Origin: Deltaproteobacteria bacterium | GTDB taxonomy: Bacteria; Desulfobacterota; Syntrophobacteria; Syntrophobacterales; Syntrophobacteraceae | NCBI GenBank assembly: GCA_021777755.1 | Contig: JAJYDE010000037.1 | Coordinates: 1-40,233 of the forward strand | Reading direction: 5' to 3' | DNA: 40,233 nucleotides | Shown: one piece after another, positions 1 through 40,233 of the stretch | Position numbering within the stretch: position 1 is the first letter of the stretch | How the letters are laid out: each line of letters starts with the position of its first letter | Made by a program: the position numbers and the translations under genes | The notes under the pieces: model-generated | What the model was told of the DNA's origin: nothing | Database searches by the model: none | The model's input: only the letters and a program-made list of their open reading frames with translations

Positions 1-696
1 AGCCTGATTGCCGGCGAGAAGTCTTTGAGCGCCTACCGGATTTTCGTAGTCGGCGGGGGCTTTTCCTGGGGAGACGACCACGGGGCGGGCGTCATCATGG
101 CCATGCGCCTCAAACATCGGCTCCAGGACCAAATTTCGGCTTTCGTGGGTAAGGGCGGCATCGTCATAGGGATCTGCAACGGTTTTCAGGTGCTGGTAAA
201 TCTCGGGCTCCTGCCCGGTTTCGACGGGGCCATGAAAAGAGAAGTGGCCCTCATAGCCAACGATTGCGGCGGCTTTCGAGACCAGTGGGTGAACCTTGCG
301 CTAAATTCGGCATCCCCTTGCGTTCTGTCCTCCGGGATAGACTGTATCGAACTGCCTGTCAGGCACGGCGAAGGCAAGTTTTTCGCCGAACCCGCGGTCA
401 TAGAAAAGCTCAACAGCCAGGGGCAGATCTTTTTGCGCTACGCAAGACCCGACGGCGCCCCGGCCTCGGGCGAGTTTCCACACAACCCCAACGGTTCGGT
501 GGAAGATATCGCCGGCATTTGCGACCCCACGGGAAGAGTCGTGGGCCTCATGCCCCATCCCGAGGCCTTCAACCATTTCACCAATCACCCCGATTGGACT
601 TTTTTAAGGGAAAAATACCGGCGCGAGCATCGAAGCATCCCCGAAGAAGGCGAGGGGATAAAGCTTTTTCGTAATGCCGTAAATTTCTTTAATTGA
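1..696 (+). CDS. purQ: PurQ-like glutamine amidotransferase subunit of phosphoribosylformylglycinamidine synthase, 5' end outside window
   Basis: The reading frame is open from base 1, so the true start lies upstream; about 231 codons are visible. The class I glutamine amidotransferase signature is present: an oxyanion-region GGGFSWGDD motif near the start, the nucleophile elbow GICNGFQ (Cys codon near base 175) and the His/Glu pair in PHPEAF near base 555. By family knowledge it hydrolyses glutamine and passes ammonia to PurL for FGAR amidation, the fourth step of purine synthesis, in the cytoplasm. The GGFSxGDxxxAG motif favours PurQ over other amidotransferases. purN follows after 28-31 bp on the same strand, which supports a purine operon. 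Residues upstream of the window cannot be judged; it could also be the C-terminal part of a larger PurL-type protein. Confidence 0.88.
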   Translation, partial: SLIAGEKSLSAYRIFVVGGGFSWGDDHGAGVIMAMRLKHRLQDQISAFVGKGGIVIGICNGFQVLVNLGLLPGFDGAMKREVALIANDCGGFRDQWVNLALNSASPCVLSSGIDCIELPVRHGEGKFFAEPAVIEKLNSQGQIFLRYARPDGAPASGEFPHNPNGSVEDIAGICDPTGRVVGLMPHPEAFNHFTNHPDWTFLREKYRREHRSIPEEGEGIKLFRNAVNFFN

Positions 697-727
697 GTCT
701 TTCCGGTAGTCGCGGGGACAGTTTTTG

Positions 728-1567
728 ATGGATTCACCCCCTCACACCAAACTGCGGCTTTGCGTGCTCGCATCCGGCGGAGGCACGAACCTTCAGGCGA
801 TGATCGACCGCTCGGCCGAAGGGCTTCTCGATGCCCGAATCGTTTTGGTCTTGAGCGACAGGGCAGGGGCCGTTGCTCTAAAACGGGCCGAAAAGGCCGA
901 TATTGCCGCCTTTCATATAGATTACAAAACATCTGCGAAATCGACAATCGAACAGGCCGCAAGCCTTGTCGATCTGGCCGAGTTGGACTGCGGACAGAAA
1001 ATAATAAATGATGCGGACAGATCGACTCGCCTCGCCCGACTGGCAAGACTGGTCCTTGCCGAACACGAACTCATCCGCCGCATCGATTCGGTAGACCCCG
1101 ATTATGTCTGCCTCGCGGGCTTCATGCGCCTTTTAAGCCCTTATTTCATCGGGCATATAAACGCCCACGGCCCCAAAATAATCAACATCCATCCCGCGCT
1201 CCTGCCCTCCTTCCCGGGCCGTCATGGCTATGAGGATACCTTCCAGTACGGCTGCAAATGGGGCGGAGTGACGGTCCACTTCGTAGACGAAGGCGAAGAT
1301 ACCGGGCCGGTTATCGCCCAGGCCGTCTACCCGGTGTGGCCGGGCGAGGATGTCGAAACAATCCGAAACCGCGGTCTATCGCTCGAATATGAAGTCTACC
1401 CGCAGGTTATCAACTGGCTTGCGCGCGGGTTCGTCGCCACGCAAACCGGTTCGGACGGGAAGGCGCGCGTCGAGATAACCGATCCGCACTACCCGGCGAT
1501 TGTCGGCGGCTGGGTTCGCAAGGTTCTTCAGGGGTCTACCAACGAAACGGAAACAATAGCAAGTTAA
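728..1567 (+). CDS. purN: Phosphoribosylglycinamide formyltransferase (PurN), long form with internal insertion
   Basis: The protein of 279 residues transfers the formyl group of 10-formyl-tetrahydrofolate to glycinamide ribonucleotide. It shows the N-terminal LASGGGTNLQAMID phosphate-binding loop, then LAGFMRLLSP, then IINIHPALLPSFPG carrying the catalytic Asn and His, and EDTGPVI carrying the catalytic Asp. E. coli PurN has 212 residues. Much of the extra length here is a segment of about 45 residues (roughly 72-115) inserted between the first Rossmann half and the HELIRRID helix; it contains a Cys and looks helical. I chose ATG at 728 over the adjacent TTG at 725; a GGGGA sequence lies just upstream. 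It follows purQ on the same strand and was probably transcribed with it. Confidence 0.93.
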   Translation: MDSPPHTKLRLCVLASGGGTNLQAMIDRSAEGLLDARIVLVLSDRAGAVALKRAEKADIAAFHIDYKTSAKSTIEQAASLVDLAELDCGQKIINDADRSTRLARLARLVLAEHELIRRIDSVDPDYVCLAGFMRLLSPYFIGHINAHGPKIINIHPALLPSFPGRHGYEDTFQYGCKWGGVTVHFVDEGEDTGPVIAQAVYPVWPGEDVETIRNRGLSLEYEVYPQVINWLARGFVATQTGSDGKARVEITDPHYPAIVGGWVRKVLQGSTNETETIAS

Positions 1568-1793
1568 GCCAAAAGTTACGTGATTATACCAGGTTGGACA
1601 GGCCTTCAAACGTTCGAAACGATCGTGGCTTACCATCTTCGACCAGTTCGTTTTGGCGCCAAATATAATCTCCTGGCGCCTTTGGCTTCGCCCAAGGTCG
1701 GGGAGGCAAGACCAAAACCGCAGTCGGAAATTCGAAGGCCCATCTGGTTGAGCTTTGCATCCGAGCAGCTCTAAATCGCAAGAAAAAGGCGGG
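1568..1793. other. Convergent intergenic region with GGCGCC inverted repeat
   Basis: This gap lies between the converging 3' ends of purN and the gene at 1794-3452. It contains a perfect 12-bp palindrome (TTTGGCGCCAAA, about 1652-1663) and a second GGCGCC at 1675-1680, so a GGCGCC/GGCGCC stem with a 14-nt loop can form. There is only a short T run after it, so a terminator role for one or both flanking genes is possible but weak. No gene is supported here. Confidence 0.35.
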
Positions 1794-3452
1794 TCAAAAG
1801 TTGTGCCCATTTATGGCAAGCACGGGCAACCCCGGTTCCACGCGGTCGTAAAACCTCTCGGCTTCCCCGGCGCTCCGCACGAAATAAAACCCCTGCCCGG
1901 GCCTTATGTCTCCAAGCGCCAGGTCCCCGGCGCTTCTCCATTCGCGCTCATGGCGCCACCCGGCGGAAGAACCTCGGCCGCTCAGCTGAAAGCGAAATCT
2001 TTCCGATTCGGGAAGCTTCGAGTAGCTTTGCGCGCTCCCATATATCGCAGGCTTTGCCCCGAGCGAGCGCAACAGGTCGCGCCGCAGGGCCACGCCGTAT
2101 GGCTCGACGGTCCAGCGCGCAAGCCCCGGGCGCCATTTCCTGATCAGCGACAACTCCTTTGGATGAAGCGAACTCCAGCAGACAACCGCCGTCCGGCCGC
2201 GAACCATGCGGCAGTGCGCTCTCAAGAGGCCTTCGGCGGCAATGCGAAGCAGGGTGTCGAAGGCCGAACGGCCGGGTAAACCGTCGGGTTCGAGCAGCTC
2301 GAGAAGATATTGCCGATAGGTTTGGCCGGGCCACGGGCCGCCGCATGCCCGGGTATAATGAAAAAGATAATCGCGCAAGGCAACTTCGTTTATGCGTGTG
2401 ACATGCAATCCCGAAGAGGGGGAGAAATTGGCGGGCGCAAAAGATTTGCTCCTTGCCGGTTGGTGCTGTCCGGGCGGATTGAATCCAACCGTATGCTTCG
2501 GAAATTTCCTCAACAGGATGCGGTTTCCTCCGTTACCGGAACCGGTGCCCTCCGGTTTCATAACCAACCGGGGCCGAGGTGATCGGGTCTGGAGCTCTTC
2601 CAGGACCGCCAAAAGGTTTCCGCCGGATCTTATCTCCAGCACGAGATGGAGATCGGAGAGCCAGGCAAGGAGACGGTCACGGCACTTGAGGGGCAGTTTT
2701 GCGGGGCATGGTGCGCCGCAAAGGGCGCAGGAAATCACCGGGATATCGGCCGCTTTTTCGCCGAATAGCCTGTGAAAATGGGGCTCGGTCTCCGTCAGTG
2801 GAAATGGTGCGACGAGGAGTTGTAAAAATCCGAAACGGTGGGCAAAAACGGAGGCAAGATCGTAGGTGAGCGTTCCCGTGCTGCCGGCCAGGGCGATCTT
2901 CCCATGTTCAAGGGCGCCCAGGGAGGAACGCAGCCCCTCCAGCCAGGAAGAAAGTGGAGAAACCAGTCTCGGCTTTCGGGAATTGAATACGGCCAAAAGG
3001 GGAGGCGGAGCGGACGGACAGCCCTTCGCAAAAAGAATCCCCGGACACTCGGGCAGGTCGGCCGGCGGCAGGGGCCGTCCGACCGCACCGCCGCAAGAAG
3101 CCTCGGGCGCCATGACCCGGATTCCAGCCGATAGAAATTCATCGGCTCGCTTCCGGCTGGAGTCCCATTTATTCTTGTGCACCCGCGAATAGATGTTTCC
3201 GATCCATGCGCGCAGGTCTTCTTCGTTTCGAACCCCCGCTTTGACCAGCCCCGCAAGCAACCGCTGCTTTTCAAAACCGCGCAATTTTTTAAAGCGCCCT
3301 AAAAGGGCGGCAGCGCAAAGCACCGGATATGCCAGCTCATCTTCGAGCCGTATCAACCGGGACGAGCCTTCCGGCCTTCCGGCAAAAGCGGTGGCGAAAC
3401 GCATGGCCTTTTCAAAAGTCATCTCATCCACCGTCAGCACTCCCTTGGGCAC
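1794..3452 (-). CDS. Unrecognised 552-residue protein with glycine-loop middle and EREWR-type C-terminal region
   Basis: I do not recognise this protein as a whole. The N-terminal third (about 1-130) is charged and helical. The middle (about 170-260) has a hydrophobic strand-loop pattern, GKIALAGSTGTLTYDLASVF then LQLLVAPFPL, reminiscent of Rossmann or LOG/DprA-like nucleotide folds, and a CALCGAPCP cysteine cluster near residue 240. The C-terminal 110 residues contain PYGVALRRDLL, a short gap, AIYGSAQSYSKL and WRHEREWRSAGDLAL, an arrangement seen in DUF2971-like and related proteins that often occur with defence genes. The start is GTG at 3452 without an evident Shine-Dalgarno sequence; ATG 10 codons later is an alternative. 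It stands alone, convergent to purN. Base usage fits its neighbours. Function unknown; the domain hints are inference. Confidence 0.75.
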   Translation of the reverse strand: MPKGVLTVDEMTFEKAMRFATAFAGRPEGSSRLIRLEDELAYPVLCAAALLGRFKKLRGFEKQRLLAGLVKAGVRNEEDLRAWIGNIYSRVHKNKWDSSRKRADEFLSAGIRVMAPEASCGGAVGRPLPPADLPECPGILFAKGCPSAPPPLLAVFNSRKPRLVSPLSSWLEGLRSSLGALEHGKIALAGSTGTLTYDLASVFAHRFGFLQLLVAPFPLTETEPHFHRLFGEKAADIPVISCALCGAPCPAKLPLKCRDRLLAWLSDLHLVLEIRSGGNLLAVLEELQTRSPRPRLVMKPEGTGSGNGGNRILLRKFPKHTVGFNPPGQHQPARSKSFAPANFSPSSGLHVTRINEVALRDYLFHYTRACGGPWPGQTYRQYLLELLEPDGLPGRSAFDTLLRIAAEGLLRAHCRMVRGRTAVVCWSSLHPKELSLIRKWRPGLARWTVEPYGVALRRDLLRSLGAKPAIYGSAQSYSKLPESERFRFQLSGRGSSAGWRHEREWRSAGDLALGDIRPGQGFYFVRSAGEAERFYDRVEPGLPVLAINGHNF

Positions 3453-3620
3453 TAACAGCGAGGTTGCGGGCCGAATAAATTTGCCCGGAGCATTTTTAAA
3501 AACTCGATGCGGCCTGGAAAATCTGAAGGCCTATTCCTTGTTCGGACCGTAGCGGTTCTCGGGGGCCGATCCTGCAAGGTGAAAAACATGATCTCCAATC
3601 ATGGGAAAGGTGGAATCGTA

Positions 3621-4442
3621 TCACACAAAGTATTCAGGTTCCCGCCGGACGTCGGAATACTTGAGTTCCAGTTCGCTTTTGTGCCCTAAATAATTTTCAT
3701 CGTCGAAGTACTTCGCTCCCACGGGACAATTCTTAAGGCAGGCGCAACACTTGATGCATATGCCGCTCACATTGGAAACATCGTCTTCTTCAATCGAGCC
3801 CATGGGGCAAACCTGCGAACAAAGCTTGCAGTCGATGCAATCGCTGTTGGTTTTTGGCTTGGCCTTGAGAAAGCCCGTGTTTTTGCCGCTCGCATCCTTT
3901 ACCCGGTAATATTCCCTGTAGGGTTTATTGCCCTTTACGGTAAGGGCGGCGTTTACGCCCGGAGTTTTTATCCTGTCACACAGCTTTGCCGCAAAATCGC
4001 CTGCCGCGGCCATATCCTTCTCGTCGGGCCTGTTTGCCCCCAGCACGGTGGAAAAAGAATGTTCGCCGATGAATGCGCCCGCCCCGACAACATGAAAGCC
4101 TTTGGCTTCCAAAATGTCTTTGAGCTCTATCAGCGCGTCGTCAAAGTCCCTATTTCCGTAAAGAACCACAGCCACCGCGTCCGCTCCATTTCCGCGGATC
4201 GTGTCCAGGAATTTGAGCAGCACGTTGGGTACGCGTCCGGCGTAAACAGGAACTCCCGCTACGACAAGATCGTCACTGCCGAAGCTAAGGCTGTTCTTTC
4301 GAGCTTGCGGCAGTGTAAAGTCATGATGACTCACCGGAATATTCGCCCCGAGGTTTTCCGAAATTTTTTGAGCGATGCCCTTCACAATTTTTTCAGTCGT
4401 GCCTGTGGGGCTGAAATAGAGTGTATTGATCGTCTTTTTCAT
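3621..4442 (-). CDS. EFR1-type flavodoxin/ferredoxin fusion protein
   Basis: A 273-residue protein with an N-terminal flavodoxin-like domain (residues 1-170; FMN phosphate loop FSPTGTTEKI, then VVAGVPVYAGRVP) and a C-terminal 2[4Fe-4S] ferredoxin domain (about 195-245) with CIDCKLCSQVCP and CIKCCACLKNCP. This architecture is the EFR1 ferredoxin family, common in anaerobes, which probably shuttles electrons in the cytoplasm; the partners are unknown. An upstream in-frame ATG at 4580 exists, but I chose ATG at 4442 because AGGGGAC precedes it by a normal distance and homologues start with MKK-I-x-LYFSPTG. It is divergent from the DinB-like gene at 4649. Nothing suggests damage. Confidence 0.9.
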   Translation of the reverse strand: MKKTINTLYFSPTGTTEKIVKGIAQKISENLGANIPVSHHDFTLPQARKNSLSFGSDDLVVAGVPVYAGRVPNVLLKFLDTIRGNGADAVAVVLYGNRDFDDALIELKDILEAKGFHVVGAGAFIGEHSFSTVLGANRPDEKDMAAAGDFAAKLCDRIKTPGVNAALTVKGNKPYREYYRVKDASGKNTGFLKAKPKTNSDCIDCKLCSQVCPMGSIEEDDVSNVSGICIKCCACLKNCPVGAKYFDDENYLGHKSELELKYSDVRREPEYFV

Positions 4443-4648
4443 CAACTGGTCCCCTCTGCATGGAATTGGCGAAATCTTCGAATTCGGGCTGTTTTCACTT
4501 GAACACCAGGTAAGGCAATGTATTCGGATTTGCATGAATTTGGCTTTAGAAATAGAAAAAATAATGGCCGAAAGCAACAAAAATCGCCTGGTTGATGATT
4601 AGCTTCATTTGGAGCTGTGCCGGTACGACGGGGCCGAAAGGAAAAGTG

Positions 4649-5149
4649 ATGGATTCAATGGTCAGGCGGGAACTTTCCGTGCTTCTAAAAGGTGGAAACG
4701 CTCATATGGATTTCGATGAAATAGTCGCCGACTTTCCGCTCGGCCACATGAACGGGAAGGCACCGGGAATGCCCTACAGCTTCTGGCAAATCATCGAGCA
4801 CATGCGCATCGCTCAACGGGACATACTGGAGTTCATACGCAACCCCGCCCACATTTCTCCCCATTATCCCGAAGGCTACCGCCCCGACCCCGGCGACAGG
4901 GCCGACAAAGAGATCTGGGGCGGGACGCTGTCCGGTTTCCGCTCCGATCTCAAGGCGCTGATCGATATGGTTCAAAATCCGGCGATCGACCTCTGTGCCC
5001 CCCTTCCACACGCTCCGGACTACACCGTTTTTCGGGAGATTCTGGTCGTAGGCGACCACAACGGCTATCATCTGGGGGAGTTGGCCATTGTCCGGCAAGT
5101 GATGGATCTTTGGCCGGCTGACAGGAAATATCTCACCGGGGCCCCCTGA
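4649..5149 (+). CDS. DinB-fold protein
   Basis: A 166-residue soluble protein with the DinB/YfiT four-helix fold pattern: an early metal-ligand candidate in FWQIIEHMRIAQRDIL and the late helix DHNGYHLGELAIVRQ, whose HNGYH provides the H-x3-H metal pair typical of the superfamily. Members are thiol-dependent transferases or of unknown role. The start at 4649 is preferred over 4592 because AAAGGA sits upstream and the extra N-terminal residues do not fit the fold. It ends 2 bp before the end of egtD on the opposite strand. EgtB also begins with a DinB_2 domain, so the adjacency may be functional or chance. Substrate unknown. Confidence 0.82.
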   Translation: MDSMVRRELSVLLKGGNAHMDFDEIVADFPLGHMNGKAPGMPYSFWQIIEHMRIAQRDILEFIRNPAHISPHYPEGYRPDPGDRADKEIWGGTLSGFRSDLKALIDMVQNPAIDLCAPLPHAPDYTVFREILVVGDHNGYHLGELAIVRQVMDLWPADRKYLTGAP

Positions 5150-5151
5150 AA

Positions 5152-6219
5152 TTACGAAAGCGGGTCTTGGGAGGCCTTTCCCGCGAAATTGGATTTGCTA
5201 GCCGCGGGCTTTACCACTTGCCACAGGGAATCGACAAAATAACGGCGTTTATCGAAAAAGTGCCTTCGCACCTCGAACCCGGTCTTTTGGGCAAGGCGGA
5301 CGATCTCGGATTCCAGGAATTTATAGGAACTTTCCGTGTGGATGGGCTCCCAGGCATCGAAGGAAAAGGACAAGTCGAGGTCCCTTATGAAAACCTCCTG
5401 TTTTTCCCTGCTTACCAGATAGCTTTCCACGGCTCCCGTGGCCACTTGGTAACTCCCGTAATAGAGGAACTTTTCGCGATCGAATTGACCGCCCAGTTCG
5501 CGGTTGATTCTGTCGAGCACGTTCAGATTGAAGTCGCGGGTAACTTCCTGCGGGTCGTTATAAGCCCTGTTTAAAACAGCGATATCCTTCTTCAGGTCAA
5601 AGCCTATCAGTAACCGGTCGCCGCATCTCAGACAGCCCCACAGGCGGCGGAGAAACCTCGCGGCGGCCCGGGGGTGCAAATTGCCGATATTGGAGCCAAG
5701 AAAGAGGGTGAGATTTTTTGAGCCATTGTTGTTTTCCAGCCATTTCAGCCCGTCGAAGTACTCGGCCACGATCCCGGTAACCTTGAGGCCGGGTGAAAAC
5801 ATCTCGCCCAGGGAAACCGTGAGGCCGTTTACCGACTCGGGCGAAATATCGAGCGTTATGTATTCGAACTGGTATCGTTTATTCAAAAAGCACTCGATCA
5901 GCGACATGGTCTTTCGGCCATCGCCTGCGCCGAGTTCGATCAGGTTGAAAAACCGCCCCGGCAAGTACTCGGAAATTTCCTCCCCGCGGGAAGTCAATAT
6001 TTCCTGCTCGCTTCGGGTCAAATAATAGGATTCGAGTGTGGTGATACGCCGGAAGAGCTCGCTGCCCGCTTTATCGTAGAGGTAGAGCGAAGGAATGCTC
6101 TTGGGTCTTTGAGACAGTCCTTCGAGGATGTTCCGTGCGAACGAGCGGTGTGGTGAATGGTCGGTGTCGGGTTTGAGTATCCTTGGGTTTTCTTCAATTT
6201 TGGAGGGGTTTGACATCAT
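5152..6219 (-). CDS. egtD: L-histidine N-alpha-methyltransferase EgtD
   Basis: The protein of 355 residues matches the EgtD family: an N-terminal SLYLYDKAGSELFRRITTLESYYLTRSE segment, then the SAM-binding motif LIELGAGDGRKT (about residues 93-104), and LFLGSNIGNLHP. EgtD trimethylates histidine to hercynine using three SAM molecules, the first step of ergothioneine synthesis. Its ATG overlaps the stop of egtB (ATGA overlap at 6216-6219), so the two are translationally coupled. A second ATG directly follows the first. Length is slightly longer than the mycobacterial enzyme, from both ends. It is cytoplasmic. No active-site damage is visible. Confidence 0.93.
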   Translation of the reverse strand: MMSNPSKIEENPRILKPDTDHSPHRSFARNILEGLSQRPKSIPSLYLYDKAGSELFRRITTLESYYLTRSEQEILTSRGEEISEYLPGRFFNLIELGAGDGRKTMSLIECFLNKRYQFEYITLDISPESVNGLTVSLGEMFSPGLKVTGIVAEYFDGLKWLENNNGSKNLTLFLGSNIGNLHPRAAARFLRRLWGCLRCGDRLLIGFDLKKDIAVLNRAYNDPQEVTRDFNLNVLDRINRELGGQFDREKFLYYGSYQVATGAVESYLVSREKQEVFIRDLDLSFSFDAWEPIHTESSYKFLESEIVRLAQKTGFEVRRHFFDKRRYFVDSLWQVVKPAASKSNFAGKASQDPLS

Positions 6220-7535
6220 AGATCCTTTGCCAGTCTAATCCCGGTAAACTGAAAGCGGGTCGCAGGCGGCCAAAAATTGCGATAGCTGAGGCGAATGTGA
6301 TCTCCTGGCGTGGCGCAGGACCCTCCTCGCAACACCCTCTGGTTGTTCATGAATTTACCGTTGTATTCCGAAAGATCATCGGCAAACTCCCGGAATCCGG
6401 GGTAGGGCTCATAATGGCTTGATGTCCATTCCCAAAGATCTCCCAGCATCTGGGTCGGGAGTACCCGATCGCCGACCGCAACGGGCGCGGGGTGAAGCCT
6501 TCCTTCTTCGGCAAAATTAGCCGGCGATGCTCTCGCACCCGATACCCTGGCCGCGTGCTCCCATTCGCGTTCCGCAGGCAGCCTGCATCCGCTGAAATCC
6601 CCGTGGAGCTTGGACTTCCAGTTTGCAAACGCACAGGCTTCATAGAAACTCACGTGACACACCGGCTCCTCCAGGTCCAGTTCCCTCATTCCGCCAAGTG
6701 TGAAAATCCACCATTTCCCGTCGAGATTTTCCCAGTAGAGCGGGGCGCTCCACTTCCGCCGCTCCACTTCCAGCCAGCCGTCGGACAGCCAGAAAAGGGG
6801 GTTGGAATACCCCGCGTCCCGCATGAAATCGAGAAATTCCCGATTGGTTACCAGCCGGTCGGAAAGCGCAAAATCGCCCAACAGTGCCCGGTGGATGGCA
6901 AGCTCATTATCCCAGCACCAACCGCCTTCGGTGTTGCCGAATTCGAAGGTCCCTCCGTGGAAATCGATAAACTCGATTTCGGTTGCTTGTGAGGGCAAAA
7001 CCGGCTGAGGCCCCTGCAGATAAGCCGGCCGAAGAGAGGTCGTATTGGCGTGATAGATGTTTTTGATTTCAGTATAAAAGAGTTCCTGGTGCTGCTGTTC
7101 GTGATTTTTGCCCACAGTCGTGAGAAAATCGAGTTCCTCCAGCGCTTCATCGTCGGCCGTTGCAATAGTTTTTTCCATCCGTTCGTCGACCGATTCGCGG
7201 TAGCTATAAACTTGCTCGACTGTGGGCCGGGTCATCAGTCCGCGCCTTCCCCTCGGATTTCCAAGACCTGCGCGGTGATAATAGGAATTGAAAAGATGGG
7301 CGAAGGCCTCGTCGATCGGCAGGCCAAGTCCATGCTTACGAAGAATAAAGCGGTAGAAAAACCAGCTCGTGTGCCCCAGGTTCCACTTGGGAGGGCTCAC
7401 TTCTTCGCAGGGCTGGACCTGGTAGTCCTCGGGGCTCAAAGGGGCGCACATCTTAAGACTTGCCTGGCGGACCTTGCGAAACATCGACAAGAGGTGCTCT
7501 CGTCTTTCCATGGGGGTTGTTTCTCCAAGACTCAT
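6216..7535 (-). CDS. egtB: Ergothioneine synthase-type sulfoxide synthase EgtB
   Basis: The protein has 439 residues: an N-terminal DinB_2 domain with the iron ligands H55 (LGHTSWFF) and H145/H149 (NHEQQHQE), and a C-terminal formylglycine-generating-enzyme-like domain with CRLPAEREWEHAAR and LRGGSCATP. EgtB couples hercynine with a thiol (gamma-glutamylcysteine or cysteine) using O2. The start at 7535 has no clear Shine-Dalgarno; ATG at 7511 has GGAGA about 11 nt upstream and may be the real one. It is the first gene of the egtBD pair. Oxygen dependence is notable if the host is an anaerobe. EgtC, EgtE and EanB are not in this window, so the C-S lyase step must be encoded elsewhere. Confidence 0.93.
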   Translation of the reverse strand: MSLGETTPMERREHLLSMFRKVRQASLKMCAPLSPEDYQVQPCEEVSPPKWNLGHTSWFFYRFILRKHGLGLPIDEAFAHLFNSYYHRAGLGNPRGRRGLMTRPTVEQVYSYRESVDERMEKTIATADDEALEELDFLTTVGKNHEQQHQELFYTEIKNIYHANTTSLRPAYLQGPQPVLPSQATEIEFIDFHGGTFEFGNTEGGWCWDNELAIHRALLGDFALSDRLVTNREFLDFMRDAGYSNPLFWLSDGWLEVERRKWSAPLYWENLDGKWWIFTLGGMRELDLEEPVCHVSFYEACAFANWKSKLHGDFSGCRLPAEREWEHAARVSGARASPANFAEEGRLHPAPVAVGDRVLPTQMLGDLWEWTSSHYEPYPGFREFADDLSEYNGKFMNNQRVLRGGSCATPGDHIRLSYRNFWPPATRFQFTGIRLAKDL

Positions 7536-7680
7536 AATTCGGGCCGGCGCCCCGATGGTTGGAAACTAAGCACAAATCCGGGCGCAGCAACCCGGGGCAA
7601 TTTGCAGCAGAAAAGAGGGCTTGGCAGGTTTGCGCTTGGTCGTGCCCGGCACGATTCGAGTCGAGACTGTCGGGAAAGGG

Positions 7681-7751
7681 CGGGCAGGTTCGGGGTTTCC
7701 CGTTGGACCTGCCCGCATTGCTCAGTGGAAGGAATCCCGCGAGGCGGGATT
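7681..7751. terminator. Tandem hairpins between protease gene and egtB
   Basis: Two perfect inverted repeats lie in the 256-bp gap: CGGGCAGGT (7681-7689) with ACCTGCCCG (7707-7715), and AATCCCGC (7733-7740) with GCGGGATT (7744-7751, 3-nt loop). They lie downstream of the protease stop on the minus strand, where they could terminate or stabilise its transcript. Neither has a proper T run, so simple intrinsic termination is uncertain. Confidence 0.45.
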
Positions 7752-7791
7752 TGACGCTATATCGGCAACTCCAAATTCTTTCGCTTCGTGA

Positions 7792-10719
7792 TTATCTCAC
7801 CGTTACGGAGGCCGTCCCGGTTATCGAAGAGTCCTGAGAATCGGTTGCCGTAAGGGTCTGGGTACCCTTGGAACTAAAAGTCACCCGAAGGGTTGCCCGG
7901 CCGGTCGTGAAAGTCACCGGTGCGGCCTGCGCACTCGGGTCCGTGGATGTGATTCCCGCCGTTGCCGAATACACGGGTACAGGCTGATTGCTGGCGTTAG
8001 TGGCGATTATGGTGAAATTAACCGGCCTTCCGGCTGTTGCCAGTTTTGGCCCCCGGAGCTGATATTGAGTCGCCGGGAGGTAAACGGAAACCGGTTTCGA
8101 GCTTCCTTTCAGTGTGGAATTGGAGGCGTCGATAGCCGCCACCGACCACTTTCCCGCCGAGGTGAAGGTCTCCGAAAAGCTTCCCAGGCCGTTTACAAGG
8201 GTCAGCGCTCCCCCGGTGAAACCCGGTTCCTTGCATGTAATATTGACCGTGCCGTTGTAACTGGTCACCGTGTTGTTGCGGGAGTCACGGGCTACTATTG
8301 CGTAGGCGACCGGCCCTCCCGTGTAAGTCCACGCCTGTTGGGCCGTTATCGCAAACTTGGAAGGCGAGGTGAGCACCGTCTGGGTCAAAGGCTGGGAGGT
8401 CGCCGAATTGAAGTTGCGGTCTCCGGAGTAGGCGGCGGTAATGTTATGGCCGCCCGAACTCAGGGCCGAGGTGCTGAAAATGGCGCTTCCACTCGAAAGG
8501 GATGCGTTTCCGATCGTCTTCTTTGAGTCCATGAATTTGACGGAGCCGGTGGCCCCGCTCGGGGTGACCGTCGCGGTAAAAGTTACCGGTTGCTTGAACA
8601 TAGAGGGATTGAGGCTCGAGGACAGTGTTATGGCTGATGAGCCGTTGCCCACCACCTGAATGACGGAAGGGGAGGTGGAACCTGTGTAGTTGCCGTCCCC
8701 CGAGTATTTCGCGGTCAGGGTGTGGTTGCCGCCGGTGAGGGTGGAGGTGGTAAGGACCGCGCCGCCGTTCGAAAGGGTGGTGCTGCCAAGGGAGGTCGAT
8801 CCGTCCAGGAAGCTCACCGTGCCGGTGGCCCCGCTCCCTGTGACCGTCGCGGTGAGGGTCACGGGCTGCCCGGTTTGGGCTGGATTCGGGGCCGATGCGA
8901 GGGTGGTGGTCGAGGGGGCGGGGGTTACCTTTTGCGCTGCGGCCGTGGAAGTCGATGGTTTGAAGTTTCCGTCCCCCGAATATCGGGCGGTCAAGGAATG
9001 GTTGCCCGCGTTCAGAGCCGAGGTGGTAAGGACCGCGCCGCCGCTCGAAAGTGTGGTGCTGCCAAGGGAGGTCGATCCGTCCAGGAAGCTCACCGTGCCG
9101 GTGGCCCCGCTCCCTGTGACTGTTGCCGTGAGGGTCACGGGCTGCCCGAATGTCGATGGATTCGGGGCGGGCGAGAGGGTGGTGGTCGAAGCGGCCTGGT
9201 TTACCGTTTGCGTTACGGAGGCGGAAGTCGATGTGCTGTAGGAGCTGTCACCCGAGTATTGGGCCGTAATGGTGTGGCTTCCGGAGATCAAGGCCGTGGT
9301 ATTCAGGACTGCGACGCCATTGGAAAGGGTAGCGCTTCCGATGGTGTTTGATCCGTCCAGGAAGTTGACCGTGCCGGTGGCCGCGCTCGGGGCGACGGTT
9401 GCGGTAAGGGCCAGGGACTGACCGTATGTGGAAGGGTTGGGAGTTATTCGAAGGGTTGTCGTGGAGGGCAAGGTGTAGGCTACGTTTTCCTTTGTTACTC
9501 CGCTCGCGAGGTTGGATAAAGTTATGGAAGGGGGAGTCACATAGCCCTGGACAGCGGGGAAGGTGATCACATGGGTGCCGCTTGAAACTGTTGTCATATC
9601 GCCGCTGTTGAATGTGTTCGTGTTATCCAGCGTCCAAGTGGCTCCGCCGCCGACAGCCGCCGCCGGGGTGATTGCAACCGTCACCAGGGGCGGTGCGATC
9701 GCGCCGGAATAAGACAGGGTGTAAGAACCGAATCCGGATTGGCCGGTCAATTCGCTGTAGGCGATCTCGAAATAGCCATTCATCCCCCAGCCCGTTCCCC
9801 AACTGTTTTTGACGATGAACGCGCCCGCGTTGTCATCCCAGCCGACGATCACCACGGCGTGGCCGCCCTCATCGGTCGAACCGGGCGTAACGGAATAAAC
9901 GCCGGTGGAGTAGTAGTAGAAATCTGAAAACACCTCAAAGGATGTCACTACCGGTCCGTAGGTATATACGGCGGTCTTTATGTCGTTTACATTGGTAACG
10001 GCGCCGCTGTCCAGCAACTGCCATGAGTTCAACTTCACGGCTGCATTCCGCCACCCCGACTGGGCGCTGGAGCATGTGCCGTCCGCCTGGGTATAGGGGT
10101 AGTAAAACTGCATGGCGGTGCCCGAAGTCTCAAGGTAATCGGCGACATCGTTTAGATAGCCGCCATTTTCGCAATTGTCGGTCCCGGGGTTCGTGCACGA
10201 CAAGACGATCTGTTCGGAAAGGTCGAGGTCGACATCGGGCACCTGCAGGGTGATCAGGACCTGGGATTCCAGCGCCTCAACGGCGGAAAAGTCCCAGCAA
10301 CTTCCGCACTGGCCCTGGTCCCGAATTCCGGTGACATAATCGCCCGCCGGTAGATTGCCCGTTGCGGGAGCGTTTCGCCAGTCGAAAGATGAAGGCAGGG
10401 TTACTTTGGGAAGCGCGGCTTGTCTGCCGCTCTTGGTGGAAATCGGGCCGATAATCGCCCCCAGTCTCTGTCGCCTCTGTTCAGGGCTGAGCCGGGAGAT
10501 CGGATTGTCCGCAGCCGTCCACTTCCCCCCGATGGCCCGGATCATTTCGTTCAAGTTTGCCGCTCCAATGGTTTGGGCCGCGCCTTGTCCGAAAGCCGCC
10601 GTGTACAAGAAAACGGAAAACAGAACACACAGGGAGAGCAAAGTTCCGCCTGCGGCCCGAAGGAATCGGGCGTTCAGAAAGAATCGGGTTGCGGGATGAG
10701 AATTTCTGTCTCCGTTCAT
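7792..10719 (-). CDS. Secreted papain-like (C1A) cysteine protease with Ig-like repeat domains
   Basis: The protein has 975 residues from ATG at 10719, which has AAGGAGGA upstream; the longer frame to 10854 lacks this. A signal peptide (basic start, then GGTLLSLCVLFSVFLYTAAFG) implies export. A propeptide-like stretch precedes the catalytic domain with RDQGQCGSCWDF (oxyanion Gln and catalytic Cys near residue 140), EGGHAVVIVGWDD (His near 286) and VKNSWGTGWG (Asn near 304). After it come about four to five 90-residue Ig-like (Big_3/5-type) modules sharing TLTATVTxSGATGTVxFLDGS and then two more beta domains. There is no sorting motif I recognise at the C-terminus. Likely role: extracellular or cell-surface proteolysis with the Ig stalk for spacing or binding. 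Confidence 0.9.
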   Translation of the reverse strand: MNGDRNSHPATRFFLNARFLRAAGGTLLSLCVLFSVFLYTAAFGQGAAQTIGAANLNEMIRAIGGKWTAADNPISRLSPEQRRQRLGAIIGPISTKSGRQAALPKVTLPSSFDWRNAPATGNLPAGDYVTGIRDQGQCGSCWDFSAVEALESQVLITLQVPDVDLDLSEQIVLSCTNPGTDNCENGGYLNDVADYLETSGTAMQFYYPYTQADGTCSSAQSGWRNAAVKLNSWQLLDSGAVTNVNDIKTAVYTYGPVVTSFEVFSDFYYYSTGVYSVTPGSTDEGGHAVVIVGWDDNAGAFIVKNSWGTGWGMNGYFEIAYSELTGQSGFGSYTLSYSGAIAPPLVTVAITPAAAVGGGATWTLDNTNTFNSGDMTTVSSGTHVITFPAVQGYVTPPSITLSNLASGVTKENVAYTLPSTTTLRITPNPSTYGQSLALTATVAPSAATGTVNFLDGSNTIGSATLSNGVAVLNTTALISGSHTITAQYSGDSSYSTSTSASVTQTVNQAASTTTLSPAPNPSTFGQPVTLTATVTGSGATGTVSFLDGSTSLGSTTLSSGGAVLTTSALNAGNHSLTARYSGDGNFKPSTSTAAAQKVTPAPSTTTLASAPNPAQTGQPVTLTATVTGSGATGTVSFLDGSTSLGSTTLSNGGAVLTTSTLTGGNHTLTAKYSGDGNYTGSTSPSVIQVVGNGSSAITLSSSLNPSMFKQPVTFTATVTPSGATGSVKFMDSKKTIGNASLSSGSAIFSTSALSSGGHNITAAYSGDRNFNSATSQPLTQTVLTSPSKFAITAQQAWTYTGGPVAYAIVARDSRNNTVTSYNGTVNITCKEPGFTGGALTLVNGLGSFSETFTSAGKWSVAAIDASNSTLKGSSKPVSVYLPATQYQLRGPKLATAGRPVNFTIIATNASNQPVPVYSATAGITSTDPSAQAAPVTFTTGRATLRVTFSSKGTQTLTATDSQDSSITGTASVTVR
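8746..9148 (-). repeat. Near-identical internal DNA repeats in protease Ig modules
   Basis: The segments 8746-8872 and 9022-9148 are nearly identical over 127 bp, with a period of 276 bp (92 codons), matching one Ig-like module. Flanking modules are more diverged. The high DNA identity points to recent duplication or gene conversion and makes module-number changes by recombination likely. Confidence 0.85.
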
Positions 10720-11263
10720 AAGTCCTCCTTTTCCCATGCTTTCGAAATTACAGAAGGTCTCCCGAGGCATAACATACGCGATATTGATGCGGCCGTTTCC
10801 TGAGAGATCGATTGGTCTTTGTTGCAGCCCCCGCGTTTCAGGGTTGGGAAGCAAAAAGGTCCCTGGAAGAGGGTTGCCGCGGCTTTCTCTGTTTTTTTAT
10901 GCAAGTTGAAAATTTTCAATACGCCTAGCATGATTCGATCTTGCAAGCAAGTTAAAGGCCATGATTGTGTGTGAAAGGCTGGAGCCAAAATAGTTCCCCC
11001 GGGTGGAGATAAAGGCACGGGGGTTAAAAATCGGAAGGGTGTTGAAAAAGTCGCTTAAAGCGCGAAGGTGCAAAGGGTGGTGATTTTGCCATTGCGCGAA
11101 AGGCGGAATCGATGGCCCTTTCGAACTTGCTGATATAAAGACCATCATTGATTGAATTAGAGCTGGTAAATATTTGTCCACACACAATGAATGCGCGGGC
11201 TTTTTCGTTTTGCGCGGTTTTTGACGACCTGGCCGAAGGCTGGTCCGCGGCCTCAACGGGCAC
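10720..11263. other. 544-bp non-coding region upstream of protease gene
   Basis: No credible gene is seen; the short open frames here lack recognisable sequence and good start sites. The part nearest 10719 must hold the promoter and leader of the protease gene. A T-rich stretch with a GAAAATTTTC palindrome (about 10909-10918) and a TTGCTTGCAA palindrome (around 10940-10952) lie in the likely promoter zone. I could not identify a confident -35/-10 pair. Confidence 0.5.
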
Positions 11264-12784
11264 TCACCTGCTTTGCGGCTTTCTTTCCATGGACCACTTG
11301 AGAAGCGGCGGGGTCATCGCTACCGTCAGCACCACCACCATTATGATCACGGAGTAGAGGGAAGCGCTGATTACTCCCAGTGATTTTCCCATACTGGCTA
11401 CAATCAGGGGGACCTCGACTCTTGGCAGCATGCCGATGCCGACTATGAGCCTGTCGGCCTCGCCGCGAACGCCCCAAGCCGCGGCGAGCTTGCCTGCCGA
11501 AGCCGCGGCGGTAAGTAGCAGGCCGATAAGCACCACCTTGAGATTTCCGAAGGTCCCGAGGTCGACCTGTAGACCGATCAGGACAAAAAATATTGGAGCG
11601 AGGATTCCTTCGAGAGAGGCAAGAATCGATTCGACGCTCTGGGCCGGGGCAAGTCCGGCTCCGATGCCGGAAAAAGACTCCTCCTTTATGATCACTCCGG
11701 CCGTGAAGGCCCCTACGATTGCCGCCAGTCCGATCTTGCCCGCGAGCCAGGACAGAAACATGAGAAGGACGAAGGGAAAGAGGAGTTTAATGTTCCCGGG
11801 GTTGAACCTGACCAGGTATCGGAGAGCGATCTCGACGAACCTGGTACCGAAAACCACCAGCACTCCGAGAAAAAGGGTCGTTTTCACAAGGATTCGGAAA
11901 ATATCTCCGGGCCTTAGACCTCCGTGCAGGGCGATTCCCGAAACCAGGGCCAGGACGAGCAGCCCCAGAACATCATCGAGAATGGCGGCCCCGAGCACGA
12001 TGTGGGCTTCCTTAGTCCTTAGCCGCTTGAGGTCTTTAAAAATCCGGGCTGTGATGCCAACGCTCGAAGCGCACAGGGCGGCGCCCGCAAAAAGCGCGGG
12101 CATAATCCCCTGCGATTCGGGCAGGAGCAAAGATATTGTCAGATAGGACAAAGCGAATGTTACGACCACCCCGGACAGGGCGACCATGGAGGCGCTTGCC
12201 CCGATGGCCTTCAACTCTTTGATGCTGACCTCCAGCCCCACCATGAACAGCAGCAAGACGACGCCGAAGCCGGCGAAAAGCTGGACGGACCTGGCAAGCG
12301 ACAGATAGGAGGGAAAATCCTTACTGAGAAGCACTCGCTCGATTTTTCGGGCATCCGCCCGGGGCAGATCCGTGCGGTGCAAAGTGGACCGGACGGTGGC
12401 CGGCCAGTTCATGCCTTCGGTGAGGGCGTTTTGGCTCACCTGTTGAACCAGTTCCGAGCGGCGGATTATGATCACGGTCGGGCTGCCGAGCTGGTAGAGC
12501 AGAGCGCCCACGATAATCCCCGCGGCCAGTTCTCCCAAGACCGGCGGCTGTTTCAGCCTTATCGCCACGAAACGTCCGAGCGCCGCGCAACTGATAAGCA
12601 ACGCCAGGATACCGTAAAGGCTTGCAAAGGGATCCCCCGCGGAGGTGGAACCGGGCGCGGCGGCCGGCTTTGCGCCGGTAAAAGCCTCGGCGGCTCTTCC
12701 ATGGACTTTGGCGAAATGCAACGTCGCCAAAACGCCAAAAAAGACAGAGAGTATTATCAGCCATTTGGCGATCGGTATTTTCAT
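11264..12784 (-). CDS. CPA2-family cation:proton antiporter (KefB/Na+-H+ exchanger type)
   Basis: A 506-residue inner-membrane protein with about 12-13 hydrophobic segments. Family hallmarks are PPVLGELAAGIIVGALL, VLLLFMVGLEVSIKEL, GAALCASSVGITARI, the ion-binding ILDDVLGLLVLALV Asp pair near residue 267, and the late GMLPRVEVPLIVASMG segment. Such proteins exchange Na+ or K+ for H+. Two unusual features: a long N-terminal segment after the first membrane helix (residues 27-55), and an insert of about 55 charged residues (roughly 108-162) between the first antiporter helices, predicted to lie outside the core. The C-terminus is short, with no RCK/TrkA-N domain. It is about 85 bp downstream of the greA-like gene on the same strand. 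Confidence 0.9.
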   Translation of the reverse strand: MKIPIAKWLIILSVFFGVLATLHFAKVHGRAAEAFTGAKPAAAPGSTSAGDPFASLYGILALLISCAALGRFVAIRLKQPPVLGELAAGIIVGALLYQLGSPTVIIIRRSELVQQVSQNALTEGMNWPATVRSTLHRTDLPRADARKIERVLLSKDFPSYLSLARSVQLFAGFGVVLLLFMVGLEVSIKELKAIGASASMVALSGVVVTFALSYLTISLLLPESQGIMPALFAGAALCASSVGITARIFKDLKRLRTKEAHIVLGAAILDDVLGLLVLALVSGIALHGGLRPGDIFRILVKTTLFLGVLVVFGTRFVEIALRYLVRFNPGNIKLLFPFVLLMFLSWLAGKIGLAAIVGAFTAGVIIKEESFSGIGAGLAPAQSVESILASLEGILAPIFFVLIGLQVDLGTFGNLKVVLIGLLLTAAASAGKLAAAWGVRGEADRLIVGIGMLPRVEVPLIVASMGKSLGVISASLYSVIIMVVVLTVAMTPPLLKWSMERKPQSR

Positions 12785-12869
12785 CGGGGTTCAGCCCATC
12801 GGCACGACACAGACAAAAATCTGCCCGCCTGGCGCCGTTGCTCACACAAAATGTGATTGGCGCCTCTTA

Positions 12870-13343
12870 TCAGATTTCAATGGAAAGTATGCGGTAGGAA
12901 CGGTCCCCGGAGGGAGTGTAAACCAGCACCTCCTCGCCCTCCGCGTGTCCCATCAGGCCCCTGCCCACCGGGGAGTCCACCGACAGCCTGCCCTCGGATA
13001 CGTCGGATTCCCACGGTCCCACCATTTGAAACCGGTTGACATCGCCCGAGTAAAGATTTTTAACCGTTATTACGGTTCCGAAGCCTACCTGTTTGAAAAA
13101 AAACTTTCTCCCGACGAATATCTCGCAGCGGGCCAGTTTCTCTTCAAGGGCGTTTATCCTTTTCTGAAGGCTGGCGTGGCGTTCGCGGGCCAGAAGATAT
13201 TGCTGGTTTTCAATCTTTACGCCGTACCCCCTGGCTTCGTGCAGTTCTTCGAGCACCTCGGGGCGTACGACCCTTCTAAGGTGGAAAAGCTCTCTTAGAA
13301 GCATTCGATGACCATTGCGGGTAATGGGAATTTTGGGTTTCAT
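12870..13343 (-). CDS. GreA/GreB-family transcription factor with altered coiled-coil tip
   Basis: A 157-residue protein with the Gre layout: an N-terminal coiled coil (residues 1-80) and a C-terminal FKBP-like domain (VDSPVGRGLMGHAEGEEVLV). Gre factors enter the RNA polymerase secondary channel and rescue backtracked complexes, using two acidic residues at the coil tip (D41 and E44 in E. coli GreA, motif GDLKEN). Here the aligned motif is YGVKIEN: the Asp is replaced by Val42, while Glu45 is kept. Cleavage activity may therefore be lost, as in Gfh1-like regulators; this is inference. The gene starts 6 bp after the Nudix stop, so the two form an operon. Confidence 0.85.
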   Translation of the reverse strand: MKPKIPITRNGHRMLLRELFHLRRVVRPEVLEELHEARGYGVKIENQQYLLARERHASLQKRINALEEKLARCEIFVGRKFFFKQVGFGTVITVKNLYSGDVNRFQMVGPWESDVSEGRLSVDSPVGRGLMGHAEGEEVLVYTPSGDRSYRILSIEI

Positions 13344-13349
13344 TGCAAC

Positions 13350-13904
13350 TCAGAGGAAAAAATTTCCCGGGATTTCTCCCCTCTCCAGTCTGGATCGTAA
13401 AACGGAAAGGCCGATGACCGTTTTGCCGTCGCGGATCCTGCCCGACATAATCATATCATGGGCTTCGGAAAGTTTGACAAGTTCGGTCGCCGACACTTCG
13501 TCGTTTTCCTCACGGTCGGAACCGGAGTCCAGCCCAGAAGCCACAAATATCCTGATGACCTCGTTGGCGTAGCCTATCGCGGGATAGTAGCTGAAGATCT
13601 CGGCCAATCGGCTCGCCCTTCGACCGGTTTCTTCCATGAGTTCTCGCCCGGCGCACATCTCGGCGCTCTCTCCGGGATCGACCTTGCCCGCCGGTATTTC
13701 GAGGGTCTCGCAACCGATGGCATATCGAAATTGGCGAACCATGAGTATGTGGTCCACATCCGCGAAGGCCAGGATGGCGGCGGCCTCCGGATGATCTATC
13801 CTTATTCGCTCGGTTACCCTGCCGCTTGGCATCCTGACGGCATCCAGGCTCGCGCTGAAATGCCTTGCCTTCAAAATCCCGAGCGTTCTGATCTTTTCTT
13901 CCAT
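13350..13904 (-). CDS. Nudix hydrolase, ADP-ribose pyrophosphatase-like
   Basis: The protein of 184 residues carries a full Nudix box, GKVDPGESAEMCAGRELMEE followed by TG (G-x5-E-x7-RE-L-x-EE-x-G), near residues 73-95. The preceding MVRQFRYAIGCETLEIPAG matches ADP-ribose pyrophosphatases (NudF type), which cleave ADP-ribose into AMP and ribose 5-phosphate with Mg2+. It is cytoplasmic, with normal length for the family. It is the first gene of a pair with the greA-like gene (6-bp gap). Confidence 0.9.
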   Translation of the reverse strand: MEEKIRTLGILKARHFSASLDAVRMPSGRVTERIRIDHPEAAAILAFADVDHILMVRQFRYAIGCETLEIPAGKVDPGESAEMCAGRELMEETGRRASRLAEIFSYYPAIGYANEVIRIFVASGLDSGSDREENDEVSATELVKLSEAHDMIMSGRIRDGKTVIGLSVLRSRLERGEIPGNFFL

Positions 13905-13924
13905 CAGAATCCAAGTCCTCGATT

Positions 13925-14320
13925 TCAGTGTCGCGAGAGGTTGGCCCCGGGTTCATCGATCTGGGGCAGGGTGCTTACCGGCCAAGCTGTTTCAATGATG
14001 TAATCGGAGCGTTCATTTTTGAAACCGGTGGAAAGCCGCATGGCTGGCGCCGCTTCGGCTTTCAACCTGCGCGGCCCGTCTCCAAACGGGGTCTTGGCGC
14101 TGAACCCGGAGCCTCTAACGATTGCCGTAAACTCCGCACTTTCAAGCAAGGCCGCCCGGATGAAAACAGCGCGCTCCGGGCAGTAAGGCCGTCCAAGGGT
14201 ATGCCCGCCAGGCGCTCAGACGCATTCCATCGAGTATTATCGCCTCGAGTTCTTTTAGCCGGTTGGCCACCCCGCACGTCGGCAATACCGCCCGTTAGCG
14301 CGATTTTCCCCGCTCCGCGA
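13925..14320 (-). pseudogene. Decayed coding region of unknown function
   Basis: Protein-like sequence on the minus strand is spread over two frames. One frame, upstream, reads CGVANRLKELEAIILDGMRL and SAWRAYPWT (about 14275-14190). Another, downstream, reads RAVFIRAALLESAEFTAIVR and so on to the stop at 13925 (KNERSDYIIETAWPVSTLPQ near the end). Both frames have codon third positions rich in G and C, as real genes here do, but each is cut by stops and lacks a start, which suggests a frameshifted gene remnant. I do not recognise the family. An opposite-strand open frame of 223 codons covers the same bases but does not look like protein. Confidence 0.4.
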
Positions 14321-14641
14321 TCAAAAACTGCTGCTGCCCAGCGGACGGCAGAATGTATACCAGTAAGGCTTTTGCAAAAGCTCACGGTTTACCCGGCCCT
14401 GCGTGTTGGACGAAACTGCCCAGGGGGCGGCGGCAATAGCGCCAGCCGCGCCCACGCCCATTGCCGCAAGTCCCAGCGGCCTGAGAATAAGGGCGTCAAG
14501 GATGATAAACTCTCCCGGGGGATCGGCGGAAAACCGTCCGGTCATGCTGGGATCCGGCGGCAGATCCTGCTGAGCAATGGCCGGCAAAGTGACGGCTAAT
14601 GCAAGAAATATGGCGGCCAATGAGATCATAGCTTTTTTCAT
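14321..14641 (-). CDS. Small exported protein of unknown function
   Basis: A 106-residue protein with a clear Sec signal peptide (MKKAMISLAAIFLALAVTLP, cleaved after AIA). The mature part has GEFIILDALILRPLGLAAMG and VGAAGAIAAAPWAV, a probable membrane-inserting stretch, and ends in PYWYTFCRPLGSSSF. Similar small envelope proteins with a D-A/V-L-x-L-RP-x-GL motif and a terminal F-x-RPLG occur in proteobacteria; their role is unknown to me. AAGGAGA precedes ATG at 14641. It lies next to decayed sequence but is itself intact. Confidence 0.75.
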   Translation of the reverse strand: MKKAMISLAAIFLALAVTLPAIAQQDLPPDPSMTGRFSADPPGEFIILDALILRPLGLAAMGVGAAGAIAAAPWAVSSNTQGRVNRELLQKPYWYTFCRPLGSSSF

Positions 14642-14894
14642 ACCGGTCTCCTTCTACGCAGAATTGCCCTAGGTTCCGTGTTGCATAACCATATTCGTGA
14701 AATTTCCGCCCATCCGCGCACCCACTCGGGAATTCCCTCAGCACGTTTCATGCCGTCCGGCCGGGCAAGACTCGACGCTTCCCCCGCGACAAGGCGCTAT
14801 CGACGGAAGGGGTGACAATCATTTTACGACTGGACAAATCTGAAAGCAAGTATCCTCATTCATACCTGATTAATAATCGACCGCGGGGGGGCGA
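14642..14894. other. Intergenic region without recognised features
   Basis: This 253-bp gap separates the small exported protein from the DUF6178 gene end. It has an AT-rich patch (about 14865-14880) beside a run of G residues (14884-14890). No gene or confident terminator is seen; the promoter of the small exported protein should lie near 14650-14720. Confidence 0.4.
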
Positions 14895-16553
14895 TCAACT
14901 GAATACAAAAAACCTTACCAAGTTCGAATCAGGCGGGTTTTGCCATGAAAACGGACGCATCTCCTCTTCATAATCTCTTAAAATCGGCTCAAAATATTCC
15001 CTCGCCGGCTCCTTTGCCCCGGTCGCCCCCGTATGCAGTTCGATCAACTCACGCACCGCACCGCTGATTGCCCGAGGTTGGACCAATGGAAAAATTTCAG
15101 GCCAGGAAGATTGCCGCAGAGGCCGGGGGCTCAATTCGCCGCAAACCAGCAAGTTGGCGGCGACCGTCATGACAAACATCCCGAGTGTTACCTCCTCCCG
15201 CCCCGTGAGCGGCTCGACTTCCTGCTCCCGGCCACTTAGCCGCAGATAGAGTTCGCCCGCCCCGATGATGACGTCGACGAAATGATCGGCTCTGGCAAGG
15301 TCCGAAGGGGTTCTGAAAAAATCATAGAGGCGGGAGGCTTCTCCCTGGCTGTTGCGCGAAATTTCCGGGGTGGAGGTCAAAAGCTCTTCGGCCGCATCGA
15401 ACCACTCGCCGTCCAGGCGCTTTATACCACCGGGCCAGTGGGCAAGCCAACCACCCTGGACGGTTGCTCGCAACCGTCCCCTGACCCGGGCGATCTCCGC
15501 CTGGGCAAGCCTGAAAAGATGCTCCAGGAAATTGTCGCGAAGAATTTGTTCGGCCCGTTGCGCTCTTGCCCCGCAACGCAGCTCCAGTCCCAGATTGACG
15601 TAGGCGAGTGTTTTGTCCACGGCGCGGCGAAGCGCTTGTGAATCACCAGGGGAAAGGCGATCGGCCACGATGACCTTGTTTGCCAGTGCGGCCGTCTCCC
15701 ACTGGAGAGTCTCGATAAGGTCGGGGTCTTCCAGGCCGGCGACTGTCTTTGCGAAAAGATCGCCCGGGGGCAAAAGGGCCAGGGCAAACCCCGGAGCGGA
15801 GCGTTCCTCCGCGGTTTGCAAAGAGGCCGCCTTCCGAGCGAATTGGCTGGCGCCGATGGCCTTGTAGATTTCCAGTGCGTCGTAATAATCGGGTATGCCG
15901 TGGTCTTGGAGCCTTGCGCGATGGAAATCATAGGCGAGTTCCTCAACCTCCGGGCTCGGCGCGTAAAGCACGCTGTTCAGAAGTTCTTGGAAAAAACCGT
16001 AGCTGATTTCAAAAATGACGCTTAGCAGTTGAACGATCATGTCGTCGTACTGGGGATATCTCGATTCCCAGAAGTAATGGTTGTCCAGTGTTCTTGGCGG
16101 CAGGCTCTCAACGGCTTCAAGCAGGTCGATGTCCTCGGGGATCGTATCGACCGATATACATTGTTTGAAAAGAGACACCAGTAGTTCGAAATCGGCGTTG
16201 GAAAGCCATTGGAAAAGCACTGTGCCCCCCGCCCTGGTCAGTCGGTCGATCCAGCCGAGCGCCTTGGCGGGTTCCAAGGCGTCCCTTCGCCACCATTCGA
16301 TGTCGAAGAGATGATTAACCTGTTCGATGCTGGCCAGGGCAAGAAGCGGCAGAGCATCGTCGGGGCCGATTTCCTGGAGCGTGTGATAAAAGTCGTTTGC
16401 ATCGAGCCCCGCCACCACCGCTTGTGCGTCGGGTCTTTCCAGGATCATCTCCAGGCGTCGCTTGGCCGGAAGGCCCATGATATGCCGCGCGAGCCGCGCG
16501 GGGCCGGTTTTTCTCAAACGCTTTTCATCCAATCTCACTATGTCCGCCGGCAT
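14895..16553 (-). CDS. DUF6178 family protein
   Basis: The 552-residue protein starts MPADIVRLDEKRLRKTGPAR and matches the DUF6178 family, large helical proteins known mainly from Desulfobacterota, with no established function. Features include FDIEWWRRDALEP, LPPRTLDNHYFWESRYPQYD, YGFFQELLNSVLYAPSPEVE and the helical LARADHFVDVIIGAGELYLR. No signal peptide or membrane helix is visible, so it is probably cytoplasmic. The frame stays open upstream to 16835, but the extra 94 residues overlap the IS200 remnant and ATG at 16553 has AAGGAG at a good distance, so I use 16553. It appears to be a single-gene transcript. Confidence 0.88.
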   Translation of the reverse strand: MPADIVRLDEKRLRKTGPARLARHIMGLPAKRRLEMILERPDAQAVVAGLDANDFYHTLQEIGPDDALPLLALASIEQVNHLFDIEWWRRDALEPAKALGWIDRLTRAGGTVLFQWLSNADFELLVSLFKQCISVDTIPEDIDLLEAVESLPPRTLDNHYFWESRYPQYDDMIVQLLSVIFEISYGFFQELLNSVLYAPSPEVEELAYDFHRARLQDHGIPDYYDALEIYKAIGASQFARKAASLQTAEERSAPGFALALLPPGDLFAKTVAGLEDPDLIETLQWETAALANKVIVADRLSPGDSQALRRAVDKTLAYVNLGLELRCGARAQRAEQILRDNFLEHLFRLAQAEIARVRGRLRATVQGGWLAHWPGGIKRLDGEWFDAAEELLTSTPEISRNSQGEASRLYDFFRTPSDLARADHFVDVIIGAGELYLRLSGREQEVEPLTGREEVTLGMFVMTVAANLLVCGELSPRPLRQSSWPEIFPLVQPRAISGAVRELIELHTGATGAKEPAREYFEPILRDYEEEMRPFSWQNPPDSNLVRFFVFS

Positions 16554-16604
16554 TCGCCACTCCTTGAGATACGTCCTCAGGTACATAGGCCCGGGTTTTC
16601 CAGG

Positions 16605-16641
16605 CCAGTGTCCGTCCAAAAACTCGTTTAAGTCGGAGACC
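16605..16641 (+). repeat. Left direct repeat flanking IS200 remnant
   Basis: This stretch of about 37 bp contains TTTAAGTCGGAGACC (16627-16641) and matches 17001-17037 with a few mismatches. It sits just before the tnpA remnant in the same orientation as the right copy, so it may mark the limits of the inserted or duplicated unit. Confidence 0.7.
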
Positions 16642-16657
16642 CATTCACGAGGGAAGC

Positions 16658-17046
16658 TTTCGTACGGACGAATACCAAAGTTTAAGCCACTCGGTAGGGG
16701 ACTGCAAGTACCATGTGGTCTGGAGTCCGAATGCAGGCGGAAGGTGCCGTAGGGAGAACTCCGGGAGCAGTCCGGGCAAGTGTTCAGGAGCCTTGCCCGA
16801 CAAAAAGAGAGCAAAGCGCTGGAAGGCCACATCATGGTAGACCATGTTCACATGCCGGTCTCCATTCCACCCGGGTACCCGGTCTCCGGGGTTCGAGTTC
16901 CAAACGCCTTCCCAATCCTGCGGTTTGCGGACGGACACCTGTCTAAACCGATGCTGGCGGAGCGGCAGGGGCCGCAGCCACAGGGCGCCGTCCCGGTGGG
17001 CAAGTGTCAGTCCGAACACCCATTTAAGTCGGAGACCGTGTAAGGT
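16658..17046 (+). pseudogene. tnpA: Broken IS200/IS605-family transposase (TnpA) remnant
   Basis: Read in one frame, 16661 onward gives RTDEYQSLSHSVGDCKYHVV, the family N-terminus; the expected ATG is replaced by TTT at 16658. After a shift near 16740 and an in-frame TAG, the next frame gives GELREQSGQVFRSLARQKES and ALEGHIMVDHVHMPVSIPP. DHVHM is the HUH metal motif of Y1 transposases. The region carrying the nucleophile Tyr is not recognisable, and the rest up to TAA at 17044 looks unrelated or scrambled. The element is dead: it lacks a start, is frameshifted and is truncated. It lies just upstream of the DUF6178 start on the opposite strand, and TnpB is absent. Confidence 0.85.
17001..17037 (+). 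repeat. Right direct repeat flanking IS200 remnant
   Basis: The second copy of the roughly 37-bp repeat (AGTGTCAGTCC, then TTTAAGTCGGAGACC at 17023-17037). It ends about 85 bp before the promoter of the first M-box element. Confidence 0.7.
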
Positions 17047-17121
17047 TTTCCCCTCTTTGGAATGAAGGGTCGGCCATTGAAAATGGATTTCCGATGTGAT
17101 GGCGGAAGATTGAATTTTGTT

Positions 17122-17150
17122 TTGACAAGCGATGCGAAGTCGGATATCGG
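17122..17150 (+). promoter_or_regulatory. Promoter of M-box element copy 1
   Basis: TTGACA at 17122-17127, a 17-bp spacer and TATCGG at 17145-17150. The -35 box and the following AGCGATGCGAAGTC are identical in the second copy (22499-22504 on the minus strand), where the -10 box is TATTGA. The aptamer begins some 10 bp later, as expected for the transcript start. Confidence 0.72.
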
Positions 17151-17160
17151 ATTCGCAGTT

Positions 17161-17340
17161 ATCGCTGAATCTTCGGCGGGCGAGGTTCCCGCATAGCACA
17201 CAGGCCACTGCCCCCAAGCATCCAAAGATGCGTCCGAGGGTAGAGCAGGCACTCCCGGATTAAGGATTTGCCTGAGGTTGCTGAAGCGATGCCGCTTCTT
17301 ACGGCATGCGGTGAAGAAGCGTGAGCGAGTGGGGAGCCGG
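17161..17340 (+). ncRNA. M-box (ykoK-type) magnesium riboswitch aptamer, copy 1
   Basis: The RNA contains, in the right order, the conserved M-box elements that I recall from the B. subtilis ykoK/mgtE leader: GGCGAGGUUCCC (L-region GGUGAGGCUCC), CACUGCCC, AUCCAAAGAUG (GUCCAAAGACG), GAGGGU, then GGAUUAAGG, UUACGGCAUGCGGUG and GAAGCGUGAGCGAG. In known cases Mg2+ folding exposes a terminator and shuts off transporter genes. Here a terminator and then a micro-ORF follow. Compared with copy 2, several positions differ, mostly in variable stems. I could not run a covariance model. Confidence 0.82.
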
Positions 17341-17371
17341 AGAGCGGCAATACGAGATTCGCCGCGTGTTT

Positions 17372-17412
17372 ACCCCTTTCCTGCTCAACGGCTCAGAGAC
17401 AGGGGTTTTTTT
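17372..17412 (+). terminator. Intrinsic terminator in M-box expression platform, copy 1
   Basis: ACCCCT pairs with AGGGGT (the stem closes at 17372-17377 and 17400-17405), followed by seven T residues. It sits directly after the aptamer, the usual place for Mg2+-controlled termination. The stem sequence differs from copy 2, but the structure is retained. Confidence 0.75.
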
Positions 17413-17452
17413 ATGCCCTTAAGCCGCCGGATTAACTTTTGGAGAACGAAAC

Positions 17453-17536
17453 ATGATGAACCAGGAAGACGGCCAACCTCCAAGCGGAGGCAGTTGCCCA
17501 TTTTTCTCGTTGGAAGCAGCATCAGTGACGCGATAA
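17453..17536 (+). CDS. Conserved 27-residue micro-ORF downstream of M-box, copy 1
   Basis: The ORF encodes a 27-residue peptide: MMNQEDGQPPSGGS, then CPFFSLEAASVTR. GGAGAA lies 7-8 nt before the ATG pair. The second copy of the element encodes a 26-residue relative with the same MxQEDGQPP start, a GG-containing middle, CPxF and EAxSVxR end; some differences are synonymous (GAC/GAT) and the length of the aligned block is kept. There is no membrane segment or signal peptide; it has one Cys and a Pro pair. It may be a leader peptide sensing translation (compare the proline codons of enterobacterial MgtL) or a small effector protein. Both ideas are inference. Confidence 0.6.
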   Translation: MMNQEDGQPPSGGSCPFFSLEAASVTR

Positions 17537-17892
17537 CCTTTCCCCTCCTTATCGCCTCCCCGACCGCTTCTTCCATTATGTATCGATGGCGAAAGCGGAA
17601 GGTAAGAGGCATTCTATTTCCCGCCTGAGGATAGTCTGCTCGGCCTCCCGTTTGATGGCTTGCAAGTAGCGACGCGTTTTGCTCGTGCGATTTAAATTGT
17701 GGACGCGGTCCCCAACCCCTTGGGGTATCGCTTTCGTGGAATCGAAAGAAACGCTTCGCTCTCCTGCAAAACGAACGAAGGGTCTTGTGATGCCAGTATG
17801 TGGCCTAAAGAATTTTGTGCCAATCGCTGCTTCAAAGCGTCCCGCAAGTTACTAAACAGAAATTGGCGCAATAGGGTGCAAGGGGGAAATGA
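17537..17892 (+). other. Leader tail between micro-ORF and outer-membrane gene
   Basis: The first 90 bp are conserved in the second element copy and can form a hairpin (CCGCTT with AAGCGG around a TATCGATGG loop region). A frame overlapping the micro-ORF end (ITFPLLIASPTASS, then YRWRKRKVRG) is open in both copies, but the substitutions do not clearly favour protein. The rest, to 17892, holds a CCCCAACCCTTGGGG hairpin (about 17710-17725) and no gene. Confidence 0.5.
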
Positions 17893-18915
17893 ATGCCATT
17901 CACCAACCGTTCTCAATTAAGCATGAAACACTTTATGTACCTTTCGGCCTGCAAGCTGCGGGGCTTTGCCCGCGCGACAATGTTTGCCGTAGCGATAATG
18001 CTTTTGTGCGCGCAGCCCGCAACCGCCGAAGAGCAGTCCTGGGTTGGCAATACAAGCGGCCCTTTCTTTACCGGTACGGCGGACGCCGAACCCCTTGGTT
18101 CATGGTATTATGAACCTTTCGTTTTCGATTCCATGGGCAACTCTTCATATCAGATCAATGCTCTGCAGAAATTTTCCATTGGATTGCCGGCCGATATGGA
18201 GTTCGACCTGTCTGTCCCATTAATTTACAATCAGGGTAAAACCCCTGAAGATGTGCCGGTAGACTACTTCGGGCTTGGCGATATTGCTGTTCAGTTAAAG
18301 AAGCAATTGACCAAGGATTGCAGTCCATACAACCTTCTTGCGACTCCATCGGTGGCTGTGGTTGCCGGGGCAACCATTCCGACGGGCAACTATCAAAATC
18401 TTTCTCCCGGTATGGACGGGACGGACCAGAGCGGAAACGGCACATATGACTTCGACCTGGGCATTGAACTTCGTAAGCAAGCGGCCCCTTTCCAATTCTA
18501 CCTGGAACTTGTCGATTACCTCATATTTCCGGCCGACGTCATGGCCCCATATGTCTTTAACAACGGCTCGCAGCTTCCGGCCGGCGGTTCGCTCCATATG
18601 GTGGACGGTAATCTGTTTTACTATGCGGCCGCACTCGAATACGTGGTCGATCCTGAAATTGGTTTCGGCTACCTGATCGAAGTCTACGGTGAAACTCAGA
18701 ACCACAGGAATATTGTTTATGGAACGGCCAATGCGCCGGAATGGTCGGCTCTGTGGTTGGCCCCCGAAGTGGAAGTAACCTGGCCAAACCAGGCAAATTT
18801 CAGCATCACATGGGGCGCCGGAGTTGCAATACCCGTTGCGCAGTCCAACTATCCAAGCACTTTTATTCCGATGGCAACGGCAACCTTTTATTTCAACTCG
18901 GGTGGCTCACGCTAA
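17893..18915 (+). CDS. Outer-membrane beta-barrel protein, MetA-pathway/transporter-like
   Basis: The protein has 340 residues with a signal peptide (KLRGFARATMFAVAIMLLCA, cleaved near ATAEE). The mature part is rich in alternating aromatic and polar strands (WYYEPFVFDS, FSIGLPADMEFDLSVPLIYN, YLIEVYGETQ) and ends with TFYFNSGG, typical of an outer-membrane barrel. It resembles the Phenol_MetA_deg/transporter-like barrel families, but I cannot name a substrate. ATG at 17893 has AGGGGG 6 nt upstream; ATG codon 12 is an alternative. It is the first full gene downstream of the M-box element copy 1, so Mg2+-responsive expression is possible. Confidence 0.82.
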   Translation: MPFTNRSQLSMKHFMYLSACKLRGFARATMFAVAIMLLCAQPATAEEQSWVGNTSGPFFTGTADAEPLGSWYYEPFVFDSMGNSSYQINALQKFSIGLPADMEFDLSVPLIYNQGKTPEDVPVDYFGLGDIAVQLKKQLTKDCSPYNLLATPSVAVVAGATIPTGNYQNLSPGMDGTDQSGNGTYDFDLGIELRKQAAPFQFYLELVDYLIFPADVMAPYVFNNGSQLPAGGSLHMVDGNLFYYAAALEYVVDPEIGFGYLIEVYGETQNHRNIVYGTANAPEWSALWLAPEVEVTWPNQANFSITWGAGVAIPVAQSNYPSTFIPMATATFYFNSGGSR

Positions 18916-19073
18916 GAATCATAGCCCCGAACAATGAACTTCGACTCAAACCTGGCCAAATTCTTTAAATAGAATGTCAATGAGGACCGAGGGCGTGTGC
19001 TGGTTTCAGAAATGGCTTGGTCCGCAGTCAAAAACACCGGTATTACCCCTAAAGAGCAAGCTGTTGGCATCCC

Positions 19074-19505
19074 TCATGCGCAGCCGTCGAGACCGCGGGA
19101 GCTCGGCGGCTCCAACGGCGGAGCGCGAACGGCAAGGCAACGGGACTTGGCGTTGACAAGTCCGCGCATATCATGGAGTTCAACTTTCCCGGTTATGGAA
19201 TTTCCCGGGAAGATCGCAGGGGACCCGCCATGATCTAAATCATCCATGCCCGCGATGCGCCAAGGTGGAGGCAGACCAGCCACGGTCGCCGCCCACACGC
19301 GGCGCATCCCTTCAAGATACCGGACAACCATTTCTCCTGTAACCCGACTTCCAACGACTATGCCAGGATTTCCATCCCCGTTGAAATCCGCCTCCCCGAC
19401 GATATGCCAAGTGGGGCCGCCTGCGAGTCGCGCGCCGGTGGACAGTGGAATGACCGACGCCACAGCCAAAATGACCAAAAGTGATATGAGGCGGAACTTT
19501 TTCAT
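19074..19505 (-). CDS. Small exported protein with FG-GAP/VCBS-like repeats, possibly truncated
   Basis: From ATG at 19505 the protein has 143 residues. A signal peptide (MKKFRLISLLVILAVASVIP) is followed by two FG-GAP-type units, WHIVGEADFNGDGNPGIVVG and a weaker WRIAGMDDLDHGGSPAIFPG, the first with the DxNxDG calcium loop. Full-length members have several more such blades, and the second unit has lost key Asp and Gly positions, so this is probably the front part of a larger gene that has decayed at its 3' end. The frame extends upstream to 19571, but the signal peptide fixes the start. Confidence 0.65.
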   Translation of the reverse strand: MKKFRLISLLVILAVASVIPLSTGARLAGGPTWHIVGEADFNGDGNPGIVVGSRVTGEMVVRYLEGMRRVWAATVAGLPPPWRIAGMDDLDHGGSPAIFPGNSITGKVELHDMRGLVNAKSRCLAVRAPPLEPPSSRGLDGCA

Positions 19506-19689
19506 GGCGCTGAATTCTTGCCCCCCCAAGTAAAGTCGGGACTGAATTGATTGGCTTGGCTGCCGTCCCACCGTCCCCTGGAAGCGTCATCTTTTACATT
19601 GAAAAGGCTTTACGTTCGGCGCGGTTCCGCCCCCTCCGGCGATGCCGGTCGCTCAGCGGCAAAGACTTCGCGGCTCATGCCCTATACTG

Positions 19690-21237
19690 TCAAATCGGGG
19701 CCCAATATACCCTTACACGCAAGCCGAATACCTCTATGGGCCCCCTGTCCTTATTGTAACCCGGATTTTGGATTAACTGGAAGTCCGGGCTGATCTGCAC
19801 GTAACGACCGGCTTGGTAGCGATAGTAGGCTTCCAATGCCTTCTCAAGGCCGTAACTAAGTCTCCCGTCCCCCAGGAGTATGCCGATGCCGCCCGCTGCC
19901 AGGTATTGTTCATGGGCGGCGGAAAGACCGTTAATCCCGTAGGCAATGCCCACCCGGTCAAGAGGCCTTCCCCAATGGACGCCGCATATCTGCGCACCGA
20001 TATCCACATTCTCGTTGCATTCGGTATAGGACCAATTTTCATGGTTGCCGTTGTTCCAGCCCAAACGTCCAAAAATGCCGGTCGCGCCATCATCGGCCAA
20101 AGGTTGCTCGAAATTCAGCCCGAAACCATACTCGTAGCCTCCCGGCTTTTCCACGGCGAGAATGTTGGGCACGGTACCCGTGGATTCGGCCAGCGCCAGG
20201 GCCGCATTGTAGTCGCCCATTTTACCGGTGTTGTAAAAGGTAAGGAAACGGATCACCGTCCCGTACTTGTTGGGGCTTACGTCAAATTCATAATTATATC
20301 CAAGGGCATTCATATTATCGAAATTGAAATTGACCCCGTTTAGCGTATTGGGCTCCAGGTAGATCCCGAGCAAGCTTCTCCACGACCGCTCGTAGAGTGC
20401 CTCGACAACCCCGTAAGTGTAGCCGCGCGTATCGGCGGCATAGTCCCAGGAGGTATTGTAGAGAAAATCGTAATTCATGAATTGCCACCGGTTCTGGTTG
20501 GCATATCGGTTGAGATCGAAATCGTCCACGGCCGCCAGTTTGCCGAATTTCATCTCCCACCGGCAGACGGGTTCCTCCCCGGGGAGCTGGTCCGGACCTG
20601 CCGTTACTTTGTGCGTTTCAGAGGAGAGAGCATAGTAGTACCTTAGATAAAACCTGGCCACATAAGGGTCGTTAGGCAGACCGTTGGACCCCGACCGCAG
20701 AACGTCTCCGTTCACATAGCCGGCCAGCCCGGTTCCTTTGCTCAACCCGTCGCCCTTGAACATCTCGCTGTCGATATAGAGTTGAAGACCGGGGGCCAGT
20801 TGGGAGCCCATGTATACGCCGTAGACCTGGGTGAGGTCCTCCCTGTTGCCGGCCACATCGCTGAAGCTGTTTGGACCCGAGTAGGGACTGTGGAAAGGGA
20901 GCGCTCCCTGCAAAAGATAGCTGGCCTGCGCACCCAGCACCTCAGGAACCCATGCGGGCAGCGTCAGCGTCGATGAGTTTTCGGGCCATGCGGGTATTGC
21001 CGAGGGAGCAGCCTCAGACTCTGTTTTTGGAAAAACAGCAGATTGTTGACTGCTTGCCGAATCATATATTCCGGCACTGTTTTCAAAAGTTTCAGTGGAT
21101 TCTTGCGACCCGCCGCAACAGTCCGTGGCCCATGCGGAGACTCCCGCATTGACAAAAAAACTCCATGTCAATCCAAAGATTATGATGCTGGCGCTGAGTC
21201 TGTGTTTCCAGTTTCTCCCGAAGAATGAGTTCGTCAC
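19690..21237 (-). CDS. OprB-like carbohydrate porin family protein
   Basis: The protein of 515 residues has a signal peptide (LSASIIIFGLTWSFFVNAGV, cut after WA), a Ser/Glu/Pro-rich segment of about 60 residues, then a long outer-membrane barrel. LYIDSEMFKGDGLSKGTGLA, GRLGWNNGNHENWSY, HWGRPLDRVGIAYGINGLS and the end VFGLRVRVYW are typical of the carbohydrate-selective porin OprB family. Pores of this family pass sugars, but some members serve other solutes. GGGGAGA precedes ATG at 21237. It is the second gene after M-box element copy 2 on the minus strand, 263 bp beyond the HMA gene, so it may have its own promoter. Confidence 0.87.
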   Translation of the reverse strand: MTNSFFGRNWKHRLSASIIIFGLTWSFFVNAGVSAWATDCCGGSQESTETFENSAGIYDSASSQQSAVFPKTESEAAPSAIPAWPENSSTLTLPAWVPEVLGAQASYLLQGALPFHSPYSGPNSFSDVAGNREDLTQVYGVYMGSQLAPGLQLYIDSEMFKGDGLSKGTGLAGYVNGDVLRSGSNGLPNDPYVARFYLRYYYALSSETHKVTAGPDQLPGEEPVCRWEMKFGKLAAVDDFDLNRYANQNRWQFMNYDFLYNTSWDYAADTRGYTYGVVEALYERSWRSLLGIYLEPNTLNGVNFNFDNMNALGYNYEFDVSPNKYGTVIRFLTFYNTGKMGDYNAALALAESTGTVPNILAVEKPGGYEYGFGLNFEQPLADDGATGIFGRLGWNNGNHENWSYTECNENVDIGAQICGVHWGRPLDRVGIAYGINGLSAAHEQYLAAGGIGILLGDGRLSYGLEKALEAYYRYQAGRYVQISPDFQLIQNPGYNKDRGPIEVFGLRVRVYWAPI

Positions 21238-21500
21238 GTTCTCTCCCCTTGAAAAAGAGCACGAATATGCCTTTTTTTTAACTTTAGAGCTTGGTCTGGG
21301 GTACGATCCACTTCATGATATCGCTATGGCCGATCAAGCCCGGTATGTGTTCCCGGTGTGGTTGAACCAACCATTCTTGAGCTTCTCCAGCCTTCCTGAA
21401 CACCATTTATCAGGTGGCTTTCGGGTGGCCCGGCCTTGCGAGATCGTGGTGATCTTTGATCTGTAGTCCCGGATTCGTTAGATTGCTCGCCGTTTACGTT

Positions 21501-21848
21501 TCACAAAATCAGAGCGGTCAACAGCGTTTCAAGTCCAAATCTTACAAGCTCAAAGACCCATGCGGAATTGCTCTGTCTCCTGAGGGCCGTGTTGAACGCA
21601 AGGTTTTCCTCCCAACCCGGGTATCCCATCTTTTGGAGTTCTCCCCGGATGCCGGCCTCCGAGATCAAGCGGGAATCGTAGGTAATCAGGATATTGCCGG
21701 TCAGCGGGTTTGCTTTCACACCGGTAATCCCGAAGCAGTCGCCAAGCCTTTTCTCGATTTCCCGTGCCCTTGCCTGCGAACCCTTTGTTTGGGCGATGTG
21801 AAGCCTTATTCTGCCGTCAATTGCATGAAAATGAACTGCTCTGATCAT
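21501..21848 (-). CDS. HMA-like domain protein without CxxC
   Basis: The 115-residue protein has one ferredoxin-fold HMA_2-like domain: IRLHIAQTKGSQARAREIEK, GITGVKANPLTGNILITYD, and a final hydrophobic FGLETLLTALIL tail. The metal-binding CxxC of copper chaperones is absent. Similar domains occur near P-type ATPases or as their N-terminal parts, where they may bind the membrane or divalent cations; no ATPase is seen here. A strong AGGAGG lies 6 nt before the ATG. It is the first ordinary gene downstream of M-box element copy 2 (about 245 bp after the micro-ORF). Confidence 0.8.
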   Translation of the reverse strand: MIRAVHFHAIDGRIRLHIAQTKGSQARAREIEKRLGDCFGITGVKANPLTGNILITYDSRLISEAGIRGELQKMGYPGWEENLAFNTALRRQSNSAWVFELVRFGLETLLTALIL

Positions 21849-21989
21849 TTCGAACCTCCTCTTGCGCCCGTAGCTCTCCTCTTGGAGCGTGCGGTTTTTG
21901 GATCGGAGCGCGGACCAAGCCTCAAGGCAAGGCGCAGCGTCCCGTTCAATCCCGATAAATCTGCATACGGGAGGCCGGAGGCAACGTGG

Positions 21990-22091
21990 ACCACTTCGTG
22001 GCAGGAAAAAGTGAGGCGCCTCTTACCTTCCGCTTACACCATCGATACGTAATGGAGGAAGCGGCCGGTGGGGCGATAAGGAAGGAGATGA
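21990..22091 (-). repeat. Conserved 3' tail of M-box element copy 2
   Basis: This follows the micro-ORF and matches 17537-17630 in inverted orientation. It keeps CTTATCGCC, CCGCTTC..CCATTA.GTATCGATGG and AAGCGGAAGGTAAGAGG. It can fold like the first copy (CCGCTT/AAGCGG). Similarity fades beyond about 21990. Confidence 0.7.
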
Positions 22092-22172
22092 CTATCGCTT
22101 CACGGAGACTGCTTCCATCATAAAAATTGGGCAACCACCGCTACCGGGAGGTTGGCCATCTTCCTGCTTCAT
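22092..22172 (-). CDS. Conserved 26-residue micro-ORF downstream of M-box, copy 2
   Basis: The ORF encodes MKQEDGQPPGSGGCPI, then FMMEAVSVKR, with GGAGAA about 10 nt before the ATG. It corresponds to the micro-ORF at 17453 in start context, QEDGQPP block, CPxF and EAxSVxR end, and stop position. The upstream frame is open to 22358, but that extension lies across the terminator and aptamer, so the short form is the sensible call. Its role is unknown: leader peptide or small protein. Confidence 0.6.
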   Translation of the reverse strand: MKQEDGQPPGSGGCPIFMMEAVSVKR

Positions 22173-22214
22173 AATGTTTCTTTCTCCGAGGGTTAATCCG
22201 GTGGCCAAGGGCAA

Positions 22215-22260
22215 TAAAAATGCCTTTCCCCCAGCCACTGAGCAGGGAAGGAGGAAAGGC
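22215..22260 (-). terminator. Intrinsic terminator in M-box expression platform, copy 2
   Basis: On the minus strand GCCTTTCC pairs with GGAAAGGC (8 bp), followed by ATTTTTATT. Position relative to the aptamer is the same as in copy 1, but the stem bases are different. That is compensatory change and supports a functional RNA structure. Confidence 0.78.
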
Positions 22261-22287
22261 CGCAGCGAACTTCCGATTGCCGTTCTC

Positions 22288-22466
22288 CAGTTCCCCACTC
22301 GTCCAAGCTTCAGCACCGCATGCCGTAAGAAGCCAGTCGCTTCAGCCACCTTAGGCAAACCCTTAATCCGGGAGTGCCTGCTCTACCCTCAGCCGCATCT
22401 TTGGATGCTTGGGGGCAGTGGCCTGTGTGCAATGCGGGAGCCTCGCCTACCGAGGATTCAGCGATA
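22288..22466 (-). ncRNA. M-box (ykoK-type) magnesium riboswitch aptamer, copy 2
   Basis: This copy shows the M-box core more exactly than copy 1: GGCGAGGCUCCC, CACUGCCC, AUCCAAAGAUG, UGAGGGU, GGAUUAAGGGUUU, CUUACGGCAUGCGGUGCU and GAAGCUUGGACGAG, parallel to B. subtilis ykoK GGUGAGGCUCC, GCUGCCC, GUCCAAAGACG, UGGGU, and AGUGCUAAAGCUCUACGA. It is oriented toward the HMA and porin genes. Comparison with ykoK is from memory. Confidence 0.85.
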
Positions 22467-22475
22467 ACGACGAGT

Positions 22476-22504
22476 TCAATACTAGACTTCGCATCGCTTG
22501 TCAA
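22476..22504 (-). promoter_or_regulatory. Promoter of M-box element copy 2
   Basis: On the minus strand: TTGACA (22504-22499), a 17-bp spacer and TATTGA (22481-22476). It matches the first copy in the -35 box and most of the spacer, preceded here by a long T run. The aptamer starts about 10 bp downstream of the -10 box. Confidence 0.78.
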
Positions 22505-22629
22505 AAAAAAATTAAGTTTCTTTAATGCCTTGTAAAGGGCAAATTTCAACCGTATTGGCGCTAAGTCCACTTGTTTGGCTAGAGTCTTTTCCGCCTGACG
22601 TTGGCGCAGGCGTTAAAATTCAACGAAAT

Positions 22630-22878
22630 CGGAGCGTTGAATCGCGCAAAGTTCGCATTCACCTCATAACGAAGCACACCTGCGCCACAAACCCTAAGGA
22701 GAGCGTCGTTCTCACCAGACGCGGCAAACCGGTTTAGGCCATTGTGCCCATTGAGGATATGCAGGCACTTGAAAGCCTTGAGGATCGAAGCGATACGGAA
22801 GAAGCCGTCAACGTGCTTGCCCGAAACGAGAAGACCATCCCCTTCGAAGAGATCAAAGGAAAGTACGGTCTTGAGTGA
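22630..22878 (+). pseudogene. Phd/YefM-type antitoxin relic with in-frame stop
   Basis: The frame reads ESRKVRIHLITKHT, then ESVVLTRRGKPV, TAG at 22735-22737, then AIVPIEDMQALESLEDRSD and KTIPFEEIKGKYGLE with a stop at 22876. VVLTRRGKPVAxIVPIED is the hallmark of Phd/YefM antitoxins, so the amber codon interrupts a once-intact protein of about 80 residues. The N-terminal DNA-binding part is also poorly conserved. The stop overlaps the GTG start of the toxin relic, the usual antitoxin-toxin coupling. Confidence 0.8.
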
Positions 22879-23158
22879 GCGCCCACAGGATCGAGTTTTT
22901 CGACATCGGCGGACAAAGCGCTCTCAAAACTTACCCCTCGGGTTGGTAAGAGCATCGCCGGGCGCATGGAAAAAGCCCCCGTCAAATCCCCGCCCGCGTG
23001 GAGTTAAAAAATTATCTGGCCTGGCAGAATACCTGAGGGGCGGAGAAGGCGATTGCAGGATTATCTTCCAGGTAAAGGACGCCATTTCAACTGTTCTTGC
23101 AATTGGTGCGGGCCATCGCCGGGAGGTCGCAAACTCTTTAAGCCAAAGACGGTCCTGA
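22875..23158 (+). pseudogene. RelE/ParE-type toxin relic, frameshifted
   Basis: GTG at 22875 starts SAHRIEFFDIGG and SALK, then hits a stop at about 22947. The continuation lies in another frame: NPRPRGVKKLSGLAEYL, GDCRIIFQVKDAI and VLAIGAGHRREV, the conserved C-terminal half of RelE mRNA interferases (family pattern NPRPxGVKKLSG, GDYRIIYxV, VGHRRxVY). The catalytic Tyr of GDYR is Cys here. With the antitoxin also broken, the module is inactive. Confidence 0.82.
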
Positions 23159-23426
23159 TCACCATGTTGCCGCCGGGCAATCGGGATACTGTATGCTGTC
23201 CGCAAATATTAGTCGGTAGGGCAAAGAATGGCGCAACCCGCCGCGGATAGAATATCCAAGGGGTCTTATATCATGTCAGCGCAAGAGGAAATGAGCGGGG
23301 GAAAGATCTTTTTCTCTGAGAAGGATTATCAGACAACTCCCGTAGGCCTGTAGCGGACTACCATTATTGGCGTTCTTTTCCTTTTATATTGATTCATGTG
23401 CTTGTCACATGTCATCCAGGTGTTTC
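23159..23426. other. Intergenic region, no feature recognised
   Basis: This gap of 268 bp lies between the toxin relic and the end of the mlaC-like gene. No gene, repeat or confident terminator is seen in it. Confidence 0.4.
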
Positions 23427-24050
23427 TCAGCCCCGCTCCGCCCTGGCCTTCAGTTGCCTCAGCAGGTCATCAAATGAACTCCTCGCCAAAATCGAGTTGA
23501 ACTGTTCGCGATAGTTGGTGACAAGACCGACTCCTGAGACCACGACATCTTCCACCTTCCAGGTTCCCTTAGCGTGGAGATAAAAATCGACAGAGACCGG
23601 GGCGATGTTCTGAACCCCCGTCACGTAGGCCCTTACCTCCGCGTTGTTTCCCTCCCGCTGGAGCAGGGCATACCTTATCGACTCGTTGGAATATCCCTTG
23701 ATCCTTTTGATATAGGTGTTGAAGAGCACTTTGCTGAAAGCCCGCGTAAATTGCTCTCGCTTTGCGGGCGAGAGCCTCCGCCACTGCGGTCCCAGAGCCT
23801 TTTTCGCTATGGCGTTGAAATCGAAATAGTTGTTTACAACTGCCTGGATTTTTTGACTGATAAGGGGCGACTTTTCCGGATTTTGCCTGAGAAGATGCAT
23901 AACCTGATTTGTCCCTGTGCGCACCACCGCCACCGGATTTTCGGCCGCCGCCGCTCCAGAGGTCCAAAGGCCAAGGCAGAGTAGAGCAACTATGAAAATA
24001 GCGCCTTTCTTGATCCGTCCGATTCTCAAAGTCCATATTTTCATAGCCAT
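23427..24050 (-). CDS. MlaC-like periplasmic phospholipid-binding protein
   Basis: From ATG at 24050 the protein has 207 residues, with a signal peptide (basic start, GAIFIVALLCLGLWTSGAAA). The mature part matches the MlaC/Ttg2D family: YFDFNAIAKKALGPQWRRLS, REQFTRAFSKVLFNTYIKRI, and GTWKVEDVVVSGVGLVTNYR. MlaC carries phospholipids between the outer membrane and an MlaFEDB ABC transporter. None of the other mla genes is nearby, so this is an orphan copy. AAAGGA lies closer to ATG 24044, two codons on, which is an equally possible start. An upstream extension to 24092 is unlikely. Confidence 0.88.
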   Translation of the reverse strand: MAMKIWTLRIGRIKKGAIFIVALLCLGLWTSGAAAAENPVAVVRTGTNQVMHLLRQNPEKSPLISQKIQAVVNNYFDFNAIAKKALGPQWRRLSPAKREQFTRAFSKVLFNTYIKRIKGYSNESIRYALLQREGNNAEVRAYVTGVQNIAPVSVDFYLHAKGTWKVEDVVVSGVGLVTNYREQFNSILARSSFDDLLRQLKARAERG

Positions 24051-24422
24051 GTCCTTTTTTCGGTTAAAAATCCAGGGGTGAAGCAGGCGCAAGACCGCGC
24101 CAATCCCGCTGCTCCCCGTTTCATCGTGTTCCGCTCTCGGTCCAGGCGGATTGGGGTCTCAAGTCGAGGAGTTATCTCCTTGCAAATTTCAAAATAACCA
24201 TTTTCAAAAGAGCAGCAACGAATTGAAATATTGAACCAATTCAATCTTGCATCCGTAAGGGGCGCCCGACGTGCGAAAAGAGGGGAGGAGCGTCGTCCCT
24301 TTTTTCTTAAGGCTTGAAAGCCTACTTCCGATATTTGAAATGAGAAATGCGTCTCGAATTGCGAAAATAGAAAGAATAATTCATCCAAGCGGCACCAACC
24401 CTGGAATGAAAAGGGGCGAAGT
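24051..24422. promoter_or_regulatory. Divergent promoter region between mlaC-like and chemoreceptor genes
   Basis: These 372 bp contain no credible gene. They must hold both divergent promoters. An inverted repeat, GAATTG (24220-24225) with CAATTC (24237-24242), 11-bp spacer, lies in AT-rich sequence in the middle and could bind a dimeric regulator. I could not assign -35/-10 boxes with confidence. Confidence 0.4.
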
Positions 24423-26438
24423 ATGACGAAATTATCCATCCGCAACCGCATTTATCTGATCTGTGCCGTTCCTTTAATGGCCTTTATCGTTATGGCCGCA
24501 ATCAACGTCTATCAGAAATACGAACTGCGCAGGGAGATACTGGACATGGAGAAGAATTTGCAATTGTTTTCCTCCGTGTCCAGGCTGATAGGAGACTTGC
24601 AGTACGAGCGGGGCAAAACCGCCATGTTTGCCACCGGCAACATGGAGTTGGGCGTTGTCCAGGAGCAGAGAAAAAAGACCGACGAGGCGCTTCATGCAAT
24701 GTTCGAAGCCTTGCGAGACGCCAGGCTGGGAAAAATTGGCTCTCGAAATATAATCGATTCGATTCCCGGTGTGTTGGCAAAAATCAGAAAAGAAAGCAAC
24801 CGGCCGAACTTGAAAGAGCGTGATCAGGTGATCAGGGCATATTCGGATTTAATCAAAACGCTTTTTCCCCTTTTGTCTGATATCGTCAAAAGTAAGACAA
24901 GGCATGGATTCAGCCGGGAACTGACGTCCATGCTGCTGCTTGAGGCCGCCCAAGAAAGCGCGGGCCAGCTTCGCGCCAATGTATCGAGCCTTCTTGGGCG
25001 CGGGACCGCCCTCAGCCGGCATGAACTGGCGTTTATAATAAATCTGAAATCGGGGATTGAGACTTCTTTGAGTTCTCCGGCGCTCATATTGTCAAAAACA
25101 ATGCGGGAGCGTCTCGACCGGCTGAGGAAAAGCCCGGATTGGCTGGCGGTAAATCAAACTTTTCAGCTCATGGTGATACACGCGGAGACGGGAAATTTCC
25201 AAACCAGCGCGGATGACTTCTGGAAGCATGCTTGCCGTCAGGTGGACGACTTGGGGGGGCTTATAGGCGACGAGCTAACCAGCATAGGTTCCAAACAGCG
25301 GAAAATTGTCGAAGAAGTCAATAAGAGCCTTTCGCGCGTGGTGCTCATTTTGTTGGCAGCCATCGCTTGCACCCTTTTCCTGACATTGAAAACCTCCCTC
25401 CACATTATCCGCGGCCTGAGAGGAGTAGTTGAATCGATGCACGATATCGCCGAAGGCGAGGGTGATCTTACACAGCGCCTGGCGATCGGGGGGGATGACG
25501 AAATTGGCGAAATCAGCCGCTCGTTCAACAGGTTTGTTGAAAAAATACAGGCGGTTGTCATTAAGATATCCGGTAATGCGGTACAATTGAGGTCATCTTC
25601 CGAAGGGCTTCTGACTATATCCAATCAGTTGGCTTCCGGGGGCAGGGAGATTTTCGAAAAGGCGTCCACCGTGGCCGACGCCGCCGGCCAGACCAGCTCC
25701 AATACCGGATCGGTGGCCGAGAGCATGGAGCAGATGAGCGTCAACATCAGCTCGGTTGCTTCCGCCACTGAAGAGATGAGCGCAACAATAGGCGAGATTG
25801 CCGCAAACTCCGAAAGAGCCAGGGCCAATAGCGCGGAAGTGGCCCAACAGGCCGAAAGGGTGTCGGAAATGGTGAAGGAACTGGGCCAGGCAGCCCGGGA
25901 GATCGGCTATGTAACCGAGGCGATCACCAACATTTCCGCCCAGACAAACCTGCTGGCGTTGAATGCCACCATCGAGGCGGCAAGGGCGGGCGCGGCCGGG
26001 AAAGGATTCGCCGTAGTGGCCAACGAGATAAAGGAACTCTCGCGGCAAACCGCGACGGCCACCGAGGACATAAAGGGAAAAATCACATCCGTCCAGGCTT
26101 CCACCGACGTGGCCATAACGGAAATCACCAAAATAAGCGAAGTGATCATACAGGTCAGGGATATCGTCTCGAACACCGCCGCGGCCATCGAGGAGCAATC
26201 GGTTGTGACCCGGGATGTGGCCTCCAATATTGCGCAGGCTTCCATGCGAGTGAGGAGCGCCACCGAACAGGTGGGACAGATGGCTATCGGGGTGCAGACA
26301 ATTGCCGGCGACATTTCCCAGGTAAGCCGCGCTACCGGCGATATCCGCCAGAATGGCGCCCAGGTTCAGTCGAGCGCCGGGGAGCTTTCCGGTTTGGCGG
26401 GACAGCTCAAGGACCTGGTGGCCGCTTTCAGGATTTAG
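24423..26438 (+). CDS. Methyl-accepting chemotaxis protein with NIT sensor domain
   Basis: A 671-residue membrane receptor: first membrane segment at about 9-28 ([20 protein letters not shown]), an extracytoplasmic NIT-like helical domain (about 48-295) with [13 protein letters not shown], a second membrane helix (about 305-325), a HAMP domain (325-380; [20 protein letters not shown]), and a long signalling coiled coil. The tip reads [20 protein letters not shown] then [14 protein letters not shown], the CheA/CheW-binding hairpin. NIT domains are linked by family knowledge to nitrate/nitrite sensing, but ligand specificity here is not shown. No che genes are present, so it feeds a pathway encoded elsewhere. 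Its stop is about 74 bp before the regulator start. Confidence 0.9.
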
Positions 26439-26511
26439 AAAAAGACGAAATTGGGGTATGTTGACGCAGTCGGTCTGCTTGCAGCTCCAATTCAAGGGGA
26501 TGGAACCGCCC

Positions 26512-27183
26512 GTGCGTATCCTTGTGGTAGAAGACAATAAATTGACATCGGACTATATCCAAAAGGGTCTGGCCGAAAGGGGCCACATCGTCGATATTGC
26601 CGATAACGGGGAGGACGGCTTCTATTTGGCTGCAAGCGAGCCCTACGATCTGATTATCCTCGACGTGATGCTGCCGCAAAAGAGCGGCTGGTCGATAATC
26701 AAGGATTTGCGAAAACAAAACAATGAGACCCCGGTCATATTCCTTACTGCGCGGGATGCTGTCCCGGACAGGATAAAGGGGCTCGATCTGGGTGCCGACG
26801 ACTATCTGGTGAAGCCCTTTGCCTTTTCCGAGCTGGTGGCGCGTATCCGCACGATTACACGACGCGCTCCGATCAGGCGCTCGGATGTCTGCCGGGTGGC
26901 GGACCTGGAGATGGACATAACCCGCCATAAAGTCTCAAGGAGCGGCAAAGTTCTCGACCTTACGGCAAAGGAATTTCTTCTTTTGGAACTTCTCATTCGG
27001 CGCAAGGGTGAGGTGCTCTCCAAGAGCTTTATCACCGGACAGGTCTGGGGCATATTGTTTGACAGCGACTCAAACCCGGTCGAAGTCGCAATCAGGCGAC
27101 TGCGCAAAAAAGTCGATGAGCCCTTCGAGGTGAGCCTGATTCACACGGTGCGCGGGGTGGGGTATGTGCTGGAAGAAAGATGA
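26512..27183 (+). CDS. OmpR/PhoB-family response regulator (CusR-like)
   Basis: A 223-residue regulator. Receiver domain 1-120: acidic E7/D8, phospho-acceptor D51 in DLIILDVMLPQKSGW, T79, and K101 in YLVKPFAF. The C-terminal winged-helix domain (about 125-223) has LDLTAKEFLLLELLIRRKGE and the end VRGVGYVLEER. The start is uncertain: GTG at 26512 gives the usual MRILVVEDN; ATG at 26500 and 26458 are in frame. It overlaps the sensor-kinase frame end to end and precedes an RND operon. It most likely binds the tandem repeat at 28674-28695. Confidence 0.92.
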   Translation: MRILVVEDNKLTSDYIQKGLAERGHIVDIADNGEDGFYLAASEPYDLIILDVMLPQKSGWSIIKDLRKQNNETPVIFLTARDAVPDRIKGLDLGADDYLVKPFAFSELVARIRTITRRAPIRRSDVCRVADLEMDITRHKVSRSGKVLDLTAKEFLLLELLIRRKGEVLSKSFITGQVWGILFDSDSNPVEVAIRRLRKKVDEPFEVSLIHTVRGVGYVLEER

Positions 27184-27205
27184 GGGCCGGTCGCGAGGAT
27201 TTCCG

Positions 27206-28639
27206 GTGAAATTCGGGACTCTGTCGCTTGCGGGCAGGCTGACATTTTTGGTGACCTTGTCTTTTGTCACGATTCTTTGTGTCGCCACACTGTATCTGTA
27301 CGTATCCATGCGCAAAAACGTATCCCGTGCGGACAGCGACTTTGTGTCCAATGAAATGGCTCATCTTAGAACCATCATATCGCGTTATTCAAATGATTCC
27401 AGGCTGCTGGTGGAAGAAGTTCGCGAAGAGGCGCAGTGGGAAGCCTCGGCGAAAAAGTCCACCATGTATTTCGTCAGGGTGCTAGGTAAGCATGGGAAAA
27501 TATTGGTCGAAACCGAGCATATGGAAAATATTCTGCCTCCCGCGCGCTTTCCGCCTCCGCTTGATTCCAAATTCGGTGAAAGGCGCCAATGGCAATCGGG
27601 TCATGGCAGGACTTTCCTGCTTCAATCGGCATGGGCCGGGTCTGGTGCCCATAAGCGGTATCTGATCCAGGTAGGCCTTGATATCTCTCATGAGGAGACA
27701 ATCCTGCTCGATTACCGGAAAAGGATGGCGATCGTCCTTTTCGCCGGCGTGATCATCTCGATTCTCATCTGTGTTTTGGTTGTTCGCACCGGGATGCGCC
27801 CTCTTGACGATATCATGAAGACTGTTCGAAGAATCTCCGCCGAGCAACTCCACGAAAGAATCGGACTCTCCCCTCGCGGGCCGAAGGAATTGACCACCCT
27901 GGCCGTAGCCTTCAACGGCATGCTCGATCGGCTCGAGGAAGCCTTCGGCAGACTTTCCCGTTTTTCGGCCGATATCGCCCACGAATTGCGCACCCCTGTC
28001 AATGGTCTGATGGGTGCGGCGGAAGTCATCCTATCCAGGGATAGAACGGCTGAAGAGTACCGGCAGGTGATTGAAGCCGGTATGGAGGAATACTCAAGGC
28101 TTTCGCGGATCATCGAAAGCCTTCTTTTTTTGGCGCGGGCCGAAAACAGGGAGATTCCGATCGAGCGTTGCCGCTTCGAGGTTTACAATGAGATGGAAAA
28201 TATTCGGGAATTGTACGACGCCGTTGCCGAAGAGGCCGGAGTGGAGGTCGTGTGCCGAGGTGAGGCGGCTGTCGATGCCGAACCCGTTCTTTTCCAGCGC
28301 GCGCTCGCAAACCTTCTGGCCAATGCGTTGCGCCACACTCCTCGGGGAGGACGCGTTGATCTTGTGGCGGAAAAGCTCCCGGATGGTTCCGTGGACATAA
28401 GTGTAAGCGATACGGGCTTTGGGATCGCACCCGAGCACCAGCCGAGGATCTTCGACCGGTTCTACCGGGTGGATCCCGCACGGTCCTTGAAAACCGCCGG
28501 CGCCGGGTTGGGGCTTGCAATCGTGAAATCGATCATGGAATTGCATGGCGGAAGAGCGACCATGCGAAGCGAGGTGGGCAAAGGAACGACCTTCACTTTG
28601 AGATTTCCCTGTCTCTTAAGACAAGCCTGCCTGAAGTGA
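27206..28639 (+). CDS. Sensor histidine kinase (heavy-metal sensor CusS-like)
   Basis: The 477-residue kinase has a first membrane helix (about 9-33), a periplasmic region of about 140 residues, a second helix (about 172-196), HAMP (RPLDDIMKTVRRISAEQLHE), then the dimerisation/phosphoacceptor site FSADIAHELRTPVNG and ATPase motifs LLANALRHTP, DTGFGIAPEHQPRIFDRFYR and GAGLGLAIVKSIMELHGG. GTG at 27206 has GAGGA upstream, so I prefer it to the start at 27164 that overlaps the regulator by 20 bp; the overlapping start would still be possible for coupling. All catalytic motifs are intact. The signal is unknown; heavy metals or envelope stress would fit the RND operon that follows. Confidence 0.9.
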   Translation: MKFGTLSLAGRLTFLVTLSFVTILCVATLYLYVSMRKNVSRADSDFVSNEMAHLRTIISRYSNDSRLLVEEVREEAQWEASAKKSTMYFVRVLGKHGKILVETEHMENILPPARFPPPLDSKFGERRQWQSGHGRTFLLQSAWAGSGAHKRYLIQVGLDISHEETILLDYRKRMAIVLFAGVIISILICVLVVRTGMRPLDDIMKTVRRISAEQLHERIGLSPRGPKELTTLAVAFNGMLDRLEEAFGRLSRFSADIAHELRTPVNGLMGAAEVILSRDRTAEEYRQVIEAGMEEYSRLSRIIESLLFLARAENREIPIERCRFEVYNEMENIRELYDAVAEEAGVEVVCRGEAAVDAEPVLFQRALANLLANALRHTPRGGRVDLVAEKLPDGSVDISVSDTGFGIAPEHQPRIFDRFYRVDPARSLKTAGAGLGLAIVKSIMELHGGRATMRSEVGKGTTFTLRFPCLLRQACLK

Positions 28640-28673
28640 GCTGTTTGCCGCTGATGTTGCCAAAAAATAACCC

Positions 28674-28725
28674 CTGTCAGGTTTCTGTCAGGTTGGTTGA
28701 ACTATCCTTGTGTCATTCATAATTC
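28674..28725 (+). promoter_or_regulatory. RND operon promoter with tandem 11-bp operator repeats
   Basis: Two direct repeats, CTGTCAGGTTT (28674-28684) and CTGTCAGGTTG (28685-28695), lie head to tail, then TTGAAC (28697-28702), a 17-bp spacer and TAATTC (28720-28725). The 11-bp period is that of tandem half-sites for OmpR-family regulators, and the repeats abut the -35 box, as in class II activation. The regulator gene ends 1.5 kb upstream. Confidence 0.82.
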
Positions 28726-28803
28726 CAATAAGTGGTCTGGAAGATTTTTTCGTCGGGATGGAGGGAGAGCCTTGAATATGGCAGTAGAGTATCGGGCGGG
28801 GCG

Positions 28804-30225
28804 ATGAGAATTGGGAATTGGGTTGTAATGGCCCTGGTGGTCATATCGGCAGGTGGGTGCGCTCAATTTCATCCGCATCCGCTATCCCCGGCAAAAACGG
28901 TTGAGGCGTTCGGGGGCCGCTCGCTTGGAAATCCGGCCCTGCGAGCCTTTATGGAAAAGAACAAGGTCTCCGCGCCAGGGGTTGGTGAAGCGTGGAATCT
29001 AAAAGCGTTGACGCTTGCCGCGTTTTACTACCAACCCGGTCTGGCCGAGGCGCGCGTGAAGTTGTTGGCTGCAAGGGCGGGCGAAATTACCGCCGGCGAG
29101 CGCCCCAATCCCTCGATAGCGGTGACTCCCTCATACGATTCGGGCATCCCTGGCAACTTCAGTCCGTGGCTGGTGCCGCTCACCCTGGACTGGCCCATCG
29201 AGACTGCGGGAAAGCGTGGCTATCGGCTTGCGAAGGCGCGCCATCTGCGGGAGGAGGCGCGCTGGAACCTGGTCGGGGCCGTGTGGCGGGTGCGCAGCGT
29301 CTTGCGAACCGCTCTGGTTGATCTTTACGCGGCAAAAGGAACCGAAACGCTTCTGGCGCGCCAAGCCGGGGCGCAAAGCCGGGTCGTGCGCATGCTGGAG
29401 GGCCAGGTTGCCGCGGGAGTTTTGTCCAGCTACGAAGTCACCCGGGCTCAAATTGCTCTGGATACGACAATCCTTGCCAGGCAGGCGACCGTTGGGCGCT
29501 ATAATCAGGCGTGTATAGCCCTGGCCGAGGCGTTGGGTGTTCCGACGGGGGCGCTGAAAGGCGTCAAGCTCTGCTTTGCGGACATGAAGACCTTCCCGAA
29601 AGGGTTGACCGAATCCCGGGTGCGGCAGCGGGCGCTTTTTAATCGCGCGGACGTAAGAAGCGCGCTGGCCGCTTATGCCGCCAGCCAGTCCGAACTCCAG
29701 TTGCAAATCGCCAACCAGTATCCCGATATCCATCTCGGACCGGGTTATGCCTGGAACAACGGCAATGCCGGCGACAACCAGTGGATTCTGGGGCCGACCC
29801 TGACACTGCCGGTCCTGAATCAGAACCAGGGGCCAATAGCTCAGGCCAAGGCTGATCGAAAGCTTGCCGCCGCCCATTTTCTCACCGTGCAGCTTTCCGC
29901 CTTAAGCCGGATTGACAGCGCTCTTGCCGCCTATGAATCGGCTTTGCGGGAGGTCCTTACTGCGGAGGGACTGCTAAAAAATCTGCGGCGAAGACTTGCC
30001 TCCGTGCGCGCGCAAGTTCAGGCGGGAGAGGCGGAACCGCTGGCTTTGGCCAATGCCGAGGTAGCCTTCAACGCCGGGGCCAGGGACCGGCTGAACGCCC
30101 TTATTAAAGCCCAGCAGGCCCTCGGCCGCCTGGAAGACGCGGTGCAAAGTCCGCTCACTCTCTCACCGCCCGCGCTGCATGCGGCCCGAACAGCACATAC
30201 CACGGATGAAGATTTGAAAAAATGA
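28804..30225 (+). CDS. Outer-membrane efflux lipoprotein, TolC/CusC family
   Basis: The 473-residue protein begins MRIGNWVVMALVVISAGGC, a lipoprotein signal with lipobox SAGGC. It then shows the repeated helical-barrel pattern of outer-membrane efflux proteins: LAEARVKLLAARAGEITAGE, PSIAVTPSYDSG, SYEVTRAQIALDTT, and in the second half RADVRSALAAYAASQSELQL, PDIHLGPGYAW. It should form the outer channel of the pump. ATG at 28804 is chosen because of the lipobox; GTG at 28732 would begin before it. It is the first gene of the operon; its stop overlaps the adaptor start by 4 bp. Confidence 0.9.
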   Translation: MRIGNWVVMALVVISAGGCAQFHPHPLSPAKTVEAFGGRSLGNPALRAFMEKNKVSAPGVGEAWNLKALTLAAFYYQPGLAEARVKLLAARAGEITAGERPNPSIAVTPSYDSGIPGNFSPWLVPLTLDWPIETAGKRGYRLAKARHLREEARWNLVGAVWRVRSVLRTALVDLYAAKGTETLLARQAGAQSRVVRMLEGQVAAGVLSSYEVTRAQIALDTTILARQATVGRYNQACIALAEALGVPTGALKGVKLCFADMKTFPKGLTESRVRQRALFNRADVRSALAAYAASQSELQLQIANQYPDIHLGPGYAWNNGNAGDNQWILGPTLTLPVLNQNQGPIAQAKADRKLAAAHFLTVQLSALSRIDSALAAYESALREVLTAEGLLKNLRRRLASVRAQVQAGEAEPLALANAEVAFNAGARDRLNALIKAQQALGRLEDAVQSPLTLSPPALHAARTAHTTDEDLKK

Positions 30226-31229
30226 AACCAAAATTTGGCACAATTGGTCTAATCGTTTTTTTAGGGGCCGGCCTTGGCGCCTATTGGCTGATAACCAAGC
30301 GCGGGGACTCTCCCGTTTCACGGACCGAGTCCGCGAAAGCAACGACACTTGTAAGCGTGCGGATCGGTGCGATCAAGCAACTGACCTTGCATCGCCACAT
30401 TACCGGGTACGGCACGGTCGCCCCGGCCCCCGCAACGGCGCGTCAACCGGCTGCGGATGCTCCCCTGGCCCCGTGCACCGCGGGCGTTGTGGCCGAGGTC
30501 AATGTGGCGGAGGCAGAGCTTGTGCGTAAAGGCGAGGTGCTGATGAGCCTGGATTCCGGCTCGACTACCGCGGCTTACGCCAAGGAGGAAGTAGCGCGGC
30601 AGAAACAGTTGTATGCCGAACACAATACCTCTTTGAAAAAGCTGCAAAACGCCGAGGCGAAATTGGCTTTGCTGCATGTCACCTCACCGCTTTCGGGCAC
30701 CGTGGTAAGCCTTAACGTCAAGCCCGGAGCCGCGGTCGATGTCAAGACGGTGGTGGCCGAGGTGATGGATCTCAAGCGCCTGGTGGTCAAAACCGCCGTG
30801 CCCGAATGGGAAGCCGATGAATTGAAAGTCGACGAGCCCGTGCGGGTGCTCTGCCGTCCGCCGGTTTCCGCCAAGCTTTCCTTTGTCAGCCCCACGGTTA
30901 ACACAGCCGATGGAACGGTCTCCGCGTGGGCGGCCTTGCCCGCGAACAGCGGCTTGCGCCCGGGCCGGTACGTAGGGTTGCGGATCGTTACGGCCACGCA
31001 CGCCAACTGCCTCGCCGTGCCGCAGGAAAGTGTCGTTACCCATGAGAATGGGAAAAGCGTCATCTCTTTGGTGCGAGGCAATGAGGCCGTGCAAGTTCCC
31101 GTGCGGATCGGACTGAGCGAAAACGGCTGGGTCGAGGTGAAGGGGGCCGGGCTGAAGGCGGGTTCGACGGTGGTTACCGTCGGGGCGTACGGGTTGCCCA
31201 AGAAAACCCGAATCCGGGTGGTGAAGTGA
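30222..31229 (+). CDS. RND efflux periplasmic adaptor (HlyD/MFP family)
   Basis: A 335-residue protein with one N-terminal membrane or signal helix (IGLIVFLGAGLGAYWLI). It contains a split lipoyl domain (CTAGVVAEVNVAEAELVRKG, then LLHVTSPLSGTVVSLNVKPG), a very short coiled hairpin between them (EEVARQKQLYAEHNTSLKKL), a beta-barrel part and a C-terminal membrane-proximal domain (VKGAGLKAGSTVVTVGAYGL). It links the inner-membrane pump to the outer channel. No Met- or His-rich metal-binding tail is visible, unlike CusB. Start overlaps the channel gene by 4 bp and the stop overlaps the pump start. Confidence 0.9.
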   Translation: MKPKFGTIGLIVFLGAGLGAYWLITKRGDSPVSRTESAKATTLVSVRIGAIKQLTLHRHITGYGTVAPAPATARQPAADAPLAPCTAGVVAEVNVAEAELVRKGEVLMSLDSGSTTAAYAKEEVARQKQLYAEHNTSLKKLQNAEAKLALLHVTSPLSGTVVSLNVKPGAAVDVKTVVAEVMDLKRLVVKTAVPEWEADELKVDEPVRVLCRPPVSAKLSFVSPTVNTADGTVSAWAALPANSGLRPGRYVGLRIVTATHANCLAVPQESVVTHENGKSVISLVRGNEAVQVPVRIGLSENGWVEVKGAGLKAGSTVVTVGAYGLPKKTRIRVVK

Positions 31230-34200
31230 TGGACTCGACCAATACCGGTGTGGGCCGGTTCGCCACCCGACACGCAATATCCATCACCTTCATTGCCGCA
31301 ATCATCAGCCTTGCCGGGATTTTTTGCGCCTTGCGCATGCCTTCGGCCGTGTTTCCCGAAACCCCCTTCCCGCGCATCGTCGTTATGGTGGGTAACGGCA
31401 TCATGCAGGCCAACGAAATGATGGCCACCATCACGCGTCCCATCGAAGAGTCGATGAAGAGCATTCCGGGCGTCAAGTCGGTGATCTCCTCCACCTCGCG
31501 CGGTTCGGCCGTCATCAATGTGGTTTTCAACTGGGGAACCAACATGGAGCGCGCCGAGGTCTATGTGATGGGGCGGCTTTCCGAAATTCGCGGCGATCTT
31601 CCCGCCACGGCGACCACCGATGTGTCCCGGGTGGCTTTCACCCTGAGCTATCCGATCATCGGCATAAGCCTCACCAGTTCGACTCGCGATCAGATGGACC
31701 TGTGGAATACGGCCGTTTATAAAATCAAGCCGCTGTTTTTGCGAATCCCCGGGGTGGCCAAGGTGGAAATCCTTGGCGGTCGGGAGCCCGAATATCATGT
31801 CGTGGTGGATCCTTTGAAATTGCAGGCGGCAGGCCTTGCCCTCTCGGACGTAAGCAGTGCGCTTACCAAAAACAACCTGATCGCCGCGGCCGGGATGATC
31901 ACCCAAAATTATCACCTCTACTTGACCACCGTTGACGGCCGGATAACGACCCCGGCGCAGATCGCCCGGGTGGTCATAAAGGTCGCAGGCGGGCATCCCG
32001 TTCTGGTGGGGGACGTGGCAAGGATTACCCGCGGGCCGAAGCCGGCCTACAAGAGCATCACCGCCCGGGGGCGCGAGGCCGTTCTGTTCAATATCGAAAG
32101 TCAGCCCGGTTCGAGCCTGCTTCGGATTGCCGCCGCTTTGAAACAGGACCTCGCCCGATTGCATGAAGAGTTGCCGCCGGATACGCACCTGGGATTTTTC
32201 TACGATCAGTCCAAATTTGTCAGCGACTCGGTGGGCAGCGTTTGGGACGCCATTATCTTCGGCCTGGCCCTCTCGGTTTTCATCCTTTATCTATTCCTCA
32301 AAAACTTCGGCAGCGTCATGACGGCCATTGTCACCATCCCCGTTTCGGTGCTCATCACCTTCGTTGTCATGCGCCTTTCGAACATGAGTTTCAATATGAT
32401 GACCCTGGGGGGCGTGGCCGCCTCGATCGGGCTCATTATCGACAACGCCATCGTGGTCGTGGAGGCGATGTGCCATCGGTTGGGCAGGGGCGGAGCCCGG
32501 CTGACCTGCATTCACGAGGCGATGGACGAAATTTTGGTGGCCCTTGTCGGCTCGACTCTTACCCCTGTCGTGGTTTTCCTGCCCCTGGCCTACCTGGGCG
32601 GTATGACCGGCGTGTTTTTTCGCGCCCTGGGGCTGACCATGGTGGTCTCGCTGCTGGTTTCGCTGATTTTGGCGCTGACCCTTACACCGTCCTTGGCCGC
32701 GTGGCTCATCAGCACTCGTTCCCTGCCCGAGGAAGCCGGCTCTTTTTTAACACCCGTTCTGCGCGCCTATGAATATGCGGTCCGCCTGGCCTTGCGAAAA
32801 AGCTGGCTGACGATGCTTGCATGCGGTTTTATTCTCCTCGCGTCGGTTTTCATTTACCAGCGGCTGCACACCGAATTTCTGCCTCATTTTGACGAGGGCG
32901 GATTCGTAATGGATTTTGCGGCCCGTCCGGGCACGAGCCTTGCCGAGACCTCGCGGGTCCTTGATGAAGCGGAAAAATCCATTCGCTCAAACCCCGACGT
33001 GGCGGGCTATTCCCGCCGGCTGGGCGCCCAACTGGGGCCCTTTATCACCGAGTCTTACGTGGGCGACTACCTGATCAAACTCAAAGGCGACCGGAAACAC
33101 TCCACAGAGCAGGTTCTGGCGGCCATGCGCCACAAATTCAACCGGATCTTTCCGATGATCCGCTGGGATTTTCACGGTTATCTAAATGATTTGATGGGCG
33201 ATCTGCAAATGGCGCCCAACCCGATCGAAATCTATTTGTACTCCCCGAATCTGCCTTGGCTTGAAATGGCCGCAAAGCGCGTCGCGGCCCGGATCGGAAA
33301 GATTCCCGGCGTGGTGGATACCTTCGACGGTCTCAAGGTCACCGGGCCTTCCGTCAACTTCCGGGTGCTACCCGCGGAGGCCAAACGTTACGGCCTGTCT
33401 GTAAGTGACATCGCCGAGGCCGTGCACACCGCCCTGCTTGGCAAGATCTCCTCCTACATCCTCGAAGGCGACCGCATCGTGAATATCCGGGTTATGGCCG
33501 ACCCCGAAAGCGTTTCGCTCATCAAGGAATTGGGCAATCTGCGGCTGCGCACCCCCGATGGCGTTCTGGTGCGGTTAAGCCAGGTCGCCGCCGTCCATAT
33601 CGAGCCAAACCAGGTGGAATTGAATCGGAAGGATTTGAGGCAGGACCTCATCGTCTACGCTCGTCTGGAAGGCATCGACCTGGGTACGGCCATGCGGGAA
33701 ATCAAGGCCCGGCTCGGCCGGGACCAATGGCTGCCGCGGGGTTCGATTGAATACGGCGGCCTCTACCGGCAGCAGCAGAAGTCTTTCCACAATCTGCTGG
33801 CGGTGCTCCTGGCCGCAATTTTGCTCGTATTCACCGTGCTGCTTGTCGAATACCGTTCCTTCTACGAGCCGATCGCCATTGTCGCAGGGGCCGTTCTGGC
33901 CTTGTTCGGCACATTGGCCGCACTTTGGATGACCGGTGTTTCGCTCAATATCGTCTCTTTTCTCGGCGCCATTATCGGGGTGGGGATAGTCGCCAAAAAC
34001 GGCATCCTGGTTATGGACTATTTCCAGCAACTGCGCGAGCAGGGCATGGAGCTGGTGGAGGCTCTGGTGCAAGCGGGCCATCGCCGGTTGCGCCCGGTGC
34101 TCATGACTTCGCTTGCCGCGGCTTTGGGCATGCTGCCGCTTGCCTACGGCGTTGGCACGGGCGCCCAGATGCTCAGGCCTCTTGGAATCGCCGTGATAGG

Positions 34201-34315
34201 GGCCTTGTTTTTTTCCCTGCTGCTGTCGTTGATCGTGACGCCGGTCGTCTATTATCTGCTGATAAGGATGCATTACAAATTCTTGCGAAGCCATCCTCAA
34301 AACGGTAATGTTTGA
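31229..34315 (+). CDS. RND efflux pump inner-membrane subunit (AcrB superfamily)
   Basis: The protein of 1028 residues has the duplicated 6+6 membrane-helix layout with two large periplasmic loops. Motifs: PSAVFPETPFPRIVVMVGNG after TM1, the TM4 segment GGVAASIGLIIDNAIVVVEA (about 396-415), LTPVVVFLPLAYLGGMTGVF, and TM10-TM11 IIGVGIVAKNGILVMDYF. In most RND pumps TM4 carries Asp-Asp (multidrug) or a single Asp (metal). Here it is Asp-Asn, and TM10 has KNGI as in common pumps. Substrate is not predictable. ATG at 31229 overlaps the adaptor stop (TGATG). A GTG directly before it is also possible. Confidence 0.92.
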   Translation: MDSTNTGVGRFATRHAISITFIAAIISLAGIFCALRMPSAVFPETPFPRIVVMVGNGIMQANEMMATITRPIEESMKSIPGVKSVISSTSRGSAVINVVFNWGTNMERAEVYVMGRLSEIRGDLPATATTDVSRVAFTLSYPIIGISLTSSTRDQMDLWNTAVYKIKPLFLRIPGVAKVEILGGREPEYHVVVDPLKLQAAGLALSDVSSALTKNNLIAAAGMITQNYHLYLTTVDGRITTPAQIARVVIKVAGGHPVLVGDVARITRGPKPAYKSITARGREAVLFNIESQPGSSLLRIAAALKQDLARLHEELPPDTHLGFFYDQSKFVSDSVGSVWDAIIFGLALSVFILYLFLKNFGSVMTAIVTIPVSVLITFVVMRLSNMSFNMMTLGGVAASIGLIIDNAIVVVEAMCHRLGRGGARLTCIHEAMDEILVALVGSTLTPVVVFLPLAYLGGMTGVFFRALGLTMVVSLLVSLILALTLTPSLAAWLISTRSLPEEAGSFLTPVLRAYEYAVRLALRKSWLTMLACGFILLASVFIYQRLHTEFLPHFDEGGFVMDFAARPGTSLAETSRVLDEAEKSIRSNPDVAGYSRRLGAQLGPFITESYVGDYLIKLKGDRKHSTEQVLAAMRHKFNRIFPMIRWDFHGYLNDLMGDLQMAPNPIEIYLYSPNLPWLEMAAKRVAARIGKIPGVVDTFDGLKVTGPSVNFRVLPAEAKRYGLSVSDIAEAVHTALLGKISSYILEGDRIVNIRVMADPESVSLIKELGNLRLRTPDGVLVRLSQVAAVHIEPNQVELNRKDLRQDLIVYARLEGIDLGTAMREIKARLGRDQWLPRGSIEYGGLYRQQQKSFHNLLAVLLAAILLVFTVLLVEYRSFYEPIAIVAGAVLALFGTLAALWMTGVSLNIVSFLGAIIGVGIVAKNGILVMDYFQQLREQGMELVEALVQAGHRRLRPVLMTSLAAALGMLPLAYGVGTGAQMLRPLGIAVIGALFFSLLLSLIVTPVVYYLLIRMHYKFLRSHPQNGNV

Positions 34316-34334
34316 ATAAACTGCGGAGTATTGC

Positions 34335-35168
34335 ATGGACTCCTATTGTGTCTCTTTCCGGCCCGAGGTGGAAATGGAGGAAAACCTCCCGCCCCTTGCC
34401 GGAATGGATGATCCTCGAATAATCGATCTTCTGGGCAGGGCCGCGGGCGTCTTGCTGCCCGCCCACGTGTCTCCATGGCGCTATCTGAAGATGACCGGCC
34501 TTGCCCGAAATTGGTTTCCCCGCCTGGACGTTCAGTTCAATTCACGGGGTAAGACAAAGCAGGCCTTTCTTTTCCAGAAGCTGGGGGTCCGCCATCCGGA
34601 GACCCTCGTTTTCCAAAATCCGCAAAATCTCCAGGATCATCTCAACCTGCACGGCTCTCCATGGGGGTATCCCTTCGTACTCAAAGGAGACCTTGGCGGC
34701 GGGGGCGATACGGTTTTTCCGGTCTTCGAGCCCGAAGAAACCGCCACCCATCTTGCAAAACTTCCGAAAGACGGCCCGCTTCTTATCCAAAAATGTGTGG
34801 CCCACGGTGGTAAAGACCTTCGGGTGGTGGTCTACGCAGACCAGGCGGTGAGCTATTTTCGGGTTGGCGGCGGCCGCTTCTACAACAATATCTGCCGGGG
34901 CGCAAAACTTGATCACGATGGCTGGCCGGAGTTGCAGCAAAAGGGCGTTGCGGCCGCCCTGGCATTTTCCGCCCGTGCCGGGATCGACATAGCCGGCTAC
35001 GACTTGATGTTTCCAGATGATGGCGAGCCGGTTTTTATAGAAGTCAATTTTCATTTCGGAAGGAAGGGACTGGGAGGCGCCAAGGAGCACAGCCGCCATG
35101 TTCTGCGGGCGATTTGGCGCTGGCGCGCCCGTGCCATGTCGGGTAAATTGTCTGCCGAATGTTTATGA
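34335..35168 (+). CDS. RimK-like ATP-grasp protein
   Basis: A 277-residue protein with an ATP-grasp fold: an N-terminal part with SPWRYLKMTGLARNWFPRL and RGKTKQAFLFQKLGVRHPE, then the nucleotide-binding YPFVLKGDLGGGGDTVFPVF (lid Lys and Gly-rich loop), and the metal-ligand region PVFIEVNFHFGRKGLGG (Glu and Asn) near residues 234-250. Such enzymes ligate carboxylates to amines with ATP; the substrate is unknown. The gene starts 19 bp after the RND pump and could be part of its transcript, or it may belong with the phosphoketolase 57 bp downstream. Confidence 0.83.
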   Translation: MDSYCVSFRPEVEMEENLPPLAGMDDPRIIDLLGRAAGVLLPAHVSPWRYLKMTGLARNWFPRLDVQFNSRGKTKQAFLFQKLGVRHPETLVFQNPQNLQDHLNLHGSPWGYPFVLKGDLGGGGDTVFPVFEPEETATHLAKLPKDGPLLIQKCVAHGGKDLRVVVYADQAVSYFRVGGGRFYNNICRGAKLDHDGWPELQQKGVAAALAFSARAGIDIAGYDLMFPDDGEPVFIEVNFHFGRKGLGGAKEHSRHVLRAIWRWRARAMSGKLSAECL

Positions 35169-35225
35169 TAAATCTCACGCAACTCGGCGTTTAATCGATT
35201 TTTAAAAAAAATTCAGGAGACGGCC

Positions 35226-37670
35226 ATGATAAAACCATCCGGGCAAAGGGAGCCGGCCAATCTGAACGAGAGTATCAGCGCTTACGGACCTGCTCGCTCC
35301 ACCGTGGGAGGAACTCCGCTTGGACAAGACGAACTGCGCCGGATCGACTCCTATTGGCGGGCCGGCCTGTATCTTTGCCTCGGAATGCTCTATCTCAAGG
35401 ACAACCCCTTACTAAAAGAGCCGCTAAAACCCGAGCACATCAAGCCGCGCCTCCTCGGCCACTGGGGATCGGACCCCGGTCAGTGCTTTGTCTACACTCA
35501 TTTCAACAGACTGATCAAAAAATATGACCTGAACGCGATCTACGTCTGCGGTCCCGGCCACGGCGCCCCGGCGGTGCTCGCCAATTCATATCTGGAAGGG
35601 GTCTATTCGGAGGTCTATCCGGACAAGAGTGAAACCATCGACGGAATGCGGCGCTTTTTCAAACAGTTCTCCTTTCCGGGCGGAATCGGCAGCCACGCAA
35701 CCCCCGAGACCCCGGGCAGCATCCACGAGGGAGGCGAACTGGGCTACAGCCTTTCCCACGCTTTTGGAACCGTCTTTGACAACCCCGACCTTATCACCCT
35801 TGCGGTAGTGGGAGATGGAGAATTCGAAACCGGCCCCCTGGCCACCAGTTGGCACAGCAATAAATTTCTGAATCCCATTGTGGACGGGGCGGTGCTTCCC
35901 GTGCTGCATCTAAACGGCTACAAGATCAACAACCCCACCATCCCGGCCCGCATAAGCCATGAAGAACTCGAGCACCTGTTCAGAGGCTACGGTTATACGC
36001 CCTATTTCGTGGAAGGCAGCGATCCCGAAAGCATGCACCAGGCCATGGCCGCGACGATGGAGCACTGCGTTCTGGAAATCCGCGGCTTCCAGCAACAGGC
36101 GCGCAGTGCGGGCGTGGAGTTTCGGCCCAAATGGCCCATGATCGTTTTGCGCACTCCCAAAGGCTGGACCGCGCCCCGCAAGGTTGACGGCCATTACCTG
36201 GAAGGTTTCTGGCGGGCCCATCAGGTCCCTATTGTCAACGTCGCCGCGGACCCCGACCGCCTCAGGCTGCTCGAATCGTGGATGCTGAGCTACGGGCCGG
36301 ACAAACATTTCGACGAACAGGGAAAGCTGATCTCGGAATTAAAAGCCATGGCGCCCGAAGGCAACCGGCGTATGAGCGCAAACCCGGTGGCCAACGGGGG
36401 GCTTTTGCGCCGCCCCCTGGAAATTCCCGATATGCGTGAGTTCGCCGTGCCGATTGAGCGCCGGGCCGTGACCGTGGCTGGAAACGTGCCGGTTCTGGGA
36501 GGGTTTCTGCGCGACATCGTGCGGCTCAATCCGCGCAATTTCCGCGTTTTCGGTCCCGACGAGACCCAATCGAACAGGCTTGAGGCAATCTACGAGACAG
36601 CCGGCAAGGTCTGGCTCGGAGAGTATTTCCCGGAAGATGCCGACGGGGGCGAACTCAGCCCCCGGGGACGGGTCATGGAGATGCTTAGCGAGCATACCGT
36701 GGAAGGCTGGCTGGAGGGCTATCTGCTAAGCGGCAGGCACGGCTTTATCAACAGCTACGAGCCCTTTGTGCATTTGATCGATTCGATGGTCAATCAGCAC
36801 GCCAAGTGGCTGGAAAAGTGCCTCGAAATTCCCTGGCGGGCAAGAGTGGCTTCGCTTAACCTGCTCATCACCGCGCTCGTCTGGCGACAGGACCACAACG
36901 GATTCACCCACCAGGACCCGGGCTTTCTCGACGTCGTGGCCAACAAGAGTCCCGAGGTCGTTCGCATCTACCTGCCCCCCGACGCCAATTGCCTGCTTTC
37001 GGTGGCCGACCACTGCTTGAGGAGCATAAATTACATCAACGTGATCGTCGCCGACAAACAACAGCATCTCCAGTACCTTGATATGGACGCGGCGATCACC
37101 CACTGCACCAAAGGGGCCGGAATATGGGAGTGGGCTGGAAACGACCGGGGAGTCGAGCCCGATGTGGTCATGGCCTCCTGTGGGGATGTGCCGACCATGG
37201 AGGCCCTTGCGGCCGTCGCTTTGCTCCGGCAGGAATTACCCGACATGAAGATCCGGTTTGTAAACGTGGTCGATCTCTTCAGGCTGGTGCCCCGAAGCGA
37301 ACATCCTCACGGTATGACCGACAGGGAATTCGAGGCCCTGTTTACTTCGACCAAACCGGTGGTGTTCAACTTCCATTCCTATCCCTGGCTGATCCATCGC
37401 CTGACCTACCGCCGGCCGGGCCAGCACAACATTCATGTGCGCGGCTACAAGGAGATGGGCAACATCAATACGCCGCTGGAGCTGGCTATCCTCAACCAGA
37501 CCGACCGTTTCAGCCTGGCCGTTGACGCCATCGACCGTGTTGTCCGTTTCCGGGAGACGGGGTCCAATGTTCGGGAGGCGCTGCTCGATCGGCAGATCGC
37601 CTGCCTAAATCATGCCTTCCAAAACGGAGTCGACAGGCCGGACATTACCGACTGGAAATGGCCCCTCTAA
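35226..37670 (+). CDS. xfp: Phosphoketolase (xylulose/fructose 6-phosphate)
   Basis: The protein of 814 residues has the full Xfp length and order: N-terminal [60 protein letters not shown], the ThDP/Mg2+ motif [20 protein letters not shown], and [11 protein letters not shown]; the C-terminal part has [15 protein letters not shown]. It splits xylulose 5-phosphate (and in many members fructose 6-phosphate) with phosphate into acetyl phosphate and a sugar phosphate, in the cytoplasm. ATG at 35226 has AGGAGA upstream. Acetate kinase or phosphotransacetylase, which would use the acetyl phosphate, are not in this window. Confidence 0.95.
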
Positions 37671-37805
37671 ACCGGCTGGGAGGTCATGCCCCGGAGGGCT
37701 TTTCCCGGCGGGATCAAACCGTCCATGCATCGATTTGGATTATGTCGCTGAGAGGGGCCGCTTCGGCCTTCGCACAATCGAGCCTTACTCGTGCGGGACG
37801 AGTTG
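37671..37805 (+). other. Junction between phosphoketolase and orphan Rhs fragment
   Basis: There is no recognisable Rhs YD-repeat sequence here, though a frame stays open through it from 37612. The Rhs homology begins abruptly near 37806, which marks the likely breakpoint where an Rhs C-terminus was joined to unrelated sequence. Confidence 0.45.
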
Positions 37806-38355
37806 TTTCCATTGGAAATCTTATGATCCCAATGCGGGGATGTGGTTGGCCAAGGACCCGATTTTGTTCAAAGGCGGGGATAGTGACCTTTATGGGTATG
37901 TTCAAGATGATCCGGTCAATCTTATTGACCCGTTGGGTCTGATGGTAACGATCGTAATTAGTAACAGGGCATACTCCTCCACCGGCAACAGTGTGGCGGG
38001 AACGATCTCTGTTACCAGCGACCAGACCTCAGATTCGTTCTCGGGTTACACAATGGAAAATGCCAACGCTGGTGACCAAGGAGACAAGCCTCCGATTCCA
38101 GCCGGAACATATGACGCCTTTGTTAGGACAGACCACACACCGAATCGTGTCGAACTAGAGAATGTTCCAGGCTACAGCAACATACAGATTCACAACGGAA
38201 GTTATCCGCGGAATTTCGAAGGGTGTGTCGGCGCAGGAACATCACATTCCACCGACTTCCTTGGAGGAACCGTAAACGCGATCAACCAAATAGATAGTAT
38301 CATTCATGCCGACGGATCAGGAAACATCACGGTAATCGTTGGTCCGGTCCAATGA
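37806..38355 (+). pseudogene. Orphan Rhs C-terminal tip with DUF5675-like toxin domain
   Basis: The core end is intact: YDPNAGMWLAKDPI, then DLYGYVQDDPVNLIDPLGL, the conserved border of Rhs proteins. The tip of about 140 residues then shows PPIPAGTYDAFVRTDHTPNR, VELENVPGYSNIQIHNGSYP and FEGCVGAGTSHSTDF. A late IxIHxG and GCxxxG pattern with conserved His and Cys is that of DUF5675, a family with an L,D-transpeptidase-like His/Cys arrangement. The large Rhs body is missing, so it is a displaced tip, possibly translated from ATG at 37840. Immunity-like gene follows with a 4-bp overlap possible. The peptidoglycan target is inference. Confidence 0.75.
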
Positions 38356-38366
38356 GGGAGCTGCGC

Positions 38367-38960
38367 ATGACTCTTAACCGACAGGTATTTGGTTTCATCA
38401 TTGTGCCTGCGATGCTCGCAAGCTTGACCTTGCGGGCACCGGCAGCCCCAGTTGAAGCAGGTTGTGGAAATGCAGTGGATGCGTTTATATCTCTGCCAAC
38501 GGAAAACAGTCTTGCTGTGTTGGCACGATTAAACCAGGATGACTGCTGGTCAGTGGTAGGTCCATCGAATCCCACTTTGGATAGGTTGAATTACTGGAGC
38601 GAACGGGGAAACCGATGGGCCGCTCAGTATCTGGCAAAACACCTGAAGCAGCTTGACGGTGGAAACTTGGAGGATGCACTAATAGCATTGGGTCAATTTT
38701 CTGATCACGATATGCAGCGTCTTCTGCTTTTTGCTGACAAAGGGCTGCTCTCAAAACGTGAACTCACACACGCCCTAACCATGCTTCCGCTCTCACTGAG
38801 TGACAATCCGCGTGCCCAATTGGATCTGTTAAGCGCGAGGAAAAGCAAAATAATGGGCGTAACTCGAAAGGATTTATCGGAGCAGAGAACTCTGGCGCTG
38901 AATGCAATCAACGACTTCGCGTCCGAGATTCGGTCGAAAAATCCTGGGAACAGACGGTGA
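38367..38960 (+). CDS. Candidate exported immunity protein for first Rhs tip
   Basis: A 197-residue protein with a signal peptide (MTLNRQVFGFIIVPAMLASL, cleaved near APA). The mature part is helical with one early Cys pair region (AGCGNAVDAFISLP, NQDDCWSVVG) and resembles no family I can name. ATG at 38367 has GGGAG 6 nt upstream; ATG at 38352 would overlap the toxin-tip stop by 4 bp. The tight coupling and periplasmic destination are what one expects of an immunity protein against a peptidoglycan-acting toxin. The immunity role is inferred from position only. Confidence 0.65.
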   Translation: MTLNRQVFGFIIVPAMLASLTLRAPAAPVEAGCGNAVDAFISLPTENSLAVLARLNQDDCWSVVGPSNPTLDRLNYWSERGNRWAAQYLAKHLKQLDGGNLEDALIALGQFSDHDMQRLLLFADKGLLSKRELTHALTMLPLSLSDNPRAQLDLLSARKSKIMGVTRKDLSEQRTLALNAINDFASEIRSKNPGNRR

Positions 38961-39108
38961 TGGCAGGAGCCCTATAGGGTGTGCAAAAGCACATTATGTG
39001 ATATCGTTACGCTTTTTTGAAAAAATGCTGAAAATCTGTCTCCTTCCGACTCGACAAGGCATGACCTAAGCTACCGATCTTTGACAAGAAAATCGCTTCG
39101 GGCCGGGG

Positions 39109-39642
39109 GTGAACGACGGGATCATTGTTCAAAATGATCCCATCAATTTCCTGGATCCCTACGGATTATGGCGATGGGGTGATCCGTTGCCTCAGGGGCT
39201 TGTAAATGCTGTTGCCGGTTTTGGTGATGGAGTATCGTTTGGTCTTACCAACGCTATCCGCAACAGGATGGGGACAAACGGTGTGGTCGATAAGTGCTCA
39301 AGTTTATACTCCGGCTCCAAATATGCTGGATATGCTTGGGGCACAGCGACGATTTGGGCACTTGGACTCAATGGGGGTGACAGTTCCGTATTTTGGGCTG
39401 GCAGAGGTGCTAGCGCAATAGCAGATACATTGGGAACAACAATCACACAGACTCCTATAGGCGCTATTCTTGACGGGTTAGGCGTTGAGAACCGATTTGT
39501 CTGGACTGTCGCCTCTGCAACATTTGCCGCCAATGCAAGTGGCACGGTGGACGCTGTAATCAACTATGTGAGTCCTGAATCTATTTGGAATGTTGAACAA
39601 GCAATACTGAACTGGCGTGGAATCCCCATCGTTTTCCATTAA
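39109..39642 (+). pseudogene. Second orphan Rhs C-terminal tip
   Basis: The frame opens with GTG and reads VQNDPINFLDPYGL, the Rhs core border, directly without preceding YD repeats. It continues WRWGDPLPQGLVNAVAGFGD and GVSFGLTNAIRNRMGTNGVV, a glycine-rich linker region often found after the Rhs core and before a toxin, then hydrophobic stretches (ASAIADTLGTTITQTPIGAI) and a short end, WNVEQAILNWRGIPIVFH. I see no catalytic motif of a known nuclease, so the toxin is either unrecognised, pore-like, or lost. The DNA is more AT-rich than the body of the window. Confidence 0.72.
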
Positions 39643-39728
39643 ATAAATGCTAACGAATGGACTATTCGGTCAAAGATCACTAACGAACGTTGCACGGTGA
39701 AATATCTGATCTTTACTATTAGGAGATT

Positions 39729-40049
39729 ATGATAAGGCTAAATGAGATGTTACATTATTTCCTTCGGAAAATGCTTCCGAAGCGTGTATCATTCGATGAT
39801 GGGTCATACATTGAATATTTTAATAGAGAAGCCATCATGTACACCGAAAAGGATGGGCATCGAATGGAAGTGGTATGGTATTTTCAACACGTCAGGGGAC
39901 GACATCTCAATACTCGCGACATCGATCACTGGGATTCGCCACACGAAACAGAGCCTTTACCCCCGGAAAAAAGAAATGAGATAGAACGAAAAATACTTGA
40001 ATATTGCCGTAAGCGAAGAATACCACTCAACATTACAATGGAGAAATGA
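39729..40049 (+). CDS. Candidate immunity protein for second Rhs tip
   Basis: A 106-residue soluble protein, MIRLNEMLHYFLRKMLPKRV then FDDGSYIEYFNREAIMYTEK and EKRNEIERKILEYCRKRRIP. The small alpha/beta pattern with a central EYxxREAxxYTEKDG strand pair and a C-terminal helix resembles the Rhs/CDI immunity families of this size, but I cannot assign a specific one. AGGAGA lies directly before ATG at 39729. It follows the second tip by 86 bp on the same strand. The role is inferred from position. Confidence 0.6.
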   Translation: MIRLNEMLHYFLRKMLPKRVSFDDGSYIEYFNREAIMYTEKDGHRMEVVWYFQHVRGRHLNTRDIDHWDSPHETEPLPPEKRNEIERKILEYCRKRRIPLNITMEK

Positions 40050-40233
40050 AATCTCGGAGACAGGCCCTCAAATAGGAAAATCGGTGCCGCTCCGCCGGTC
40101 GGGGAAGTCGCTGCGTATGGGAGCAAACGTCAAACGGGATCTGACTAACGTATGTGTCTAATAATATTATTATAAGGCTAATGTGGATATTGGTAAGTAT
40201 TCGCAATTACTGAGTTTGGGGTTCGCTTTTAAC
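40050..40233. other. End of window, AT-rich, no feature recognised
   Basis: The last 184 bp contain an AT-rich patch (TAATAATATTATTATA, about 40159-40175) and no supported gene. Further Rhs tip material may continue beyond the window. Confidence 0.35.

Follow-up and report, generated by a model that had tools for sequence, protein, structure and literature searches.

A gene on the minus strand of the window, by which we mean the whole stretch of 40,233 nucleotides that was analysed, encodes a 552-residue protein in which a DprA-like half is joined to a C-terminal domain of ADP-ribosyltransferase (ART) fold. Our computations reveal this architecture, a set of conserved residues in it and a distribution of one copy per genome across the order. 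By the sequence-family tests the protein is neither DprA nor DarT, and we take it to be a new fusion of both kinds. The open-access literature, including passages of PMC9122126, PMC11543638, PMC5817196 and PMC7824862, yielded no description of a DprA-ART fusion; nor did we come across its near-core distribution or the ART assignment of the domain bearing its EREWR motif, both modules being known already.

An open reading frame with two fused modules

The 552-residue frame reported in a preliminary description of this DNA, made from the letters alone, is indeed present at 1794-3452. It goes beyond chance, since matches at E<=0.001 occur in 39 of the 97 genomes searched (its own included), and the best match outside its own genome in this protein search reached E 4.9e-222. 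Its parts are the following:

1794-3452, minus strand: whole fusion gene of 552 codons and a stop codon, starting with GTG; relatives present in 39 of the 97 genomes searched
3060-3344, minus strand: helical N-terminal part, residues 37-131; aligns to the N-terminal (SAM-like) part of DprA/ShosA
2463-3059, minus strand: DprA-like Rossmann domain, residues 132-330; structure matches and hhalign E 9.5e-10
2850-2888, minus strand: AGSTGTLTYDLAS loop, residues 189-201; S191 and G193 nearly invariant
2394-2462, minus strand: linker, residues 331-353; partly of low confidence (residues 334-347 at pLDDT <50)
1797-2393, minus strand: ADP-ribosyltransferase-fold domain, residues 354-552; AlphaFold model and structure matches
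2349-2360, minus strand: HYTR, residues 365-368; all 45 rows of alignment A2 have the H and the R; H-x-T as in DarT
1935-1949, minus strand: EREWR, residues 502-506; both Glu invariant in the 43 rows reaching them; candidate catalytic Glu
2682-3047, minus strand: four-Cys span, putative metal site; C136 at 3045-3047, C242 at 2727-2729, C249 at 2706-2708, C257 at 2682-2684

On one side the gene is convergent with a purN-like gene at 725-1567 (plus strand), and on the other it adjoins a flavodoxin/ferredoxin-like gene at 3621-4580 (minus strand), both names being read from the translations. Also near the fusion gene, at 5152-6219 (minus strand), lies a frame whose product resembles a methyltransferase in its translation; we take it to have the look of an EgtD-type (ergothioneine) enzyme, which would be odd in an anaerobic lineage.

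Two sequence features singled out previously are both there, the AGSTGTLTYDLAS loop and the RRDLL...EREWR arrangement. The protein had also been called an orphan, and that word holds in so far as the fusion protein returned no match to Pfam (at E<=10), NCBIfam or PADLOC, and fails in so far as both relatives and known folds were found. Single other members of alignment A1 gave stray family matches at E 0.02 to 0.3, and a profile search with A1 against PDB sequences returned no match. PF02481 (DprA/Smf) was matched by 2 of the 30 A1 members (best E 4.7e-4) and by the distant relatives L053 (E 4.7e-5) and L057 (E 4.4e-4); among the matches listed, the relative in G043 exceeded the gathering score (43.1 versus 29.6 bits). 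DUF2971 (PF11185), which the fusion protein does not match, was met in 2 of the 30 A1 members (best E 0.23) and was rejected as the family, PF11185 having four matches in the 97 genomes, none of them at the fusion gene or at any other member of its family. None of the 30 A1 members matches AbiGi (PF10899) at E<=1, and two stand-alone relatives of the C-terminal domain match it under the cut-off (E 0.0066 and 0.013); no family member examined reaches the cut-off for AbiGi or DUF2971. DUF4427 (PF14468) covers the C-terminal part of the distant relative L162.

Structural relatives of the N-terminal half

The AlphaFold check proposed in the preliminary description, run on the full protein with A2 (45 rows), gave a model at pLDDT 86.9 and pTM 0.87 in which two known folds were resolved, one DprA-like and one ADP-ribosyltransferase. 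Residues 37-338 match full-length DprA/ShosA at Z 15-18 by VIA-align. ShosA (8zva) was the best match in the PDB by Foldseek (E 2.7e-9, TM by target 0.57) and aligned with VIA-align at Z 17.8 and rmsd 5.3 over 268 residues (model residues 37-338), while the DprA proteins of S. pneumoniae, R. palustris and H. pylori gave Foldseek E values of 7.1e-9 to 4.1e-7 (TM by target 0.51-0.66) and VIA-align scores such as Z 17.4 for 4ljl and Z 16.8 over 254 residues for 3uqz_B. Next after DprA/ShosA, with Z values between 8 and 11, were proteins of the Moco carrier and LOG-like kinds. The alignments start at model residue 37-38, which falls onto residue 5 of 8zva and residue 2 of 3uqz_B. Comparison by hhalign of the Rossmann part with 20 canonical DprA sequences gave a probability of 96.5 and E 9.5e-10 over 180 columns. 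The middle of the protein, previously described as Rossmann-like, is of the DprA/SLOG type by both fold and profile comparison.

The fusion protein shares with DprA/Smf the SAM-like helical N-terminus and the Rossmann fold (residues 37-338), but it differs in missing the PF02481 gathering score (no match), in carrying RDR where DprA has the aligned RNR, and in having the ART fold at residues 354-552 in contrast to DprA's frequent winged helix; a C-terminal winged-helix (DML1/Z-alpha) domain is found in many DprA proteins, according to PMC5817196. That the fusion gene serves as the genome's DprA was ruled out, as the window's genome has its own canonical DprA as a separate gene on another contig. 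Among the matches listed, a strong separate PF02481 match (E <1e-60) is present in 36 of the 39 genomes of the order, the matches in G007, G013 and G023 being partial or weak only.

The C-terminal domain belongs to the ADP-ribosyltransferase fold

Folded alone from 43 rows, residues 354-552 gave an AlphaFold model at pLDDT 89.3 and pTM 0.86, which bears out the earlier idea of a separate EREWR-type C-terminal domain. In Foldseek this domain matched DarT 7omy at E 0.028 and TM about 0.43, with no chain at E<=0.001. VIA-align re-examined the 336 chains that Foldseek itself had already proposed; of these, 37 reached Z>=2, corresponding to 30 listed entries, and all 30 are of ART fold: DarT, Tpt1/KptA, bacterial ART toxins, pierisin-1, Arr and PARP1 (the Rhs toxins TreX/TreTu and PltA in the list are ARTs as well). 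The seven best entries are all DarT at Z 7.0-8.1 (top 7omw, Z 8.1, rmsd 3.8, 135 residues), followed by Tpt1/KptA (7yw4, Z 6.1), and the comparison of the full model gave DarT 7omx/7omy at Z 7.7 over residues 358-552, values to be read with the knowledge that in VIA-align a Z below 8 may reflect mere common arrangement and that models without a clear match typically peak at Z 7 to 8. We find the ART assignment persuasive because the match list holds one superfamily only.

By hhalign the C-terminal domain failed to show similarity to a DarT alignment of only four rows (E 0.33), a value on par with that against the canonical DprA alignment (E 0.41), and the link to DarT suggested by the model is purely structural. 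DarT, which attaches ADP-ribose to DNA, resembles the domain as its best fold match, in the H-x-T motif and in a Glu heading a late strand. It differs in that sequence-profile similarity is lacking, in that PF14487 (DarT) misses the fusion gene (5 matches in the search of 97 genomes, none at the fusion gene, with the own genome's DarT copy recovered) and in that no macrodomain (DarG-type) gene was seen close to the fusion gene. Macrodomain matches occur in 38 of 40 genomes, including G005, G029, G035, G039 and G040, which lack the fusion gene; in four genomes (G015, G020, G027 and G037) they lie on the fusion gene's contig at a distance of at least 38 kb, and otherwise on other contigs (positions judged by eye).

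The window's genome also has, at G000:C10:120984-122016, a DarT gene interrupted by an in-frame stop, with a macrodomain gene after it, apparently a decayed DarTG pair.

Conserved residues point to a candidate active site

H365 and R368 are present in 45 of 45 A2 rows and T367 in 44; R418 and Y471 each occur in 44, the remaining row being a gap; and E502, E504 and R506 do not vary across the 43 rows that extend so far (the other two are gaps). A2 holds the partial proteins L042, L056, L060, L061 and L074, of which L056 and L074 are excluded from A3 and L060 and L061 from A4. In A9, made up of the fusion protein, six stand-alone relatives and three further members of the family, H-x-T, Y and ExEWR are invariant and the Arg of RG is not: the position of R418 holds Lys or Leu in three of the six stand-alone relatives. 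G033 has Lys at this position. The candidate active-site residues belong to the best-conserved positions of the protein. In all 41 relatives for which both domains could be compared, the ART domain shows higher conservation than the Rossmann domain (median identity to the fusion protein 44% and 32%, respectively).

PMC11543638 describes H17 and T19 of DarT1 as contacts of NAD+ and its E152 and R52 as essential residues. These suggest by analogy that H365, T367, R418 and one of E502/E504 might play the roles of DarT1 H17, T19, R52 and E152. We favour E504 as the putative catalytic Glu, as it heads a strand in the model, a choice made, like that of the corresponding Arg, by strand order rather than by residue superposition on DarT.

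A CxxCxxxC cluster had also been noted, and CALCGAPC does stand at residues 242-249; C245 in it is not conserved, and the conserved set is C136/C242/C249/C257 instead (Cys in 27, 30, 28 and 28 of 30 A1 rows, respectively). The set is complete in most close relatives, with three members missing from L042, two from L045 and only C136 from L043, and it is wholly absent from the distant relatives L053-L055 and L057-L059. Behaving largely as a set in the alignments, the four Cys may bind a metal or serve a redox function in the close relatives.

The fusion gene is near-universal in the order and descends broadly vertically

In the protein search, the fusion gene was found in 36 of the 39 genomes of the order (absent from G005, G029 and G035), in 3 of 16 other genomes of the class and in 0 of 42 others of the phylum. 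Copy number in the order is essentially one per genome; exceptions to a single intact copy are two-piece genes in G017 (on two contigs) and G033, an extra 55-residue fragment in G003 and copies ending at contig edges in G013 and G022. A profile of the C-terminal domain matched 35 of the 39 genomes of the order and, among 297 genomes drawn from the phylum, 18, nine of them belonging to the order. Outside the order, those 18 include a full-length-like relative in G154 (open frame 524) and a 416-aa protein in G160, and weaker matches to a stand-alone C-terminal domain in G172, G199, G268, G309, G328, G101 and G197 (open frames of 201-311 codons).

An alignment-based scan of a named genome collection returned 44 loci, and a scan of the same collection with the single fusion sequence gave no match. 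The loci belong to Syntrophobacteraceae MAGs, Desulfacinum, Desulfosoma, Desulfoferrobacter and Desulforhabdus. More distant loci come from LCP-89, Calditrichaeota and further MAGs, and a number of them encode proteins of about 400 aa that lack the N-terminal region. The 50,697 phage records searched contained no relative of the fusion protein, and among viral contigs a pattern scan yielded eight pattern matches, none of them a relative. Plasmids gave one weak match, to the C-terminal domain (26.6% identity over 28% of the query, E 4e-3); this relative (L076/L077) lies on a Hymenobacter aerilatus plasmid and is directly preceded by a gene for a 1679-aa protein with weak STAND/AAA matches. The weak relatives L076/L077 and L162 measure 414-416 aa.

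In one bacterial family, all five loci (L155-L159) have a stand-alone ART-like gene of about 184-230 aa downstream of a PhoH-like gene; in three (L156-L158) it directly follows a YbeY-like gene, and in two (L158 and L159) it directly precedes an Lnt-like gene, the names resting on Pfam for L156 and L158 and on translations elsewhere. These stand-alone genes are candidate new components of a core RNA/envelope operon. Of two other stand-alone relatives, one directly follows ligA, the gene for NAD-dependent DNA ligase (L160:190-792, minus strand), and one directly follows a TatD/radical-SAM gene (L161:199-819, minus strand).

Patristic distances of the fusion family correlated with those of canonical DprA over 31 genomes (Spearman 0.70), a value that 0 of 1000 permutations reached (highest 0.34); the comparison leaves out the carriers G007, G013, G017, G022 and G023, whose DprA or family sequence is weak, partial or outside the retrieved set. 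Eleven of 28 splits are common to both trees and seventeen are not shared. Among the common ones are the group of nine genomes that represent the window's genus in this comparison and a clade of G026, G028, G030, G032, G034 and G038. A supported conflict places G037 with G036 in the family tree (SH-aLRT 96) versus G016 in the DprA tree (92), and neither tree cleanly separates the family groups f1 and f2. The fusion family has longer terminal branches than DprA (median 0.57 over 35 rows versus 0.14 over 31 rows, the two trees differing in rows and columns). Since the distances correlate and the splits are partly shared, descent is broadly vertical, with single transfers possible.

Neighbouring genes vary and include recurrent housekeeping genes

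We found no universal partner gene across 45 loci (the 44 named loci and the window). A family of about 350 aa lies upstream on the opposite strand in 14 of the 45, and a family of about 423 aa directly upstream on the same strand in five, with L032 as a sixth at 1.9 kb upstream. Pfam scans of 106 neighbour ORFs identified YchF (PF06071) in nine and ThiC (PF01964) in five, which we take, although they were not mapped singly, to be the 350-aa and 423-aa families. The gene had been described as standing alone, and the 12-kb piece of the window around it shares no neighbour with any of the 44 named loci. Because no neighbour from this piece recurs elsewhere, the presence of the fusion gene is stable and its place is not. 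The neighbourhood survey proposed earlier found the window's copy alone and no universal partner, with housekeeping genes recurring in close relatives.

Neighbour ORFs were the longest non-overlapping frames, 284 being chosen, so that real genes may be missing; short ones were excluded from the scans, which covered 90 of 107 ORFs of the distant set and 101 of 177 of the close set plus five of the window. PADLOC matched nine families, one ORF each, among the 106 ORFs of the close relatives (101) and the window (5). Among the 90 ORFs of the distant set, 202 PADLOC models were matched, the kinases beside L071/L072 being the commonest among the 25 listed of the 202, and restriction/methyltransferase models were matched by two ORFs. 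A phosphoribosyltransferase was absent from the 25 most frequent of 85 and the 25 most frequent of 148 Pfam families for the 106 and the 90 ORFs, respectively. A defence operon in the distant relatives was considered and rejected: the PADLOC matches of L071/L072 are generic Ser/Thr kinases, and the genes after L066 and L068 encode TPR proteins.

What the fusion protein may do

With moderate confidence, we propose that the protein is an NAD+-dependent ADP-ribosyltransferase aimed by its DprA-like module at nucleic acid, probably ssDNA, with a role in DNA metabolism. Its catalysis, substrate, targeting of ssDNA and cellular role, as we infer them, would run as follows. The DprA-like module (residues 37-338) would bind nucleic acid, most likely ssDNA, and present it to the ART-fold domain (residues 354-552), which sits at the place of DprA's frequent winged-helix domain, would bind NAD+ via the H-x-T motif and would use a Glu of EREWR for the transfer of ADP-ribose onto a base in the manner of DarT. 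DprA binds ssDNA and DarT modifies ssDNA, which makes ssDNA the likeliest substrate. In ordinary DNA metabolism, ssDNA might be marked or protected in this way during repair, replication stress or DNA uptake, and because one copy is kept across the order, the role is probably physiological rather than one in roaming phage defence.

A link to defence had been the suggestion of the preliminary description, and a corresponding reading, which we regard as unlikely, is that of a single-gene toxin-antitoxin system or phage sentinel: the DprA-like half would restrain the ART half until phage ssDNA or a phage-made signal appears, and the released ART would hit DNA or NAD+, as is thought for the two-gene ShosTA and DprA-PRTase systems. 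ShosA is the best structural match of the DprA-like half, and we keep this reading alive because, according to PMC9122126, DprA homologues are antitoxins in the two-gene systems shosTA, syrTA and rqlHI, and a pair of DprA with a PRTase gives protection from T7 and lambda. The same source gives such pairs two genes and a phosphoribosyltransferase or other toxin partner, whereas the fusion protein has one gene, an ART fold and no recurrent partner seen in 45 loci. EREWR-type domains do occur in defence-like settings, namely the weak plasmid relative beside the weak-STAND/AAA protein and the AbiGi matches under the cut-off, and the long end branches of the family tree would also suit a sentinel. 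For the fusion protein itself, however, the near-universal, essentially single-copy and broadly vertical occurrence, with a tree broadly like that of a core gene, the YchF and ThiC neighbours of close relatives, the scarcity of PADLOC families around it and the lack of relatives in phage records and viral contigs argue the other way, and the defence reading is weakened. Homologues confined to housekeeping contexts with a known function had been named in advance as speaking against it; the close relatives do have housekeeping neighbours, and a known function did not emerge.

It is also rather improbable, in our view, that the domain ADP-ribosylates RNA or protein, or acts on RNA ends as an NAD+-dependent enzyme of the Tpt1 kind; the DprA-like half would then bind RNA or a nucleotide. 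The Tpt1/KptA entries that come next after DarT in the structural comparison would accord with this reading, and the PhoH (5 of 5), YbeY (three) or Lnt (two) neighbours of the stand-alone relatives would fit an RNA substrate equally, which counts against our proposal; yet every Tpt1/KptA entry scores below all DarT entries and over fewer aligned residues, and the fused half is like DprA, which binds ssDNA. Tpt1, to our knowledge, is without the catalytic Glu of ARTs, whereas E502/E504 are invariant in the fusion family. We think it very doubtful that the ART fold is non-catalytic and binds a nucleotide or a partner, the protein then being a structural DprA paralogue that helps in competence or recombination. 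Canonical DprA works without an enzyme domain, and AbiGi, weakly matched by two stand-alone relatives, is an antitoxin according to Pfam; against this, the candidate active-site residues are among the protein's most conserved, and the plain DprA role is already filled, since a separate strong DprA match exists, among the matches listed, in 36 of 39 genomes of the order.

DNA ADP-ribosylation in bacteria has so far been mainly a matter of DarT toxins, and DprA outside competence has been mainly the sensor or antitoxin half of defence pairs. If our proposal of an ADP-ribosyltransferase aimed at nucleic acid by a DprA-like module is true, this vertically inherited fusion would offer a testable case of DNA ADP-ribosylation in normal physiology and would link the DprA-type defence pairs to core DNA metabolism. 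The EREWR ending of several unnamed families is also tied here to a fold, and hence to a candidate activity.

Follow-up and report, generated by a model that had tools for sequence, protein, structure and literature searches.

The window, meaning the whole stretch of 40,233 nucleotides that was analysed, encodes a two-component system and, downstream of it, the outer membrane protein (OMP), the periplasmic adaptor and the RND permease of an efflux pump (Table 1). The response regulator belongs to the OmpR/PhoB family, with PF00072 and PF00486 both above their cut-offs, and reached 324.1 bits against TIGR01387 (curated cut-off 279.2). The neighbouring kinase reached 428.8 bits against TIGR01386 (cut-off 292.55). 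Judged by sequence, the adjacent pair is a heavy-metal (CusR/CopR-type) two-component system. Its genes adjoin those of the pump and the unit is conserved, as in the two-component system-RND modules of the CusRS, CzcRS and AdeRS type. The start context of the OMP gene, GGGCxGGGCGATGAGAAT, is common to the window and to L010, the corresponding locus of the relative G030. Directly after the RND gene lies a gene for a RimK-like ATP-grasp protein (34335-35168, below the TIGR00768 cut-off), which in another relative, G032 (L080), has a homologue about 3.8 kb past the RND gene.

Table 1. Features of the regulatory and pump genes in the window, and further copies of the site in the same genome.
Feature	Position	Strand	Remark
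Response regulator, receiver and winged helix, TIGR01387 (CusR/CzcR/CopR) subfamily	26512..27183	+	probable operator binder
Sensor histidine kinase, TIGR01386 heavy-metal (CusS/CzcS) subfamily	27164..28639	+	assigned by profile score
Putative operator, two direct 11-bp half-sites, CTGTCAGGTTT and CTGTCAGGTTG	28674..28695	+	same site in three relatives and at two other operons in this genome
TTGAAC-N17-TAATTC of the sequence-only reading	28697..28725	+	hexamers present, unconserved, probably not the promoter
Inferred -10 element TATCCT	28703..28708	+	11 nt 3' of the second CTGTCAG; TAnnnT in all six copies of the site
Outer membrane efflux lipoprotein (OEP family)	28804..30225	+	likely start ATG 28804, in frame with an ORF from GTG 28732
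Periplasmic adaptor (RND_mfp)	30222..31229	+	assigned by profile search
RND permease (ACR_tran)	31226..34315	+	below the cut-off of every multidrug and metal model, therefore substrate class unassigned
C35 site			before a second OMP-adaptor-RND operon
C26 site			before a gene for a DUF3300 secreted protein

Upstream of the pump operon, 34 bases past the stop of the kinase gene, the two half-sites follow each other directly (CTGTCAGGTTT, 28674-28684; CTGTCAGGTTG, 28685-28695); after them come a single G and TTGAAC at 28697. The + strand of the window contains a single exact 10-mer repeat at an offset of 11 bp, compared with a mean of 0.055 in dinucleotide shuffles, and the repeat unit recurs elsewhere in the window only as a single one-mismatch copy at 4928. 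A sequence-only reading of this DNA had reported the tandem 11-bp repeat with TTGAAC 1 bp later, and the coordinates, the shuffles and the genome search described below all confirm it. Because CTGTCAG is close to its own reverse complement (CTGACAG), the window copy alone can be read in either orientation. A hidden inverted repeat was nevertheless rejected, as the other copies of the site have TCGTCAG, TTGTCAG or CCGTCAG, with an invariant GTCAGNTT, and thus form a direct repeat.

The site is not confined to this promoter. A first, unbiased genome search with the heptamers of the sequence-only reading (up to two mismatches) already found C35:11223 and C26:40725. With the refined pattern GTCAGNTTNYNGTCAGGTT, the whole genome contained three exact matches, none at one mismatch and two at two mismatches, and matches at three mismatches were at chance level. 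The two additional exact copies are unlinked and each precedes a gene on the correct strand. For the permease of the C35 operon, the CusA/CzcA model was the closest, at 608.5 bits against a cut-off of 701.45. Another DUF3300 protein, E. coli yacH, was reported in a study of the CpxR regulon (PMC9600279). Looking for the repeat elsewhere in the genome had been proposed together with the view that the locus is a compact autonomous sensor-pump module. The conserved unit of two-component system and pump bears out one half of that view. Autonomy does not stand, since the same operator before two unlinked operons makes the pump module part of a small regulon and not an isolated unit. In the three relatives with the site (G029, G030 and G032), the paralogous C35-type operon is without it, and in none of the four genomes is the regulator gene preceded by a copy that could serve autoregulation.

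Conservation was followed in 39 genomes of the order with the pattern GTCAGNTTNCNGTCAGGTT, at up to one mismatch and with the reversed pattern as a control. Six exact matches were obtained, of which this genome holds three and G029, G030 and G032 have one apiece; the reversed pattern gave none. One-mismatch matches in G013, G014 and G038 were treated as chance; the regions in G014 and G038 hold no homologue of the module. In the three relatives, the site sits between the kinase gene and a gene for a small secreted protein, which is followed by the pump operon. Pairwise identity, averaged over the four orthologous places, was 0.88 for the 22-bp site, 0.32 for the preceding 40 bases and 0.30 for 40 bases starting 15 nt after the site. 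Of the 11 genus genomes, the four that have the site are exactly those that encode an orthologue of the regulator (80-88%); they are same-genus kin and do not represent four independent events. G028 has kept the pump (OMP 67%), with no adjacent two-component system, only a 50% paralogue of the regulator, and no site. A stricter exact form of the site was found in the window only among 395 genomes of the phylum, a weak negative, as this form misses the variant copies of the relatives. The tandem repeat thus very probably serves the adjacent two-component system as its operator. An OmpR/PhoB-family operator of direct 11-bp repeats, bound most likely by the regulator encoded upstream, was also what the sequence-only reading had proposed, and the co-occurrence of site and regulator supports it.

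The described operators of this regulator subfamily are inverted repeats, such as the ATTACA-N4-TGTAAT box of AgrR; AgrR operators also have in-phase direct half-site copies, and AgrR was proposed to be a type II activator (PMC7380067). The sequence-only reading had not recognised that the regulator falls into this CusR/CopR/AgrR subfamily. The palindrome of E. coli CusR is AAAATGACAAnnTTGTCATTTT (PMC11195947). E. coli CusRS with cusCFBA and Cupriavidus AgrR resemble the window in that their regulator falls into the same NCBIfam subfamily and is encoded next to an RND operon. The window site, too, has direct half-sites in phase ahead of the -10, and it shares TGTCA with the CusR palindrome (CusR/AgrR half-sites are TGTCA/TGTAA). 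In contrast to these systems, the window has the direct pair only and misses the inverted half-site, its half-site ends in G-N-T-T, and its genes are co-directional instead of divergent. The inverted repeat ATKACANNNNTGTMAT was not found near 28640-28750 at two or fewer mismatches, the best match having three (p 0.18 against shuffles). In AdeRS-AdeABC of Acinetobacter, a two-component system also lies beside an RND operon with a direct-repeat operator between them, although the gene order there is divergent and the repeat sequence differs from that of the window. A literature search for a CTGTCAG direct repeat in connection with a response regulator yielded no relevant paper.

At loci in other families of the phylum that encode a relative of the regulator (56-61%), the kinase gene is followed after 15-30 nt by a box with in-phase 11-bp direct half-sites. 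At L149 (regulator 60%), the box ATTACAGAATTGTAATCTTCCTGTCATTGTCCTGTCTGTATCTATTTGGTATTTT consists of the inverted ATTACA-N4-TGTAAT followed by direct half-sites in 11-bp steps; a -10 lies eleven nt past the last half-site, and the next genes encode an OMP, an adaptor and an RND permease of the C35 type. L153 (ATTACAAAATTGTAAT), L155 and L157 likewise have this box together with direct copies (shuffle p ≤0.013), and ATKACANNNNTGTMAT is present with 0 mismatches at L149, L153 and L157. No such box lies behind the kinase gene at L150, L151, L159, L160 and several other loci. At L153, L155 and L157, and at L158 with a weaker box, the genes next to these CusR-type boxes do not encode pumps. The recognition-helix region reads DSDTNVVDV in the regulators of L149, L153, L155 and L157, and DSDSNPVEV in the four direct-repeat regulators; these changes may have caused an altered specificity. 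It is plausible, and to us somewhat probable, that in this lineage the CusR/CopR-type regulator switched its operator from inverted plus direct TGTAAT to a pure direct, PhoB-like TGTCAG pair, with the changes in the helix, and that the second pump and the DUF3300 protein were recruited in trans. As an operator, the pure direct TGTCAG pair departs only modestly from a known kind.

A chance repeat without function is practically negligible as an explanation. Nothing but the shortness of the site speaks for it, and six conserved copies across four genomes, with none in the reversed-pattern control, speak against it. The promoter itself can be drawn in two ways. At the six copies of the site, the hexamers TATCCT, TAATTT, TATTTT, TATTTT, TATCCT and TATCTT lie 10-11 nt past the second heptamer, and the hexamers 16-18 nt upstream of this -10 agree with TTGACA at two positions at most, i.e. 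there is no -35. As TAnnnT is found at this fixed distance in every copy, we read the promoter as TATCCT with the operator replacing the -35. The sequence-only reading had instead seen a near-consensus promoter, TTGAAC-N17-TAATTC, in which the repeats directly precede and touch a genuine -35 box. Both hexamers do exist with the 17-nt spacer, but TTGAAC matches TTGACA at 4/6 positions and TAATTC matches TATAAT at 2/6 (6/12 together), the pair is absent from the promoter-scan listing, and neither hexamer is kept in the five other copies, whereas the TAnnnT element and its spacing are conserved. We consider that version of the promoter very unlikely. With the conserved -10 at 28703, the repeats fill the -35 region and do not lie beside a -35 box, a layout that is, by its spacing, Pho-box-like and of the class II activator type.

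This likeness raises the question of which regulator binds. The genome encodes four full-length OmpR-type regulators: that of the window, a paralogue on C67 (49%), another on C8, and PhoB, encoded next to a kinase on C74. The window regulator is favoured because of its co-occurrence with the site and its neighbourhood, and the CusR/AgrR-type boxes in the wider set of relatives are the stronger evidence. PhoB could instead bind, alone or with the neighbouring regulator, and couple the pump to phosphate starvation. It is the main rival, since core, period and spacing are those of a Pho box, and PhoB of E. coli is reported to occupy TGTCATTTTTCTGTCACC in the cusR/cusC promoter (PMC10294691), a sequence that adjoins the CusR palindrome (PMC11195947). 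A PhoB/PhoR pair is encoded in the genome, and its pstS (L128, 8450-8572; G000:C78) carries a triple Pho box that is easily recognised, TGTCACGCCGATGTCACACATCCGTAAC, followed after 10 nt by TATCTT. Pho boxes, including this one, and the site have in common direct TGTCA repeats at 11 bp in the -35 region and a -10 about 10-11 nt downstream, and the -10 distance equals that of TGTCACGCCGATGTCACACATCCGTAAC-N10-TATCTT. However, the sixth base is always G at the site and C in the pstS box, which scores as a different sequence. In the E. coli Pho box, the sixth base is often T. Furthermore, the site is linked to pumps and a CusR-type regulator; none of its three copies in the genome precedes a phosphate gene or lies near one. 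Relatives of the PhoB type are also found in genomes of the genus that lack the site, whereas site and adjacent regulator co-occur exactly. Sixth base, gene context and distribution disfavour PhoB as the main binder, and we regard this coupling as unlikely, with cross-talk still conceivable. The regulators on C67 and C8 are candidates in so far as there are only four, and that on C67 is a close paralogue, but C67-like regulators are present in genomes without the site and no copy of it lies in the C67 region; that one of these two is the true binder is extremely unlikely.

Taken as a whole, the data are best explained, with a high probability in our view, by the repeat serving as operator for the CusRS/CopRS-like two-component system next to it, with class II activation of the pump and action in trans on C35 and C26. 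What the kinase would sense is, going by its family only, probably a metal ion or some other envelope stress. Once phosphorylated, the regulator would occupy the two 11-bp half-sites as a dimer in head-to-tail orientation; these half-sites span roughly -41 to -20, the usual place of the -35 box. The dimer would recruit RNA polymerase to the -10 TATCCT (class II activation), with a transcription start predicted near 28715, and the OMP-adaptor-RND operon would thereby be switched on. It is further predicted that this regulator controls, in trans, the second RND operon (C35) and the gene of the DUF3300 secreted protein (C26).

What began as a lone repeat thereby becomes a small regulon that comprises three operons and can be tested, and the promoter is corrected. 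As a stress regulon it is mostly ordinary, and its switch is slightly unusual. The relatives and this genome would offer a natural series of operators, inverted-plus-direct there and direct only here, in which the site of a metal-type regulator drifts towards a Pho-box layout. Such a series bears on how sister regulators of the OmpR family keep their targets apart or engage in cross-talk.

Some further observations concern the surroundings of the module. In G029, G030 and G032, the first gene after the operator encodes a small secreted Tyr/Pro-rich protein of about 97 aa with an Asp/His-rich tail (L009/L078, L010/L079 and L011/L080, respectively), possibly a metal binder. It is absent at the window locus; a homologue search of the window genome was empty, which proves little. 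At 37612-38355 of the window, an ORF overlapping the end of a phosphoketolase-like ORF combines the end of an RHS-repeat core (YDPNAGMWLAKDPI...LYGYVQDDPVNLIDPLG) with an unrelated C-terminal domain and, by eye only, looks like an RHS tip fragment. Finally, L038, from the Verrucomicrobiota MAG REEB211, has an OMP-adaptor-RND set that is 65-74% identical to that of the window, with a regulator at 44%, a kinase at 31% and no operator; in this comparison, the pump appears to change regulators.
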